Shown here: positions 1 through 64,000 of the stretch, piece by piece
Layout of the letters: the number at the start of each line of letters is the position of its first letter
Numbering within the stretch: position 1 is the first letter of the stretch
Source of the DNA: Pseudomonadota bacterium
Lineage (GTDB): Bacteria > Desulfobacterota > Desulfovibrionia > Desulfovibrionales > Desulfovibrionaceae
Assembly: GCA_018816865.1 (NCBI GenBank)
Contig: JAHIUW010000011.1
Coordinates: 1-64,000 of the forward strand
Direction of reading: 5' to 3'
DNA: 64,000 nt
Program-made: the position numbers and the translations under genes
The notes under the pieces: generated by a model
Seen by the model: only the letters and a program-made list of their open reading frames with translations
The model's database searches: none
Told to the model about the DNA's origin: nothing

Positions 1-78
1 ATCGATGTCAAAGAGCAGAAGTTGAAACTCTTCCTGGATAAAAACCAGGTCGAGGAATTTGATTACAAACTACGATAA
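1..78 (+). CDS. C-terminal end of a probable IS481-like transposase (partial)
   Basis: An open frame runs in from the left edge and stops at TAA 76-78, leaving 25 codons that end in FDYKLR. The piece is too short for firm assignment. Hydrophobic and charged residues alternate as in the C-terminal beta strands of DDE transposases. Two tandem GATGTCxTGGCA motifs follow directly, the kind of repeated binding site I associate with IS481-family ends. The call is therefore mainly contextual. The insertion sequence would sit inside, or at the edge of, the prophage-like element that fills the first 12.4 kb. Confidence 0.4.
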   Translation: MDVKEQKLKLFLDKNQVEEFDYKLR

Positions 79-141
79 ATCCGCTGAGTGTCAGCGATGT
101 CGTGGCACATAAAACTGTTATCGATGTCTTGGCACTCAACA
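79..141. repeat. Probable right end of the insertion sequence, with tandem motifs
   Basis: Two copies of GATGTCxTGGCA lie at about 97-109 and 124-136, directly after the transposase stop, and the block ends near CTCAACA. Spaced repeats ending in ..ACA fit an IS481-type terminus (TGT...ACA). The matching left end is outside the window, so the boundary is an estimate. Confidence 0.4.
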
Positions 142-708
142 AGTAGACCACAAGGACGAACGCACACCACGGGAGGCGGAACGGCACAGGGCGCAAGCCC
201 ACGATCTTTGAACGTCGAACTTTCCAAGAGCGTTGCCGGTTTGGTTCAGCGTTGCCCAACAAGAGGACGCAGCACTGGCCCCAGCGACCGGGATATCCAC
301 AGGACGATTCCCCCTGTGCGGTCGCTGGGCTCTTGGGAGGTTCGACAAAGGCGGGTTGAGTTCTGAGACGGGCGCGGCGGCGTGGAAAGTAGACACGCCA
401 GCGAAAGCGGTAGAGCGGCCCGCTTCTGTCCATGGGGACCAGCCGCAATCTGGCATCATGGTAGGCACGTACACCAAACCCGGTTCGGGAAATGCCCTTA
501 GCTAGGGCAACCCGCTGCCGGTACGAGGCCACAGCCGGAGTAGCGCCCGGCCCGCGCCCCTCTCAGGACTCGACAAACAAAATCATGCAGCTCTTCTGGC
601 TCGCCCGGATTCGGCCAACACTCAAAAGCTGCAAACTTTCCACAACACCCCCAACCAACCAAAAGGGGGGCGGGGAATCGGTCCCCGCTCCCCGAGGAAG
701 GGCACACC
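142..708. other. Region without a supportable gene; contains a long hairpin
   Basis: Several overlapping frames are open on both strands, but none has a convincing ribosome binding site, recognisable domain or coherent composition, so no gene is called. A strong imperfect inverted repeat spans about 278-330: CAGCGACCG pairs with CGGTCGCTG, and an inner CACAGG pairs with CCTGTG across a bulge. A second GC hairpin (about 664-695) lies just ahead of the first small gene. The segment could be the decayed target of the insertion sequence or a leader region. Confidence 0.4.
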
Positions 709-897
709 ATGACAACGGCACAACTGATTCAGGCGGCGCACGACGAGGGTGTGACAGGCATGGTTTTGATCATGCTGCTGATCATCGTGCCCGGCCTGTG
801 GCTGGCGTGGCGGGCGAACAGATCCAGCGCGCGGCGGGACCGGCTGCGCATCAAAGAGCGCTTCAACCAGGCGGTTGCGGCGAGGAGACACGCATGA
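709..897 (+). CDS. Small single-span membrane protein of the prophage-like element
   Basis: This 62-residue protein has a short polar N-terminus, one hydrophobic segment at about residues 18-35 (MVLIMLLIIVPGLWLAW) and a strongly basic C-terminus rich in Arg, so the tail should face the cytoplasm. A GAGGAAG ribosome binding site precedes the ATG. Its last codons overlap the next gene by ATGA, indicating translational coupling. No family is recognised. In phages, such genes next to recombination functions are often small accessory membrane proteins; that role is inference. Confidence 0.65.
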   Translation: MTTAQLIQAAHDEGVTGMVLIMLLIIVPGLWLAWRANRSSARRDRLRIKERFNQAVAARRHA

Positions 898-1226
898 CCC
901 TGTTCCCAGAAGACATCCAGCTTGTGGCCGACTTGGGCCGGGCGTCCGGCAATCTCTCTGTGGCCATTAGCGACGGCAGAGTGCCCCACGACACTTTCAA
1001 AGCCATCGCCAGGGCCCAGGGCTTTGTTGACCGCGCCCTGGAAACCATCACCGGCCTGGGCGAGATCCACAACATCGACCTGACCGACCCCAACGCCCTG
1101 GAAGCCCTGGCCGCCAGCATGCGCGCCAATGACCGCGCTGAAGAACGTGCCGAGGCCGAGACAAAGCAGTCCCTGCGCAAGGGCAACCTTATGGGTGACG
1201 AGGGGCCGAAGAGGGAGGCGGCGTAG
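894..1226 (+). CDS. Hypothetical prophage protein, 110 aa
   Basis: The frame stays open further upstream, but the ATG at 894 is chosen because it overlaps the previous stop as ATGA and follows CGAGGAG. The product is soluble, probably mostly helical and charged, with an acidic/basic C-terminal third. No domain is recognised. It lies in a tightly packed operon of small proteins upstream of the recombination genes and probably shares their expression. Confidence 0.6.
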   Translation: MTLFPEDIQLVADLGRASGNLSVAISDGRVPHDTFKAIARAQGFVDRALETITGLGEIHNIDLTDPNALEALAASMRANDRAEERAEAETKQSLRKGNLMGDEGPKREAA

Positions 1227-1228
1227 CC

Positions 1229-1480
1229 ATGCTGTCCGACATTTCCCAGCCCCTTCTGGTCCAGACCATCTACCTCGCCGTCAAAGACGCGATCAAGGAA
1301 TGCTTCGCGGAAGTTGAAGCTATGGCCAGGCCTGTTTCGGTTTCAGACGCCAACGCCAATCTCATCGACAAGTTGGAAACCCTGGCCGATGCCGCCGAGG
1401 ACTCTCTGGATCGTCGGCCCAGGTTCCGCAGGGCCATCAGTGAGGCCCGGTCTGCTATCTCCCAGGCGAGGAACCAATGA
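1229..1480 (+). CDS. Hypothetical prophage protein, 83 aa
   Basis: This small, predicted helical protein begins two bases after the preceding stop and overlaps the next start by ATGA, so it sits inside a coupled operon. The sequence is amphipathic, with Arg-rich and Ala-rich helices near the C-terminus. No family is recognised. Its place immediately before a YqaJ exonuclease suggests an accessory to phage recombination or replication, but the sequence does not show a function. Confidence 0.55.
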   Translation: MLSDISQPLLVQTIYLAVKDAIKECFAEVEAMARPVSVSDANANLIDKLETLADAAEDSLDRRPRFRRAISEARSAISQARNQ

Positions 1481-2106
1481 CCCGCGACGAATGGCTTGCC
1501 GAGCGCCGCAAGGGCCTGGGGGGTAGTGACGCCTCTGCGGCTCTGGGTCTGAATCCCTGGAAGACCAACGTGCAGCTCTGGGAGGAGAAGACCGGGCGCC
1601 GTGAAGAGGAAGATATCTCGGACAAGGAGTGTGTGCTCTACGGGATCGGCTGCGAACGCCACATGCGCGAACTGTTCGCCCTGGACTTCCCTCAGTACAC
1701 GGTCGTTCCTCACGAGGAGTTTGTATCCATCGCCCACCCTGAATACGACTTCCTGCGGGCCTCGCTGGACGGTGAATTGATCGACAAGAACGGGCGTCAC
1801 GGGGTGTTGGAGATCAAGACCACGAACATCCAAAGCCAGCAAATGCGCCAGGCCTGGGACGGCCGAGTGCCCCAATACTACTTCGTCCAGGTCCTGCACT
1901 ACATGCTCGTGATTGGCGCTCAATTCGGAGTTCTCAAGGCCCGGCTCCGTAGCGATTGGAATGGGGTCTGGATCACCGAGAAGCACTTCCACTTCGAGCG
2001 CGCCGACCACGAGGAGGACATCGCCTACCTGCTCGAAGCGGAACTGAAATTTTGGAAGTACGTCGAGACGGACACAAGGCCGGACCTGATCCTGCCAGCA
2101 ATTTAA
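1477..2106 (+). CDS. YqaJ-like viral recombinase (lambda-type exonuclease)
   Basis: At 209 residues it matches the YqaJ/RecE-type exonuclease family that chews one strand of double-stranded DNA ends for recombination. The N-terminus carries the family hallmark LGGSDASAALGLNPW, in which the GGS(D/E)xxxxxG pattern contacts DNA. The nuclease core of the PD-(D/E)xK fold is seen as ASLDGELID (metal-binding Asp) followed by GVLEIKTTN (ExK) around residue 110. A C-terminal QVLHYMLVIGA helix is also typical. It precedes a DUF1351 protein and RecT, the usual exonuclease-annealase pairing. The protein should act in the cytoplasm on phage DNA ends. Confidence 0.88.
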   Translation: MTRDEWLAERRKGLGGSDASAALGLNPWKTNVQLWEEKTGRREEEDISDKECVLYGIGCERHMRELFALDFPQYTVVPHEEFVSIAHPEYDFLRASLDGELIDKNGRHGVLEIKTTNIQSQQMRQAWDGRVPQYYFVQVLHYMLVIGAQFGVLKARLRSDWNGVWITEKHFHFERADHEEDIAYLLEAELKFWKYVETDTRPDLILPAI

Positions 2107-2120
2107 GGAAGGAGAAAGCA

Positions 2121-3002
2121 ATGCCAATGGAATTGAAAATCATCAGCCCCAAGGATGGCGCGCCCCTGGAGGCCATCGAGTTCAACTTCGAGGAGTTGAA
2201 GAAGGAGATCGGGCAGGAACTGGAGAAGTACCAGGGCCTCGTCTACTCCGATGACACCATCAAGGACGCCAAGGAAGACAGCGCCAGGCTCCGCAAATTC
2301 GCCAAGGCCCTGAGTGACAAGCGCATCGAGGTCAAAAAGCTATGCTTGAAGCCCTACGATGACTTCGAGACCAAGATCAAGGTGCTGGACGGCATGGTCC
2401 AGGAGCCGCTCACGGCCATCGCCGGGCAGGTCACGAAGTACGAGCAGGCCAAGAAGGACGCCAAGCACATCGCCATCAAGGAGTTCTGGGACGGCTATGA
2501 CTCTCCCGTCAAGGCCCTGGTGCAGTTCACCGCCGTCTTCGATCACCGTTGGCTCAACGCAACCGTTTCGATGAAGCAGGTCGAAGCCGCCATCACCGCG
2601 TTTTTCAAAGAAACTGAAACGGGCATCGAGACAATCAAGGCCCTGGGCACCGAGTTCGAAGATCAGGTGATGCGCGTCTACCTGCGCGAGTTCAATCTCT
2701 CCACCGCCCTGGCCGAGAACGTCAAGCTCCTGGAGCAGAAGGCCAAGCGTGAGGAGTACGAGCGCCAGCAGCAGGCCAAAAAGGCCGAAACAGCGGCTGT
2801 GAAGTCTGCGCCCGAGACCGCCCACGTTGCGCAACCGGCCCCGGCCAAGGTCGTGCAGGCCAGCACCCCGCAGCCCAAAGCAGAAGAGCCCCGGCAGGTT
2901 GATTTCCGCGTCTGGGCCACGGCCACGCAGTTGGCTGACCTCAAGGCGTTCCTGAACAGCAACAACATCAAGTTCGGCCGCGTCACCGACCAGGCCGCAT
3001 AA
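2121..3002 (+). CDS. DUF1351 family phage protein
   Basis: ATG 2121 follows an AAGGAAGGAG ribosome binding site, giving 293 residues. The N-terminal two thirds is a long helical, lysine- and glutamate-rich region typical of DUF1351 proteins, which occur beside YqaJ and RecT genes in phages. A coiled-coil-like stretch near residues 205-230 leads into an Ala/Pro linker, then a compact C-terminal part (VDFRVWATATQLADLK) that resembles the short tail domain of this family. The biochemical role is not established; helping the exonuclease-annealase pair is inferred from the constant neighbourhood. Confidence 0.75.
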   Translation: MPMELKIISPKDGAPLEAIEFNFEELKKEIGQELEKYQGLVYSDDTIKDAKEDSARLRKFAKALSDKRIEVKKLCLKPYDDFETKIKVLDGMVQEPLTAIAGQVTKYEQAKKDAKHIAIKEFWDGYDSPVKALVQFTAVFDHRWLNATVSMKQVEAAITAFFKETETGIETIKALGTEFEDQVMRVYLREFNLSTALAENVKLLEQKAKREEYERQQQAKKAETAAVKSAPETAHVAQPAPAKVVQASTPQPKAEEPRQVDFRVWATATQLADLKAFLNSNNIKFGRVTDQAA

Positions 3003-3020
3003 CAGGGAGGAAGCAACACT

Positions 3021-4238
3021 ATGACCGGCAACAGACCAAACAACTCCCTGGCACCCCAGGGCAAGGCCCCGGCCACCTTCTCCGGGTTCATCACCGGTGA
3101 TGCCATGCGGGGTCGCATCAATCAAATGATGAGCGGCGAGAAGGGAAATAAATTCATTACCTCCATCGTGTCCACGGTCACAGCCAATCCGGCTCTGGCC
3201 GAATGCGACCACATGTCTATCTTCTCCAGCGCCATGCTGGGTGAGAGCTTGGGGCTGTCTCCTTCTCAGCAACTCGGGCAGTTCTACATGGTCCCGTTTA
3301 AGGACAAGAAGAACAACAGGGTCGTGGCCACCTTCGTGCTGGGCTACAAGGGGTACATCCAACTCGCTATCCGCAGTGGGTACTACAAGAAGCTGAACGT
3401 CATCGCCATCAAGGAGGGCGAACTGGTCAGCTATGACCCCCTGAACGAGGATCTGGTGGTCGAGCTCATCCAGGACGACGCCAAGCGCGAGGAAGCGGAG
3501 ACCATCGGCTACTATGCCATGTTCGAGTACCTGAACGGGTTCCGCAAGACCATGTTTTGGTCAAAGAAGAAGATGCAGGTTCACGCCGACAAATACAGCG
3601 CGGCGTACAATTTGGCCGCGCACCGCAAGCTGGAGGCCGGTGAAATCCCGCACCAGGACCTCTGGAAGTACAGCTCGTTCTGGTACAAGGACTTCGATGG
3701 AATGGCCTTCAAGACCATGCTCCGTCAGATCATTAGCAAATGGGGCATTATGTCCGTCGAACTCCAGCAGGCAATGGAGAGCGACAACGCGTTTATTTCC
3801 GAAACAGGCCCGAGGCTTATCGACACGCCACCGGTCCCCATTGAACCCACGCCAGTACAGCCCACCGCCCAGGAGCCTACACCGCCCGAGGATCCGGAAG
3901 GCGCTTTCTTTGCCGACGATAACGGTGAGGTCCACGATGTGACCTCCTCCCAGGACCAGCCAGAGGAAGAGCCCCAGACCCGTTCCAGACCCACCAAGGA
4001 AGAGATCACGGCCCGTCGCCAAGACACCTTCGCGGCCATCGAGGCCCTTGGCCTGACCCCGGCCGAGGTCGGAGCGGCCTGGTCCACCGCGCCCGGCAAC
4101 TGGTCCACCGCCCAATGCGAAAAGGCCCTGGAACGTGCCCAGGAACTGGCTGCCAAGCGCGCCCAGGACTCCGGCACCGTGACCTGCCCTGAGACCAACG
4201 CCGCCGCAAGCCCGCCGGGGTGTTTGTGTGCAGCATGA
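3021..4238 (+). CDS. recT: RecT-family single-strand annealing protein
   Basis: This 405-residue protein has a RecT core over about the first 260 residues: a helical start, NPALAECDHMSIFSSAMLGESLGLSPS, then QFYMVPFKD and FVLGYKGYIQLAIRSG, matching the conserved QAYLIPF...LGYKGLIELA pattern. RecT anneals complementary single strands after the YqaJ exonuclease resects ends. Residues beyond about 275 form a Pro/Glu-rich linker and a small helical tail. The last roughly 20 residues look like read-through into the remains of the next gene, where a deletion joined the two frames. The stop overlaps the next possible start as ATGA. Confidence 0.9.
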   Translation: MTGNRPNNSLAPQGKAPATFSGFITGDAMRGRINQMMSGEKGNKFITSIVSTVTANPALAECDHMSIFSSAMLGESLGLSPSQQLGQFYMVPFKDKKNNRVVATFVLGYKGYIQLAIRSGYYKKLNVIAIKEGELVSYDPLNEDLVVELIQDDAKREEAETIGYYAMFEYLNGFRKTMFWSKKKMQVHADKYSAAYNLAAHRKLEAGEIPHQDLWKYSSFWYKDFDGMAFKTMLRQIISKWGIMSVELQQAMESDNAFISETGPRLIDTPPVPIEPTPVQPTAQEPTPPEDPEGAFFADDNGEVHDVTSSQDQPEEEPQTRSRPTKEEITARRQDTFAAIEALGLTPAEVGAAWSTAPGNWSTAQCEKALERAQELAAKRAQDSGTVTCPETNAAASPPGCLCAA

Positions 4239-5044
4239 GCGACCTGTTCCACGAGGAAGTGACGGACGAGCAGCTTGACCAGAAATTCGCGGTCATGGCC
4301 CTGTGCCCGCAGCACCTCTTTTTTGTTCTGACCAAAAGGCCGGAGCGGATGAGGGAGTACATGCGGTGGGTGAGCAATCACCACTATGAGATGCCACATG
4401 ACATGCCTGACCGCATTGGCCCGATCATGAATAAGATGCAGGGCCAACCGACAGACACCCCGCGTATCGACGCCCGCTGGCCCCTGCCCAACGTCTGGCT
4501 GGGCGTGACCGCCGAGGATCAAGCCCGCGCCGACGAGCGCATTCCAATCCTGTTGGACACGCCTGCGGCCAAGCGGTTCGTGAGCATCGAGCCGATGCTG
4601 GGGGCGGTGGATTTGCGACCGTATCTTCCCGGTCCATGCCAACACCCGGAGTGTGAAAACGGGTGTGTCCCTGCGTTGGGAGATTTCCCCGGATACCGAC
4701 CGTGCCCATGGTGCGAACTCGGAGCAGAAGATCGCCTCGATTGGGTCATCTGCGGCGGCGAGAGCGGCCCCCACGCGCGCCCCGCGCACCCCGATTGGTT
4801 CCGTGGCTTGCGCGACCAGTGCGCCGAGGCCGGGGTGCCGTTCCACTTCAAGCAGCATGGGGTTTGGGTTGGGTTAAAGGCTAACGACGGAGAATGGCTC
4901 ACAAACTCCGAGACGATGATCCGACTGAATGAGGCTGGAAAAAGGGCTGATGAAGGCTGGCCTATGCAGCGCGTCGGCCTCCGCTGGGCCGGGCACCTCT
5001 TGGATGGCGTTGAGTATCGCCAGTTCCCGGAGGTGGGGGCATGA
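4235..5044 (+). CDS. DUF5131 (phage Gp37/Gp68-like) protein lacking its N-terminus
   Basis: The product keeps the family block SMSDLFHEEV, then HLFFVLTKRPERM, PLPNVWLGVTAEDQ and a C-terminal DWVICGGESGPHARP plus HFKQHG, all typical of DUF5131. Full-length members begin about 70-80 residues earlier with a cysteine-bearing segment (GCxxxxxGCxxCYA). Here that segment is missing: upstream in the same frame only about ten family-like codons precede a stop. ATG 4235 overlaps the recT stop; a GTG at 4220 is an alternative. The cysteine motif is thought to bind metal, so the protein may be inactive. Confidence 0.7.
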   Translation: MSDLFHEEVTDEQLDQKFAVMALCPQHLFFVLTKRPERMREYMRWVSNHHYEMPHDMPDRIGPIMNKMQGQPTDTPRIDARWPLPNVWLGVTAEDQARADERIPILLDTPAAKRFVSIEPMLGAVDLRPYLPGPCQHPECENGCVPALGDFPGYRPCPWCELGAEDRLDWVICGGESGPHARPAHPDWFRGLRDQCAEAGVPFHFKQHGVWVGLKANDGEWLTNSETMIRLNEAGKRADEGWPMQRVGLRWAGHLLDGVEYRQFPEVGA

Positions 5045-7161
5045 AATCCCTTTTCGACCTGACCGCCCAAGGCACTCCCTCCGCCGAAATCATCGTGGAC
5101 CTCTTTGCGGGGGGTGGCGGTGCCAGTGAGGGCATCTACCGCGCCCTTGGCCGTCACCCCGACGTGGCCGTCAATCACGACGAGATCGCCGTGTCCGTGC
5201 ACAAGGCCAACCATCCGCACACCCGGCACTTCTGCGAGGACATTTGGACCGTGAGCCCCACCTACGCCACGGGTGGCAACCCCGTGGGCCTGCTCTGGGC
5301 CAGCCCGGACTGCACCCATTTCAGCAAGGCCAAGGGCGGCGCACCAAACCGGGACGACAAGATCCGCTCCCTGGCCCTGGTCATCGTGGATAAATGGGTT
5401 CCGCAGGTCCGGCCCCGCGTGATCGTCATGGAGAACGTGGAGGAGATGCAGACTTGGGGCCCATTGGACGCCCAGGGCAGCCCGGTCAAGGCCGCCGAGG
5501 GCGACACCTGGCGCATGTTCCTGCGCCGCTTGCGCCGGGCCGGATACAAGGTCGCCTGGCGCGAAATGCGCGCCTGCGACTACGGCGCCCCGACCATCCG
5601 CAAGCGCCTGTTCCTCGTCGCCCGCTGCGACGGCAGGCCCATCGTCTGGCCCAAGCCGACCCACGGCGATCCCAAGAGCGAGGCCGTCAAGAGCGGCAAG
5701 CTGTTGCCCTGGCGCACCGCTGCGGAGTGCATCGACTGGTCCATCCCCTGCCCGTCCATCTTCGCCACCAGCGCGGAGATTTGGGAAGAGTACGGCGTCC
5801 GGGCCAAGCGCCCCCTGGCCGAGAAGACCATGCGCAGGATTTTCACTGGCATACAACGCTACGTCCTAGAGGCCGCCGAGCCGTTCATTGTGACCAACAC
5901 CACAGGCCATGCTCCAAGCTCAACGCATGACCCGCTGGCCACCGTCGCCACAGGAAACCATCACGGCCTCGTCACGCCCATCATCACCGGGGCTGGTGGC
6001 CGTGAGGCGCAGTGCCCGCCCATGCCTGCGGACAAGCCGCTGCGCACCGCGTCCACCAAGGCAGACAAGTGGCTGGTCACTCCCCACCTGTCCGAGTTCG
6101 CCAACAGCTCATCCCAGCGGAATTTCCCGGTTGATTCCCCGCTGCGGACGCAATGCGCCCAGGTCAAGGGCGGGCATTTCTCGCTGGTGTCGCCCCTGCT
6201 CGAAGCCCACTACGGTGGCGACGGCTCCAGGGCCCTGCGCCTGCCGGACATTCAGGGCCCCCTGCACACCATGAGCACGGAGAACCGCTTTGGACTCGTT
6301 TCTCCAACCCTGGTCGGTGCTGGCGGCCCGAGTTACGGCGGCAAGCCTACCAGCCCGGACAAGCCCCTGGGCACTCTCATGGCCGAGAACCATCAAGCCC
6401 TTTGCGCCGCCTTCCTCGCCAAGCACTTCACCGGGGTTGTGGGCGCGCCCTTGGACACCCCGAATCCCACGATCACGACCAAGGATCACAACTCACTGGT
6501 GGCGGCGCACATCTCGAAATTCTATGGCACGTCAACCGGCTCCGAGATGGACACCCCGCTGCACACCATGACCGCTGGCGGTGCGAACGGTGACGGGCGC
6601 AAGCAAGCGGTTGTCACGGCCCACATTGACCGGCAATTCGGCATGTCTCGCGGGAACGACGTTGAAGCCCCTCTGGGAACGACCACCGGAGATGGTGGCG
6701 GCAAGTCCGCTCTCGTCGCCTCCAACCTCATGAAGATGAAGGGCGACAACATCGGCCAGGACGACCGCGAACCGTTGCGCACGATCTCCGCCCAGGGCCT
6801 GCACCATGCCGAGGTTCGGGCCTTCCTGCAAAAATACTACTCCGAGGGCGGCCAGGACCAGGCCGCAGATGATCCCATGCACACACTGACCACCCGCGCC
6901 CGGTTGGGCCTCGTGACGGTCCACGGCGAGATCTACCACATCGTGGACATTGGCATGAGGATGCTCCAGCCTCGCGAATTATTCCGCGCCCAAGGCTTCT
7001 TGGACAGCTACATCATCGACCGCGGGGCCGATGGACGCATCATCACCAAGACACAACAGGTCCGCCTCTGCGGCAACAGCGTTTGCCCGGACATGGCCCG
7101 TGCCCTCGTCTCCGCCAACGTGCCCGAGCTGGGCGTTGCGGTGGCTGAGGAGGCGGTATGA
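5041..7161 (+). CDS. C5-cytosine DNA methyltransferase with about ten internal repeats
   Basis: This 706-residue protein has C5-methyltransferase motifs: I (VDLFAGGGGASEG), IV with the catalytic cysteine (SPDCTHFSKAKG, so PDC instead of the usual PPC), VI (MENVEEM), VIII (DYGAPTIRKRLFLVA), then IX/X only near the C-terminus (LQPRELFRAQGF at about 640; CGNSVCPDMARAL). Between them, residues about 280-625 hold roughly ten degenerate repeats of the pattern xxPLxT(x)nLVxPx(x)nYG, in the place of the target recognition domain. Related phage enzymes share this layout. Overlaps with both neighbours (4 bp each) show coupling. Likely role: protecting phage DNA by methylation, with the site unknown. 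Confidence 0.88.
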   Translation: MKSLFDLTAQGTPSAEIIVDLFAGGGGASEGIYRALGRHPDVAVNHDEIAVSVHKANHPHTRHFCEDIWTVSPTYATGGNPVGLLWASPDCTHFSKAKGGAPNRDDKIRSLALVIVDKWVPQVRPRVIVMENVEEMQTWGPLDAQGSPVKAAEGDTWRMFLRRLRRAGYKVAWREMRACDYGAPTIRKRLFLVARCDGRPIVWPKPTHGDPKSEAVKSGKLLPWRTAAECIDWSIPCPSIFATSAEIWEEYGVRAKRPLAEKTMRRIFTGIQRYVLEAAEPFIVTNTTGHAPSSTHDPLATVATGNHHGLVTPIITGAGGREAQCPPMPADKPLRTASTKADKWLVTPHLSEFANSSSQRNFPVDSPLRTQCAQVKGGHFSLVSPLLEAHYGGDGSRALRLPDIQGPLHTMSTENRFGLVSPTLVGAGGPSYGGKPTSPDKPLGTLMAENHQALCAAFLAKHFTGVVGAPLDTPNPTITTKDHNSLVAAHISKFYGTSTGSEMDTPLHTMTAGGANGDGRKQAVVTAHIDRQFGMSRGNDVEAPLGTTTGDGGGKSALVASNLMKMKGDNIGQDDREPLRTISAQGLHHAEVRAFLQKYYSEGGQDQAADDPMHTLTTRARLGLVTVHGEIYHIVDIGMRMLQPRELFRAQGFLDSYIIDRGADGRIITKTQQVRLCGNSVCPDMARALVSANVPELGVAVAEEAV

Positions 7162-8288
7162 TGCAGACGAACATCATCCACGTTGGCGACGCGCGCGAAG
7201 TCTTGGCCCAGATGCCGGATGAATCCGTGCATTGCGTGGTGACGAGCCCGCCGTATTGGGGGCTGCGCGACTATGGCGTGGATGGGCAGCTTGGGCTTGA
7301 GCCTCTGCACGACTGCCAGGGGTGGGCCACAGGCACCCCCTGCGGGGAGTGTTTCGTTTGCCGGATGGCGGAAGTGTTCCGTGAGGTCCGCCGCGTCCTG
7401 CGCAAGGACGGGACGTGCTGGGTCAACATGGGGGATAGCTACGCGGCCAACCATGGCAGCCCGACCGTTTCCCCCGGGAAAAAGCAGTTGGAAAACCGGG
7501 GGAGCTTGTCCGTGCAGCAAAGACGTGATGCCCCCCGGGGGCTAAAACAAAAAGACCTTTGTGGCATGCCTTGGCGCGTGGGCTTAGCCCTCCAGGCGGA
7601 CGGCTGGTGGCTCCGCTCGGACGTGATATGGGCCAAGCCCAACCCTATGCCGTCCTCGGTCAAGGACCGCCCTACAGTGGCCCACGAGTATCTTTTCATG
7701 CTCAGCAAGTCGGCCCGGTATTTCTACGATCACGAGGCGGTGCGTGAGCCTGCCACAAGGAAGCAACACCCCACGGCCCTGTCGTTCAGTCGCGCCGTGG
7801 CAGAGCCCGACCGCCCAGGGCAGTTGGCCAAGCAGCATAGGCCGGGCCGAGAACAAGCCTGGCCCCAAGACTGGGCCACGGACACGCCGCACAACAGTCT
7901 GGACCACAACCACAAAACCAAGCGCCGTACGGTGCGGCCCTGCGATACCAATGGCGGAGGGCAAGGCTCAGGCGAGATAACTTTCCCGGCCTTCTCGCGT
8001 TCCCTGCGCACGATCTGGACTATCCCGACGCACCCGTTCCCGGACGCCCATTTTGCCACGTTCCCGCCCAAACTGGCCGAGACGTGCATCAAGGCTGGCT
8101 GCCCCGTTGGCGGTGTTGTTCTGGATCCGTTCATGGGCTCGGGCACGGTCGGGCTCGTCTCCGCCAAGCTCGGACGCCATTACGTCGGTATCGAACTGAA
8201 CCCGGAATACGCGGCCATGGCAACAGAACGAATCAGGCGGGAAGCAGGCTTGCTGACTGCTTCAGTGTCCAAGGAGGCCTCATGCTGA
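7158..8288 (+). CDS. Beta-class DNA methyltransferase (N4-cytosine or N6-adenine)
   Basis: The 376-residue protein has the catalytic motif VVTSPPYWGLRDYG near the N-terminus (IV) and the AdoMet-binding motif DPFMGSGTVG near the C-terminus (I), the order that defines beta-class amino-methyltransferases. TSPPYWGLRDY is common in phage enzymes of the N4C/N6A group, and the modified base cannot be decided from sequence. GIELNPEYAAMATERI after motif I fits the AdoMet pocket. A variable, Pro/Arg-rich middle part is the probable recognition domain. It overlaps the C5-methyltransferase gene by 4 bp, so the element encodes two different DNA modifications. No restriction nuclease is adjacent. Confidence 0.88.
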   Translation: MMQTNIIHVGDAREVLAQMPDESVHCVVTSPPYWGLRDYGVDGQLGLEPLHDCQGWATGTPCGECFVCRMAEVFREVRRVLRKDGTCWVNMGDSYAANHGSPTVSPGKKQLENRGSLSVQQRRDAPRGLKQKDLCGMPWRVGLALQADGWWLRSDVIWAKPNPMPSSVKDRPTVAHEYLFMLSKSARYFYDHEAVREPATRKQHPTALSFSRAVAEPDRPGQLAKQHRPGREQAWPQDWATDTPHNSLDHNHKTKRRTVRPCDTNGGGQGSGEITFPAFSRSLRTIWTIPTHPFPDAHFATFPPKLAETCIKAGCPVGGVVLDPFMGSGTVGLVSAKLGRHYVGIELNPEYAAMATERIRREAGLLTASVSKEASC

Positions 8289-8497
8289 TTGCCCCAGCCG
8301 TCGGCCAGCGCGTGCGCCTGCACTACAACCCCAAGGACGCGTCCAAAATGCCTCACCACGGGAAGGCCGGGGCCGTAGTGATCTCGGGCCGGGGCAAACC
8401 CCGCAACCACCTCGTGCGGTTGGACAATGGGCCGCTTATCGTCGTGCCATGTGGGAATATTTACAAGGCCACCGCCACACAGGATGCCGTATGTTGA
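8282..8497 (+). CDS. Hypothetical basic prophage protein, 71 aa
   Basis: A small basic protein begins inside the end of the methyltransferase gene (AAGGAGGCCTC then ATG, an excellent ribosome binding site). Its end overlaps the next gene. The pattern VGQRVRLHYNPKDASKMPHHGKAGAVVI..NHLVRLDNG suggests a small beta-barrel (KOW- or SH3-like) fold, as seen in short nucleic-acid-binding phage proteins; that reading is tentative. No family is firmly recognised. Confidence 0.6.
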   Translation: MLIAPAVGQRVRLHYNPKDASKMPHHGKAGAVVISGRGKPRNHLVRLDNGPLIVVPCGNIYKATATQDAVC

Positions 8498-9063
8498 GCG
8501 CCACCGACTACACCGATCTGGAGTTGCGCACCCTAGCCGACACAGAGGGGCAACGTCAGGCCGTGTGGGCCTGCGAACTCACCCCATGCACGTCAGCCGA
8601 GGACATGCTTGCCGAGGCCGTGTGGGTAATCCTGGGCTCAGGCATTTCCTACAACGCGGCCAGGTCCATGGAGCGCGAACTCAACGACACTGGCCGCTGT
8701 GCGCACCCCGGCAAGGCCAAGGCCATTGCCTACTGGCAGAAGAATTACAAGGGCATCTGGGCCGAATACAGCGCCAAGGCCACGGATGCCGAGCGCCTGG
8801 CCTACCTGCGCCGCCAGCCCTACTTCCGAGGCGACGCTTTGCCGTTCCTGCTGGCCAAGAACCTGGGGATGACCAGCTACTGCAAGCCTGACGTGCATTT
8901 GGTGCGTTTGGCAGCCCGGCACGGCTACGAGAGCGCACAGGCCATGTGCGAGGACCTGGCGCGGCAGTCAGGGCACACGGTGGCCTATGTGGACACGATT
9001 ATCTGGTTTGCGGCGATGAAAGGCTGGGCCTACGAGATCGAAGCTTTAACGGCAGTCTTGTAA
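8491..9063 (+). CDS. HhH-GPD/DNA-glycosylase-like prophage protein
   Basis: The 190-residue product starts at ATG 8491, overlapping the previous stop. The helix-rich sequence includes VWVILGSGISYNAAR at about residue 45, then RGDALPFLLAKNLGM and KPDVHLVRLAARHG, resembling the helix-hairpin-helix and following aspartate segment of base-excision glycosylases. A YVDTIIWFAA helix at the end fits the same fold. The typical GPG hairpin is not intact and the catalytic residues cannot be confirmed, so it may be a DNA-binding relative. It directly follows two DNA methyltransferases, which makes a role with modified bases plausible but unproven. Confidence 0.5.
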   Translation: MLSATDYTDLELRTLADTEGQRQAVWACELTPCTSAEDMLAEAVWVILGSGISYNAARSMERELNDTGRCAHPGKAKAIAYWQKNYKGIWAEYSAKATDAERLAYLRRQPYFRGDALPFLLAKNLGMTSYCKPDVHLVRLAARHGYESAQAMCEDLARQSGHTVAYVDTIIWFAAMKGWAYEIEALTAVL

Positions 9064-9097
9064 CGATTTTATCATGTGAATTCTGGGAGATAAGACG

Positions 9098-9529
9098 ATG
9101 GATAACGACCAGTTGAAATGCATATCTCATGAAATGCAGACCCAGAACAACGCCTGTACTGAGCACCCTATTTTCTGTGTGATGCGGAAGAAGCGGATTT
9201 TTGGTGTTGATCCCAGCTACCACGATGACGGTTACGAGTGGAGGCACAGCGACGAGGATTGGTGCGACGGGACCACGGCGACGGAAGACCTCATCAACGG
9301 AAAGGGCGACCCCATCACTGAAGAAGAGGCCGAGGAAGAAGGATGGTATCGCGTTCATTACGTCGAGATTGACGAGTTCGTAAACCCCCACTTCACACGC
9401 AAGGCCGCAGAAGAATTTATTGAGGTCAACGCCCACCACCTCAACAGACCGTTCGTCTATGTGTATTCGCTGTGGAGGTGTGACGAGATGATCGCCATCC
9501 GCGAACACCTGATGCAACAAGTCTCGTAA
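9098..9529 (+). CDS. Hypothetical acidic prophage protein, 143 aa
   Basis: A soluble, acidic, aromatic-rich protein with a GGGAGATAAG ribosome binding site before ATG 9098. It contains FCVMRKKRIFGVDPSYHDD near the N-terminus and a run of glutamates at about residues 75-82. No transmembrane segment, signal peptide or recognised motif is visible. Similar short proteins are common in the accessory part of tailed-phage genomes. Function unknown. Confidence 0.6.
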   Translation: MDNDQLKCISHEMQTQNNACTEHPIFCVMRKKRIFGVDPSYHDDGYEWRHSDEDWCDGTTATEDLINGKGDPITEEEAEEEGWYRVHYVEIDEFVNPHFTRKAAEEFIEVNAHHLNRPFVYVYSLWRCDEMIAIREHLMQQVS

Positions 9530-9569
9530 CGGTCAATATGGAACCCAATGTCTAGAACAGGCTGAAATC

Positions 9570-10140
9570 ATGACTCATCAGGAGCTTACAAAATACGCAG
9601 TAAAGTGGCTTCAGGGGCACGGTTATTCTGTCGCCCTGGCCGAGCTGCGCAACATCTCTGGCGAGGAGCCGGACGCCCTCGGATTGAGCAGCGGAGACTC
9701 TTGCCTGATTGAGTGTAAGACCTCGCGGGCCGACTTCCTGGCCGACAAAAAGAAGTGGCATCGCCGCAATCCAAAATTCGGCATGGGCACTTGGCGCTAC
9801 ATGCTTTGCCCCAAGGGGCTGCTTTCTCCTGATGAGATGCCCGAAGGCTGGGGCCTGCTCGAAGTGCGAGGCAGCCGCGTATACAAGATCAAGGGTGCGA
9901 CGATGTTCGACAAGGCCATGGCCGGAGCAAGCCGAACGCCCGTGGGTGTTCTCCTTGCTCCGGCGCATCACCCTGGAAGAGCCCGAGCTACTGGCTGAGA
10001 TCGTGGACGTGAGCAAGGCCAAAATCCGCATCGAAGTCAAGAAGGTGAACCTGGAGAATGAGGAGCGATGGCTTGAGCGGCAAGAGGCGCGGCAGAGAAT
10101 GAGAGAAAGAACACTCGAAAAACGGGAGTACCTGTGGTGA
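9570..10140 (+). pseudogene. PD-(D/E)xK-like phage nuclease gene split by a frameshift
   Basis: The 5' part reads EEPDALGLSSGD..LIECKTSRADF, a metal-binding Asp followed by ExK, as in small PD-(D/E)xK nuclease-like proteins. It then reads WRYMLCPKGLL..DEMPEGWGLL. After about codon 118 (near 9920-9935) the original frame drifts into Arg/Pro-rich nonsense ending at 9998. The frame one base away carries the natural continuation (EQAERPWVFSLLRRITLEEPELL, then a charged helical tail) to TGA 10138. A one-base indel near GCCATGGCCGGAG explains this. The intact product would be about 190 residues. The catalytic part is complete, so the truncated form could retain some function. Confidence 0.7.
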
Positions 10141-10400
10141 ACATCACTGTCGAAGGCGTGAAATACAAGGTCACTGAGCACATGGGCTACAACCACGATG
10201 CTGGCGGAAACGCCGCGTATGTCGAAACGCCAGAAGGTGAAAAGGTGGCCGTTAAGAGCGGCAGGGAATGGCGTTGGTGAACGGCTGAGGATCGCGTTGC
10301 TCCGCTGAAAAGATACCTTGAACTCCAGAAAGAGCGGCGTAAACGCATCGTCGCTATGCAATGGGATTATGGATACCGGGGATATACCTCGCACGTCTAA
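10134..10400 (+). pseudogene. Small prophage gene interrupted by an in-frame TGA
   Basis: A GGGAG site precedes GTG 10134, overlapping the previous gene. The first 48 codons read a coherent small protein (VEGVKYKVTEHMGYNHD..) ending in GREWRW and TGA 10278-10280. The same frame then continues with clear coding character for 40 more codons (AEDRVAPLKRYLELQKERRK..MQWDYGYRGY) to TAA 10398. A TGG-to-TGA change is the simplest explanation. Selenocysteine insertion is a weak alternative, because selC lies in this window and an imperfect stem-loop follows the TGA. No family is recognised. Confidence 0.55.
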
Positions 10401-10419
10401 TTGCAGGCATTTGATGGCC

Positions 10420-10653
10420 TTAATTGCGAGTAAAGAACTTTCTCATCCATTCAGGAGGTTGAAGACCAAGCCTCATATACAGTGGAGCTTTTCGTTGGTT
10501 TTTGCCAACACCTGTAGCGGGGTTATAACCATCATCAATATAACGAATTCTTCTGCTTTTCAAAAATCCAAATAATTTTACACCACCAGAGATAATCATA
10601 GTAGCCAAGACCATCCCTAAAGCAACTTCCAAAACAGAGGATACGTTAATCAT
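10420..10653 (-). CDS. Small membrane protein on the opposite strand (moron-like)
   Basis: This 77-residue protein has one hydrophobic segment at about residues 8-28 (LEVALGMVLATMIISGGVKLF) and a basic, Tyr/Arg-rich tail. It is the only leftward gene in the element and lies in a visibly AT-richer patch (about 10.4-10.7 kb), suggesting separate acquisition. A run of ten G (on its strand) lies just upstream of the ATG at 10653. A longer start at 10701 would put that run inside the coding sequence. No family is recognised. Confidence 0.5.
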   Translation of the reverse strand: MINVSSVLEVALGMVLATMIISGGVKLFGFLKSRRIRYIDDGYNPATGVGKNQRKAPLYMRLGLQPPEWMRKFFTRN

Positions 10654-10812
10654 ATTCCACCCCCCCCCCAATAAATTATGCATAGCACGAATAAAATACA
10701 TGACAAACCCCGCTTTGCCCCTTGCACCGCAAATAATTCAAGACAGCGGCGGGCACAAGCGGTTCCCACGACCGCCGAAGAAGTTGGGGAAGTAACCGAG
10801 GAGAGAAGGAAG

Positions 10813-11028
10813 ATGAACATCGAACTCATTGCCGCATGGCTCAACTTCATCGCCCTGGCGACCGGCTACATCACCATGTGCGCCGGGGGCCTGCTCCTTG
10901 CCTTTGTCATTTGCGGCTTGGCCGTGCGCATTCTCTTTGGCCGCATCAAATCTATGGGCAGGCTCACCAGCTACTTCCTGTTCATCAGCGGGGACAAAGA
11001 TCACGCCAAGGCCATGAAGGACGCCTAG
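10813..11028 (+). CDS. Small two-span membrane protein, 71 aa
   Basis: ATG 10813 follows GAGGAGAGAAGGAAG, a strong ribosome binding site. Residues about 6-45 form one long or two short hydrophobic helices (LNFIALATGYITMCAGGLLLAFVICGLAVRILF), followed by a basic, charged tail. The protein belongs to the same expression unit as the excisionase-like gene four bases downstream. Holin-like size and topology are noted, but no lysis gene is nearby, so no function is assigned. Confidence 0.6.
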   Translation: MNIELIAAWLNFIALATGYITMCAGGLLLAFVICGLAVRILFGRIKSMGRLTSYFLFISGDKDHAKAMKDA

Positions 11029-11031
11029 CCC

Positions 11032-11232
11032 ATGACCAAGCGGTGGCTCAGGCTCTCCGAAGCCTGTAAGTATGCAGGGCTTTCCCCCAACACATTCCGC
11101 AAATATGTGGACCTGGGGATCTTCCGTGCCGACCGCACCGAAGGTGGACACCGCAGGATCGACCGCGAATCAATCGACGAGTATTTTGACCGCTCCAGGA
11201 GAGAAGCCCTTGCCATCTGCTCAAACTTCTAG
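11032..11232 (+). CDS. Excisionase-like MerR/HTH-17 DNA-binding protein
   Basis: The 66-residue protein is a compact winged-helix of the excisionase/MerR kind: LRLSEACKYAGLSPNTFRKYVDLGIFRADRTEGGHRRIDRESIDEYF, with the helix-turn-helix followed by the Gly-His-Arg-Arg wing. Such proteins bend attachment-site DNA and set the direction of tyrosine integrases. It ends 13 bases before the integrase start, the usual xis-int arrangement. Confidence 0.8.
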   Translation: MTKRWLRLSEACKYAGLSPNTFRKYVDLGIFRADRTEGGHRRIDRESIDEYFDRSRREALAICSNF

Positions 11233-11245
11233 CTACAAGGTCGCT

Positions 11246-12274
11246 ATGCGACTGTACCAGCGACCAGACACAGGCTTCTGGTTTGTGGAGTTCGAGCGTG
11301 GCAAACGTCGCTCCCTCAAGACCAAAGACAAGGCCAAGGCGCGAACGATCTTCAACACCCTGAAGACCGAGTACCTGAACGGCAGGCTTCTGCAACTCAC
11401 CCCCACCGGCAAGTCCACCCTGGGCAAGTTCAGGGCTGATTACTTGGCCTGGGCCGAAGAGACTCAAAACAAACACACCTTCCGCGCCAACCGCAAGGCC
11501 CTGGACAAGCTGGAGCACTACGCGGGGCAGTCAACGCCACTGGGCCGCCTGGGCCAGCGTGTCATTGACGATATGATCGCCGACCTCATGCGTAAGGGCC
11601 GCAAGCCTTCAACTATCAACCACTACATCCGACACGCCAAATCAGTCCTGAACAAGGCGGTTGAGTGGAAGCTGGTGGCCAGCAACCCGTTGGGCCGCGT
11701 CAAACAAATTTCAGGCGGCGAGTCAGAGCCTGGATTCATGGACTCCGCCCAGGCCAAGGACTACATCTCCAAAATCACTGACCCCGAGATCCGCCGCATG
11801 GCCGTTGCCTACATCACGTCTGGAATGCGCCGCGTGGAATTGCTCAATCTGGTCTACCCCAGAGACGTTGATTTCGATGCCGGGCAGATCCGCGTGGAGC
11901 GCCAGAAAAAGCGCCGCAAGGTCGTCCAGTGGATTCCCATGCACCCGATGTTCCGGGCCGTGCTCATGTCCATGGACCTCGTTGACGGCCGCAGGATTTT
12001 CAACCGCTGGGAACACCCCGACACCATCACCCACAAGATCAAGCAAAGCCTCCGCGACGCCGGGTACGGCCACCTGCACCTGCATAGCCTCCGCCACACC
12101 CTCGGTGCGATCCTCGCCATGGATGGACAGTCCGAACGGACCATTGCGGACATGCTCGGCCACGCCCAGACCAGCACGGCGTCCATCTACACCCACGCCA
12201 CCCATGACCACCTCGCCAAGGCCCTGAAGGCGGTCAATTTGGGGCTGGTCGATTTGGGGAATAAAAAGGCGTGA
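11246..12274 (+). CDS. int: Tyrosine-recombinase integrase
   Basis: This 342-residue enzyme has an N-terminal AP2-like arm-binding segment, a SAM-like core-binding domain (about 55-150; STINHYIRHAKSVLNKAVEW) and a C-terminal catalytic domain. The catalytic residues are visible: Arg195 (SGMRRVELL), His280 and Arg283 (HSLRH), His306 (MLGHA) and the nucleophile Tyr315 (SIYTHAT). ATG 11246 is chosen because conserved sequence starts there, although its ribosome binding site is weak (ACAAGG) and the frame is open upstream. The gene points at the tRNA-Asn-derived attachment site 60 bases downstream and should integrate and excise the element there. Confidence 0.92.
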   Translation: MRLYQRPDTGFWFVEFERGKRRSLKTKDKAKARTIFNTLKTEYLNGRLLQLTPTGKSTLGKFRADYLAWAEETQNKHTFRANRKALDKLEHYAGQSTPLGRLGQRVIDDMIADLMRKGRKPSTINHYIRHAKSVLNKAVEWKLVASNPLGRVKQISGGESEPGFMDSAQAKDYISKITDPEIRRMAVAYITSGMRRVELLNLVYPRDVDFDAGQIRVERQKKRRKVVQWIPMHPMFRAVLMSMDLVDGRRIFNRWEHPDTITHKIKQSLRDAGYGHLHLHSLRHTLGAILAMDGQSERTIADMLGHAQTSTASIYTHATHDHLAKALKAVNLGLVDLGNKKA

Positions 12275-12334
12275 TGCGACCGTTTTGCGCCCGCTGCACC
12301 TGGGAAGCGTTTGTCTAAGCCAACCGCCACACTA

Positions 12335-12379
12335 CTGTTAATCACTAGGTTCGCGGTTCAAGTCCGTGCTGGGGAGCCA
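12335..12379 (+). other. Attachment site: 3' fragment of a tRNA-Asn(GTT) gene
   Basis: The 45 bases begin in the anticodon loop (CTGTTAA, anticodon GTT) and run through variable region, T arm (CGCGG-TTCAAGT-CCGTG) and acceptor 3' strand to CCA at 12377-12379. The 5' half that would complete the anticodon stem, D arm and acceptor stem is absent; upstream sequence does not pair. This is what an integrase leaves at the far end after insertion into a tRNA gene. The intact tRNA-Asn should lie beyond the left edge. Confidence 0.88.
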
Positions 12380-12387
12380 AGGAAATC

Positions 12388-12427
12388 AAGGGCTGATACG
12401 GTGTAACAACCATATCAGCCCTTTTTC
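12388..12427 (+). terminator. Rho-independent terminator after the tRNA-Asn fragment
   Basis: GGGCTGATA (12390-12398) pairs with TATCAGCCC (12413-12421) and is followed by TTTTTCT. It was presumably the terminator of the host tRNA-Asn gene before integration and now ends rightward transcription leaving the integrase. Confidence 0.85.
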
Positions 12428-12762
12428 TATTCTACAAAATCTGCCAAAAAGCACCTTTTTTGTGCGCAATCTGAACTCAGTTTGCACACAGTAGCGTTCT
12501 CTCAACCTCAGAGATGCTCACATTCGCCATGCCCCTTGCCCACGGCCCCTCCCTGCATCTATTCCTCCGGTGCTCAACCACACCGCCCCCACTTCACGGC
12601 AGGGCCATCTCACAAATGATGGTGCAGACCACCCGTTACCTCCGTGATTGCCAACCGCCCAAAACTAAGGTTAAATTGAAATATGCAGTTCAAAGAACCC
12701 TGCTGTATTTCATACAATCCAAACGTACCCACCAACGTTGAAGGGGCACCAGGGACTCGTCA
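12428..12762. other. Gene-free spacer between the element and the histidine kinase
   Basis: About 335 bases carry no open frame with coding character. An AT-rich stretch at about 12665-12720 probably includes the kinase promoter, but no clear -35/-10 pair stands out. Nothing else is seen. Confidence 0.5.
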
Positions 12763-14850
12763 GTGAGATTTTCCAAACGCTTCATCACCATCTGCATCAT
12801 CTCGGCCCTGGCCTTTGCGGCCTTTGTTGCCCTTTGGCAGCAAAAATCTCTGGATAATGCGCGTCTTCAGGTCGAAAACCATGCCCAGGTCATCGCCAAC
12901 GCCCTGTGGACGTTCGAGGACTCCAGCGCCCTGGCCTACCTGCAACTGGCCGCTGACTCATCAGGCTACGAATGGCTGGTCGTCAAGGACGACCTGGGCA
13001 AGACCTTCCTGATGATCGAAGGCCCCCCTCTGAGCAAGGTTGAAACCCTACTCACGGCCATGGGGCTCATCCGCAGCCACACCATCACCACGAATATTCG
13101 CCACGAAGAGCGGACCATCGGCACCATCAGCGTCCTGTGGCTGTCGCGGACCATCTACATTCACCTCTATATCCTGCTCTGCCTGATCCTCTTCCTGGGG
13201 GGCATCTGGCTCTTTTTACGCTTGTTGGACATGAACCGCACCCTGGAATCCAGGGTCAGCAAACGGACGGCAGAACTGGAGACCGCTCTGGGAGAGCTGG
13301 GGAACAGCGAGGAAAAATTCCGATCCCTGGTGGAGAACATCCCCGGAGCTGTTCTCCACAGCGTCAACGACAGCCAATGGACGGCCCTGTTCATCAGTGA
13401 CCCCGTGGAGGAAATCACGGGCCACCCGGCGCGGGATTTCATGACCGGCAAGGTGGACTTCCTGCACCAGGTCGTGCACCCGGAAGACCGCCTCCGGGTC
13501 CGCGCCACCGTCGCCGAGGCCCTGATCAAGGGCTCGGACTACTCACTGGAATACAGGATTCTGGACGCCTCGGGGGGGCTGCACTGGGTGTCAGAGAAAG
13601 GACAGGGCGTATCTTGGAAGGGCGGCCACCCGGAATACTTCACCAGCGCCATCTTCGACATTACCAATCGCAAACTCGCCGAACAGGAGTTGCTCAGGCT
13701 TCAGAACATGTTGCAGAGCACCATCAATTCCATGCCTTCGGTCCTCGTGGGCGTAGATACTCAGGGCCGCGTGACCCAGTGGAACCTCGAAGCCGAGCGC
13801 TTGACCGGAATCAGCGCCGCCTCCGCCCAGGGCAAGACCCTGGAACAGGTCCATCCCGTGCTCGCCCCGGAAATGAAAAACGTGCTTCGCGCCATCCGTG
13901 AAAAGACCGTCCTGTCCACCCCTCGCCTACTCAGGCAGATCGGGGGAGAGCTTCACTACAATGACATCACCGTCTTCCCACTGATGGGCAGCGGGGTGCT
14001 GGGTGCCGTGATCCGTGTCGACGACGTCACGGACCGGGTGAGGATCGACGAGATGATGGTCCAGACCGAGAAGATGATGTCTGTGGGCGGACTGGCAGCG
14101 GGCATGGCCCACGAAATCAACAACCCCCTGGGCGGTATCCTGCAGGGCACCCAGAATATCCTGCGGCGCACGGCTTCCGACCTGCCCGCAAACCTACAGG
14201 TCGCGCAGGACCTCGGCTGCACCATGGAGCAGATCCAGGAGTATCTGGAAAGACGGGGCATCCGCAGAATGCTGAACGGCATCCAGGAGTCCGGGCAGCG
14301 CGCCGCCAAAATCGTCTCCAACATGCTGGACTTCAGCCGCAAGAGCGGGACCAGCATGGCCCCATGCAGTGTCAACGTCCTGGCCGACTCGGTCCTGGAT
14401 CTGGCCGCCAGCGATTACGATCTCAAAAAGAATTATGATTTCAAGAAAGTCCGGATCATCCGCGAGTACGATCGCGATCTCGACCAGGTCACCTGCGCCC
14501 ACACCGAGGTTGAACAGGTCCTGTTCAACCTGATCAAGAACGCCACCTACGCCATGGCCGAAAGCCCGAAACCGGGCATTGAACCCACCATCATCATCAG
14601 GACGCACCGGGACGGCGACCAGGCGATCATCGAGGTGGAGGACAACGGGCCGGGGATGACCCAGGATACCCGCAAACGCATCTTCGAACCCTTCTTCACC
14701 ACCAAGCCCCCGGGAGTTGGTACCGGATTGGGCCTCTCGGTCTCGTATTTCATCATCACCCAGAATCACGGTGGACAGTTCTCCGTGGAATCCACACCGG
14801 GGGTCGGTACCACCTTTTCCATCCGCCTGCCCATGCACCCACGGAACTGA
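12763..14850 (+). CDS. Membrane histidine kinase with two PAS domains
   Basis: A GTG start gives 695 residues. Two membrane spans (about 8-25 and 128-150) bracket a periplasmic sensor region of about 100 residues. A short coiled coil (RVSKRTAELETALGELGNSEEKF) leads to PAS 1 (about 180-310, with HPEDR) and PAS 2 (about 315-425). Next comes a HisKA dimerisation domain with phospho-acceptor His450 in GMAHEINNPLGG, then HATPase_c with the N box (NLIKNATYAM), G1 (VEDNGPGM), F (FEPFFTTK) and G2 (GTGLGLSVS). The HisKA helices are separated by an unusually long insert before MLDFSRKSG. No response regulator is adjacent, so this is an orphan kinase. The ligand is unknown. Confidence 0.88.
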   Translation: MRFSKRFITICIISALAFAAFVALWQQKSLDNARLQVENHAQVIANALWTFEDSSALAYLQLAADSSGYEWLVVKDDLGKTFLMIEGPPLSKVETLLTAMGLIRSHTITTNIRHEERTIGTISVLWLSRTIYIHLYILLCLILFLGGIWLFLRLLDMNRTLESRVSKRTAELETALGELGNSEEKFRSLVENIPGAVLHSVNDSQWTALFISDPVEEITGHPARDFMTGKVDFLHQVVHPEDRLRVRATVAEALIKGSDYSLEYRILDASGGLHWVSEKGQGVSWKGGHPEYFTSAIFDITNRKLAEQELLRLQNMLQSTINSMPSVLVGVDTQGRVTQWNLEAERLTGISAASAQGKTLEQVHPVLAPEMKNVLRAIREKTVLSTPRLLRQIGGELHYNDITVFPLMGSGVLGAVIRVDDVTDRVRIDEMMVQTEKMMSVGGLAAGMAHEINNPLGGILQGTQNILRRTASDLPANLQVAQDLGCTMEQIQEYLERRGIRRMLNGIQESGQRAAKIVSNMLDFSRKSGTSMAPCSVNVLADSVLDLAASDYDLKKNYDFKKVRIIREYDRDLDQVTCAHTEVEQVLFNLIKNATYAMAESPKPGIEPTIIIRTHRDGDQAIIEVEDNGPGMTQDTRKRIFEPFFTTKPPGVGTGLGLSVSYFIITQNHGGQFSVESTPGVGTTFSIRLPMHPRN

Positions 14851-14876
14851 TCCGTCCACACGAGCCAAACAGCAAA

Positions 14877-14907
14877 GGCCCCCGCCGTAACGGCGGGGGC
14901 CTCTTTT
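14877..14907. terminator. Strong terminator between convergent kinase and chemoreceptor genes
   Basis: GGCCCCCGCCG (14877-14887) pairs perfectly with CGGCGGGGGCC (14891-14901) around TAA, followed by TCTTTT on the + strand. It ends the kinase transcript. The leftward side has a weaker T tract, so use by the facing chemoreceptor gene is possible. Confidence 0.88.
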
Positions 14908-14932
14908 CATCTTTTGCGCCAGAGACGAGGGC

Positions 14933-16753
14933 CTACTTCTGCTGGCCTTCGGCCTTCAGTTCGGCCACCAGGGCATTGAGCTTCCCGGCCTGCTCGGCCA
15001 GTTCGCGCAAGGCAATGGCGGACTCTTCCACGCCCCTGGAGGTCTCAACAGCGATGTTGTTGATCTCGTCAATGGCTTGATTGATCTCCTCGCTGGCGGC
15101 AGACTGCTCTTCGGCTGCCGTGGCGATGCTCTGGATCTGCTTGGCGCTTTCCTCGGTGCCTGTGACGATCTCCTTGAGCACGGTCCCGGACTCGTTGGAC
15201 AATTCCGAAGCACGTTCCAGATCGACCACGGCGGTCTTCATGCCCGAGATGTTCTCGCTGGCGACCCGCTGGATAGCCTCAATGGAATCCCCGACTTCCT
15301 TGGTGGCGCTCATTGTCTTTTCGGCCAACTTACGCACCTCGTCGGCCACCACGGCGAACCCGCGACCGGCATCGCCCGCACGTGCGGCCTCAATGGCGGC
15401 GTTGAGGGCCAAGAGGTTGGTCTGGTCCGCGATGTCGGAGATCACTCCCATGATATTGCCAATGGCTTCTGCCTGAACGCCCAAGGCGTTCATGCTGTCT
15501 TGCAGGGACGTCGTCTGCGCGCGGGTCGTATTCATGGCGCTCACGGACTTGTTGACAATCTCGGCTCCCTGGCGGGCCTTTTCCTGGGCTCCCTCGGCAT
15601 TCTGGGCGGCGTCACCCGCATTACGGGCGACTTCAAGCACCGTGGCGTTCATCTCTTCCATGGCCGTGGCCGTGGTCTGGAGGCGTTCACGCTGCACATC
15701 GGTGCCGCTGGAGATCTCGTCGGCCTGGACGGAGATCTCTTCCGTAGCGGCAGAGATACGCTCCACAACCTCTTCAAGACGCAGGGCGGCCTGGAACATG
15801 CCTTCAGCCTTGGCGGTCTTGGCCATGCGGGTGGCTTCCTCGGCCTCGCCCTTGGCCACTTCCGCGGCACGGGCCTTGTCCTCGGCATCCTGGGTCTTGG
15901 CCGTGATCTCCTCGATATTTTGCAGCAACGTCGAAGCCATGGTGTTCAAGGCCTGTTGCAGCTTGGAGGCTTCGTCCCGCCCCTTGATCTCCAAGTGGAG
16001 GTCGTAGTTGCCGCCAGCGATCTCACCCGCTGCGTCCGTGGACTGGACAATGGGCCCGGTGATGCTCCTGACGATGAGCCAGGACATCGGCAGCACACCG
16101 ACCAGGAAGATCGCCATCAGCACCCCGACCACCCAGGTCGTGTTGGAACTGACCACATCTGCGATGATCCCGCTGACCTCGGCCTTGGCCGCATCGATAT
16201 TGTCGATATAGACGCCGGTGCCGATCCAGTAATTTGTGCCGGTAATCATTTGGGCATAGGCCAACTTCGGCTGGTCACCCGCACCGGGTTTGCCGAAGAC
16301 GTACAGCACGAAGCCGCCGCCCTGGCTGGCCTGCTTGGCCAGTTCCTGAACAAAGAAAACGCCGTTGACATCCTTGGATGCGGACATGTCCTTGCCCTGC
16401 AGGGCGGGCTTGGGCGGAACGGTGACCACCGTGGTCTCCTCGTACACGAAGAAATAACCGGACTTGTCCTCTTCGTAACGGATCGGGTCCACTGCCTTGC
16501 GGACCATTTCCAGCCGCAGCCCATCATCTTCGACACCCTTGATCATCTCGCCGATGGATTCGGCCAGGGACTTGGTGGCCACCTGCAGCTTTTCCTTTTG
16601 GCCCGACAGCATGCGGTCATTGACCTGCTGGACACTGATGTCCTTGATCGTCGTCGAATTGACAAGAAACGCCGCGACGGTCCCTCCAATGAAGAACACC
16701 ATCACTGCAAGAACCAGATAGATGCGCACCCCGATGCTGATTTGCCGGAGCAT
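14933..16753 (-). CDS. Methyl-accepting chemotaxis protein with a periplasmic Cache domain
   Basis: The 606-residue receptor has an N-terminal membrane span (about 10-30), a periplasmic single-Cache-type domain (about 35-195, with [10 protein letters not shown] and a [13 protein letters not shown] ending), a second span (about 205-228), HAMP (about 229-282) and a long cytoplasmic coiled coil. The tip [41 protein letters not shown], where CheA and CheW bind, is intact. [16 protein letters not shown] resembles Cache domains that bind small organic acids; the real ligand is not deducible. No CheB/CheR pentapeptide is present at the C-terminus (AEGQQK). It is transcribed alone. Confidence 0.92.
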
Positions 16754-17242
16754 AGAAAGCCTCCCTACTTATTTTCCCAGATAAGAGAACCCATCCCAAC
16801 CGAACCACATGAGGTCTGAATCCAGACGATGATAAAAGGGATGGCTACAGAACGTTATCATAGCACAGCCACACTGTTCATTCCAATCTTTTTGCTACGG
16901 GTAACTGCCTCCCTTGGCTGAACGGTTGTCTGCACACGACACGATGGCCGCCCGCGCAGCCCCAGCACTGCGCGCTCAACACATCTCATCGACAGAAACA
17001 CAGAGCGCTGAACCCAAAACACCTTGTTTTTACAATCTTTTTTGCAGCGATGCTTGTCACCCCTGCCTGAGGAGCAATCCTCACAGCCCGGACAGTTCCC
17101 ATGCCCCGCTGAATTCACCCTGAAGACTCAGGCCAAGACTCCGGACACCTGCAGGATCGCCTTGGGGATGCCCACCCTGTTGTGGACAGGCGAGGCCCCG
17201 CAATGGACACCGTCGACAATCCTTTTGGTTTGACCAACAGAA
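16754..17242. other. Gene-poor region upstream of the chemoreceptor
   Basis: About 490 bases separate the chemoreceptor start from the terminator of the cysteine desulfidase-like gene. A leftward frame at 16858-17118 begins with a cysteine-rich stretch (CPGCEDC, then CKKDCK) but has a weak start signal and an unremarkable remainder, so it is not called. The AT-rich part at about 16840-16900 likely contains the chemoreceptor promoter. Nothing else is clear. Confidence 0.4.
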
Positions 17243-17268
17243 AAGCCCCCGACAAATGTCGGGGGCGA
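17241..17268 (-). terminator. Terminator of the cysteine desulfidase-like gene
   Basis: GCCCCCGACA (17245-17254) pairs with TGTCGGGGGC (17257-17266). Read leftward the hairpin is followed by TTTTCTG, placing it 60 bases beyond the gene's stop. Confidence 0.85.
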
Positions 17269-17325
17269 TGCTTTGAACATTGCGACGCTCCAGGGATCCT
17301 CGCAGCGCAGGCCCGGAGATGCGCC

Positions 17326-18642
17326 CTACAGCTCGGTGAACTGCTTTTCCAGCATGATGCGCAGGATCGTGCGGTCGGTCTCGATCATGCCCTGGGTGGA
17401 GAGTGTACCGAGGTTCTGCATCGTCTTCTCGGGCGAGGAGCCCATGATGCCGTCCCCGGAATCCACATTCACGCCCTGTAGGGCGAACAACGCCGCCTGC
17501 ACGGAGGAACCCGCGGCCGTGGCCAATTTGAGGGCGCAACCGGCCTTGGCCCCGTCACAGATCACCCCGGCCAGATCCTCAGTCAAATTCTTGATGGCCC
17601 CGGCGATGTGCTGCGCGCCACCACCCAGGAGAAACGTCACCCCGGCGGCCGCGCCCGCGCCCGCGGCCACGGAACACCCGCACACGGCAGACAGGCGTCC
17701 GGTAAAGGCCTTCACATAGGCCGTCACGACATGGGACAGAGCAATGGCCCGCTGCCGTTCGGTATCCGTGCATTCCGCAAACTCGGCCACGGCCTGGATG
17801 GGCAGGATGGCCGTCAGACCGTGATTGCCACTGCCCGCGGAACTCATGGCCGCCAGTTTGACCCCGCCCATGCGCGCATCCGCTGCCGCAGAGGTCAGGA
17901 TCTTCGCCGCCTGGATCATGTCGCGTTTCAGGAGCCGCTGGCGCACCAGCCGGTCCAGGGTCTTGCCGACCCCCATGCCAGCATCGAACTTCAGCCCGTG
18001 CTCGGCCAGACGCAGGTTGTGCTGCACCCCCTCTTCCAGAAATGCAAGATCCTCGTCGTCCAGCCCATCCAGCAACCCGATGAGTTCGGACAACGTGCGT
18101 TCCTTGAGCCAGGATTCCATTTCCGCTTGCTCATTTCTGCCGCCCGCGACCTCGTCACCCAGCAGCGGGTGCCCCGTCACGGCCACACCATTCAGGATCA
18201 AGGCCGTGATGTTGTCGTGGACACCCTCGATGACGGCCTCGGCGCTGGAACCGCCGCGCTCCACCCGGACGCGCACAAACAGACCGACCTGTTCATGAAG
18301 CAGGGTCACGGCCACCAGCCTCGCCTCCAGCAGGGCCATGGCCCGGGCCGTGACGGCCTCATCCACTGGAGCCAGAACCTCCAGCCCCAGCGCCGGATCC
18401 CCTCCCGCGCAACCCAGGGCCGCCGCAGTGTCCAGGCCGGACAACCCCCCGGTCCCAGGAATGATCACGGCCAGACCGTTTTTGTAGACATTGGGATCGA
18501 TCCACAATTCCACCTTCTCGATCTCGCCCTCGGGCAACAGGGAAGTGGCGGCGGCAGCGGCCAGGGCGATGGCCACCGGCTCGGTGCATCCCAGGGCAGG
18601 GGCTACCTGGATTCTCAAAATATCCTTGATGGTATACGACAT
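17326..18642 (-). CDS. cyuA: L-cysteine desulfidase / UPF0597 (CyuA/YhaM) family protein
   Basis: At 438 residues it matches the family that breaks cysteine into pyruvate, ammonia and sulfide using a [4Fe-4S] cluster, related to the alpha part of L-serine dehydratase. Conserved features include PALGCTEPVAIALA at the start, GTGGLSGL, SSAGSGNHGLTAILP in the middle, and cysteines in VCGCSVAAGAGAAAG and ICDGAKAGCALK that fit cluster ligands. CyuA-like enzymes are oxygen-sensitive, which suits an anaerobe. It is a single gene, divergent from the transhydrogenase operon. Substrate specificity (cysteine versus another amino acid) is inferred from family only. Confidence 0.82.
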   Translation of the reverse strand: MSYTIKDILRIQVAPALGCTEPVAIALAAAAATSLLPEGEIEKVELWIDPNVYKNGLAVIIPGTGGLSGLDTAAALGCAGGDPALGLEVLAPVDEAVTARAMALLEARLVAVTLLHEQVGLFVRVRVERGGSSAEAVIEGVHDNITALILNGVAVTGHPLLGDEVAGGRNEQAEMESWLKERTLSELIGLLDGLDDEDLAFLEEGVQHNLRLAEHGLKFDAGMGVGKTLDRLVRQRLLKRDMIQAAKILTSAAADARMGGVKLAAMSSAGSGNHGLTAILPIQAVAEFAECTDTERQRAIALSHVVTAYVKAFTGRLSAVCGCSVAAGAGAAAGVTFLLGGGAQHIAGAIKNLTEDLAGVICDGAKAGCALKLATAAGSSVQAALFALQGVNVDSGDGIMGSSPEKTMQNLGTLSTQGMIETDRTILRIMLEKQFTEL

Positions 18643-18840
18643 ACGCTTCTCCTTGAATAATCATGATGCACCCACACCGATGACCGCCATATGTAAAACC
18701 TCAGGTCTGACATGTCAAAGCCCGAAGTGCTGTTGAGTTGCTGTCCATCACCCCTCCCAATATGGCTATTTCAGCAAAACCAGTATATAGCTAGACGATG
18801 ATCCATTGAGACCTTTTACCGATAAGGAGTGCGTACCCCC

Positions 18841-19998
18841 ATGATTCTCGCAGTGCCCAAGGAAACTCATCCCGGCGAACGGCGAGTGGCCCTGGTTCCC
18901 TCCGCCCTTCCCATATTGGTCAAGGCGGGTTTCACCGTGCTTGTGGAACAGGATGCCGGGACCGCCGCCGGTTGCCTTGATGCAGCCTATCAGGACAAGG
19001 GGGCCGAAATCGTCCCCGACCGGGCCGACCTCTACGCCCGGGCCGATGTGATCCTTCAGGTGCGCACCCCGGGAGCCAATCCCGAGGCGGGCAGCGCCGA
19101 CATCGCCATGCTGCGCCAGGGACAGATCGTCATCGGCCTGACCGAACCTTTCACCGACCCGGCCATCACCCAGGCCGTGGCCGGAACCGGTGCCGTGCTG
19201 TTCTCCATGGAACTCATCCCACGCATCTCCCGCGCCCAGAGCATGGACGCCCTGTCGTCCATGGCCACCCTGGCGGGTTACAAGGCAGTGCTCCTGGCCG
19301 CGGGCAACCTGCCCAAGATGTTCCCCATGATGATGACCGCTGCGGGCACCATCCCGCCGGCCAAGGTATTCATCATCGGCGTGGGCGTTGCCGGACTGAT
19401 GGCCATTGCCCAGGCGCGCAAGCTCGGAGCGGTGGTCGAGGCCTACGACGTGCGCCCCGCCGTCAAGGAGCAGGTCCAAAGCCTGGGTGCCAAGTTCGTG
19501 GAGATGGAACTGGACTCTGAAGACTCCGAGGACAAGGGCGGCTATGCCAAGGCCATGGACGAGGAGTTCTACCGCAAACAACGCGAACTGATGTCGCGCG
19601 TGGTGGCGGCCAGCGACGTGGTCATCACCACCGCCGCCATTCCCGGACGGGCCGCACCCATCCTGGTCACCGAAGAGATGGTCAAGGGCATGGCCCCGGG
19701 ATCGGTCATCGTGGACCTGGCCGCCGCGGGCGGCGGCAACTGCGACCTGACCCGGCCGGACGAGATGGTCGAGGCCCACGGAGTCAAGATCTTCGGGCCC
19801 ACGGACCTGCCCTCGCAGATGTGCAGCGACGCCTCACGGATGTACGCCAGAAACATCAGCACACTGCTGTTGAATATGTCCAAGGACGGCCTCGTGGACA
19901 TCGACAAGGATGACGAAATCGTCCGGGGCACCATGGTCACGCGCGGCGGCAACGTCGTGCATCCCATGATCCTGGAAAAGCTGGAAAAAACAGCTTAA
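18841..19998 (+). CDS. pntAA: NAD(P) transhydrogenase subunit alpha part 1 (NAD-binding)
   Basis: ATG 18841 lies 11 bases after AAGGAG; the GTG at 18829 overlaps that site and is rejected. The 385-residue protein is the soluble NAD(H)-binding domain I: AVPKETHPGERRVALVP at the start, the mobile-loop region LIPRISRAQSMDALSSMA, the nucleotide-binding GVGVAGLMAIAQARKLGAVVEAYDVRP, and VVITTAAIPGRAAPILV. It acts at the cytoplasmic face with PntAB and PntB to couple hydride transfer between NADH and NADP to proton movement. In sulfate reducers the enzyme can balance NADPH pools. About 196 bases separate it from pntAB. Confidence 0.95.
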   Translation: MILAVPKETHPGERRVALVPSALPILVKAGFTVLVEQDAGTAAGCLDAAYQDKGAEIVPDRADLYARADVILQVRTPGANPEAGSADIAMLRQGQIVIGLTEPFTDPAITQAVAGTGAVLFSMELIPRISRAQSMDALSSMATLAGYKAVLLAAGNLPKMFPMMMTAAGTIPPAKVFIIGVGVAGLMAIAQARKLGAVVEAYDVRPAVKEQVQSLGAKFVEMELDSEDSEDKGGYAKAMDEEFYRKQRELMSRVVAASDVVITTAAIPGRAAPILVTEEMVKGMAPGSVIVDLAAAGGGNCDLTRPDEMVEAHGVKIFGPTDLPSQMCSDASRMYARNISTLLLNMSKDGLVDIDKDDEIVRGTMVTRGGNVVHPMILEKLEKTA

Positions 19999-20194
19999 CA
20001 GCAACAACTAATAGCGAAAGTACGCGCAAGAATGCCCGAGGACCCGCCGAGGCCTCGACAAACCGCCGGCAACTCGCGTTACCCCCGGGGATAAACCGGG
20101 ACCGACGTGCACGCAGACACAAGGCATTGCGACGAACGCGGCGACAATGCCGACAGGAGCCTCGCGGCGGCTCCGACGCGCAGGAGGACAATTC

Positions 20195-20481
20195 ATGGAA
20201 GTTTTCGTCATTGGACTGACCATCTTCGTACTGGCGATTTTCGTGGGATTCGAGATCATCACCAAGGTCCCGCCAACCCTGCATACTCCGCTGATGTCCG
20301 GAACCAACGCCATCTCGGGCATCACCATCATCGGTGCCCTGCTCTCCTCGGGCAGCGAGCACACCCTGCTGACCACCGTGCTCGGGGTTTCCGCCCTGAT
20401 CTTCGCCACCATCAACGTGGTCGGCGGATTCATGGTCACCCACCGCATGCTCGACATGTTCAAAAAGAAAGGTGGCCGGTC

Positions 20482-20485
<4 letters not shown>
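20195..20485 (+). CDS. pntAB: NAD(P) transhydrogenase subunit alpha part 2 (membrane)
   Basis: This 96-residue protein begins at an ATG 7 bases after AGGAGG, a near-perfect ribosome binding site. Three membrane helices are visible (about 2-22, 38-56 and 62-82), and HTPLMSGTNAISGITIIGAL is the conserved family signature at the proton-channel interface. Separate alpha1 and alpha2 genes are the layout of alphaproteobacterial and many deltaproteobacterial enzymes, unlike the fused E. coli PntA. The stop overlaps the pntB start by 4 bp. Confidence 0.93.
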
Positions 20486-21918
<1,433 letters not shown>

Positions 21919-21945
21919 GCCAAAAGTCGTAGAGACAATGATTAC

Positions 21946-21977
21946 AGGCCTCTTCCCCACCGGGAGGAGGCCTTTTC
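21946..21977 (+). terminator. Terminator of the pnt operon
   Basis: AGGCCTCTTCCC (21946-21957) pairs with GGGAGGAGGCCT (21962-21973) around a CACC loop, followed by TTTT. Confidence 0.88.
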
Positions 21978-22595
21978 CGTGGCCAAGCCGTGACCCCGAC
22001 CCATCGTTAAGCCTGAGGGAGCATTTTCGAGGATCATCGACCATATTGGACTTTTCTCAAGCCTGATGCCCCTCAGCGCGGCTCCAACTGGCCAACCAAA
22101 CGTGCACGCCCATAATCTGTATTAAATCCAGATATCAAATGCATTTGACTTTCAGGACGTAATCAATTAGATAATAAAAGATCGAGCAATTCGCCAAATA
22201 AGTGGCTTCACGCCTCGAAACAATTCATTGAAATAACTAAAAATCACATTATACAACGTTATGCCTTATTGATTTAATAGCGTTGAAACAACAGAGCGAT
22301 TATCATCACAACGCACAAGACCACATTCAGCATCTTCCATCAGAACAGCATGAATCCGAAAGATACTGAAGAACACGTAAAGCCCATCCAGAGCAGCTAC
22401 AACGAACGCGGTTCCACCCCCACGCCTTACTGTCGCTGCCGGCAAACGCTTCCCCGCGGACTCAGGGTTAGATATCCCCTCGACTCTTCGCTGTAGACTG
22501 CCCTCAACACCAATATCTTTCCCATGCACGGAATCCGGCCCGCCTCGTAGGCGAGACGATGGGTCCTTTGCCTTTGACCACAGCCCGGAGAATCA
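21978..22595. other. AT-rich leader/spacer upstream of the betaine transporter genes
   Basis: About 620 bases carry no convincing gene. The centre (about 22110-22290) is far richer in A and T than the surroundings and probably contains the transporter promoter(s); several TATAAT-like words occur, so no single one is chosen. The 3' part (about 22420-22580) is GC-richer and could fold as a leader RNA, but it matches no riboswitch consensus I can recognise. Confidence 0.4.
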
Positions 22596-23786
22596 ATGCC
22601 CAAAATCGTAGTAGAGAATTTGTATAAAATATTCGGGAACGCCCCCGACAAAGCCCTGGAGCTCCTGAAGCAAGGTGTCTCAAAGGAAGAAATCCACAAG
22701 AAATCCGGCCAAAGCGTCGGCGTGGACAACGCCTCCTTCAGCGTTGAGGAAGGCGAAATCGTGGTGGTCATGGGCCTGTCGGGCAGCGGCAAGTCCACCC
22801 TGGTGCGCTGCATCAACCGCCTGATCGAGCCCACCTCGGGCAAGATCATGGTCGATGGCGTGGACATCCTTTCCCTGGATCGCAAGGAGCTGCGCACCCT
22901 GAGACAGGATAAACTGGGCATGGTCTTTCAGAATTTCGCCCTGTTCCCGCATCGCACGGTCTGCCAGAACACCGAATATGGCCTTGAAATCCAGGGGATG
23001 GACGCCGACACGCGCCGCGAGAAGGCTGAGAACGCCCTGAAACTCGTCGGCCTTGAGGGCTATGAAAACTCATTCCCAAAACAGCTTTCCGGGGGCATGC
23101 AGCAGCGCGTAGGCTTGGCCCGCGCCCTGGCCATGGACCCGGACATCCTGCTCATGGACGAGGCCTTTTCGGCCCTTGATCCCCTCATCCGCCGCGACAT
23201 GCAGGATGAACTGATCAATCTCCAGGACGAGATGAAAAAGACCATCCTGTTCATCAGCCACGATCTGGATGAGGCCTTGAAGCTGGGCTGCCGCATCGTG
23301 CTCATGAAGGACGGACGCATCGTCCAGGTGGGCACCCCCGAGGAAATCCTCACCGAACCGGCCACGGAATATGTGGAGCGCTTTGTGGAAGACGTGGACA
23401 TCACCAAGGTCCTGACTGCGGAGATGGTCATGAAGAAGTCCGAGGCCGTGGCCTATCTCGGCACGGACGGCCCGCGTTCCGCCATCCGCAAGATGAAGCA
23501 GAACGCCATCGGCTCACTGTTCTTTCTGGACAGGGAACTCAGACCCGCAGGCATCGTGACCATCGAGGACTGCGCCGCCCTGCGCGAGCGCGGCAGCAAC
23601 GACATCGAGTCCATCCTGCTCCGGGACTTCAAGGAAGTCTCCCTGGACACCCCAGCCGCGGAACTGATCCAGATCATCCACGACCTGCCCCACCCGCTGC
23701 CCGTCACGGGCCCCAACGGAAAATTCAAGGGCGTGATCGTGCGCGGCACCCTGTTGGGCGCCATCGCGGAACGAGGAGGCAACTAA
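22596..23786 (+). CDS. proV: Glycine betaine/proline-type ABC transporter ATPase
   Basis: The 396-residue protein is an OpuAA/ProV-type ATPase. The N-terminus carries the family-specific IVVENLYKIFGNAP..A leader. Walker A is GLSGSGKST, the Q loop FQNFALFPHRTV, the signature LSGGMQQRVGLARAL, Walker B ILLMDEAFSALDP and the H loop FISHDLDEA. Residues about 275-396 form two CBS domains, which in this family sense ionic strength or nucleotides and control transport. It energises uptake of a compatible solute such as glycine betaine through the permease downstream. The next gene starts one base after the stop. Confidence 0.93.
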   Translation: MPKIVVENLYKIFGNAPDKALELLKQGVSKEEIHKKSGQSVGVDNASFSVEEGEIVVVMGLSGSGKSTLVRCINRLIEPTSGKIMVDGVDILSLDRKELRTLRQDKLGMVFQNFALFPHRTVCQNTEYGLEIQGMDADTRREKAENALKLVGLEGYENSFPKQLSGGMQQRVGLARALAMDPDILLMDEAFSALDPLIRRDMQDELINLQDEMKKTILFISHDLDEALKLGCRIVLMKDGRIVQVGTPEEILTEPATEYVERFVEDVDITKVLTAEMVMKKSEAVAYLGTDGPRSAIRKMKQNAIGSLFFLDRELRPAGIVTIEDCAALRERGSNDIESILLRDFKEVSLDTPAAELIQIIHDLPHPLPVTGPNGKFKGVIVRGTLLGAIAERGGN

Positions 23787-23787
23787 G

Positions 23788-24624
23788 ATGATATCCATCC
23801 CGAAATTCCCTCTCGGCAAGATCATTGAAACTTTCATCAATTTTTTGGTGGAGCACTTCTCCTTCGCCACCAAGGCCTTTTCCGTAGCCCTGAGCAGCCT
23901 CCTGGATGTGGTGGAAGACGGCATGATGAGTCTGCCCCCGTGGCTGTTCATCCTCATCGCCGCTGCCCTGGCCTACAAGCTCACCCGAGGCAACAAGGGC
24001 ATCACCATGCTGACCCTGCTGGGTCTGGGCCTGATCTGGAACCTGGGCCTGTGGGAAGCCACGCTGAGCACCATCGCCCTGGTCCTGATTTCAACCGTGG
24101 TGACCATCTCCATCGGCATTCCGCTGGGCATCGCCGCAGCCATGAACCGCACCGCCTACCGAATGGTGATGCCGGTCCTGGACGTGATGCAGACCATGCC
24201 GGCCTTCGTATACCTGATCCCGGCCATCCCGTTCTTCGGGCTGGGCAAGGTCGCGGCCATCTTTTCCACCGTCATCTTCGCCATGCCCCCGGCCATCCGC
24301 CTGACCTGCCTGGGCGTCAAACAGGTGCCCTCGGAACTGGTGGAATGCGCCGAGGCCTTCGGTTCCAACCGCTGGCAACGGCTGGTCAAACTGGAGCTGC
24401 CCCTGGCCATGCCCACCATCATGGCGGGCGTGAACCAGACCGTCATGCTGGCCCTGTCCATGGTCGTCGTCGCCGCCATGATCGGCGCCAAGGGCTTGGG
24501 AGGCGAGGTCTGGAAGGCCATCCAGCGCCTGCAGATGGGCCACGGCTTCGAGGCGGGCATCGGCATCGTCATCGTGGCCATCATCCTGGACCGAGTGCTC
24601 CAAAAGGTCGGAGCAAACAAATAA
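23788..24624 (+). CDS. proW: Glycine betaine/proline-type ABC transporter permease
   Basis: This 278-residue inner-membrane protein has about six or seven spans. It carries the ProW pattern PLGIAAAMNR, VLDVMQTMPAFVYLIPAIPFFGLGKV and the coupling segment CAEAFGSNRWQRLVKLELPLAMPTIMAGVNQTVMLALSMVV. The N-terminal segment (FPLGKIIETFINFLVEH) matches the family's cytoplasmic tail. Close coupling to proV (one-base gap) and the binding-protein gene 30 bases downstream make a complete importer. Confidence 0.94.
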   Translation: MISIPKFPLGKIIETFINFLVEHFSFATKAFSVALSSLLDVVEDGMMSLPPWLFILIAAALAYKLTRGNKGITMLTLLGLGLIWNLGLWEATLSTIALVLISTVVTISIGIPLGIAAAMNRTAYRMVMPVLDVMQTMPAFVYLIPAIPFFGLGKVAAIFSTVIFAMPPAIRLTCLGVKQVPSELVECAEAFGSNRWQRLVKLELPLAMPTIMAGVNQTVMLALSMVVVAAMIGAKGLGGEVWKAIQRLQMGHGFEAGIGIVIVAIILDRVLQKVGANK

Positions 24625-24654
24625 TTCAACCATAACCAGAGACCCGGAGGTTTC

Positions 24655-25506
24655 ATGCTTAAAAGAACACTGAACATCATCGCCATGGCGCTGCTCATCA
24701 CCGCCTTGGCCGTCCCCGCCTTCGCTGGCAAGGACAAGGTCAAGATCGCCTACGTCGAATGGGATTGCGCCGCAGCCAGCACCAATCTGGTGCAGGCCGT
24801 TCTGCAAGAGAAGATGGGCTACGAAGTGGAGATCATCCCCGTTGCCGCCGCCGCCATGTGGCAGGCCACTGGCACCGGCGACGTGGACGGCATGGTCACC
24901 GCATGGCTGCCCGTGACCCACGCCGACTATCTGGCCAAGGTCAAGGACAAGGTCGTGAACCTCGGCCCCATCGTGGGCGGGGCCAAACTGGGCTGGGCCG
25001 TCCCCTCCTACGTCACCATCGATTCCATCGCCGACCTGAACAAGTACGCTGACAAGTTCGACGGCAAGGTCATCGGCATCGATCCTGGTGCCGGCCTGAT
25101 GCGCCTCTCCGAGAAGACCATCAAAGACTACGACCTCAAGCTGGAGCTGATGGAAGGCAGCGGCGCCACCATGACCGCCACCCTGGCCAACGCCATCAAG
25201 AACAATGAATGGGTGGTCGTCACCGCCTGGTCCCCGCATTGGATGTTCGGCAAGTGGAACTTGAAGTACCTGGCCGACCCCAAGGGCACCCTGGGTGGCG
25301 AAGAGCATATCGACACCGTCGTGCGCAAGGGCCTGGACAAGGACATGCCCGAGGTCTACGCCTTCCTGGACAAGTTCGAGTACAAGGACGCCACGCAGAT
25401 GCAGACGCTCATGGCCTGGAACCAGGAGCCCGGCTCGGACCGTTACGAGAACGCCAAGCGCTTCATCAAGGAATTCCCCGAGACCGTGGATTCCTGGCTC
25501 AAGTAA
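24655..25506 (+). CDS. proX: Glycine-betaine-type periplasmic binding protein
   Basis: The 283-residue protein has a signal peptide (about 1-24, ending PAFAG) and an OpuAC-type solute-binding fold. Aromatic residues suited to a quaternary-amine cage appear in VEWDCAAAS, AMWQATGTGDVDGMVTAWLPVTH and AWSPHWMF. There is no lipobox, so it should be free in the periplasm. It ends the proVWX-like operon and delivers the solute to ProVW. The exact ligand (glycine betaine, proline betaine or choline) cannot be read from the sequence. Confidence 0.9.
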   Translation: MLKRTLNIIAMALLITALAVPAFAGKDKVKIAYVEWDCAAASTNLVQAVLQEKMGYEVEIIPVAAAAMWQATGTGDVDGMVTAWLPVTHADYLAKVKDKVVNLGPIVGGAKLGWAVPSYVTIDSIADLNKYADKFDGKVIGIDPGAGLMRLSEKTIKDYDLKLELMEGSGATMTATLANAIKNNEWVVVTAWSPHWMFGKWNLKYLADPKGTLGGEEHIDTVVRKGLDKDMPEVYAFLDKFEYKDATQMQTLMAWNQEPGSDRYENAKRFIKEFPETVDSWLK

Positions 25507-25529
25507 CACAAGCTGATACACGCCATTAA

Positions 25530-25566
25530 GAAGGCCGCCGCTCCGAGAGGAACGGCGGCCTTCAAA
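25530..25566. terminator. Terminator between convergent proX and fakAB-like genes
   Basis: GAAGGCCGCCG (25530-25540) pairs with CGGCGGCCTTC (25553-25563). T-rich runs are short on both sides, so it may serve both directions. Confidence 0.75.
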
Positions 25567-25598
25567 TTCACAAATCCAAGGCAGACCCAGTTACGAAA

Positions 25599-27410
25599 TC
25601 AGTCGCCCAAGACCGCCACGGCGCAGGCCCCCAGGCCCGAGTAGCAGCCCAGCACGGGCGAGGCCTCCAGCACGAACTGCGGTTCCACCCCAAACTCGTT
25701 CCAGATCAGCTTGCGGTAACGGATAGCGGTCGCCTCGGCGGCTACGTGAGCGATGGCAAAACGCAGGTTCTGCCTGCCCGCGCCATAGGCCCGCAACTCG
25801 CCCATCAGCTTGCGCTCGGCCAGGCGGGTGCCCAGTGCCTTGGCCACCACCTCGGCCTTGCCTTCGCGATTGAAGGTCAGCACAGGCTTGATACGCAGAG
25901 CCTTGGCAAGCAGTCCCTGGTTTTTGCTCATGCGCCCGCCACGCACGGCGAAATCCAGGGTGTCCATGCTCACGAACACGCGCACCTTCTCGATGGCGTC
26001 TTTGGCTATGGCGGTCACCTCGGCAGCGCTCATGCCCAGTCCGGCGGCCAGGGCGGCCTCGCGCACCACCAGCCCCAGGGCCACGGACACGGAGTTGCCG
26101 TCCAGCACGGTGATGCGCTTGGCGTCCACCTGGCGGCCCATGTTGGCAGCGGCCTGATACGTGCCGCTGGACCCGGCCACCACGTGGATGGAGATCAGCT
26201 CCTCGTACTGGCCCAGCAGCTCGGTATAAATATTCTTGAAATGGATAGGGGCGGGCTGGGAGGTCTTGGCCGAGTGGGACATCTTCAGCCGGTCATTGAA
26301 CTCAGCGGTGCTGATGTCGATCTTGTCCAGGTATTCCGTCCCGTCCAGGGTCAAGGTCAGCGGCGCAAAGTGGATGCCATGGTCGATCAGGAATTCCTCA
26401 GGCAGGTCGCAGCAGGAGTCCGTGACGATGCCCACGCGCTGGCGGGCTTTGGTCACCAGGTCCTGATGCTGCTTGAGCATGTCATCCACCTTGCGGCGGC
26501 TGACCGTGCCGAAACCCTCGGCGATCCCGAAAACTGACTGGGACTCATTGGTGTGAATATGCACCCGGACCACGGTCTCGGTTCCGGCAACAATCAGGCT
26601 GTCGCCCAGGGAAACCAATCGCTCACGCAGGCGGTCACGGTCGATGCCCTTGCCGCGCACCAGACATTCGGTGCAATAGCGAAAGGTCAGGTCCTCCACG
26701 GCCACTCGCTCCTGAATCCTGCCGCTGGGGCCTGGGCTGCCGACCAGCATTTCCTTCTCGGTCTTGCGGTCCAGGCGGCCACGCTCCACGAAATCGACAA
26801 TCCCGTCCAGCAGGTACACGAAGCCCTGAGCACCGGCGTCCACCACTCCAGCAGCCTTCAAGGCCGCCAGCTTCTGGGTCGTTTCCTTCAAAGACTGCTG
26901 GGCGCGATTCAGGGAATCATGCAGCAACTCGGGGAAATCACGGTACTTGTGGCAGTTCTGCCCCAGATGTTCGGCCCAGTCGGTGATGACCGTAAGAATG
27001 GTGCCTTCCTGGGGCGAGGACATGGCCTCGATGGCCCGCTCGGAAGCACGGGTCATGGCGTCGGCGAACTGCTGCGGGGTGACGCGCACCAAATCCTTCA
27101 CGCCCTCGGCAAACCCGCAGAAGAACTGCGCCAGGATCACGCCGGAGTTGCCGCGCGCGCCCAACAGGGCGGCCTCGGCGATGATATTGCTCATGGCCTC
27201 GATGGATTCGTCCAGGGCCTCGGCGGAACCATCCACGATGGAACGCATGGTCCCGGCCATGTTGCTGCCGGTGTCGCCATCGGGCACGGGGAAGACGTTG
27301 ATCTCGTCGAGATGGCGATAGTTTTCGATCAATCGCTCGGCGGCGGCGAACAGGATGCGCTTGAAGCGAATGCCGTCGATATATTGGATTCTGCTGGGGG
27401 TGGGTGCCAT
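25599..27410 (-). CDS. FakA-FakB fusion: DAK2/DhaL kinase domain plus DegV fatty-acid-binding domain
   Basis: One 603-residue chain combines two proteins that are usually separate. Residues about 15-210 are a DhaL/DAK2 ATP-binding domain with the Mg-binding PVPDGDTGSNMAGTM, LLGARGNSGVILAQFF and VVDAGAQGFVYLLDGI. Residues about 235-305 match the FakA middle domain (YCTECLVRGKG, GDSLIVAGTETVVRVHIHTNE). From about 315 to the end is a DegV/FakB domain (VGIVTDSCCDLP, SQPAPIHF, HVVAGSSGTYQAA, RGGRMSKNQG). In known systems FakB presents a fatty acid to FakA for phosphorylation to acyl-phosphate, so this should be a self-contained fatty-acid kinase. It appears to be a single-gene transcript. Confidence 0.88.
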   Translation of the reverse strand: MAPTPSRIQYIDGIRFKRILFAAAERLIENYRHLDEINVFPVPDGDTGSNMAGTMRSIVDGSAEALDESIEAMSNIIAEAALLGARGNSGVILAQFFCGFAEGVKDLVRVTPQQFADAMTRASERAIEAMSSPQEGTILTVITDWAEHLGQNCHKYRDFPELLHDSLNRAQQSLKETTQKLAALKAAGVVDAGAQGFVYLLDGIVDFVERGRLDRKTEKEMLVGSPGPSGRIQERVAVEDLTFRYCTECLVRGKGIDRDRLRERLVSLGDSLIVAGTETVVRVHIHTNESQSVFGIAEGFGTVSRRKVDDMLKQHQDLVTKARQRVGIVTDSCCDLPEEFLIDHGIHFAPLTLTLDGTEYLDKIDISTAEFNDRLKMSHSAKTSQPAPIHFKNIYTELLGQYEELISIHVVAGSSGTYQAAANMGRQVDAKRITVLDGNSVSVALGLVVREAALAAGLGMSAAEVTAIAKDAIEKVRVFVSMDTLDFAVRGGRMSKNQGLLAKALRIKPVLTFNREGKAEVVAKALGTRLAERKLMGELRAYGAGRQNLRFAIAHVAAEATAIRYRKLIWNEFGVEPQFVLEASPVLGCYSGLGACAVAVLGD

Positions 27411-27568
27411 GTGCTTCTCTGCTCCGTGTCCCGGTTTGGAGCGGGGATGCCCCCGTTCCGCGTGCCGCTGTTACCCCATTTCATAGCATGAGGCAATTCC
27501 CATCAACAAGCTGTAACACAGCCTCTTGCAGGGGGAAACCCACAGCTCTCAGTGCTGAGAGGGAACAG

Positions 27569-28978
27569 TCACTCCCTCGGCCCGATCATGGAAGAAGGGT
27601 CGGTCAGACGATCAAAGGTCTCGGCGTCCAGGATCTCAAGTTCAAGGCAGATCTCACGCAGCGTGGCATCCCGCGTGAGCGCCAGCCTGGAGACTTCGGC
27701 CGCACGGTCGTAGCCGATGGCCGGGGCCAGGGCCGTGACCAGCATCAACGACCTGTCCACCACGCTGGCGATGCGCACCTCGTCGGCCTCGATGCCGCTG
27801 ACGCAATGCTCGGTGAATGCCACCACGGCACCCGCCAGGACCTTCAGGGAAGACAGCAGGCAATATCCCATGAGCGGCTTATAGACGTTCAGCTCGAAAT
27901 TGCCCTGGGAACCGGCCATGCCCATGGCCACATCCTTGCCCATGATCTGCACGCAAACCATGGTCAGGGCCTCACACTGGGAGGGGTTGACCTTGCCGGG
28001 CATGATGCTCGACCCCGGCTCGTTGGCGGGCAGCCTGATCTCTCCGATGCCGCAGCGCGGGCCGGAACCAAGCCAACGGATATCGTTGGCGATCTTCATC
28101 AGCGCCACGGCGGTCCGGCGCACCGCCCCCGAGGCCGCCACCAGCTCGTCGTGAGCGGCCAGTTGAGCAAAACGGTTCTCCGAAATCACAAACGCAGTGC
28201 CCGTCAATTCCCCAAGCTGCTTCATTGCCAACGCGGCGAATCGTGGATGGGAATTCAAGCCCGTGCCCACGGCTGTCCCCCCCAGGGGCACCATCAGCAG
28301 GCCGTCCATCACGCCGTGCAGTCCCATGATCGCGCCCTTGATCTGGGCGGCGTAGCCCGAGAACTCCTGCCCCAGGGACAGGGGCACGGCGTCCTGCAGG
28401 TGGGTGCGGCCGATCTTGATGATCCCGGCAAAAGACTCGGTCTTGTCCCCCAGGACGCTGCCCAAGCGTTCCAGGGCGGGCAGCAGCTTGCTGGTCAGGA
28501 TCTGGGCCGCGGCCATGTGGATGGCCGTGGGAATGACGTCGTTGGTGGACTGGCAACGGTTGACGTGGTCGTTGGGATGCACGGGGTCCTTGCGGCCAAG
28601 CTCCGCTCCCGCCAACTGTGCCGCGCGATTGGCCAGCACTTCGTTGATGTTCATGTTGGTCTGGGTGCCGCTGCCCGACTGCCAGATCTTCAAGGGAAAA
28701 TGTTCATCCAGCTTGCCCGAGGCGACCTCGGCGGCAGCGCGTTCCACAAGCTCAGCCACATCGGCCGGAATCAGACCCAGCTCACTGTTGACCCGCGCGG
28801 CGGCGATCTTGATGATGGCCAACGCGTGGATGATCTCCAGCGGCATCCGCTCCTCGCCATAATCAAAGTGCTTCAAGGCACGCTCAGTCTGTGCGCCCCA
28901 CAGCTTGTCGGCGGGGACCCTCACCGGGCCAAGGCAGTCCTGTTCAGTACGGTATTCGGGGGAGGTGTCTTCAGGCAT
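27569..28978 (-). CDS. fumC: Class II fumarate hydratase
   Basis: ATG 28978 (after GGAGAG) is chosen over an earlier in-frame start because homology begins at about YRTEQDCLGPVRVPADKLWGAQTERA. The 469-residue protein has the superfamily signature GSSIMPGKVNPSQCE, GSGTQTNMNINEV, the catalytic-site regions QSTNDVIPTAIHMA and GRTHLQDAVPL. Class II enzymes are iron-free homotetramers that interconvert fumarate and malate. It lies 87 bases after a diguanylate cyclase gene on the same strand, without a clear functional link. Confidence 0.95.
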   Translation of the reverse strand: MPEDTSPEYRTEQDCLGPVRVPADKLWGAQTERALKHFDYGEERMPLEIIHALAIIKIAAARVNSELGLIPADVAELVERAAAEVASGKLDEHFPLKIWQSGSGTQTNMNINEVLANRAAQLAGAELGRKDPVHPNDHVNRCQSTNDVIPTAIHMAAAQILTSKLLPALERLGSVLGDKTESFAGIIKIGRTHLQDAVPLSLGQEFSGYAAQIKGAIMGLHGVMDGLLMVPLGGTAVGTGLNSHPRFAALAMKQLGELTGTAFVISENRFAQLAAHDELVAASGAVRRTAVALMKIANDIRWLGSGPRCGIGEIRLPANEPGSSIMPGKVNPSQCEALTMVCVQIMGKDVAMGMAGSQGNFELNVYKPLMGYCLLSSLKVLAGAVVAFTEHCVSGIEADEVRIASVVDRSLMLVTALAPAIGYDRAAEVSRLALTRDATLREICLELEILDAETFDRLTDPSSMIGPRE

Positions 28979-29065
28979 GACTCTCCAGGCAGGTTGGCAA
29001 TGACCACAGCACGAAACGACGCCCGCCCGCCCCATGGCCAGCAGCGGACCCAATCAGTTCAACCG

Positions 29066-31288
29066 CTACGCTTCATACAGCACAAACGGCCTGCTCTTGT
29101 CACCCTTTCCGGAATACATGGCCGCATCGGCGCGCAGCAGGATCGTCCCGGCATCCGCACCGTGGTCAGGATAGATGCTGACCCCGATGCTGACCCCCAC
29201 CATGACCACGCGGTCACCAAAACTGAAAGGCCGGGACATGGAATGCTTGATCTTCCCGGCCACCACCGCGACCTCGGCAATCTCCGTGATCTCTGGGATC
29301 ACGGCCACGAACTCATCGCCGCCGATGCGCGCCAGGGTGTCCGAACGCCGCATGCAGGAACGCAGTCGGTCCGCCACTTCGGACAGGACCACGTCCCCAA
29401 AGGCATGGCCATGGTTGTCGTTGACGGCCTTGAAGTCATTCAGGTCCAGATACAGGACCGCGCATTTCTGACCCGTGCGATCTGACCGGGCCAAGGCCTG
29501 GTCAAGCCGATCCCGGAACAGGCGGCGGTTGGGGAGCTCGGTCAGCGGGTCGAGCAGTGCCAAACGTCGATGCTCCTGCTCGGTCTTGCGCTGCTCGGTG
29601 ATGTCGGTGAACGAGATGGCAAAGGAGCCAGTCTTCCAGCTGAACCCCCGCAACAGGAACCACCGCTCCCGTTGTTTGTAGAACATCTCGGAACTGCGGG
29701 TCCGGCCCGTCCGGGCCACGGTCCCGAAATAGTCGATCCATTTCTGGAGCTCGTCACCGTCATCGGGGAAGACATCCAGAACGGTTCGCCCGAGGAGCAT
29801 CTCCCTGGACAAGCCCAACATGGTTTCAGCGGCGGGATTCATGTCCAGAAACACAAAATCCGAAGGCTTGCCCTCTTCGTCATCGACGATCCGGCAATAG
29901 AGCACCCCTTCAAGCATCGACCCGAACAGGGACCGATAGCGACGCTCCGAGGCCTGCAGCCGCAATTCCTGCCGCGAACGGAGCCTGAGCGTCCCAAAGA
30001 ACCCCAACAGCAGCATGGCTGCCAGCAGAATCGTCCAGATGGGAACCAGCCGCGACGTGGCTATGCGCCTGTACCAGTCCTCGGCCTTGATGTTCATGGC
30101 CAAGGCCGTAAGCACGCCACCTTCTTTGCCGATGGTGACCGGCACATGCGCGGTTACTGAGATGCCCCCCCCGCTACGGACAGGTCCATCCACATAGGGC
30201 ACCGCGGTTCGCCAGAACTCCAGGGCCCTCGGGCCAGGGTTCACGTCCACGACTTCACCGGGCCCCAGAGAAGGTTGGACATGGGGCAAAACCGATGCCG
30301 CTCCCGAAACCATCTTGCCCTCTTTCAACAGATAGAGCATGGCCTGGGAAACTGAACCATCGCTCTGCACAACCTGAGACAAGCGCCTCCTGAGATTCAG
30401 GTGGACAACCTGCCCGGCATCGCTGGCGGTCCGGCCCAGCCAGGACACCATCTCCCGATCGAGTGCGGCGGAAACCAGGCGGGTGCGCAGCAACAGTTCC
30501 GTGCGCTGGGATTGATCGGCCCTGCGACCCTCCGCCTCGGTCAGGACGAATCCCATGAGCAGCAGCAGCCCCAACGCCCCGGGCAACCACAGCGCCCCCA
30601 TGACCCCGGACATGGAAAAACGGCTTCGCCCCGCCGTGCCCATCCACCAGATGCAGCCCATCAGCACGGTCACCAGACACGCCCGCGCGATCGCCATCGC
30701 CCCCAGAAAGACCGAACCATCGAAAAATGTCAGGGCCGCATCCACGGAACGCATGGCGAAACAATACGCATCAAGGGCGGCCAGCCCTCCTGCGCCCAAG
30801 CAGGCCAAGGCAGCCAGCAGCATCCAAAAGCGCCACCGCTCGGCCCGCAGGGCCTCTGAAATGAAGACCCAAGAAGCCAGCATGGCGCTCAGGGCATTGA
30901 AGGAAACGCTTGTCCAGCGGAAAGGATTGGCGGGGTCGGAGGCAACCGAAAGGCCATACGCACCCAGCAGCACGAAATAGCCCAGAGCGCCTTGGCGGGA
31001 CCTGTTGCTGTGTTCTCGGTATCTGGCCCAGAACTCCACCAGGCAGATGGCCGCGCCCAGCATCGCGAGGGTCCTGAGGATCATCCCGAAATCGCTCTCG
31101 GGCACGGTCAGGCCCCAGAGCTTCAGGCAACTGCCCGTCCCGGAGAACAGACCGAACCAGCCCAACCAGACCAGAGGAACCCTGTGGTTAAGGGGACCAG
31201 CCGCGGTGAAACTCACCGTGGCCAGCCAAAAGAGCGACACAGTGGTCAGGAGTAATGTGTAGTCGATACAGCCGTTCGAACCAAGCAT
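29066..31288 (-). CDS. Membrane-bound PAS-GGDEF diguanylate cyclase
   Basis: The 740-residue protein has a seven- to eight-helix N-terminal membrane region (about 1-245) and a periplasmic sensor stretch (about 255-400). A final span (about 408-428) is followed by a PAS domain (about 440-565, LEGVLYCRIVDDE..VFLDMNPAAETMLGL) and a GGDEF domain (about 575-735). The active site RIGGDEFVAVIPE is intact, and RRSD five residues upstream is the allosteric RxxD inhibitory site. It should make cyclic di-GMP under control of an unknown extracellular signal. No EAL domain is present. Confidence 0.93.
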   Translation of the reverse strand: MLGSNGCIDYTLLLTTVSLFWLATVSFTAAGPLNHRVPLVWLGWFGLFSGTGSCLKLWGLTVPESDFGMILRTLAMLGAAICLVEFWARYREHSNRSRQGALGYFVLLGAYGLSVASDPANPFRWTSVSFNALSAMLASWVFISEALRAERWRFWMLLAALACLGAGGLAALDAYCFAMRSVDAALTFFDGSVFLGAMAIARACLVTVLMGCIWWMGTAGRSRFSMSGVMGALWLPGALGLLLLMGFVLTEAEGRRADQSQRTELLLRTRLVSAALDREMVSWLGRTASDAGQVVHLNLRRRLSQVVQSDGSVSQAMLYLLKEGKMVSGAASVLPHVQPSLGPGEVVDVNPGPRALEFWRTAVPYVDGPVRSGGGISVTAHVPVTIGKEGGVLTALAMNIKAEDWYRRIATSRLVPIWTILLAAMLLLGFFGTLRLRSRQELRLQASERRYRSLFGSMLEGVLYCRIVDDEEGKPSDFVFLDMNPAAETMLGLSREMLLGRTVLDVFPDDGDELQKWIDYFGTVARTGRTRSSEMFYKQRERWFLLRGFSWKTGSFAISFTDITEQRKTEQEHRRLALLDPLTELPNRRLFRDRLDQALARSDRTGQKCAVLYLDLNDFKAVNDNHGHAFGDVVLSEVADRLRSCMRRSDTLARIGGDEFVAVIPEITEIAEVAVVAGKIKHSMSRPFSFGDRVVMVGVSIGVSIYPDHGADAGTILLRADAAMYSGKGDKSRPFVLYEA

Positions 31289-31464
31289 GCCCCAATCCCG
31301 ACTGTGACGCGAAATGACGCCCTTCCACCGGGATTCCCCCTATCCGCTTCATACTGGATTCATGTAAAAAAGCAATAGGTTAGAAAATATTTGACAGCAA
31401 AGGGACAACACCTTGGAATCCCGTGAATAATACGCTTCACCCGGGCCTATCTGATCTCAAATAT

Positions 31465-32634
31465 TCAGTTCTTTCCCTTCAATTCGAACACCTTGCCACG
31501 GGAGAGAGCCTGGCCGCCAAACTTATCCTGAATGGCATCGATGGCGCTATCTAGCTGCCGCTTCGCTGGGTCTTCTTCGACCTCGCCAAGCAGGGACAAC
31601 TGCCGCGCCAATTCACCAAAATTGGACACACCGACCCCGATGAGCCGGATGGAACGCTCCAGGCGTTCGGCCTCAAGCAGCTCCCTGGCCACCTCATAGA
31701 TGGTGTCCGTACAGTCGGTCGCCCCGGGAAGGGTCCGACTGCGGGTGATTGATTTGAAATCCGAATACTTGAGCTTCAAGGTCACGGTGCGGCCGCGCAA
31801 CCCGTGGCGACGCAAATCGCGGCCAACGCGCTCGGCCTGAAGCATCAGCCAGCGCGACAGCTCCCGCTTGTCCGAGAGGTCCTGGTCCAGGGTGGTCTCG
31901 GCACTGGAGCTCTTGGGGGCACCGTAGGGCACGACCAGAGAGGGGTCATCGCCCAGCGCCCGGTCGTACAGAGCCAGTCCCCGTTCACCCATGCGCCGCT
32001 CCCAAAATGCCCTGGAACGTTTCAGGACGTCCCCTGCTGTATGCACCCCCCATTGGCCGAGCATGGCCTTGGCCTTGGGGCCGACTCCAGGGATCTTGCC
32101 CACGGGCAAGACCGCCAGAAAGCCCTGCACCTCCTCGGGACGGATGACCGTGATACCATCTGGTTTGTTCAGGGCCGAGGCGATCTTGGCCAAAAATTTC
32201 ACGGGGGCAAGGCCCACCGAACAGGTCAATCCGGTGGCGTCCAGGACTCCAGACTTGAGCGAAGCCGCCGTAATTTCCACCGTTCCATGGATCCGTTCCA
32301 TGCCGGTCAGGTCCAGATAGGCCTCGTCCACGGAGGCCTGTTCCACCAGGGGTGAAAAGCCATGAATCACCTGCATCACCCTTGAGGACAGCTCCTTGTA
32401 GCGGGCCATGCGCCCAGGCACCATCACCCCCTCCGGACAGAGGCGCATGGCCTGGGTCACGGGCATGGCCGAGTGCACCCCGTATTTGCGGGCCTCGTAC
32501 GATGCGGCGGAAACCACCCCCCGATGACCGCCGCCAACCATCACCGGGCGGCCCCTGAGTTCCGGGTTGTCCAGCTGCTCCACGGACGCAAAAAAAGCGT
32601 CCATGTCCACGTGCATGATCCATCGCTTTGCCAT
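31465..32634 (-). CDS. dinB: DNA polymerase IV
   Basis: This is a 389-residue Y-family polymerase. The start at 32634 (MAKRWIMHVDMDAFFASVEQ) is preferred over an upstream one because family homology begins there and CTGGAAG precedes it. Catalytic acidic residues appear in HVDMDAFFASVEQ and QASVDEAYLDLTG. The GRPVMVGG and YEARKYGVHSAMP finger motifs, the HhH region PGVGPKAKAMLGQWG and a little-finger domain follow. It carries out error-prone bypass of damaged templates. No LexA box is evident in the short upstream region. Confidence 0.95.
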   Translation of the reverse strand: MAKRWIMHVDMDAFFASVEQLDNPELRGRPVMVGGGHRGVVSAASYEARKYGVHSAMPVTQAMRLCPEGVMVPGRMARYKELSSRVMQVIHGFSPLVEQASVDEAYLDLTGMERIHGTVEITAASLKSGVLDATGLTCSVGLAPVKFLAKIASALNKPDGITVIRPEEVQGFLAVLPVGKIPGVGPKAKAMLGQWGVHTAGDVLKRSRAFWERRMGERGLALYDRALGDDPSLVVPYGAPKSSSAETTLDQDLSDKRELSRWLMLQAERVGRDLRRHGLRGRTVTLKLKYSDFKSITRSRTLPGATDCTDTIYEVARELLEAERLERSIRLIGVGVSNFGELARQLSLLGEVEEDPAKRQLDSAIDAIQDKFGGQALSRGKVFELKGKN

Positions 32635-32706
32635 GGCTTCCAGATGACACCGATGAACAGATGGGTCAACAGCACTGGACAAGACGCAAAGATCGCAAGG
32701 AACCCA

Positions 32707-32746
32707 CGAAAAACAGCCCGGAGCATCCTTGGGGACGTTCCGGGCC
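32707..32746 (-). terminator. Terminator of the export/glycosyltransferase operon
   Basis: GCCCGGA (32716-32722) pairs with TCCGGGC (32739-32745). Read leftward it is followed by TGTTTTTCG. It lies between the glycosyltransferase stop and the dinB start. Confidence 0.78.
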
Positions 32747-32789
32747 ATTAGACTGTTCAATGGAGGCGAAAGCGGCGGTTCATCACCCG

Positions 32790-34034
32790 CTAGGGCTTTA
32801 TTCGAGCTTTCAATCCCTTGATGGCGGTCTGCTCCAGCAGCTTCAGATGCCTGGGCAGCAGTTTCTTCAGGTCATAATTGCTCAGGGCGGTCTGTCGGGC
32901 GTTGTCCCCCAGGCGTCTGGCCAGGGCACGGTCATCAAGGAGCTCCTCGACCCGGTCGGCCAGCTCCACTGGCTTAAAAAAATCAAACAGCAGGGCACTC
33001 TGGCCGTGGGACGCCACCTCGCGCACGGGCTCGGTGTCCGAGGCCACCAGCGGACAGCCGCAGGCCATGGCCTCGATGAACGACCAGGACAGCACAAAGG
33101 GCCGAGTCAGGTAGATGTGGCAAGCGCTGGCCTGCAAGAGTTTGCGGTATTCACCATAAGGCAGCGAGCCCACGAAATGCAGGCGCGACTCATCCAGATC
33201 CAACGTCTCCAGCAGATACTGCTTCCAACTCTTGCCATCAGCCCGAGGAGAGCCGTAGCAGACCCGCTCTGTTCCGGCCACAACCACATGCAGCCTTTCC
33301 CGACGCTTCTGGAGGATCTCCACCCCCTTCATGAACTGCGGAAAGCCCCGATAGGGCTCCATGCCCCGTCCCGCAAAAGTCACCACCTCGTCCTCGGCGG
33401 ACAGGTCCAGGCCTGGCAGGATCATCGGCTGCTCGGGGTTCGGGCAGAAGAACTCCGTATCCACGCCGTCGTGCAGGACCTGGATCTTGGACTGGAACTC
33501 CGTGGGAAACTGGCTGCGCTGCCAGTGGGTGGGGGACAACCCCTGGTCACAGGACCAGAGATCATTGAAGATGGAGGCGTTCCGGGTGCGCATCAACACA
33601 GGAGCCCGATATTCGCCGGGAGCGGGGGGCAGGATGTCGAAGAGCGCGTCGGCCCCATTCGGATCATAGAACCACTCATAATAGCACAACAGCGGCACAT
33701 CGGGCCAGATATCCTTGAGGTACAGGGTGCTGCCCCAACCCGAATTGGCATAGATCACGTCGGGCTTGAAGCCCTGGCTGTTCAACTCGAAGGCCGTCCT
33801 GTGCATGGCCTCGCCCATGAGCACGGCGTCCTGCACGGGATTGGCCAATCTGTGGGCGTTGAGGCCCTGGCTCTGCTCAGGGCTGAACAGCACCTTGCTC
33901 ACCCCGGGGATGGGCCATTCATGGCGCGGATTCTTTGTGGCGAAGACCACCACGTTGCCCGCAGCCCGCCCCATGGACGCCGCCACGTGTCGCAGTTGCG
34001 CCGGGAAATTGGGGTGAATGAGCAACACTTTCAT
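32790..34034 (-). CDS. GT4-type glycosyltransferase at the end of the export operon
   Basis: ATG 34034 (MKVLLIHPNFPAQLRHVA) follows AGGGA and starts 10 bases after the HlyD gene. The 414-residue protein has a GT-B fold: N-terminal GNVVVFATKN and PDVIYANSGWG, then the C-terminal donor-binding domain with VVTFAGRGMEPYRGFPQFM, LHFVGSLPYGEYRKLLQASACHIYLTRPFVLSWSFIEAMACGCPLVASDTEPVREV, including the EAMACG block of retaining GT4 enzymes. Its position in an operon with type I secretion genes suggests it glycosylates the exported product or a surface glycan. The substrate is unknown. Confidence 0.85.
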   Translation of the reverse strand: MKVLLIHPNFPAQLRHVAASMGRAAGNVVVFATKNPRHEWPIPGVSKVLFSPEQSQGLNAHRLANPVQDAVLMGEAMHRTAFELNSQGFKPDVIYANSGWGSTLYLKDIWPDVPLLCYYEWFYDPNGADALFDILPPAPGEYRAPVLMRTRNASIFNDLWSCDQGLSPTHWQRSQFPTEFQSKIQVLHDGVDTEFFCPNPEQPMILPGLDLSAEDEVVTFAGRGMEPYRGFPQFMKGVEILQKRRERLHVVVAGTERVCYGSPRADGKSWKQYLLETLDLDESRLHFVGSLPYGEYRKLLQASACHIYLTRPFVLSWSFIEAMACGCPLVASDTEPVREVASHGQSALLFDFFKPVELADRVEELLDDRALARRLGDNARQTALSNYDLKKLLPRHLKLLEQTAIKGLKARIKP

Positions 34035-34044
34035 GATTGTGTCC

Positions 34045-35418
34045 CTAGCGCTCGTGCATGGCCTGGTCAACCGATCCGATGAACGGGTCGAGCAGGTATT
34101 CCAGCACCGTGCGGCTGCCGGTGTGGATGTAGACCATGACCAGCATCCCCGGGATCAGCTTGTACTCGAAATCGCCGTGGGCAAAGGAATCGCCCTGAGT
34201 CTCGATGCGCACCGAATAGTAGGTTGCCCCTTCGGGGGTGGAGAAGGTATCCGGGCTGACCTGGGCCACGGTGCCTTCCAGCTTCCCGAAGCGCGCCGCG
34301 TCACTGGAGGCCAGCTTGATAACGGCCCGCTGGCCCGACTGCACGTAACCGATGTCGCCAATGGGCAGGTGGGCTTCCACCACCAGGCGGTCCGAGGAGG
34401 GCACCACGTCCACGATGGTTTGGCCGGCCTGGACCACGCCACCGATGGTCACATAATGCAGCTTCTTGACCACACCCTCCACCGGGGAACGGATAATGGT
34501 CCGGTTCAGGCTGTCGGCATACTTGCGCATGCGATGCGTGTATTCCTCAAACTCGCGCCGGGCCTTGCGCAAGTCCTGCTGGGCCTGCTCGCTGAATTCC
34601 GTCTCCGTGCTATCCAGCTTCTGTCGGGCTTCGGCCAGGGACGAGATAACGCGCGGTAACGCGGCCTTGTCCTGATCGATCTTGTTCAGCAGGTTAGACT
34701 GTTCGCGCAGATACCCCAGGTGCTGAAATTCCGTGGTCAGGTTGTCCTTGAGCAGCTCTGCGGACAGACTGACCTGCTCCCTGATAATCTTCAGGCTGTT
34801 GCTGTTGTTGCGCAGTCTGGCCTGGATCTCGATAATGTCCTGCTGGCGCTGGATCACGCTTTCCTTCAAGGCCGAAAGCTCGCCGCGGATGCGCCGCAGC
34901 TTGGTCTTGAACAACTCCTGGGTCTGATCCACCAAGTCCGGATGCCGCTCCTGAAACCCCTCAGGGAAAACCAGCTCATCCAGGCCCTCGGCCAAGGCGA
35001 TATGCATGGCGACTTCGGCGGTCAAGGAGACGATGCGCACCTCTAATTCCTCGACGCTGGAGCCCTGAAAGATCTCCTCAAGGACCACCAACGGCTGCCC
35101 GGCCTTGACCAAATCCCCCTCGCGCACCTTGATTTCGCTGATGATCCCACCTTCCAGATGCTGGACGCTCTTGACCTTGGAGCTGGGGATGACCTCCCCC
35201 GAGGCGGTGCTGACCACGTCGAGCCTGCCCACTGCCGCCCAGACCAAGAACAGGAACATCAGCGCAGCCGTCAGCCACACGAACAGACGGGCCGTACGCG
35301 TGGCCCCGCCCTCGCCAGTTCCAGACACAAGGCCCACGATGGTCTGCTCGAATCTGCCCAGAAGGTCCCGGACCAGCAGGCCGGTCTGGCCCTTGGTGTC
35401 AGCCTTGTCGTCAGGCAT
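34045..35418 (-). CDS. HlyD-family periplasmic adaptor of a type I secretion system
   Basis: The 457-residue protein has a cytoplasmic N-terminal tail, one membrane span (about 48-68, LFVWLTAALMFLFLVWAAVG), a biotinyl-lipoyl-like half (GEVIPSSKVKSVQHLEGGIISEIKVREGDLVKAGQPLVVLE), a long coiled-coil hairpin (about 135-310), then the returning lipoyl half and beta barrel (IRSPVEGVVKKLHYVTIGGVVQAGQTIVDVVPS). This is the HlyD/PrtE/LapC adaptor type that bridges the inner-membrane ABC protein to TolC. The start is chosen at MPDDKAD, which overlaps the upstream ABC gene by 8 bp. Confidence 0.92.
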   Translation of the reverse strand: MPDDKADTKGQTGLLVRDLLGRFEQTIVGLVSGTGEGGATRTARLFVWLTAALMFLFLVWAAVGRLDVVSTASGEVIPSSKVKSVQHLEGGIISEIKVREGDLVKAGQPLVVLEEIFQGSSVEELEVRIVSLTAEVAMHIALAEGLDELVFPEGFQERHPDLVDQTQELFKTKLRRIRGELSALKESVIQRQQDIIEIQARLRNNSNSLKIIREQVSLSAELLKDNLTTEFQHLGYLREQSNLLNKIDQDKAALPRVISSLAEARQKLDSTETEFSEQAQQDLRKARREFEEYTHRMRKYADSLNRTIIRSPVEGVVKKLHYVTIGGVVQAGQTIVDVVPSSDRLVVEAHLPIGDIGYVQSGQRAVIKLASSDAARFGKLEGTVAQVSPDTFSTPEGATYYSVRIETQGDSFAHGDFEYKLIPGMLVMVYIHTGSRTVLEYLLDPFIGSVDQAMHER

Positions 35419-37099
35419 TGTTGCTCTCCATTGCGGCAAGCCCGGGGAGCGGCGCTAGCCTCGTGATGGTCGGGACCGGCTTCACGTTCAGGTCCACGAT
35501 GAAATGGGGATGTTCAACCACATCCGGGGCATGGGACAACACGATGACCGTGCGCCCCTGTTCGGCCAAGCTGCGCATCAGAACGCGAGCGGCCTCTGCA
35601 CCTTCGGCGTCCAGGCCTTCCAGGGGTTCGTCAAGGATCGCCAGCTGTCCACCAGTGACCAGGGCCCGGGCCATGGCGATGCGCCTGCGCACACCCAGCG
35701 GCAGATTGCGTCCCAACTCGGACATCGGGGCTTCCAATCCCTGCCGCGAATGATCCAGCCAGCGCGACAGCCCGGCACGAGAGACGGCCTCAGCCAGGAC
35801 GGCTTCATCTGCCTCGGGGCAGGCCATCAGGATGTTCTCTCGAATCGACCCCGCCAGAAACTCCGGTTCCTGGGGCATATAGACCAACTGCCTGCGCCAC
35901 CAGGCCGGGGCCAGTTGGCGGACGGTGATGCCGTCGGCCAGGACCTCGCCGCGCAGGGGATCCAGCAACCCGACCAGCAACCGGGCCATAGTAGTCTTGC
36001 CCGTTCCATTGGCCCCGTGAATCACGATCACACTTCCCGGGGCAAGGGGCAAGGACAGGGACTCGAACAACGGCCCCGTGCCCCCCGGATAGGCGAAGGC
36101 TACGTCCTTCAACTCCAGCCGTCCGCTGTAGTGGCGCAGAGCCGTGCCGTTCTGCGGCTCCAGGGGCAGTTTGAAGAACTCGCGCAGGATGCCCAACCCC
36201 TGCTCGGCGCGGGACAGCTGGGACACAGCGCCCACCAGCATCGAGGCCTGCCTGATGCCACGGGAGACCAGGATATTGGCGGCAATGAGCGCCGCAAAGG
36301 ACATCTCGCCCAGTACGCACTGCTTGGCTCCCCAGGCGTAAATGAAGACACGCACCAGAACGGCCAGGGTCTGATTGGCCCCGACACCGCGGGCCCTGAG
36401 CCCCACCAGACGTTCATGCACGTCCATCAGCGCCCCTGCGTACCCCCGCCATACCCCGAGCAGGTATCCGCCAGCGCCATAGGCCCGCACCGTGTCCGCC
36501 CCGGCCAAGGCCAGGGACGAAACTCCACGCACGGACACTGCGGCTCGTTGGGTTTCCAGAGCCAGCCTGCGATTGACGGACAAGGAAGACAAGCCAAGGG
36601 CCACGGTCAGCGCCATGCCGACCAGGCCAATCCAGGCAAGTCCGGAACTCAGAAAAAACGTGGCCACGATGAACAACAGTGAGAACGGGGCGTCGAGCAT
36701 CGCGCAGACAGTCCCGGGTGCAAAGGCCGACTGCACGGTCTGCAGATGGCCCACCATCTCCTGTTTGGCCCCTTCGGGCACCCGGAGCAGGGCCATGGAC
36801 CGGGCGCGGGTCAGCACCTCGAACAGGGTCTGCGAGATCTCCCGATCCCGTTCAATGGACAACAGACCAGCCATGAGCGTCCTGGCCTGGCGGAAGCCCA
36901 CCTGCATCAAGAGGGCTATCAGCATGCCCACGGTCAAGGTGATCAGAGTCCCGTCGAACCCGGAGTCCACGTACTGGCCCAGGATGAGCATCACGAACAA
37001 TGGCGAGGCAAAAGACAAGAGATTGACGAAGAACGTGGCCCCCAGCAGTTGGACCATGATCCAGGGCTTGGCACGCAACCGGTGCAGCAGCTCCTTCAT
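35411..37099 (-). CDS. Type I secretion half-ABC transporter (second of two)
   Basis: The 562-residue protein has a PrtD-type membrane domain (about 15-290, five or six helices, no N-terminal C39 peptidase domain) and an ATPase domain (about 325-540). Walker A is HGANGTGKTT, the Q loop MPQEPEF, Walker B LAILDEPLEGLD with the catalytic Glu, and the H loop LSHAPD. The signature that is normally LSGGQ reads LPLGVRRR. It overlaps its partner gene by ATGA and the HlyD gene by 8 bp, so the two half-transporters probably form a heterodimer exporting an unknown polypeptide. Confidence 0.9.
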   Translation of the reverse strand: MKELLHRLRAKPWIMVQLLGATFFVNLLSFASPLFVMLILGQYVDSGFDGTLITLTVGMLIALLMQVGFRQARTLMAGLLSIERDREISQTLFEVLTRARSMALLRVPEGAKQEMVGHLQTVQSAFAPGTVCAMLDAPFSLLFIVATFFLSSGLAWIGLVGMALTVALGLSSLSVNRRLALETQRAAVSVRGVSSLALAGADTVRAYGAGGYLLGVWRGYAGALMDVHERLVGLRARGVGANQTLAVLVRVFIYAWGAKQCVLGEMSFAALIAANILVSRGIRQASMLVGAVSQLSRAEQGLGILREFFKLPLEPQNGTALRHYSGRLELKDVAFAYPGGTGPLFESLSLPLAPGSVIVIHGANGTGKTTMARLLVGLLDPLRGEVLADGITVRQLAPAWWRRQLVYMPQEPEFLAGSIRENILMACPEADEAVLAEAVSRAGLSRWLDHSRQGLEAPMSELGRNLPLGVRRRIAMARALVTGGQLAILDEPLEGLDAEGAEAARVLMRSLAEQGRTVIVLSHAPDVVEHPHFIVDLNVKPVPTITRLAPLPGLAAMESNNA

Positions 37100-38778
37100 C
37101 GTCCCTCCGCCGCGCCGGCTTGCGCGCGTCCGCCAGGACGCAAGGTATGTCCCTCTCCGATTCCCATATCCAGAATCAGATCAGCACCCTTGATGATGGC
37201 AGGATCGTGGCTGATCACAACGATGGTCGCCCCGGCCAAGGCCAGGTCGTTCATGGACGTGTAGACCATGGCCGTGCCTTCGGCATCCAGCCCCTCGGTG
37301 GGCTCGTCCAGCAAGAGCAGTCGACCCCCCCCACAGAGAGCCCGGGCCAGTGCCATGCGCTTGCGGATGCCCACCGGCAAAGTTCGTCCGGCATCCATCA
37401 TCGGGGTCTCCAGACCCTTCTCGGAAAGATCCAGGAACCGCGTCAGCCCCGAGGCCTGGACGATCCGCCTGAGCTCGCTGTCCTTGATCTGCGGGTTGCC
37501 AACGGTGAGATTGTCGCGATAGCTGCCCGCCAGGAAAAAAGGTTCCTGGGGAACGTAGGCCAATTGTCGCCGCCACCACTGCGGATCCAGGTCTCGCAGG
37601 TCATGACCATCGGCCAGGACCCGCCCGGCCACGGGGCTGACCAGACCCGCCATCAGCCGGATCAACGTCGACTTGCCGGAACCATTGGCTCCCTGAATGG
37701 CCAGGACCTTCCCCGAAACGAGCTGCAGATTGAGCCCCTGAAAGATCTCGCCACCGCCGGGGAAGGCGTAGGACAGGCCCTCGAGTTCCAACCCCTGGGC
37801 ATAGGCCTCGGGGACCAGTCCACCGTGGGCTTCGCGCGGCAGACCCGTGAGTTCGCCGATGCGTTGCGAGGCTTCGCGGGCCTGTTCGAGTTGGGAATAG
37901 GCATTGGCACAGGCCGTGGCCTTCTGGATGGCATAGGACCCCAGAATGCTGGCGCCGATGAGCGCCGCCACACTCAGCTGCCCCTCCACGGCCAGCTTGG
38001 CGCCCACCGAATAGATGGCCACACGCACGAAGACCCCCGCCCCAAGGGTCACGCTCTGGGACAGGCCGCGCGTATCCTCAAGGACGTTGCGTAAGACGGC
38101 GATCCGTCCGGTCTGAGTGGCCCACAGGCTGCGGCAATGCTCGGCTCCACCGAACACGCGCACCGTATCCCCGGCGCGGATGGCATTGCCCACCAGGGAA
38201 TGATTGCGACCGGATTCGTCCGCCAGATCGATGCTCCCCCGGCGGGCCAGATGCACGGAAGCCAAGCCGGCACCAAGGGACACGACGATGCCCACCAGGA
38301 CGATCACCGACAGCAGGGGGCTCAAGAAGAAAACGGCGGCGGTGAACATCAGGGCGAAGGGGGCGTCCAGCAGGGCCCCGAGATTCAGGGCGTCGTAAGC
38401 GGATTGCGAGGTCTGGAAGTCGGTCACCACTCCCCGGACCCGTTCCGGAGGCAGGGATTGCAGGGCCGTGGTATCGGAGTCCACCAGGGCCGCGATCAGG
38501 TCCTCGCTGAGGGTCTTGTCGAAATCACGGCTGACGCCTGCGGCCAGGATGTCCCGCGCACGGCACACGCCCCACTGCAGGGCCAGGGCCACCAGGGTTC
38601 CCGCCGTCAGGATGATCAGGGTACCGTCAAAGCCATAGGCGATGTAACGCCGGAGCACGATCATCACAAAAATCGTATCGGACAGGGCCAACACGTTGTT
38701 GCAGACCGTGGCCAGGGCGAGCTCGGCGGTCAGCAGAGGATTGCTCTTCAGGCGTACGATCAGTTCTTCCATGGCCAT
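37096..38778 (-). CDS. Type I secretion half-ABC transporter (first of two)
   Basis: This 560-residue protein is built like its neighbour: a membrane domain (about 15-290), then an ATPase with Walker A QGANGSGKST, Q loop VPQEPFF, Walker B LLLLDEPTEGLD and H loop ISHDPA. The signature position reads LPVGIRKR instead of LSGGQ. ATG 38778 (MAMEEL) or 38772 is used as start; the longer frame would run through a terminator hairpin and lacks homology. A paralogue follows with a 4-bp overlap. Together with HlyD and the separately transcribed TolC it makes a full three-part exporter. No RTX protein or other substrate gene is in the window. Confidence 0.9.
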   Translation of the reverse strand: MAMEELIVRLKSNPLLTAELALATVCNNVLALSDTIFVMIVLRRYIAYGFDGTLIILTAGTLVALALQWGVCRARDILAAGVSRDFDKTLSEDLIAALVDSDTTALQSLPPERVRGVVTDFQTSQSAYDALNLGALLDAPFALMFTAAVFFLSPLLSVIVLVGIVVSLGAGLASVHLARRGSIDLADESGRNHSLVGNAIRAGDTVRVFGGAEHCRSLWATQTGRIAVLRNVLEDTRGLSQSVTLGAGVFVRVAIYSVGAKLAVEGQLSVAALIGASILGSYAIQKATACANAYSQLEQAREASQRIGELTGLPREAHGGLVPEAYAQGLELEGLSYAFPGGGEIFQGLNLQLVSGKVLAIQGANGSGKSTLIRLMAGLVSPVAGRVLADGHDLRDLDPQWWRRQLAYVPQEPFFLAGSYRDNLTVGNPQIKDSELRRIVQASGLTRFLDLSEKGLETPMMDAGRTLPVGIRKRMALARALCGGGRLLLLDEPTEGLDAEGTAMVYTSMNDLALAGATIVVISHDPAIIKGADLILDMGIGEGHTLRPGGRAQAGAAEGR

Positions 38779-38821
38779 TGATCCGCAGACGATCCTCTTC
38801 AACCGGGCACGGGTGCCGAAT

Positions 38822-38862
38822 GAAAAACCGGCAGGTCCGCCATATGCGGACCCGCCGGGAGT
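38822..38862 (-). terminator. Terminator between the TolC gene and the ABC genes
   Basis: CCGGCaGGTCCGC (38828-38840) pairs with GCGGACCcGCCGG (38846-38858), with one mismatch. Read leftward the hairpin is followed by TTTTTCATTC, a classic terminator. It separates the outer-membrane gene from the ABC-HlyD-glycosyltransferase genes and may reduce rather than block read-through. Confidence 0.85.
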
Positions 38863-38897
38863 GTTCGCAGATTCGCGGGAGCTCAACAATACATCGT

Positions 38898-40199
38898 CTA
38901 TTGGGTCGGGAACAGGTCGAGTTCAAGGTGTCCCATGACGTGCAGCAGCGTATAAGCCTGGACCATCTGGTCCACTTCCGCGGTGATGGCCCCGCTACGT
39001 GCGGAGTTCAGGTTCACCTCGGCGGACAGCACATCCAGCAGGGAACGGTTGCCAAGCTTGCGCTCCTTGCGGGCCAACTCCAGGAACTCCTCGGAGATCA
39101 CGGCCTGGTTGCGGAACCACTCGGCCTTGGCGCGGGCGGTAATCAGGTTCTGCCAGGACACGCGCACCTGTTCCTCGATGGTCCGTTCCACATCCAGCAC
39201 GGTGTTCACCGCAGCGGAACGGTCCTTGCGAGAGGCCGCCAGGGTGGCGGCATCGCCGCCGCCATTGTATATATTGTAATTGAATTCAACACCCAGGCGC
39301 TGCTCCCACTTGACGACATTCCGCTGTCCGCCGTCATTTTCCTTGCGCCAGTACTCGGCAAAGGCATTGAAATGGGGGTAGAATCTCGCCAAGGCAACAT
39401 CCACGGAGCCATCGGCCGCTGCGACCATGCTTTTGGAAATGAGCAAGCTGGGGTTCTCCTGGAAAGAGACGTTGACAGCCTCGTCCAAGGTCCCGGGGAT
39501 CTTTGTGTAGGGGACATCGGGATAGCTGAACGAAGCGATCAGGGCGTCATCTGGGGAGAAACCGAACACGGCCTTGAACCGGCTGCGGGTATTCTCCAGC
39601 TGGCCCTCGTTGACCACGCGCAGGGCCGAGACCTGGGCCAGTTGGGCCTTGGCCTGCAGCACGTCGGAAGACAGACCGGCACCCTTCTTCACGAGGGATT
39701 CCTCGATGCCCGTCTGACGCTTGATGTTTTCTTCGGACTGCAAGGCAAAATCAAGGGTCCGAATCGCCTTCATGATCTGCAGATAGGCGCTGACACCCTC
39801 CAACAGCAGACCCTGGCGGGTGAAAGTCCTGGAATATTCGGCCTGCTTATACAGCCCCTCGCTGGTCTTGATACCGCCATCGGTCAACCCGGCGTCCCAG
39901 ATATTCTGGATGCCACGGAACTTCTGGATATTACGGTTCAGGGACACGGAGGCAGAGGTGGTATAATCCGTTTCCTCACGGGCCACGTCACCGCTGAAAT
40001 TGAGTTTGGGATACCAAGCCGTCTTCGAGGCCTGATACCGTTGTTGACCGGCCCCCTCGGTGTCCTGGGCGGCCTTCAAGCGCTCATGCTGAGTCAGCAT
40101 GTCAGGCAGCAGTTCGCCAAGGGTCTTGGCGTGGGCCTGCGCGCCGGTCAAGGCAAGGAGCGCCACACAAACGACGGCAGCAATATAGATACGTTTCAA
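38898..40199 (-). CDS. TolC-family outer-membrane export channel
   Basis: The 433-residue protein has a signal peptide (about 1-24, ending AHA-K) and two repeated halves with long helices and short beta strands, the TolC architecture (about 200 residues each). It starts at TTG 40199, well placed after GGGGGGAG. Features include ASKTAWYPKLNFSGD, SEGLYKQAEYSRT, VLQAKAQLAQVSAL, and in the second half ARFYPHFNAFAEYW and LSAEVNLNSARSG. It should trimerise in the outer membrane as the exit duct for the type I system downstream. Confidence 0.9.
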   Translation of the reverse strand: MKRIYIAAVVCVALLALTGAQAHAKTLGELLPDMLTQHERLKAAQDTEGAGQQRYQASKTAWYPKLNFSGDVAREETDYTTSASVSLNRNIQKFRGIQNIWDAGLTDGGIKTSEGLYKQAEYSRTFTRQGLLLEGVSAYLQIMKAIRTLDFALQSEENIKRQTGIEESLVKKGAGLSSDVLQAKAQLAQVSALRVVNEGQLENTRSRFKAVFGFSPDDALIASFSYPDVPYTKIPGTLDEAVNVSFQENPSLLISKSMVAAADGSVDVALARFYPHFNAFAEYWRKENDGGQRNVVKWEQRLGVEFNYNIYNGGGDAATLAASRKDRSAAVNTVLDVERTIEEQVRVSWQNLITARAKAEWFRNQAVISEEFLELARKERKLGNRSLLDVLSAEVNLNSARSGAITAEVDQMVQAYTLLHVMGHLELDLFPTQ

Positions 40200-40264
40200 G
40201 ACTCTCCCCCCTTCTCTCTATGTGCAAACAAAGAATAGGCAAAACAATTATCTTCAGCCTTTGC

Positions 40265-40293
40265 CTATACGGTATTGACCAGAAAAAAGTCAA
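40265..40293 (-). promoter_or_regulatory. Candidate sigma-70 promoter for the TolC gene
   Basis: On the leftward strand TTGACT (40293-40288) and GTATAG (40270-40265) are 17 bases apart, 65-70 bases before the TTG start. An inverted repeat ATAGGCAAA/TTTGCCTAT (about 40234-40268) covers the -10 side and could be an operator. Confidence 0.5.
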
Positions 40294-40364
40294 CAGGACA
40301 ACGCACCGTTCCCTCAAAAGTGCAGGGCTCATTATGAATCCGGGCAAGACTAAAGTCTGCTTCG

Positions 40365-41324
40365 TCAGCTTCCGGAGGACAGCTTCTGCACGGCCGAAAA
40401 AGCCGCGCCCCACAGACCGGATTCCTCGCATCGATTCAGACGAACGGGGATTCCGGCCAACAGTTTACCATGCGTCTCCGAAAAGTGAAATTCTGTTCCA
40501 AAAGCCCCGTGGGTCACAAGTCCCGGTGTCTTGGCCGCCACCCCGCCGCTGACCACCACTCCACCCAAAGCCAACAGGTCGAGGGCCATGTGGCGACAGG
40601 CCCGACCATAGAACCGGGCCGCCCATTCCAGGACCAGAGGTTGGTTCCCCAACGCCGCGGCGACCTCGGCCGGGGTGAGTTCCTCGCCGGCATGAAAGGC
40701 ATGCAGCGCGGACAGCCCCCTCCCGGAGACGACCATGTCCCCGGTGATCTGCCGACATCCGGTGCGCTGCATCAGGAACCCCTGGAACTCGAATTCCTCG
40801 CTCCCGGAAAACGGAAACAGACTGTGCCCGCCCTCCGTGGACAGGGCCAGCCAACCTCCCCGCCCATCCGGCGCAAGGGCCGCCTTGCCGAGCCCCGTGC
40901 CCGCACCGATGACACCCACCACGCCCTGCTCGTCTGCTTGTCCGGGCAGCAGCTCCAGGGCCCCATCCATGGCCGCCGTACGCACGGCAAGGGCCTGGGC
41001 CGCGAAGTCGTTGATCAGGATGAAACGGGAAAAGCCAAAGTCCTCCCGCGCACTCAAAAGGTCGACTTTCCAGGGGATGTTCGGTGGGTTGCAACGCACC
41101 CCGCCAGTCACCGGACCGGCCACTGCCAGGGCCACGATGTCGGCGTCGGCAGGACGCAGCGGAAGACCGCTGGCTTCGAGGTTAGTCAACAACTGTCGAA
41201 AACTCCCGGCCTCGCGGGTGGGCAACCAAACCGACGGCCCCATCTCCAGGCGACCTTCGTGGCCCTCGAACACGGCGAAACGACTGTTGGTGCCCCCGAT
41301 ATCGGCAGCCAGAATCCGGGCCAT
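40365..41324 (-). CDS. glk: Glucokinase
   Basis: The 319-residue enzyme belongs to the bacterial glucokinase (ROK-distinct Glk) family: ATP-binding ILAADIGGTNSRFAVF at the start, PNIPWKVD, the catalytic-base segment FILINDFAAQALAV, GAGTGLGKAAL and STEGGHSLFPF with the conserved Glu-Gly-Gly-His. VVVSGGVAAK closes the fold. It phosphorylates glucose to glucose-6-phosphate in the cytoplasm. GGGAGAG precedes the ATG. It is transcribed in the same direction as the neighbouring binding-protein gene, 57 bases apart. Confidence 0.92.
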   Translation of the reverse strand: MARILAADIGGTNSRFAVFEGHEGRLEMGPSVWLPTREAGSFRQLLTNLEASGLPLRPADADIVALAVAGPVTGGVRCNPPNIPWKVDLLSAREDFGFSRFILINDFAAQALAVRTAAMDGALELLPGQADEQGVVGVIGAGTGLGKAALAPDGRGGWLALSTEGGHSLFPFSGSEEFEFQGFLMQRTGCRQITGDMVVSGRGLSALHAFHAGEELTPAEVAAALGNQPLVLEWAARFYGRACRHMALDLLALGGVVVSGGVAAKTPGLVTHGAFGTEFHFSETHGKLLAGIPVRLNRCEESGLWGAAFSAVQKLSSGS

Positions 41325-41381
41325 GGGCTCTCCCTTGATGCACGAGCGCCCCTGCCTGACGGCGGGACACAGTGAAGACGA

Positions 41382-42536
41382 TCAGGACTTGGGCATGCCA
41401 GGCATCCCGTCCGGGAACGGCAGCAAGCTGGGCAGCGACCAGGCCTCGTACTCGCCCCGGTTGGGCTCCAGCAACACGAGCACCCCGCGCCCATACTCCC
41501 ACAGCAACTGCCGCTCGACGGCCGTGGGTGGCAGCACCAGCCCGGTGCTGGAAACCTTCACGGCGGCGTAGATCTGCAATTGCCCGGCTGACACGGCCTT
41601 GGCCAGGGCCACTTGCAGAGCCCCGGTCCCCATCCCCGCCGCAGCGTTCTCGATGTTCGCCCCTGTAAAGATCGTGCCCGAGCGGGTGATGACGGCGGCC
41701 GCCTCGGATATTCCGCTGTGCGGGGCATAGGCCAGGGGCAGGACCTTCTTGGCCTCGGCCACCAGACGGGCCATGTCCGCGGTGCTCATCTCAGGCACGA
41801 ACCACTTGCGGTAGATGCGGTCGTACTCGCCGTTAGCCATCAGCCGCTTCAAGCCCCTGTCCACCAGATCCCGCAGACCAGTCTCCCCCTTGTACAAGGC
41901 ATAGTAGACAGGCACGGAGCGAACCGTCGAGCCGATCACCTCAAGATTCTTCATATTCTTGCGGGCCATGATATCACGGGCGATCTTGTCCGCACCGAAA
42001 TACGCCACGGCGTCACCGGCCTGAACGGCCCCCAGGGCCGCTTCGCCACTATCGAAGAGCAGGATCTTCACGCCCCCGAACTCCTGCAGCAGACGCTGAT
42101 ACAGCGAATCGCGGATGGTGGCCACGGTCTGCCCCCTGATCTCGCCAATATGAGTCAGATTCGAGATGCGATTGGCGAAGAATTTCAAATCCAGGGTCAT
42201 GGTCGGGGTTTCCGGAAAGATAAACACCTTTTCCCGAAGCGGGGTCTTGGTCATGCCCGCCGCCACCTGAATCACGCCGCCGGACAATTCCGCCTGGGCA
42301 CGTTCCCAGTCGTTCATGGGCATGTAGTCGATGCCCAGGCCGGAACCCTCGAGGACAGCCGTGAACAGCTCAACCTCAAATCCCGTAGGCTCCTGGTTAC
42401 GGACATAGGAAAACGGGATGAACTTGCGGTCAAAGGCGAAAGCAACCTTGCGGTCGGCGGCCCGGGCCGCTGCTGGAGCAAGCACGGCCACAGCCAGCAC
42501 AATGGCGGCGACGGCGGCAGAAATCGTACGTCTCAT
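41382..42536 (-). CDS. Exported solute-binding protein fused to a zinc-less cytidine-deaminase-like domain
   Basis: The 384-residue protein starts with a signal peptide (about 1-27, AARAAD) followed by a type 3 amino-acid-type solute-binding domain (about 30-250; FDRKFIPFSYVRNQEPTGFEVELF at the start, YDRIYRKWF at the end). Residues about 255-372 then align along their whole length with cytidine deaminase: AYAPHSG, GTIFTGANIEN, ALAKAVSAG. The ribose-binding Asn and Glu are kept (N294, E296), but the three zinc cysteines are Gly305, Thr338 and Glu341, and the catalytic Glu is Leu307. The domain cannot be a standard deaminase and may bind a nucleoside in the periplasm. No permease gene is adjacent. 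Confidence 0.85.
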   Translation of the reverse strand: MRRTISAAVAAIVLAVAVLAPAAARAADRKVAFAFDRKFIPFSYVRNQEPTGFEVELFTAVLEGSGLGIDYMPMNDWERAQAELSGGVIQVAAGMTKTPLREKVFIFPETPTMTLDLKFFANRISNLTHIGEIRGQTVATIRDSLYQRLLQEFGGVKILLFDSGEAALGAVQAGDAVAYFGADKIARDIMARKNMKNLEVIGSTVRSVPVYYALYKGETGLRDLVDRGLKRLMANGEYDRIYRKWFVPEMSTADMARLVAEAKKVLPLAYAPHSGISEAAAVITRSGTIFTGANIENAAAGMGTGALQVALAKAVSAGQLQIYAAVKVSSTGLVLPPTAVERQLLWEYGRGVLVLLEPNRGEYEAWSLPSLLPFPDGMPGMPKS

Positions 42537-42936
42537 GGTCGTTCTCCGTGAGGCATGGTTGGCGGCTGATCAGGCATTCTCTGCATCCTTTCGGCCAACT
42601 CACCGAATATCTTTACAATCACGGGCACACTAAGCGGGCCGTCTCAGGCATGGAAACTCTGCTGATTCTAGCAGGCATCCCGGTCCACGTGAAGCCCACC
42701 AATCAGGCCCTGCCCTCGCGGCCATTGCCGCGGCAGCCAATGGCGGGTAGAATGATGAACAGCATCAACCGCAAGCACCAAGGGTCCACCCCCGACACCG
42801 CTCTCAAGTCTCCAGGCCTCAGACAGAGAGCAGATTCCCAGGCAGGGAGCAGATCCAAGGCAGCCACCGGGAATGTCCCCTGCCTCCACGCTTGGACACG
42901 GCCTGCGATGCCATTCCACAGCCAGCAAGGACCCGC
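42537..42936. other. Divergent intergenic region between the solute-binding fusion and MATE genes
   Basis: About 400 bases should hold promoters for both directions. Open frames here are short and lack ribosome binding sites. No unambiguous promoter, operator or terminator is picked out. Confidence 0.4.
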
Positions 42937-44289
42937 GTGAAGATCGACAACAGCCTGACCACCTGCACCATCCCCGAGTGCATCCGCAAGATTGCTATCC
43001 CCGCCAGCGTCGGATTCTTCTTTCACACCCTGTTCAACGTGGTGGACACCTACTACGCCGGACTCATCGGGACCACGGCCCAGGCCGCCCTGTCCCTGGC
43101 CTTTCCGGTGTTCTTCGTGGTCATCTCCGTGGGCAGCGGGGTGCAGGTGGGGACCACGGCCCTCATCGGCGCGGCCCTGGGCTCAGGCGACAACCGTGCT
43201 GCAGGCGAATACGCCCGTCAGGGACTGGGCTTCGGCCTGACGGTCACCGTGCTGCTGACCCTGGTCGGCCTTGTGGGCGCACGCCCGCTGTTCAGCATCC
43301 TGGGAGCCCAAGGGGACTACCTCGCAGCCTGCCTGCAATACATGCTGCCCATCTTCGCCCTGTGCATCTTTCCCCTGCTGATCTACGTATTCAACGCCGT
43401 GCTCCAATCCCAGGGCGACACCAAAAGCTTCCGCAACGTGCTCATGGCCTCCTCGGCGGCCAACATCGCGCTGGACCCCTGGTTCATCTACGGCGGCTGG
43501 GGGCTGCCCGCCATGGGCATCACGGGCATTGCCGTGGCCACCATCCTCTGCCAAGCCGGAGGGACATTCTATTTGGGCCTCAGAGCCGTGCGCACCGGGA
43601 TCTATTCCGTGCCCGGCTCGGGCGGCTGGCGGCCGCGAGCCACGCCGTTCAGGGACCTCGCCCGCCAGAGCCTGCCCGCCGGATTCAACTACGTGACCAT
43701 GGGCCTGGGCATCTTCATCATCACTTATTTCGTATCCCGATTTGGGCAGACCGTGGTCGCGGCCTACGGCGTGGCCACCAGGGTGGAGCAGATCGTGCTG
43801 ATGCCCACCATCGGCCTGAACATCGCCACCCTGACCCTGACGGCCCAGAACCATGGCGCTGGCAAGCTGGATCGGGTGCACGAGCTGATGCGCAAATCCC
43901 TGACCTACGGCGCCTGGCTGATGGGTGGCGGCGGAATCCTCGTCTTCGCCACCGCCGAGCCGCTGATGCGGGCCTTCACCGCCGACCCCCTGGTCCAGGC
44001 CGAAGGTGTCCGCTTCCTGCGCATCATGGCTTTTCTGCTGTACGCCTACGTGGTGCTGTTCGTGAGCGTGGCCATGCTCCAAGGTCTGAAACGGCCCATG
44101 TTCGCCCTGTGGATCGGCCTGTGGCGGCAGATCGCCGCCCCCGTGGCCCTGTTCTGGGTGCTGACCGGACTATTGGACTTCGGGGTGGCCGCCATCTGGT
44201 GGAGCATCGTGGCCATCAACTCCAGCGCCGCCCTCTACTCCTGGACCTACGCGCGGCGTGTGCTGTCGAGGTTGACGCCCAGGCCCTGA
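42937..44289 (+). CDS. MATE-family multidrug/metabolite exporter
   Basis: The protein has 12 membrane helices in two bundles of six, the MATE layout, with IPASVGFFFHTLFNVVDTYYAGLIGT in the first half and SLPAGFNYVTMGLGIFIITYFVSRFG in the second. GTG 42937 follows CAAGGA and gives 450 residues starting MKIDNSLTTCTIPECIRKIAIP; an upstream ATG at 42892 in the same frame lacks a ribosome binding site. MATE proteins expel cationic drugs or metabolites using sodium or proton gradients. The substrate cannot be predicted. Confidence 0.88.
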   Translation: MKIDNSLTTCTIPECIRKIAIPASVGFFFHTLFNVVDTYYAGLIGTTAQAALSLAFPVFFVVISVGSGVQVGTTALIGAALGSGDNRAAGEYARQGLGFGLTVTVLLTLVGLVGARPLFSILGAQGDYLAACLQYMLPIFALCIFPLLIYVFNAVLQSQGDTKSFRNVLMASSAANIALDPWFIYGGWGLPAMGITGIAVATILCQAGGTFYLGLRAVRTGIYSVPGSGGWRPRATPFRDLARQSLPAGFNYVTMGLGIFIITYFVSRFGQTVVAAYGVATRVEQIVLMPTIGLNIATLTLTAQNHGAGKLDRVHELMRKSLTYGAWLMGGGGILVFATAEPLMRAFTADPLVQAEGVRFLRIMAFLLYAYVVLFVSVAMLQGLKRPMFALWIGLWRQIAAPVALFWVLTGLLDFGVAAIWWSIVAINSSAALYSWTYARRVLSRLTPRP

Positions 44290-44368
44290 CCAGGGGCCCC
44301 CACAATCCCCCCTGGCAGTCAACACACTCTTTCACTAAGCTGACCGGACATCCCCCGGCCCACCGGCC

Positions 44369-44396
44369 TTGACACCCGGCCAGCCACGCTTACAAT
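44369..44396 (+). promoter_or_regulatory. Sigma-70-type promoter for the Smr-domain gene
   Basis: TTGACA (44369-44374) and TACAAT (44391-44396) are separated by 16 bases, 19 bases before the start codon. The short leader includes the CCGGAG ribosome binding site. Confidence 0.7.
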
Positions 44397-44414
44397 CCCC
44401 CTCCGGAGACACCC

Positions 44415-45380
44415 ATGAACGATGATTTCAACAATCCCTTCAATAAGCTGAAAAAGGCCAAGCTGGACCTGCCCGACGCCGACGACGCCAAAGTCAAGAG
44501 CGTGAAACGCAAGGCCAGCCCCAAGCCGCCGCCAAAGCCGGACCCCATTCAGCACCAGGACGAAGACGACCTGTTCCTGCGGGCCATGAGCGGGGCCGAA
44601 GCCATGCAGAGCAAGCACCGCAAGGCCCTGCACGAGGCGGACGGGGATCTGACCTTCGGTGAACTGCTTGAGCAGGAAGAGCAGCGCCGCAGCGGTAAGA
44701 TCGTCGAGCCGACACCAACGCCCAAGGCCCCTGAGCCCGAACCTGCCGCGCCTCCTGTGAACCCGGCGGTCACGGCCGTCAACGAGCAGGATGACGAACT
44801 GTTCATGCAAGCCATGGGGGCTGTGGCCCCCGTAGAGGCCAAGGGCCGCGATCTGCCCAAGGAGACCGTCCCGCCTGAACCGGTCAAGGAGAAGAGCCCC
44901 GACGCCCTGACCCAGGAACATCTGCGTGATCTGGTGCGTGGCGAAATCGATTTCCAGCTGGAATTCACCACCGAATACCAGCACGGGCACGTGGACGGCC
45001 TGGACCCCAAGATCTTCAACAAGCTGCGCGCCGGTGCCTACGCCAATGAGGCGCACCTCGACCTGCACGGCCTGAACGTGGATCAGGCGCTGGTCGCTAC
45101 GGTGGACTTCATCCGCAAGAGCTACACCCTGGGCAAGCGGCACCTGACCATCGTCACCGGACGCGGCAAGAACTCCCCCGATGGACGGGGCATCCTACGC
45201 GACGAGGTCCAGACCTGGCTGACCCGAGAGCCGCTCAGGCGAGTGGTGCTGGCCTTTGTCACGGCCCAGCCGCGCGACGGCGGCCCAGGGGCGCTGTACG
45301 TGCTGCTACGCAAGTTCAAGAAGTCCCTGGGCAAGGTCCAGTGGGACCGCATCCCCAAGGATTGGTCCGTGTATGAATAA
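44415..45380 (+). CDS. Smr-domain nuclease-like protein with a long acidic N-terminal tail
   Basis: The 321-residue protein ends in a Smr domain (about 213-310) with the conserved LDLHGL (215-220), TGRGKNSPDGRGILRDEVQTWL and a final ALYVLLRK strand. Smr domains nick or bind structured nucleic acid, and in some bacteria rescue stalled ribosomes. The N-terminal 210 residues are Pro/Glu/Lys-rich and probably disordered. They contain a short repeated motif, (E/D)DxLFxxAM, at about 50-58 and 126-134, which could be a partner-binding element. It has its own promoter. Cellular role in this organism is inferred only. Confidence 0.85.
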   Translation: MNDDFNNPFNKLKKAKLDLPDADDAKVKSVKRKASPKPPPKPDPIQHQDEDDLFLRAMSGAEAMQSKHRKALHEADGDLTFGELLEQEEQRRSGKIVEPTPTPKAPEPEPAAPPVNPAVTAVNEQDDELFMQAMGAVAPVEAKGRDLPKETVPPEPVKEKSPDALTQEHLRDLVRGEIDFQLEFTTEYQHGHVDGLDPKIFNKLRAGAYANEAHLDLHGLNVDQALVATVDFIRKSYTLGKRHLTIVTGRGKNSPDGRGILRDEVQTWLTREPLRRVVLAFVTAQPRDGGPGALYVLLRKFKKSLGKVQWDRIPKDWSVYE

Positions 45381-45419
45381 CGCTTTCCGGAGAGTCCTTC
45401 GGGACACGGCAGGGCGGGC

Positions 45420-46154
45420 ATGCTGACCACCGCCCTGGTGGCCGGCATCGTGCTTGTGGCATCCTTCATCCAAGGCACGGCTGGCTTCGGATTCGCCTTC
45501 TTCTCGGTACCGCTTCTGGCGCTGCTGCTGGACTTTCGTGTGGCCGTGCCCACGCTGGTGCTGCTGGCCCAGGTGCTGAACCTGATCATCCTCTCCCAAC
45601 ATCACTTTCGGGCGGACTGGAAAAAGAGCGTACTGCCCCTGACCCTGTTCTCCCTGCCGGGCATCCCGGTGGGCGTGTGGTTGCTGACCTGGCTGGACGT
45701 GCGCCTCTTGCAGGGCAGCCTGGGCGTGATCCTGGTGTTCTACGCCCTGTACCAATGGCTGGCCAAACCCGCACCACGCGTGCTGAGCCGGGCCTGGATG
45801 GTCTGTGCCGGGTTCCTGGCCGGATGCCTGGGCGGAGCGCTGAACTCTCAGGGACCACCGGTACTGGTCTACACCTCGCTCCAACCCTGGAGCAAAGACC
45901 TTGTCAAGGGCACCCTCACGGCCTTCTTCTTCACCACCGGACTGGCCGTGGTGGCCACCCAGGCCTACCAGGGACTGATCACTCCCGAGGTCACGCACTT
46001 GGCCGCCGTGTGCCTACCGTTCCTCCTCGTAGGCGTCCTGGTGGGACGCGCCCTGTACAAACGCCTGGGCGAGGGCGGCTACCGGCAGTTGTTCATGACC
46101 CTGATCTTCGCCCTCGGGGTGATGATGATCGTCAAAAGCATCGCCGCAGCGTAA
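45420..46154 (+). CDS. TSUP (TauE/SafE) family permease
   Basis: The 244-residue inner-membrane protein has seven or eight hydrophobic helices in two halves, with the TSUP hallmarks FIQGTAGFGFAFFSVPLLALLLD at the start and AGFLAGCLGGALNSQGPPVLVYTSL in the middle. Family members export or import sulfite, sulfonates or sulfoacetate, which would fit sulfur metabolism here, but many TSUP proteins have other organic anions as substrates. It lies 39 bases downstream of the Smr gene and may be cotranscribed. Confidence 0.85.
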   Translation: MLTTALVAGIVLVASFIQGTAGFGFAFFSVPLLALLLDFRVAVPTLVLLAQVLNLIILSQHHFRADWKKSVLPLTLFSLPGIPVGVWLLTWLDVRLLQGSLGVILVFYALYQWLAKPAPRVLSRAWMVCAGFLAGCLGGALNSQGPPVLVYTSLQPWSKDLVKGTLTAFFFTTGLAVVATQAYQGLITPEVTHLAAVCLPFLLVGVLVGRALYKRLGEGGYRQLFMTLIFALGVMMIVKSIAAA

Positions 46155-46249
46155 GCATATTCAGCCACCGTATTCAGGGATCGTCCTGAAAGCCCTGGCC
46201 GGGTAAAACTCCAGCCACGCACCCCCAAAAAGCCCGAAAAAGAGTACGC

Positions 46250-47176
46250 TTGAAACCACAGACACAGATCACAACCAATCCGCTCTTCACGGGCGCCCTC
46301 CTCGCGCTGCTGGCGACGATCATTTGGTCCGGCAACTTCATCGTCTCGCGCGGGCTGGGGCAAATGATCCATCCTGCAACCCTGGCCTTTCTGCGCTGGA
46401 GCACCGCGCTGATCATCCTGCTGCCCTTCGCCATGGGGCCAACATGGAAACAACGCCATCTGGTGAAGAAGCATTTCAGGTATCTGGCCCTGACTTCGTT
46501 TTTGGGAATCACGGTCTTCAACACCCTGATCTACACGGCCGGGCGCACCACGGGCGCCCTGAACATGGCGCTTATCTCCACCTCCATACCCGTGTTCATC
46601 ATCCTCTTCGCCAGGCTGTTTCAAAGCGAAGCCATCACCATGCGCAAACTCGCAGGGATGTGCGCCGCCGTTGCCGGCGTGCTGTTGATCATCACCCGGG
46701 GCGATTTCCGAATGCTGACCGCACTCACCTTTGCCGCGGGTGACTTCTGGATGCTCCTGGCCGCCGCCCTCTTCGCCGCCTATTCCATCCTGGTGCGCAA
46801 CAAGCCCAAAGAGCTTGGGCAAGCTACATTCCTGACGGCGAGCTTCGGCATCGGACTGGGAATGCTCATCCCCTGGTCCATGGGGGAACTCATGCTCTAC
46901 GGAGCGCCCGACCTGACCCCCACCATCCTCGGCGCTGTCCTCTACATCGGTCTTGGGGCCTCGCTTCTGGCATACATGTGCTGGAACGGGGCCATCAGCC
47001 GCATCGGACCGGCCAAGGCGGGCATGGTCTACTACAGCCTGCCGCTGTTCAGCGGCCTGGAGGCCTGGCTGCTCCTGGGCGAACCCGTGGGCTGGTTCCA
47101 TCTGCTGGGAGGCGTGAGCATTGTTGGCGGCATCTACGCGGCCACGCGCGTTACCAAGCTCCAGCCGCCCAAATAG
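46250..47176 (+). CDS. EamA/DMT-family permease
   Basis: Starting at TTG 46250 (after AAAAAGAG), the 308-residue protein has ten membrane helices in two EamA repeats: ALLATIIWSGNFIVSRGLGQ in the first and AALFAAYSILVRNK in the second, ending with EPVGWFHLLGGVSIVGGIYAATR. Such drug/metabolite exporters often expel amino acids or their derivatives. The stop TAG (47174-47176) is followed directly by the palindromic repeat cluster. Confidence 0.88.
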   Translation: MKPQTQITTNPLFTGALLALLATIIWSGNFIVSRGLGQMIHPATLAFLRWSTALIILLPFAMGPTWKQRHLVKKHFRYLALTSFLGITVFNTLIYTAGRTTGALNMALISTSIPVFIILFARLFQSEAITMRKLAGMCAAVAGVLLIITRGDFRMLTALTFAAGDFWMLLAAALFAAYSILVRNKPKELGQATFLTASFGIGLGMLIPWSMGELMLYGAPDLTPTILGAVLYIGLGASLLAYMCWNGAISRIGPAKAGMVYYSLPLFSGLEAWLLLGEPVGWFHLLGGVSIVGGIYAATRVTKLQPPK

Positions 47177-47344
47177 CCAGCAGCAATGGCCCTGGTTTTC
47201 AGCTCTCCCTGAGCCGCTCAAAAACCGTGATGGGCAGTCTTCCTCCAATGCTCACTCTCAACGGCGCGCTCAAAAAACTCGCTGGCAACCTTCAGTCGTA
47301 GGCGAAGCATGAGCCGTACGGATGAAGAGAGCAAAGCGGCACAA

Positions 47345-47395
47345 AAGCCGTCCGAACCCTCGCCTATTGGACATAGGCGAGGGTTCGGACGGCTT
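47345..47395. repeat. Perfect 23-bp palindromic hairpin
   Basis: Both arms are exact: AAGCCGTCCGAACCC.. from 47345-47367 against its complement 47373-47395, with a five-base TGGAC loop. The right arm (ATAGGCGAGGGTTCGGAC) is nearly the right arm of the neighbouring repeat unit at 47556 (ATAGGCGAGGATTTGAAC), so this hairpin looks like two right arms facing each other. Without a T tract it is not a standard terminator. Confidence 0.9.
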
Positions 47396-47407
47396 GTAGT
47401 ACACCTC

Positions 47408-47461
47408 TGGCGTTCAGTGCATTGTAAGCTCGAAGACTCACTTACAATGCACTGAACGCCA
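47408..47461. repeat. Perfect 21-bp inverted repeat with 12-base loop
   Basis: TGGCGTTCAGTGC.. (47408-47428) is exactly complementary to 47441-47461 around CTCGAAGACTCA. It stands 12 bases after the preceding palindrome, and its sequence is unlike the other units. Exact arms of this length suggest recent formation or selection for the folded form. Confidence 0.9.
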
Positions 47462-47486
47462 CCAGCGGGAGAATGACAGCCCCAGT

Positions 47487-47611
47487 GAGGGCGGCTCAAA
47501 AACCGGGCTGAGCAGGCGCGAGGTTCGTTCAAGGCCGACGCCTATTTTGATATAGGCGAGGATTTGAACGGGCCGAAGCAACGCCCTCAGCACGGGAATT
47601 TCAGCTCTACC
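47487..47611. repeat. Palindromic repeat unit (copy C)
   Basis: The left end GGGCGGCTCAAAAACC (from 47489) and the degenerate right end GGAATTTCAGCTCTACC (to 47611) flank a hairpin. Outer stem GGTTCGTTCAA/TTGAACGGGCC is followed by an asymmetric loop (GGCCGA against AGGA) and an inner stem CGCCTAT/ATAGGCG. AGGCGCGA before and AGCAACGC after the hairpin are shared with the other copies. Confidence 0.8.
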
Positions 47612-47737
47612 TAGGGCTGCTCAAAAACCATGCGGGGTAGGCGCAAGAGTCTTCCAAGGCCAAAGCATATTAACAATATATGAGGATTTGGAAGACTCAC
47701 AGCAACGCAACCAGCAAGGATTTTTCAGCAGCCCTAG
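47611..47737. repeat. Palindromic repeat unit (copy D) overlapping the priA stop codon
   Basis: The outer inverted repeat is CTAGGGCTGCTCAAAAA (47611-47627) against TTTTTCAGCAGCCCTAG (47721-47737), with one mismatch. Inside, GAGTCTTCCAA/TTGGAAGACTC forms the outer stem, GGCC..AGGAT the internal loop and CATAT/ATATG the inner stem. The closing CTA (47734-47736) is the priA stop codon on the other strand. Confidence 0.88.
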
Positions 47738-50118
47738 AGCATGTTGACGGGGTCGAGATCAAGAGAGACGCGAATCTTGGAATGCGGCGAGAGCCGTTTG
47801 CGGACCTCGGCATACAGACCCCGGATGGCGGACCAGTCGCCGCCCTTGAGCAGGCACTGGTAGCGCTTGCGGCCCCTGAGCAAACCGATGGGCGATGGGG
47901 CCGGGCCCAGCACGCGGATGTTCTGCTCCTTGCCCAGTACACCCAGGACCTTGACCAGCTCCATGATGGCCTGCTCCCCGTTGCCGAAGTCCGCTGGATA
48001 ATTCATGCGCAGCAACGCCAGATGGGTGAACGGCGGGTAGGAATATTTCTGGCGCAGGGCCACTTCGTGCTTGAAAAAGCCCTCGTAGTCGACCCGCTTC
48101 ACGAACTGCCAGCAGTAATGCTCGGGGGTACGCGTCTGGATGAGCACCCGTCCGGGTCTGGCTCCCCTGCCTGCCCGGCCCGAAACCTGGACCATGAGTT
48201 GGAACATGCGCTCAGCGGCCCGATAGTCCGGCACGTTCAGCCCCAGATCGCCGTCCACCACGATGACCAGGGTCACGTTGGGAAAGTGGTGTCCCTTGGA
48301 GAGCATCTGCGTGCCCACCAGGACCTTGGCCTTGCCTGCCCCGAAATCAGCCAGGATCTGCTCCATACGTCCGGGCCGCCGTGTGGAGTCCCGGTCCAGG
48401 CGCAACACCCCGGCGTCGGGCGGCAAGAGATGCGCCAGGGCCTCCTCGACATTCTCGGTCCCCTCGCCCATGGGCAGATAGCTGGCCCCGCCGCATTCAC
48501 AGATCCGGGGGAAGGACTCGGCCGCGCCACAATAATGGCAAACCAGGCGCTCGCGCGACTTGTGATAGGTCAGACCCACATCGCAGTTGCTGCACCGCGC
48601 CACCTTGGCGCAGTCCAGGCAGTACATCACCGGGGCATAGCCCCGGCGGTTGAGCATGATCACGGCCTGTTCGCCCCGGGCCACCGTGGCCCTGAGCAGT
48701 TCGGCGGACAGCGGGGCAAACGGGCCCTCTTGCGCCGGGGTCTCGCGCAGATCAACAAATTCCACGGGCGGCAGGGCATTGCCGCCCACGCGGGTGGGCA
48801 TGCTGACCTTGGAGATGGCCCCCTGTTCCACGGCCTGGAAGGTCTTGACGTCCGGGGTGGCGGAACCCAGCACCAGGAGGCCGCCGGAGCGGCTGACCAG
48901 AAAGTGCGCCACCTCCTTGGCCTGGTAGGCCAGACGTTCCTCCTGCTTGAAGGAGCCGTCGTGCTCCTCGTCCAGCACGATGAAGGCGGGATCGGCCAGG
49001 GGCAAAAACAGGGCCGAGCGCGTGCCCACGATGATCTCCGGCCCGCTGGAGGCCGCGACCTCCATGAAGGTCTGCTCGCGACGGCTGGGCGGCTGGTAGC
49101 CATGGTAGAGGCGCACGGAACGACCCGGGAAATGCTGCGCTGCTGCGCGGTACAGGGAACAGGCCAGGGCCACTTCCGGGGCCAGCAGCAGCACCGAGCG
49201 TCCGGCGGCCACGGCCTGTTCGGCCAGACGCAGATAGACCAGGGTCTTGCCGCTGCCCGTAACCCCGTGCACCAGCCGAACCTGCGGAGTCTCCCCGGCC
49301 AGAGCGGCGGCCAGATCATCCAGGGCCAGGGCCTGCTCCTCGGTGAGCTGCGGCGCGCCATCGCCGTCGCCCAGTCCCACTTCGGGTTCAAAGAGGCAGA
49401 CTTCGGGTTCGTTGTAGTCGGGCGCCGCACCCACGGCCACCAAGCCATTGGAGATCAGGGCGTTCAGAGGCTGCGTGGCCCCGGCCCCAAATTCGGAGGT
49501 GATCACCGGCCGCGCCGTAGGTCCGTTGTCCCAGAGGTATTCGCAGATTTCCATCTGGCGCTTGGCCGTGGGGCGGATGGGCCAGGGCGGGTCCTGGGTC
49601 AGGGAACAAAATTCCTGCTGCTTCTCATGGCGCCTGGTGGCGGCCACGGTCATCCGGCTCTCGGCCCAGAGCACGGCCAGGGTCTGCAACTCCGCTGGCG
49701 ACAGCCCGCGCAGGTCCTTGGGCGTCAGCCGGGCGGGAAACCCCTTGTCGTAGAGGCGAAAGGTAAAGCGCACGGCACGCACGCCGCCCGGCAGCAGGAT
49801 CTCCAGCACACGGCCCGTGGGCTCCATCTGCCGGGCGGCCAGGTTCTCGGCCAGGGCCATATAATTGGCGCTCAAGAGAGCCTCGCGCTCCACGGGCCAG
49901 AGCAGGTCCTTCAGGACCACGGATTCGGGCAAATCATTGGGGCGCTCACTCAGGCGCTTGACCAGGATGCCCATGCGTGTGGAACCGCCCACGGGCACCA
50001 GCACCCGCATCCCCGCACCCCAGGCCGACGCGGGCAGGTACGTCGGCTCGGTGTAGGTCAGGGTGGTGTAGGGGGCGCTGGGCAACGCCACATGCCAGTA
50101 TGCGGAGTGTTTGGACAT
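47734..50118 (-). CDS. priA: Primosomal helicase PriA
   Basis: This 794-residue replication-restart helicase has an N-terminal 3'-DNA-binding domain (about 1-110) and a winged helix, then a superfamily 2 motor: Walker A GVTGSGKTLVYL, LLLAPEVAL, the DEEH box VLDEEHDGSFKQ, and GSATPDVKT. The cysteine-rich zinc-binding insertion CLDCAKVARCSNCDVGLTYHKSRERLVCHYCG..CECGG has the eight cysteines for two Zn sites. MLNRRGYAP and QVSGRAGRG complete the motor. It reloads the replisome at stalled forks. The stop codon lies within repeat copy D. Confidence 0.95.
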   Translation of the reverse strand: MSKHSAYWHVALPSAPYTTLTYTEPTYLPASAWGAGMRVLVPVGGSTRMGILVKRLSERPNDLPESVVLKDLLWPVEREALLSANYMALAENLAARQMEPTGRVLEILLPGGVRAVRFTFRLYDKGFPARLTPKDLRGLSPAELQTLAVLWAESRMTVAATRRHEKQQEFCSLTQDPPWPIRPTAKRQMEICEYLWDNGPTARPVITSEFGAGATQPLNALISNGLVAVGAAPDYNEPEVCLFEPEVGLGDGDGAPQLTEEQALALDDLAAALAGETPQVRLVHGVTGSGKTLVYLRLAEQAVAAGRSVLLLAPEVALACSLYRAAAQHFPGRSVRLYHGYQPPSRREQTFMEVAASSGPEIIVGTRSALFLPLADPAFIVLDEEHDGSFKQEERLAYQAKEVAHFLVSRSGGLLVLGSATPDVKTFQAVEQGAISKVSMPTRVGGNALPPVEFVDLRETPAQEGPFAPLSAELLRATVARGEQAVIMLNRRGYAPVMYCLDCAKVARCSNCDVGLTYHKSRERLVCHYCGAAESFPRICECGGASYLPMGEGTENVEEALAHLLPPDAGVLRLDRDSTRRPGRMEQILADFGAGKAKVLVGTQMLSKGHHFPNVTLVIVVDGDLGLNVPDYRAAERMFQLMVQVSGRAGRGARPGRVLIQTRTPEHYCWQFVKRVDYEGFFKHEVALRQKYSYPPFTHLALLRMNYPADFGNGEQAIMELVKVLGVLGKEQNIRVLGPAPSPIGLLRGRKRYQCLLKGGDWSAIRGLYAEVRKRLSPHSKIRVSLDLDPVNML

Positions 50119-50140
50119 GGCTTCCGGGATCAGAGGAATA

Positions 50141-50175
50141 AAAAACCCGCCGGCGGACGATCCGTTCCGGCGGGG
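50141..50175 (-). terminator. Terminator of the ftsH-galU gene cluster
   Basis: CCCGCCGG (50146-50153) pairs with CCGGCGGG (50167-50174). Read leftward the hairpin is followed by TTTTTTATT. It lies between the galU stop and the priA start, so priA has its own promoter. Confidence 0.85.
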
Positions 50176-50196
50176 TCAGAATGCGGTGTTACTCTG

Positions 50197-51066
50197 CTAT
50201 TTGCAAGGCAACAATTCATGGAGGTTCTTAACCAGGTCGTCGCGCAACTCTTCGTCCTGCAGGGCAAAATAGATATTGGCGGTCAAAAATTCGGTCCAGT
50301 CTCCCGCGTCAAAGCGACGGCCATGCATCTTCACGGCCAGCAGACGGTTCTCCTTGGCCATGCGCTCCAAGGCGTCGGTCAGCTGGATTTCACCGCCCAC
50401 ACCAGGACCAATGGCATCCAAGTGGTCAAAGACCTCGGGCAGCAACACGTAGCGGCCCACCACCGCCATCCGCGACGGGGCATCCGCGACGGCGGGCTTC
50501 TCCACCACCTGACGCACCCGGTAGACACCGGTGCTGACCTCCTCGCCCTGGATGATGCCGTATCGATCCACCTTGTTCAGGGGGACCTCCACCACGCCGA
50601 CCACCGACATCTTCTCGGCCCTGGCCACATCCACCAGCTGTTTGATGCCCGGCTCGATGCCGAACATCAGGTCGTCGCCGACCATCACGGCAAAGGGTTC
50701 GTCCTTGATGACCGCGCGGGCGCAGAGCACGGCGTGCCCCAGGCCCAGCTGGACCTTCTGACGCACTGAGATGATATTGGCCATCTCGGCCACGGCGCGG
50801 ATCTCCTTCAACAGTGCGGTCTTGCCCTTGCGTTCGAGCATCTGCTCCAGCACAAGGTTGTAGTCAAAGTGATCCTCGATGATCATCTTGTTCTGGTTGT
50901 TGACGAAAATCACATCCGTCAAGCCAGTCTGGATGGCCTCTTCGACCACGTACTGGATGATCGGCTTCTTGTAGATGGGCAGCATTTCCTTGGGGACATT
51001 CTTGGTCGCTGGAAGCGAACGTGTGCCCCAACCAGCCACCGGAATGACAACCTTGCGAATATCCAT
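50197..51066 (-). CDS. galU: UTP-glucose-1-phosphate uridylyltransferase
   Basis: ATG 51066 after GAAGGAG gives 289 residues (an upstream in-frame start is not needed). The nucleotidyltransferase loop reads VIPVAGWGTRSLPATKNVPKEMLPI, then YVVEEAIQTGLTDVIFV, VMVGDDLMFG with the metal-binding Asp, EVPLNKVDRYGII and the VEKP motif. It makes UDP-glucose for lipopolysaccharide or exopolysaccharide. It follows glmM, so two sugar-nucleotide steps sit together at the end of the cluster. Confidence 0.95.
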   Translation of the reverse strand: MDIRKVVIPVAGWGTRSLPATKNVPKEMLPIYKKPIIQYVVEEAIQTGLTDVIFVNNQNKMIIEDHFDYNLVLEQMLERKGKTALLKEIRAVAEMANIISVRQKVQLGLGHAVLCARAVIKDEPFAVMVGDDLMFGIEPGIKQLVDVARAEKMSVVGVVEVPLNKVDRYGIIQGEEVSTGVYRVRQVVEKPAVADAPSRMAVVGRYVLLPEVFDHLDAIGPGVGGEIQLTDALERMAKENRLLAVKMHGRRFDAGDWTEFLTANIYFALQDEELRDDLVKNLHELLPCK

Positions 51067-51123
51067 CAATCCCGTCTCCTTCAAGATGATTTGCAACCGC
51101 TGTCAGGATACCTTATTTGCCCC

Positions 51124-52476
51124 TCAGCGCAAGGCCTCACGCACAACTTCGGCAAGTTCCTCGGCAATGCGTCTCACCTGGGACTCGTCCTGCCCCTCGA
51201 CCATGACCCGGGCCTTGGACTCGGTTCCCGAGTAGCGCAACAGCACACGGCCCGTGTCGCCCAGGTCGGCCTCGGCATCGGCCACGGCGCTCATGACCCG
51301 GGGCACCGACTCGAAGGGTGGCTTGCTGACCACCGCGACGTTGATCAAGAGCTGCGGATAGGGCTCGATCAGGTGCGCCAGATCAGACAGGGGTTTGTCC
51401 TGCTCCACCATGACGCGCATCAGCTGCAACGCGGCCAGGATGCCGTCACCCGTGGTGGCGTGGTTCATGAAGATCAAATGTCCGGACTGTTCGCCGCCCA
51501 ACACGGCACCCTCGCGGCGCATGGCCTCAACCACATAGCGATCGCCCACGGCGGTGCGAATGAGCCTTCCGCCACGCTGACGCATAAAGACTTCCAGCGC
51601 CATATTGCTCATGACCGTGGCCACCAGCAGATCGCCCGCCAGCACCCCGCGGTCCATCTTGTCCAGGGCACACAGGGCCATGAGCTGGTCACCATCCAGG
51701 ATGCGGCCGTTCTCGTCCACCACGATCAGGCGATCGCCGTCGCCGTCCAGGGCCAGTCCCAGATCGGCCTTCTCAGCCAGCACCCGCTTGGCCAATCCCT
51801 CGGGATGCAGGGAGCCACAGCCGTCGTTGATGTTCAGGCCATCGGGCTCCGCGCCCACCAGGATCACCTCGGCCCCCAACTCGCGAAAGACCATGGGCGC
51901 GACCTTGTAGGTCGCCCCGTTGGCGCAGTCCAGGACAACCTTCATCCTGTTCAGGTTCCGGTCCTGGGGGATGGTGTACTTCAGGGCCACGATATAGCGG
52001 CCCATGCTGTCCACGATGCGATAGGCCTTGCCCACCTCGTCGTGCGCCGGATAGTCCCACTGGGTGTCCCTGTCCAGGATCAGGGCGGTGATGTCGTCCT
52101 CCACCGCGTCGGGCAACTTAAAACCCTCGCTGTCGAAGAACTTGATCCCGTTGTCCATGTACGGATTATGAGAGGCGGAGATGACCACGCCCAGGTCACA
52201 GCGCATGCTGCGGGTCAGAAACGAGATGGCCGGAGTGGGCATGGGGCCCACGAGATGCACGTCCATGCCTGCGGCGCAGAAGCCGCTGGTCAGCGCGCTT
52301 TCGAAGATGTAGCCCGAAATGCGGGTATCCTTGCCGATGAGCACCTTGTGGCGCTTTTTACCATTGCGGAAATATTGGCCTGCCGCCAGCCCCAGCCTCA
52401 GGGCGGTTTCCGGCAGCATGGGGAAGGTGCCGACCTGGCCGCGCAGGCCATCGGTACCGAAGATACGTTTACTCAT
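51124..52476 (-). CDS. glmM: Phosphoglucosamine mutase
   Basis: Starting at [16 protein letters not shown] (after GAGGAACC), the 450-residue enzyme has the GlmM active-site serine in [18 protein letters not shown], the metal-binding loop [14 protein letters not shown] and the sugar-binding GEQSGHLIF, with RYSGTE at the phosphate-binding C-terminus. It turns glucosamine-6-phosphate into glucosamine-1-phosphate for peptidoglycan and lipid A precursors. In Firmicutes, CdaA is inhibited by GlmM; here glmM directly follows cdaA-cdaR, the same order. Confidence 0.95.
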
Positions 52477-52526
52477 GGTTCCTCGCTTCAATGGAATCGT
52501 CGCCGTGTCCGGCGCAGTCGGGAAGA

Positions 52527-53435
52527 CTAGCCCTTTTTGATGTAGACTTCCACTTTTTCAGGGACGGTCTTGAGCAGGATGCAACCCTCTGGAACCTTAA
52601 CGGATACCGGAAGCATGTGCTTTCCGGGTTTCATGGAGCCCGGGACCACCACGGACAACGGAAAGCGATCCTTGAAGTCCGTTTCCCGCAGCAGGGGCAG
52701 GGGCACCTCGGCCTGAATCTGAATAGTTTTGGGGACAAGGGACACCACTCGACCGTCCACATTGTCCGGAAGCACACGCACGGGCAACCTGATCCAGACC
52801 GTCTTGGTCTTCAGGGTGTATTCCAGACGCACCCCCACCTTGACGATCTTCGAAGTCACGCCTGTGGGCAGCGCCAGCCCGACCTCATACACATACTCGC
52901 TCTTGTCCGAATCCTGGATCTCGCGCTCCAGGGTGGGAATGTCCATCAACTTGCCGAGGAGCTGTTCGGGACCATGCACCTGGACTTCCCCGGGTGCAGC
53001 CTCGGCCAGGGTCAGCTCGTAATCCTCACCTGGACCGCCCTTCCAGACAGGGCGCACAGGCAACGCGACAGTGATCAGCTTGTCCGCCGTAAGGGTCAGA
53101 CCCAGGGGCTCGATCTCCATGACCTCCAGGGCCATGGACACGGGGACGCTCTCCTTTTCGAGAGGGATGACGTTCTCGCCCGGGGTCAGGCTGGACAAGT
53201 CCAGGGTGTACACCGGGGGTTGCTCGACAAGGCTGCGGATCAATGCCCGCGAGCCACGGATACGGGCTCTGATCCTGGTGGGCACGTCGCCGCGCACCGC
53301 CAGGTCCTCCGGAGCCCCAATGATCTCCACGGGCATCTCCGCCCAGGTCTCGACCTTTTCCCGACCGGTGACGATGTACCAGCAGGACAAGGCCAACACC
53401 AAGGCCAACACTCTGTATTGCCAGTTGGAGAACAT
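52527..53435 (-). CDS. cdaR: CdaR/YbbR-domain regulator of diadenylate cyclase
   Basis: The 302-residue protein has one N-terminal membrane span (about 8-22, [18 protein letters not shown]) followed by tandem YbbR beta-domains, each marked by a VxVxG(P/S) or V(R/P)xxxxGxP strand pattern (for example [26 protein letters not shown]). CdaR proteins sit outside the membrane and modulate CdaA. It begins three bases after cdaA ends and precedes glmM. Confidence 0.85.
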
Positions 53436-53438
53436 GCC

Positions 53439-54188
53439 CTATTTCTCCCAAGCGCGGCGCAGCACGCGTTTCAGACGCACTTCGTCCAGGGGCGCGGTCA
53501 ACCTGCCGCCGATGGCCACGGAGATCTCGCCCCGCTCCTCGGAGACGACCACGGCGACGGCGTCGGTTTCCTGGGTCACGCCGATGGCGGCCCTGTGCCT
53601 GGTGCCGAAACTGGCCTTGCGCCGAATGCCCACGGCCAGGGGCAAGATACAGCCCGCAGCCGCCAGACGGCCACACCGAATCACCGCCGCCCCGTCATGC
53701 AGGGGAGTGGCGGTTTCAAAGATGGTCCGCAGCAAATCAGTGGAAACCTTGGCGTCCAGCACGACCCCGCGCTCCATGAGGTCGCCTAGGGGAACATTCT
53801 TCTCGATGACCACCAGGGCACCCACCCGCTTGGAAGCCATGCCCAACACCGCCGCCACCACCTGGGTGAAGACGTCGTCCTGGAGTTCAGGCCGTCGCCA
53901 GAGTCGGCCCGCCCCCACTTGGGACAGGGCGTTTCTGATATCGCCCTGGAAGAGGATGATCACCACCAGGAAGATGGACCCCAGGAAGTTGGCCAGCAGC
54001 CAGTTCAGGGTCAGCAATCCGAATTGGCCGGAGAGATAATAGACCACGACCACCAGCACCAGTCCCCAGAACACGCTCACCGCGCGGGTCCCGCGGATGA
54101 GCAGAATCAGGCGATAAAAGATGAACGCCACCAAGGCGATGTCCACCACTTCCCGCCAGGAGATCTGGAACCAGCCGAAGTCGAGCAT
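53439..54188 (-). CDS. cdaA: Diadenylate cyclase CdaA
   Basis: The 249-residue protein has three N-terminal membrane helices (about 10-80) and a DAC domain with both catalytic motifs: DGA (ATPLHDGAAVI) and RHRAA (FGTRHRAAIGV). It condenses two ATP into cyclic di-AMP at the cytoplasmic face. This is the CdaA/YbbP type tied to osmotic and cell-wall control. In this window, an osmolyte importer (22.6-25.5 kb) could be a functional partner, though not in the same operon. Translation is tightly coupled to folP (3-base gap). Confidence 0.94.
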   Translation of the reverse strand: MLDFGWFQISWREVVDIALVAFIFYRLILLIRGTRAVSVFWGLVLVVVVYYLSGQFGLLTLNWLLANFLGSIFLVVIILFQGDIRNALSQVGAGRLWRRPELQDDVFTQVVAAVLGMASKRVGALVVIEKNVPLGDLMERGVVLDAKVSTDLLRTIFETATPLHDGAAVIRCGRLAAAGCILPLAVGIRRKASFGTRHRAAIGVTQETDAVAVVVSEERGEISVAIGGRLTAPLDEVRLKRVLRRAWEK

Positions 54189-54191
54189 GGC

Positions 54192-55082
54192 CTACAGCTC
54201 CCCCTTGGCTTCCAGAACACGACGTCCGGGGCGCATGGCCTCGGCCACGGTCAGGGTCTGCATGGTCAGGGCCACATCGTGCACCCGGTGCACCCGCACC
54301 CCGCGCGAGGCCAGAACGGCGATGGCGGCCTGGGTGGCATTCTTGCGATCATCCACCTCCAGCCCCAGGAGCTTCCCGAACATGGACTTGTTGGACAAGC
54401 CCACGAACAGCGGCAGCCCCAGCGTACCGAAAGCCTCGATGCTGGACAGGATTTGCAGGTTGTGTTCCAGGGTCTTGCCGAAACCGATGCCCGGGTCGAT
54501 GACGATGTTGTCCTCGGGCAACCCCGCAGCGGTCAGCAGACGGATATGCTTCTCGAAAAAGGCGATGATCTCGTCGACCACGTTGGCGTAGCGCGGAGCG
54601 TCCTGCATCCTGCCGGGCCTTCCCGGGGAATGCATCAGCACATAACCGGGCTTGTACTGCGCCAACACGTCGATCATGGCCGGGTCGAACTGGCAGGCGG
54701 AGATGTCGTTGACGATGCTCGCCCCGGCCTGAAGGGCCGCAGCGGCCACTTCGGCCTTGTAGGTATCCACGGACACGGCGACCTCGTCACCCTCGGCGCG
54801 AATGCCGGAGCAAAGCCCCTGGATAACGGGCAGCACCCTCGCCAACTCCTGTTCGGCGCTGACAGCCTTGGCATAGGGCCTAGTGGACTCGCCGCCCACG
54901 TCCAGAACCATGGCCCCCTCGCGGATCAACCGCAAGCCGTGGGCCACAGCGTCAAGGGCGAGATCGTGGTGCCCGCCATCAAAAAAGGAATCCGGCGTGA
55001 CGTTGACGATGCCGACAACGAAAAAGGGGGCAGGGCCAAGGACCCTGCCTCCTGTGAGATTCCATAGAACGCGATCTTGCAT
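54192..55082 (-). CDS. folP: Dihydropteroate synthase
   Basis: The 296-residue TIM-barrel enzyme joins p-aminobenzoate to 6-hydroxymethyl-dihydropterin diphosphate in folate synthesis. The conserved segments are VGIVNVTPDSFFDGG, VLDVGGESTRPYA, VSVDTYKAEVA, IVNDISAC, IVIDPGIGFGKTLEHNL and the final GVRVHRVHDV. It sits between ftsH and cdaA, the ftsH-folP pairing common in proteobacteria. Nothing suggests loss of activity. Confidence 0.95.
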   Translation of the reverse strand: MQDRVLWNLTGGRVLGPAPFFVVGIVNVTPDSFFDGGHHDLALDAVAHGLRLIREGAMVLDVGGESTRPYAKAVSAEQELARVLPVIQGLCSGIRAEGDEVAVSVDTYKAEVAAAALQAGASIVNDISACQFDPAMIDVLAQYKPGYVLMHSPGRPGRMQDAPRYANVVDEIIAFFEKHIRLLTAAGLPEDNIVIDPGIGFGKTLEHNLQILSSIEAFGTLGLPLFVGLSNKSMFGKLLGLEVDDRKNATQAAIAVLASRGVRVHRVHDVALTMQTLTVAEAMRPGRRVLEAKGEL

Positions 55083-55097
55083 GATTCGATCCCGGTC

Positions 55098-57107
55098 CTA
55101 ATTGTCCTTTTTCACTGGTTCGTCCTCGGGCTCCAGCTTGAAGTCCAGGCCATCGGCCCCGTGCTCATCGCCCTCCTGGGCCTCGACCACGTCCAGGTCA
55201 CCGTCCATGACCTTCTTGAACAGGCCCTTGCCATCGGGCGCATCCGTCGGTGCCAAGGGAGGCTGACCAGGGACGGGGGATGCGGACACGCCGCCCCCTA
55301 CACCGTTGGCAGGCGGCAGATCCTTGCCCTCCAGGAGCAGGCCAAGTTCGTCGCCGGTGATGGTCTCGCGCTCCAGCAGAGCCTCGGCCACACGGTGCAG
55401 CTTGTCCAGATTCTCTCCCAGAATCACGGTGGCGCGCTTCTCACCCTCAAGCACGAAACGCCGGACTTCGGAGTCGACCATATGTGCGGTCTCTTCGCTG
55501 TGGACCTTGGCCCGGCCCATCTCGCGACCCAGGAAGACGTTTTCGTCCTTCTCGGCCATGGACAACGGACCCAGGACCTCGCTCATGCCCCACTGGGTGA
55601 CCATGGCGCGGGCCAGTTCCGTCGCCTTTTCGATATCGTTGGAGGCACCATTGGTACGCTGGTCGAAGACGAGTTTCTCAGCCACTCGTCCGGCCAGGGC
55701 CACGGCAATCCGCGCCTCGCAGTAATCTCGGGAATAATTGAAACGATCATCCTCGGGCAGCTGCATCATCAGACCCAGCGCCCTGCCACGGGGGATGATG
55801 GTCACCTTGTGCACGGGGTCGGTGCCTGGCGTCATGTTGGCGACAATGGCGTGGCCTGCCTCATGGAAGGCGGTGGTGCGCTTCTGGTCATCGGTCATGA
55901 TCAGGCTGCGGCGTTCCTTACCCATCAGGACCTTGTCCTTGGCGGTCTCGAAATCCACCATCTCTACCTTGTCCTGGCCCAGCTTGGCGGCCTGGAGCGC
56001 GGCCTCGTTCACGAGGTTCTCCAGATCGGCGCCCGAGAAGCCAGGGGTCCCGCGGGCGATGACCTGGGTATCCACATTGGGACTGAGCGGGGTGCGTCGG
56101 GTATGCACATCCAGGATGCGCTTTCTGCCGCGCAGGTCCGGGGTGGGCACCACCACCTGACGGTCGAATCGGCCAGGGCGCATCAGCGCCGGGTCCAGCA
56201 CGTCCGGACGGTTGGTGGCCGCGATGAGGATAACACCCTCGTTGGACTCGAAGCCATCCATCTCCACCAGCAGCTGATTCAAGGTCTGCTCGCGTTCATC
56301 ATGTCCGCCGCCCAGGCCCGCACCACGCTGGCGGCCCACGGCGTCGATCTCGTCGATGAAGATCAGGCAGGGGGCGTTCTTCTTGCCCTGGATGAACAAA
56401 TCACGCACACGGGACGCGCCCACGCCCACGAACATCTCCACAAAGTCGGAACCGGAAATGGAAAAGAATGGCACCCCGGCCTCGCCGGCAACGGCGCGCG
56501 CCAGCAGGGTCTTTCCCGTGCCCGGAGGGCCCACCAGCAGCACACCCTTGGGGATGCGTCCGCCCAGGCGGGTGAAGCGGCGAGGGTCGGAGAGGAAATC
56601 AACGATCTCGGAGAGCTCCTCCTTGGCCTCGTCCACGCCCGCCACGTCCTCAAAGGTAATCTTGGTCTGGTCCTGGGTGATCATCTTGGCCCTGGAGCGG
56701 CCGAAGCTCATGGCCTTGCCCCCGCCAGACTGCATCTGGCGCATAAAAAAGATCCAGACGCCGATGAGCAGCAGCATGGGGAACCAGGACAAGAGAAGGG
56801 TCATGTACCAGGGCGAATCCTCGTTGGGCTCGGCCGTGACCTGCACGCCGCGATCCACAAGCTTGTTCACCAGGCCCGGGTCATTGGGGGCATAGCTGGA
56901 AAAACGTTGTCCATCGCGGGTCTGACCGAAGATGTTCTGCCCCTGGATGGTGACTTCTTCCACCCCGCCCTTCTCCACGCTTTGCAGAAACTCGGTGTAG
57001 CTCATGCGCATCTGGGGCTGCGGGGGCTGATTGAACAGGTTGAACAGGACGACCATGACCAAGGAGATGGCCGCCCAAAGGAACAGGTTCCTTGCAAAAT
57101 TATTCAA
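55098..57107 (-). CDS. ftsH: ATP-dependent zinc metalloprotease FtsH
   Basis: The 669-residue membrane protease has two N-terminal spans (about 5-23 and 102-122) around a periplasmic domain. An AAA module follows, with Walker A GPPGTGKT, Walker [11 protein letters not shown], the pore loop and the second region of homology ([22 protein letters not shown]). A zinc protease carries HEAGH and the third ligand downstream. Compared with E. coli the C-terminus has an extra acidic, Gly/Pro-rich tail of about 50-60 residues. It degrades membrane and short-lived proteins such as LpxC homologues. It heads the leftward cluster, with a sigma-70-type promoter upstream. Confidence 0.95.
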
Positions 57108-57162
57108 GGTAAGACTCCTCTATAAGGTCCGTGATTACGGCAGTTTTTCGCAGCATGTCGGG

Positions 57163-57191
57163 AGTATAAGGCCCGGTGGTCCCGCAGGCAA
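57163..57191 (-). promoter_or_regulatory. Sigma-70-type promoter for ftsH
   Basis: On the leftward strand TTGCCT (57191-57186) and TATACT (57168-57163) are 17 bases apart, about 55 bases before the ftsH start. The leader is short, and no attenuator is evident. Confidence 0.65.
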
Positions 57192-57369
57192 TGACAAGAG
57201 CGGCGATTTTTACAACTTTTCACACCGGGTTTGATTATCATCTCAAAATATCATAGGCCCCGCGGCCTGTCCACGAATGAGGGCCCCCGCGGTGCCGAAA
57301 CGTGAGCAGGGTTGTGACGGTTGCAGTCAGGTGCTATTGTTGATACTTCCCCTTCTCGTAACATGGAAG

Positions 57370-57463
57370 GGAAGCGTTTCGTCACCGGTGTGGCGCCTGG
57401 TCTTCAAAACCAGTGGGCGGGTTAATCCCCGTTGGTAGGTTCGACCCCTATACGCTTCCGCCA
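57370..57463 (+). tRNA. selC: Selenocysteine tRNA (anticodon TCA)
   Basis: The 94-base gene has an eight-base-pair acceptor stem (GGAAGCGT 57370-57377 with ACGCTTCC 57452-57459), a long extra arm, the anticodon loop CTTCAAA inside CTGGT/ACCAG, the T loop TTCGACC and an encoded CCA end. These are the marks of bacterial tRNA-Sec, which reads UGA when SelB and a SECIS hairpin are present. Possible -35/-10 elements lie at about 57325-57355 but are weak. The organism therefore makes selenoproteins, as many sulfate reducers do. Confidence 0.96.
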
Positions 57464-57476
57464 CCCTCAAACGATC

Positions 57477-57514
57477 AAGGCCGCCCCCGGAATCCGGGAG
57501 TCGGCCTTTTCTTT
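57477..57514 (+). terminator. Terminator of selC
   Basis: AAGGCCG (57477-57483) pairs with CGGCCTT (57502-57508), with an inner CCCGG-AAT-CCGGG helix, followed by TTCTTT. Confidence 0.82.
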
Positions 57515-57553
57515 GCCGTTCGGCGGGTCTCGAAACGTGAACAACCAGGCGGG

Positions 57554-58822
57554 TCAGGCAGAAGCCGGACAAGACGGAGGCGCGCCCTCGGCAATCCCAT
57601 TCCCCGCCAAGGCGGCCCTGTAGACCGCCGTCACCTCCCCAGGCTGCTTGCCGAGATACTTGTTGATCTCCATGAATCTCCTGGCCCTGACCTCGGGGTC
57701 AGTCAGCAATTTCCGATATTGCCTCAGAAAATCGAAACACTGGGTGGCGATCTGCGGCTGCCCAGACTTGCCCGCGCACAGAGCCAAGGCCCGCAGCGAC
57801 TCCATGGATGGACAGAGATTATGCTGCAACAGACGAATTTCAGTCGCCTCGGGCCAGTTCCCAGCGGCCTCAAAGGCCCCGGCCAACAGATTATACCCAT
57901 GGTTCCACAAGGGTTCCAACTGGAGCAGTTCCCAAATCCCCTGAAGATCCAGCCCCTCCCCCGCAATGAGCGCAAGTTCATTGGCACGAGCCTCAGGCAA
58001 CACGGCGTGGGCATCGAACCAGGGGGTGACATCAAGCTTGTAGCCCGCGAGCTGCAGGTGCTTGTGCATATCCGAAACGATCTCGTCCCCGCAGCGCTCG
58101 GCAAAGCGCTCGCTGTTCGCATCGTCAGCGTCGAACCGCCCCTCCGACTGGGATTCATAATGCAGGACCCGCGAATCCGTGATGCACGACAGGCTCTTCC
58201 CTTGGCGCCGAATCGCCAGAGACAGCTCAAGGTCCTCAAACCCATTAACATATCCGACGTCAAACCCCCCGACATCAAGGAAAAGCGACCTCGGGAGCAT
58301 CATGGCGGCCGCATTCATCGCCTGAAGCTGGCGCGGTTGCGAGATGACGGGATGATTTTCAGGGAAATACTGAAAGAGGTGCTCGACCTGCTGAATAGGA
58401 CTGAACGTCACACCCAGATGCTGCACACGTCTCGTCTCAGGATACAAGAGCAGTGGCCCCACCCCGCCAAGATCGTGTTGCACGTCAAAGGCATGAAGCA
58501 GGGGGTCCAGCCAGCCCTGTTCAAGAGTCGTGTCATTATTGAGAAAAAAAACATAATCGGCTGAGATCAACTCCGCTCCTGCATTGCATGCCGGGCCAAA
58601 GTTGATGTTCACATCGAAATGTTCATAGTGAAACCTGTCTCCAAAAATAGATCCACCTACAGCTGGACAAGCTTTCTGCGTATGATCGCTGGAGCCATTA
58701 TCCACAACAACGACACCCACGGACTCATCAGAGCAAGTTTCAGCGATTGAATACAGGCATTTCTCTGTAAAATCCCAGGCGTTAAATACTGGAACAACAA
58801 TTCCAACACGAAATTCATTCAC
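57554..58822 (-). CDS. Family 2 glycosyltransferase
   Basis: GTG 58822 (MNEFRVGIVVPVFNAWDF) follows GGGGAAG and is preferred over the upstream ATG ATG, giving 422 residues. The GT-A domain has VVVDNGSSDHT, then NFGPACNAGAELISADYVFFLNNDTTLEQGWLDPLL with the DxD-equivalent NNDT, and GFEDLELSLAIRRQG. The C-terminal half (about 255-420) is helical and TPR-like (LLQLEPLWNHGYNLLAGAFEAAGNWPEATEIRLLQ). Such enzymes add sugars to surface polysaccharide or protein. No sugar-polymer cluster surrounds it. Confidence 0.85.
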   Translation of the reverse strand: MNEFRVGIVVPVFNAWDFTEKCLYSIAETCSDESVGVVVVDNGSSDHTQKACPAVGGSIFGDRFHYEHFDVNINFGPACNAGAELISADYVFFLNNDTTLEQGWLDPLLHAFDVQHDLGGVGPLLLYPETRRVQHLGVTFSPIQQVEHLFQYFPENHPVISQPRQLQAMNAAAMMLPRSLFLDVGGFDVGYVNGFEDLELSLAIRRQGKSLSCITDSRVLHYESQSEGRFDADDANSERFAERCGDEIVSDMHKHLQLAGYKLDVTPWFDAHAVLPEARANELALIAGEGLDLQGIWELLQLEPLWNHGYNLLAGAFEAAGNWPEATEIRLLQHNLCPSMESLRALALCAGKSGQPQIATQCFDFLRQYRKLLTDPEVRARRFMEINKYLGKQPGEVTAVYRAALAGNGIAEGAPPSCPASA

Positions 58823-59216
58823 AACAACTTCCCCACCATACATCAATGATCAACGTCAACAACATAACAACTAGTCATATTGACGTCATTGATAACTGCG
58901 CACATCATTACAAGCCACACCCCTTGCTCATGGCGAATCCAGAGACATCCCTACAACGCGCCTGGCTGCAGTTATTACCTTGTAAAGTCCAATGAATTTC
59001 GCCTTGCAAATATGTGTCCATTCTCGTCCATCAGCTGTGTGGCACTGACCACCCTCGGTAGGTTCCTGTCCGATTCAGACTGACCCACCGTGTGAGGCCG
59101 GCAGCACGCAGTTGTAGTTCCCATCTGGTGCCTAGGGCACCTTTGGCTGCCTTCTTGCCCAAATGACACCGACCACCTATACAATAGGGCCTGAACCCCT
59201 AATCGGAGGAGACACG
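58823..59216. other. Divergent intergenic region; AT-rich near the glycosyltransferase
   Basis: About 390 bases separate two divergent genes. The left part is AT-rich (about 58823-58920) and probably holds the glycosyltransferase promoter. The right end has the alcohol dehydrogenase promoter (separate entry). No gene, repeat or RNA is recognised in between. Confidence 0.45.
59155..59183 (+). promoter_or_regulatory. Sigma-70-type promoter for the alcohol dehydrogenase
   Basis: TTGCCC (59155-59160) and TATACA (59178-59183) are 17 bases apart. The start codon lies 34 bases after the -10 element, with a CGGAGGAG ribosome binding site between. Confidence 0.65.
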
Positions 59217-60398
59217 ATGAACAACTTCACCTTCCATATCCCCACCCAGGTCCATTTCGGCGTGGGTCAGATCAAGTCCTTGGCCGGGGCCTTGAAGGCC
59301 CACGGTGCCACCCGTGTACTGCTGGCCTTTGGTGGCGGCTCCATCAAAAAATACGGCGCCTACGATGACGTGGTGCGCGAGTTGAACAACGCGAAGCTGC
59401 CCTTTGTGGAACTTTCCGGCATCCAGCCCAACCCCCGCGTGGAGAGTGTGCGCCAGGGCATCGCCCTGATCCGCGACAATGCCCTGGACTTCATCCTGGC
59501 CGTGGGCGGCGGTTCGGTCATCGACTGCTGCAAAGCCATCGCCGCAGGCGCGCCCTACACGAGCGGCGATGTCATGGACCTGCTCACGGGAAAGGCCACG
59601 GCCCAATCCGTCGTGCCCCTGGGCACGGTGCTGACGCTCGCGGCAACGGGCTCGGAACTGAACAACGGAGCGGTGATCACTGCCGGCGAAGACCACAAGA
59701 AGCTCGTACTGTTCCATCCTGGCATCTTCCCTCGCTTTTCCATCCTGGACCCGGCCTACACCGCCACCCTGCCTCCCAACCAGACTGCGGCCGGCGCAGC
59801 GGACATCCTGTGTCACCTGATGGAGCAGTACTTCAACCCCGCCCCCGGGACCCAGGTCCAGGACCGCATGAACGAGGGCCTGATGCGCGTGGTCCTGGAC
59901 AACGCGGAAAGGGCCCTGGCCGAGCCCGACAACCTGGAAGTGCGCGCCAACCTGCTCTGGGCCAGCTCCATGGCACTGGCAGGACTTCAGTTGATGCTGG
60001 GCAAGCCCATGCTCGGCTTCCCCATCCACTTCCTGGGCCACGAGCTGTCCAGCCTGAACGACATGACCCACGGCGTGTCCCTGGCACTGCTGACCCCTGC
60101 CTGGATGCACCTGGTGATGCGTGAGGCCCCGCAGAATATCGCCCCTCTGGCCGCCTTTGCGCGTAACGTCATGGACGTGACCGAAGCAGACGACCTGGCC
60201 GCCGCCGAGCAAGGCATCGTACGCCTGGAAGACTGGTACAAGCGCATCAACATGCCCGCCAATCTGCGCGCGACAGGCATTGCCGAAGACAAGCTCAGCC
60301 ATCTTGCGGAAAAGGTCATGGAAGGCCGTGAGCCCTTCGGACCGCTGCTGCCCATCAACGCGGATCGTGCCGAAACCATCTACAGGGAAGCCTTCTAG
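59217..60398 (+). CDS. Iron-containing alcohol dehydrogenase (YqhD/BdhA-like)
   Basis: The 393-residue protein belongs to the group III alcohol dehydrogenases, closest in pattern to NADPH-dependent YqhD and butanol dehydrogenases: HIPTQVHFGVGQIKSL at the start, the dinucleotide loop LAVGGGSVIDCCKAIAAG, TLAATGSELNNGAVIT, and the metal-binding AADILCHLMEQYFN and FPIHFLGHELSSLNDMTHGVSLA. It probably reduces aldehydes to alcohols (or the reverse), detoxifying them or balancing redox. ATG 59217 follows CGGAGGAG. A terminator follows. Confidence 0.92.
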   Translation: MNNFTFHIPTQVHFGVGQIKSLAGALKAHGATRVLLAFGGGSIKKYGAYDDVVRELNNAKLPFVELSGIQPNPRVESVRQGIALIRDNALDFILAVGGGSVIDCCKAIAAGAPYTSGDVMDLLTGKATAQSVVPLGTVLTLAATGSELNNGAVITAGEDHKKLVLFHPGIFPRFSILDPAYTATLPPNQTAAGAADILCHLMEQYFNPAPGTQVQDRMNEGLMRVVLDNAERALAEPDNLEVRANLLWASSMALAGLQLMLGKPMLGFPIHFLGHELSSLNDMTHGVSLALLTPAWMHLVMREAPQNIAPLAAFARNVMDVTEADDLAAAEQGIVRLEDWYKRINMPANLRATGIAEDKLSHLAEKVMEGREPFGPLLPINADRAETIYREAF

Positions 60399-60465
60399 GA
60401 TCGCCCTGCTCGGACTGAGATAGAGACACAGACCAGAACCAGTGCGACGCCCACGAAAACTACAA

Positions 60466-60500
60466 ACGGGGAGGAAGCCAAAGCTTCCTCCCCGTACTCA
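60466..60500. terminator. Terminator between the alcohol dehydrogenase gene and the GNAT remnant
   Basis: ACGGGGAGGAAGC (60466-60478) pairs with GCTTCCTCCCCGT (60483-60495). The T tract is stronger leftward (TTTGT) than rightward (ACTCATTATT), so it may end transcripts from both sides. Confidence 0.75.
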
Positions 60501-60561
60501 TTATTCAACCCATGAAAATCACGCGTAACGAATAGCCTACGCGTTGCTTACAGGCTTTAGG

Positions 60562-60939
60562 CTAGCACTCCTCCAACGGTTCACCACTTGGCTGGTCTTG
60601 GCTGAAGGCCCTATGAGGATTGATTTCTCCTGCTGGAGCCTCGCCCTTGAATGGCAAAGCCAGGACGTACTCAGCCGGGACATGCCCCCAGCTCAGGGCG
60701 TCCAGATTCTTGAATCCGAAACGCTTGTAGAATCCCGGGTCACCAACCAGCACCACCCCTGCTGCCCCGCTGGACCTCAACTGCGCGAGGGCCTCGCGGA
60801 TCAGGGCCGAACCGATGCCCTTGCCCTGCTGCGAGGGAAGGACTCCCACGGGACACGGGCTACGCTCGAAGGGCATCGAGGCAGGCGTTCCGGCAAACAA
60901 TGGGCAATCGGGTAAAGCGGGTGTACTCAAGAGGCGCAA
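60562..60939 (-). pseudogene. GNAT acetyltransferase remnant lacking its N-terminal half
   Basis: From about residue 30 onward this reads as the C-terminal part of a YhbS-like GNAT protein: PVGVLPSQQGKGIGSALIREAL (acetyl-CoA loop QGKGIG), GAAGVVLVGDPGFYKRFGF and PAEYVLALPF. The first 28 residues (Pro/Cys-rich) do not match the fold. The N-terminal sheet that should precede it (about 60-70 residues) is absent upstream. It is probably a degraded acetyltransferase gene. Confidence 0.65.
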
Positions 60940-61257
60940 CGCTAGACTCGCCCTCTGGAAGAGGCGTCACCATTGCTACTGGCGGGCGACCATGGAACAT
61001 GATTCGGCCCATGATTTGCTCAACGCAAACCTTGCGCGCATGCCGTCTAGCGGCTCATGCCCTCGCCGGCACCCTGGCGCGCAAGATCCAATAATATGAA
61101 AAACATCCATATCCTGTTGTGGAATTGTTGTTGCATCCGCATACTCAGGCTAAAAAACCGCGTCAAGGGGTGACAGCAAAGGGACGAACAGCCCGGCTCT
61201 CATTTCAAAAATCGGGATCTCCGGGTCTGCCTTGCATGGCCTAATCAGCTATCCGAC

Positions 61258-61285
61258 TTGACTCCACCGCCATCCTGATTATATC
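61258..61285 (+). promoter_or_regulatory. Sigma-70-type promoter for infA
   Basis: TTGACT (61258-61263) and TATATC (61280-61285) are 16 bases apart, giving a leader of about 60 bases before the infA start. Confidence 0.65.
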
Positions 61286-61353
61286 CATGCACACCCGCAA
61301 CCGTGCGTTGCATGGAAAAAACAGCGGGTCTGACCGTCATTGATGGAGGATTC

Positions 61354-61572
61354 ATGGCCAAGGAAGAAGCAATTGAAGTTCAGGGCACCGTCGAAGAAGC
61401 GCTGCCCAACGCTACGTTCCGAGTCAAACTCGAGAACGATCACGAAGTGCTGGCACACATTTCAGGGAAGATGCGCAAGTTCCGCATCCGTGTGCTGCCC
61501 GGCGACAAGGTCACGGTGGAGCTTTCCCCCTACGACCTGACCCGCGGCCGCATCACCTACCGCCCGCGCTAA
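61354..61572 (+). CDS. infA: Translation initiation factor IF-1
   Basis: The start at 61354 ([19 protein letters not shown]) follows TGGAGGA and gives 72 residues, the standard length. The S1/OB-fold sequence is complete: [53 protein letters not shown]-1 binds the ribosomal A site and helps IF-2 and IF-3 during initiation. It is a single-gene unit. A palindromic repeat lies between the stop and its terminator. Confidence 0.97.
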
Positions 61573-61606
61573 TTCGACGACGCCTTCCGATACAAAAGCC
61601 CTTATT

Positions 61607-61733
61607 CCAGGCTGATCAAAGATAGCCAGATGTAAGGCACCAAAAAAGTTCAAGCTCGCCGCGTATCCAGACATACGAAAGAGTTTGAACTTTTTGCAGT
61701 AACAAAACAGATGACTGTTTTTGATCTGCCTGG
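61607..61733. repeat. Palindromic repeat unit (copy E) between infA and its terminator
   Basis: The outer inverted repeat is CCAGGCTGATCAAAgA (61607-61622) against TTTTTGATCTGCCTGG (61718-61733). Inside, AAAAAGTTCAA (61643-61653) pairs with TTGAACTTTTT (61685-61695), and an inner CGTAT/ATACG stem (61662-61666, 61673-61677) lies across an asymmetric loop. AGGCAC before and GCAGTAAC after match the flanks of the other copies. Confidence 0.85.
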
Positions 61734-61759
61734 AACGCAGCCTTGATGCGTCCAGAGAC

Positions 61760-61800
61760 AAAAGCGCGCCCCGGTTTTCCGGAGCGCGCTTTGTTTATTT
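61760..61800. terminator. Terminator downstream of infA
   Basis: AAAGCGCGC..CCGG (from 61761) pairs with CCGG..GCGCGCTTT (to 61792) with one mismatch and a TTTT loop, followed by GTTTATTTATT. The leftward reading also has a TTTT run, so it may be bidirectional. Confidence 0.88.
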
Positions 61801-61820
61801 ATTATAAACTCTTGCCTCAT

Positions 61821-61943
61821 AGACCGGCATAGGGCTGCCGGATGCGAGGCGCAAAAACGGCGCAGGCTCGCCGTGTATTCAAACATACTCAAGAGTCTGT
61901 GCCGTTTGCAGCAACGATGCAGACGGTAGCCCAAGGCCGGTCT
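61821..61943. repeat. Palindromic repeat unit (copy F) reaching the argH stop codon
   Basis: The outer arms AGACCGGCATAGGGCTGCCG (61821-61840) and CGGTAGCCCAAGGCCGGTCT (61924-61943) are complementary with a few mismatches. The inner hairpin is AAACGGCGCAG (61855-61865) with CTGTGCCGTTT (61897-61907) and GTAT/ATAC at the tip. AGGCGCAA before and GCAGCAACG after are the shared flanks. The last base of the unit is the first base of the argH stop codon complement. Confidence 0.85.
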
Positions 61944-63331
61944 TACTCCAAGGAGTCCAGCCAGGTGGTCAGGTCACTGATCTGCCGGTCCACCGAATTC
62001 GGGCCGGTGCCGCCGGGGGCCTCACGGCGCGCCACGGCGGTCTCGTACTTCAGCGTCTCCATGACATCCTGATCTATCAATGCCGAGAATGAGCGAAGCT
62101 CATCCAGGGACAGGTCTTCCAGGCCCTTGCCCGCGCGCTCGGCATAGCCCACGGCAGCCCCGGAGACGTGGTGCGCCTCGCGGAACGGCAAACCCTTGCC
62201 CACCAGATAATCCGCCAGCTCGGTGGCGTTCAGGAAACCCTTGGACAGGGCCGCACGCATGGCGTCCGCGTTGAACCCTGTCTCCTGCAGCATGTCGGCC
62301 ATGATGGACAGCGAGGCCCGCACCGTGCGGTCGGCGTCGAAGAACGGTTCCTTGTCCTCCTGCATGTCGCGATTGTAGGCCAGGGGCAGGCCCTTGACCA
62401 AGGTCAGCAGAGTGGTCAGGGAACCATAGACCCGGCCGGTCTTGCCGCGCATCAGCTCGGCCACGTCGGGATTCTTCTTCTGGGGCATGATGGACGACCC
62501 GGTGGTGAAGGCATCAGGCAGAGCCACAAAGCCAAAGGCGGGGTTGGCCCAGATGATGATCTCCTCGCACAGGCGCGAGAGATGGGCCATGATCAGCGTG
62601 GCGTCAAACACGGCCTCGATGGCGAAATCGCGGTCGGAAACGGCATCCAGAGAATTGGCAAAGGCCCCGTCCATGCCCAGTTCCTCGGCCACAGAGGCCG
62701 GGTCCAGGGGATAGGTGGTGCCCGCCAGGGCCGCCGCTCCCAGAGGGGAGATGCGGGTCCGCCCTGCGCAGTCGCCCGCGCGCTGATGGTCACGCTTGAA
62801 CATCTGGGCGTAGGCCAGCAGATGATGCGCCAGGGACACGGGCTGGGCGGGCTGGAAATGAGTGCAACCGGGCAACAGGACCGCACGGTTTTCGTGGGCC
62901 TTGTCCACCAGCACGGAGACCAGCGCGGCCAACAGGTCACGCCACTCGTCCAGACGGCGCGCCACGTGCAGCCTGAAGTCCAGGCCGACCTGGTCGTTGC
63001 GCGAACGCCCGGTGTGCAGCTTGCCCCCCAGGGGGCCGATGATCTCGGTCAGACGCGACTCGATGTTCATGTGCACGTCTTCCAACTCGCGCCGCCAGAC
63101 GAACTCGCCCGACTCGATCTCGTCGCGCACCCGGCCAAGACCCACGACGATGGCCTCGGCCTCGTCGCTGGTCAGCACTCCCTGGCGCGCCAGCATGCGG
63201 GCGTGGGCCATGGACCCCTGGATGTCCTCTTCGAACAGGACCCGGTCAAAGCTTTGGGACTCGGTGTATTCCTCCACCGAGGAAGCGGTGCCCTCTGCAA
63301 AGCGCCCGCCCCACATCTTCTTGTCGGCCAT
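61943..63331 (-). CDS. argH: Argininosuccinate lyase
   Basis: The 462-residue enzyme splits argininosuccinate to arginine and fumarate. The superfamily signature [20 protein letters not shown] is intact. Others are [29 protein letters not shown] at the start, [32 protein letters not shown] with the catalytic His, and [11 protein letters not shown]. It starts one base before the argG stop ends upstream, so argG-argH form a leftward arginine operon. Confidence 0.96.
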
Positions 63332-64000
63332 CTAGTCTCCCTTGGTGCCGTAGCCGCGCAGCCTGAGACCCTGCAGGGTGATGAACCCGGCGGCGTCGGC
63401 CTGGTTGTAGACCTGGTCCGTCTCGAACGTGGCCAGATCCTCGCGATACAAGGAATATGGGGACTTGCGGCCCAGCGGCATGACCTGGCCCTTGTAGAGC
63501 TTCAGGCGCACGGTGCCGGTGACGCGCTGCTGGGTGTTGTCCACCAGGGCTTGCAAGGCCACGCGCTCGGGCGCGAACCAGAAGCCATTGTAGACCATCT
63601 CAGAATAACGCATGATCAGGCTGTCGCGCAGGTGCATGACCTCGCGGTCCATGGTGATGCCTTCCAGATCGCGCCGGGCCGTGAACAGCACGGTGCCGCC
63701 CGGGGTCTCGTACACGCCTCGGGACTTCATGCCCACGAAACGGTTCTCCACCATGTCCACGCGCCCAATGCCGTGACGTCCGCCAAGCTCGTTCAGCTTG
63801 ACCATGATGGCCGCGGGGCTCATGCGCTCGTTATTCACGGCAACGGGATCGCCCTGCTCGAAATCAAGGGTGATGATCTCGGCCTCGTCCTGGGCCTGTT
63901 CCACAGGCACGCACATGGCGTAAGAAAATTCGCCGGGCTCGTTCCAGGGGTCTTCCAGCTCACCGCCCTCGAAGCTGCAATGCAGCAGGTTACGGTCACA
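63332..64000 (-). CDS. argG: Argininosuccinate synthase (3' part; continues past the window)
   Basis: The frame is open to the right edge, giving about 222 C-terminal residues. They show the family blocks [58 protein letters not shown], and the tetramerisation tail [10 protein letters not shown]. The enzyme joins citrulline and aspartate using ATP. It directly precedes argH (no gap), so the two act in sequence. Confidence 0.96.

Follow-up and report, generated by a model that had tools for sequence, protein, structure and literature searches.

A putative secreted solute-binding protein joined to a cytidine deaminase domain without catalytic residues, recurrent in Desulfovibrionaceae

What use could an exported solute-binding protein (SBP) make of a cytidine deaminase (CDA) domain from which the zinc ligands and the catalytic glutamate are missing? 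The question is posed by a gene from a bacterium of the family Desulfovibrionaceae (assembly GCA_018816865.1, contig JAHIUW010000011.1), located in a stretch of 64,000 nucleotides that was analysed as a whole and is referred to here as the window. The gene and its parts are as follows, with residues of the window protein numbered from its first amino acid and positions of active CDAs numbered as in Bacillus subtilis Cdd.

41382..42536, minus strand: the fusion gene, encoding a predicted signal peptide, an SBP_bac_3 domain and a catalytically dead CDA domain, 384 amino acids (open reading frame, profile matches and model)
42459..42536, minus strand: putative signal peptide, approximately residues 1-26, without a lipobox, its end placed from the sequence alone
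41799..42449, minus strand: type 3 solute-binding domain, residues 30-246 (Pfam and fold matches)
41418..41774, minus strand: CDA domain without catalytic residues, residues 255-373 (profile matches and model)
41649..41657, minus strand: N294-I295-E296, corresponding to Asn42-x-Glu44 of B. subtilis Cdd (alignment)
41616..41624, minus strand: G305-A306-L307, at the place of zinc ligand C53 and catalytic E55 of active CDAs (alignment)
41514..41525, minus strand: T338-A339-V340-E341, at the place of zinc ligands C86 and C89 of active CDAs (alignment)

Both halves of the protein are recognized by independent profile collections. In Pfam, SBP_bac_3 (PF00497) covers residues 33-246 with an E-value of 5.3e-22 (78.4 bits against a cut-off of 26.4) and dCMP_cyt_deam_2 covers residues 255-319 (34.7 bits against a cut-off of 25). 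The NCBIfam CDA models span residues 252-375, with E-values of 7.2e-17 and 1.9e-16 that fall below the equivalog cut-offs (60.5 against 113.65 bits in the case of TIGR01354), and the chains of B. subtilis Cdd among the PDB sequences match residues 257-373 with E-values of 4.8e-14 to 4.5e-13. An initial annotation, made from the DNA letters and their translations, had described a signal peptide, a type 3 solute-binding domain and a C-terminal half resembling CDA from end to end; the first two are borne out by the Pfam match, the structural model and a signal-like N-terminus, the last by the NCBIfam span and the fold match given below. Its residue mapping is likewise correct, as our alignment places C53, E55, C86 and C89 of B. 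subtilis Cdd at G305, L307, T338 and E341, and N42 and E44 at N294 and E296. A search of the first 45 residues in the 32 rows of one alignment set (A2) yielded no lipobox pattern, in a set where at least two rows lack the N-terminus and four do not begin at Met. In the window's genome the fusion is the sole match to CDA families. Taken together, the sequence comparisons and the models confirm the protein as a predicted secreted pseudo-deaminase joined to a type 3 solute-binding domain.

The AlphaFold model of the full-length protein has a mean pLDDT of 91.0, and its SBP half aligns with the GlnPQ domains and glutamine-binding proteins at Z-scores of about 24-26. Since the matches listed for the full-length model in the fold search were SBPs and SBP-derived sensors only, a separate model of the C-terminal half was built and used for a second search. 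The model of these 133 residues (pLDDT 90.8) superimposes on the tetrameric CDA 6kw6 with a Z-score of 20.6 and an rmsd of 1.6 over 118 residues at 33% identity, and all 50 Foldseek matches listed for it are CDAs and blasticidin-S deaminases. The initial annotation had staked its reading on a CDA fold in this half, and that fold is present. Compared with the B. subtilis type of Cdd (TIGR01354), the window protein retains the whole fold, sharing 24-35% of its residues with the listed deaminases of known structure, and the YAPYS, GAA, NxENA and RQ motifs are recognizable. It differs in lacking the zinc ligands and the catalytic glutamate, in having lost most of the substrate contacts, and in the placement of the domain behind a putatively secreted SBP, with a score below the TIGR01354 equivalog cut-off.

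How widely this architecture occurs was examined in several genome samples. Among 288 genomes of Desulfovibrionaceae, 87 contain a CDA-like match, which frame length and score divide into 47 fusions, from 16 of the 44 genera, and 40 other CDAs, from 6 of these genera. All of the 47 sequences except that of genome G163 were examined, and the 11 other CDAs that were examined all have C53 and E55. Carriers of the fusion include Desulfovibrio cuneatus and Halodesulfovibrio species. In a smaller survey the fusion was present in 14 of 59 genomes, the window's own included, all of the same family. A free Cdd and the fusion were found together in none of the 87 genomes, each of which has one match, in a count where second copies could be missed and where, in many genomes, only 14 first-look candidates were scored. 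The lack of any genus containing both types has a probability of about 0.05 by chance according to a hand calculation, from which no conclusion is drawn. An annotation or frameshift artefact was considered and rejected, as the fusion is a single open frame in 45 of the 47 fusion genomes of the family and is cut at contig ends in the other two (G014, where it is split over two contigs, and G166). Because the same frame, the same domain order and the same residue losses recur in 50 distinct sequences, the fusion is well beyond what chance would produce.

Outside the family, a sample of 395 genomes from the phylum gave a CDA match in 32 genomes and a single out-of-family fusion, designated L178, in the single-contig genome G326; among the other 30 matches no open frame exceeds 321 residues, and the 10 of them examined are ordinary Cdds. 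In the order (21 genomes) and the class (63 genomes) of G326, no other match with a frame longer than 210 residues was found. A further scan, of contigs, was seeded with SBP-half patterns of members already known and may have overlooked more distant fusions. The second out-of-family copy, L049, comes from a contig assigned by binning to a Syntrophaceae bacterium, and its reading frame is split in two. The third (L068:1551-2699) comes from a contig in the bin of a Methanosarcinales archaeon, where the flanking genes look archaeal, an assignment that rests on the bin name and our reading of those genes; transfer from bacteria is possible. The initial annotation had proposed listing the proteins that combine SBP_bac_3 with a CDA-like domain, and the list shows a conserved architecture, comprising the 47 family genomes and these three copies.

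To follow the catalytic site through these proteins, 50 distinct fusion CDA domains were placed in one alignment with B. subtilis Cdd and 22 free sequences of the Cdd type. C53 and E55 are each missing from all 50 fusions and each present in 23 of 23 non-fusion Cdd-type sequences; C86 and C89 are each missing from all 49 fusions covered there and each present in all 19 covered non-fusion sequences. An active secreted deaminase was rejected on these grounds, the catalytic residues being gone in every fusion compared. What has replaced them could be taken for a zinc site converted to a new use, in binding or in catalysis, with C89 changed to Asp or Glu (47 of 49 fusions) and C53 to Ser or Thr (45 of 50). 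We regard this as very unlikely, however: the position of Glu55 is occupied by Leu, Ile, Met or Val in 46 of the 50 fusions, the window protein itself carries Gly at position 53, and structural repair of an emptied metal site fits the pattern as well. A zinc-less half with the CDA fold inside a working protein has a precedent in the dimeric CDA of the Escherichia coli type. In that cytoplasmic protein the dead half is paired with an active CDA half, whereas the window fusion has no active CDA half and is apparently secreted.

Trees were built from 49 fusions and 18 Cdds, with six short or doubtful rows of the 73 omitted (F_L073, C_L170, C_L160, C_L161, C_L162 and C_L165). In the first tree the fusions are on one side of a branch with support of 100/99, and the three out-of-family copies are nearest to the free Cdds. 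In a tree without 17 active-site columns, a branch supported at 99/98 again sets the fusions apart, and the three out-of-family copies form a group (99/96). The other 46 fusions require two changes on this tree and come together as one group in only 28% of the bootstrap trees, so the trees leave more than one candidate for the first-branching lineage of the fusions. The trees fit a single origin of the fusion, a result that does not by itself rule one in.

Selection on the two halves was compared in pairs of fusion genes. The NG86 estimates of dN/dS in six pairs are 0.03-0.25 for the CDA part and 0.03-0.11 for the SBP part, with the CDA part higher in all six, at dS values that are near or beyond saturation in several pairs. 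For the part of the pairs that have YN00 values, the order of the two halves is reversed in one (L006/L176), and in a seventh pair, for which NG86 is undefined, YN00 gives 0.07 for the CDA part and 0.03 for the SBP part. These purifying values indicate that the dead CDA half is maintained, under a constraint somewhat weaker than that on the SBP half.

The SBP half retains much of the pocket expected for its family, with W77 in 30 of 30 sequences, F39 in 28 of 30 (Tyr in the other two), R101 in 29 of 30 and Ser or Thr at position 144 in 30 of 30. By homology, we take R101 to be the arginine for the ligand carboxylate and position 182, mapped to GlnBP via profile alignments, to be that of the acid that binds the ligand amino group (Asp157 of GlnBP). 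No acidic residue stands at position 182 in any of the 32 rows, which have Pro (21), Ala (4), Leu (2), Thr, Met, Ser and Gln (1 each) and, in L068, Gly. From these residues we infer a ligand that would be carboxylated and other than a plain amino acid. The fusion thus shares with the GlnPQ substrate-binding domains, ArtJ, AncQR and GlnBP the two-lobe fold, the aromatic positions and the carboxylate arginine, and is distinguished from them by the missing amino-group acid, the lack of a neighbouring permease among the matches listed and the extra C-terminal domain.

These features bear on another reading of the protein, namely that it is an ordinary component of a polar amino-acid importer with a dead CDA tail as an inert passenger. 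The resemblance of the SBP half to amino-acid binding proteins speaks for it, as does the occurrence of polar amino-acid permeases (TIGR01726) somewhere in 15 of 16 fusion genomes, so that a partner encoded elsewhere could serve. Nevertheless, among the matches listed for these 16 genomes, none of the TIGR01726 permeases adjoins the fusion; the shortest distances are about 10, 13 and 17 kb (in G079, G001 and G027, respectively), and in G034 the contig ends 2.7 kb from the fusion, which leaves that side barely visible. The whole single-contig genome G326 contains no TIGR01726 match, for a profile that as a control matches in 11 of 14 named genomes; it has seven SBP_bac_3 matches and nine PF00528 matches, and the distance from the fusion to the closest PF00528 match is about 0.9 Mb. 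On the window's contig, the nearest PF00528 match is about 17 kb away. With the usual acid for the amino group absent as well and the CDA tail under purifying selection, we consider the importer reading improbable.

A role beyond import would have parallels among orphan or signalling SBPs, in which, to our knowledge, no CDA domain has been reported. The profile of one such group, TIGR04262 (GrrP), matches 3 of 32 members weakly. Parts of PMC11113362 deal with SBPs as signals for sensor kinases, and the likeness between these proteins and the fusion is that of periplasmic SBPs considered beyond plain import.

What, then, could the CDA half contribute? The initial annotation, noting that the ribose-contacting Asn-x-Glu is retained, had suggested that it could bind nucleosides and that the two halves might form a two-ligand sensor or receptor. 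In the docked model of an active CDA described in an excerpt of PMC9897663, the nucleoside is contacted by Asn42, Glu44 and Tyr24, together with Tyr48 of another subunit, and a Phe equivalent to F125 is in the substrate pocket. The same paper names the VGA and NXEN motifs as proposed supports of the CDA tetramer, so conservation of NxEN needs no bound nucleoside. The conservation of N294/E296, which the initial annotation had suggested examining, holds for the glutamate, retained in 48 of 50 fusions (the exceptions being L158, where a gap makes the alignment uncertain, and L159), and much less for Asn42, retained in 31 of 50. Of the other contacts, F24 is kept in 1 of 50 fusions (with Tyr in three more), Y48 in 2 of 50 and F125 in 4 of 49, and the window protein has Ile, Ala and Asp at these positions. 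The suggestion of nucleoside binding is weakened accordingly, and for the window protein itself such binding appears doubtful, judging from its residues.

The out-of-family copies present a different picture. L178 retains F24, N42, E44, Y48 and F125 without the catalytic set; L068 retains N42, E44, Y48 and F125, with Tyr at position 24; and L049 retains N42, E44 and F125, with Ile at 24 and Leu at 48. A two-ligand receptor, with one ligand held by the SBP and a pyrimidine nucleoside, or a compound related to it, held by the zinc-less CDA so that two signals are integrated, fits L178 and L068 best, given that these positions contact the docked nucleoside in the excerpted model of PMC9897663. 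The widely retained Glu44 is in its favour too, and the loss of the contacts at 24, 48 and 125 in the window protein and in nearly all fusions, with the incomplete retention of Asn42, is against it; for the fusions in general we think it rather unlikely. Equally tentative is the view that the CDA of such a receptor became a nucleoside-sensing domain through loss of zinc and catalysis with retention of its pocket, as seen in L178 and L068, and that in the Desulfovibrionaceae, the window protein among them, the pocket was either adapted to a different ligand or left with a part in assembly.

The reading we favour, with about even confidence, is that of a stand-alone periplasmic receptor in which the dead CDA is kept most likely as an oligomerization scaffold. 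The N-terminal Venus-flytrap domain would bind a small, probably carboxylated ligand; the former CDA of the tetrameric type, stripped of the residues for zinc binding and catalysis, would persist as a folded module that most likely assembles the receptor into dimers or tetramers; and the loaded receptor would act in trans on a partner, either a membrane sensor or a transporter. We infer the oligomerization role, the carboxylate ligand and the action in trans. The scaffold is preferred because the tetramer motifs are largely kept (G27 in 47 of 50 fusions, A28 in 49 and N45 in 39, in addition to Glu44) and the substrate contacts are mostly lost; P20 (49 of 50), Y18 (48 of 50), E95 (45 of 50) and P122 (46 of 50) are retained as well. 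Against it stand V26, kept in only 14 of 50 fusions, the modest figure for Asn42, the two copies that are without Glu44 or misaligned there, the loss of YAPYS in these two and in L157, and the higher NG86 dN/dS of the CDA part in all six pairs. The tetramer motifs also overlap the ribose contacts, so their conservation would not separate the two roles, and an assembly role appears to fit it at least as well as nucleoside binding does. The AlphaFold models are of single chains, and the oligomer is a proposal.

L158 (read as the reverse complement) and L159 have the most degenerate CDA halves, with the YAPYS and Glu44 motifs altered and the fusion frame open; the YAPYS motif is also lost in L157. 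The series from the pocket-complete L178 to L158 and L159 makes the losses testable.

Both parts of the protein belong to well-known families. The initial annotation knew of no described system with this architecture, and our literature searches, which were narrow, likewise found no description of an SBP combined with a CDA. The fusion represents a widespread pseudoenzyme, in which a normally cytoplasmic salvage enzyme has apparently been exported, has lost its catalytic function and has been coupled to a ligand receptor. As a tetrameric scaffold, the dead CDA would constitute an unusual route to multivalent binding proteins; if nucleosides are still bound in some lineages, the protein would be an extracellular nucleoside sensor of a kind not found in the literature searched.

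The genes next to the fusion in the window are the following.

40365..41324, minus strand: glucokinase gene (PF02685), 57 bases past the fusion stop codon (Pfam)
42892..44289, plus strand: gene of a MATE-family transporter, the divergent neighbour, given as context only

Across 44 loci, some with flanks cut by a contig end, glucokinase directly follows the fusion, on its strand, in 10, of which the window is one; the two genes are 2 to 111 bases apart or overlap slightly, depending on the start codon chosen. CinA (PF02464) is upstream and divergent, directly in 19 of the 44 loci and as the second gene in four more (L036, L037 and L039 being among these 23). This recurrent local order may reflect simple inheritance, and the neighbours gave no clear function. 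Downstream of glucokinase, the window contains two genes that, as read from their sequences, are ABC exporter-like and one that is outer-membrane efflux-like (35414-40199), an order shared by L034, L157 and L158. A different partner is joined to a CDA-like domain in genome G156, where a frame of 416 residues (L170:1212-2459) has an N-terminal part that is presumably GrpB-like, ahead of a domain that keeps C53, E55, C86 and C89.
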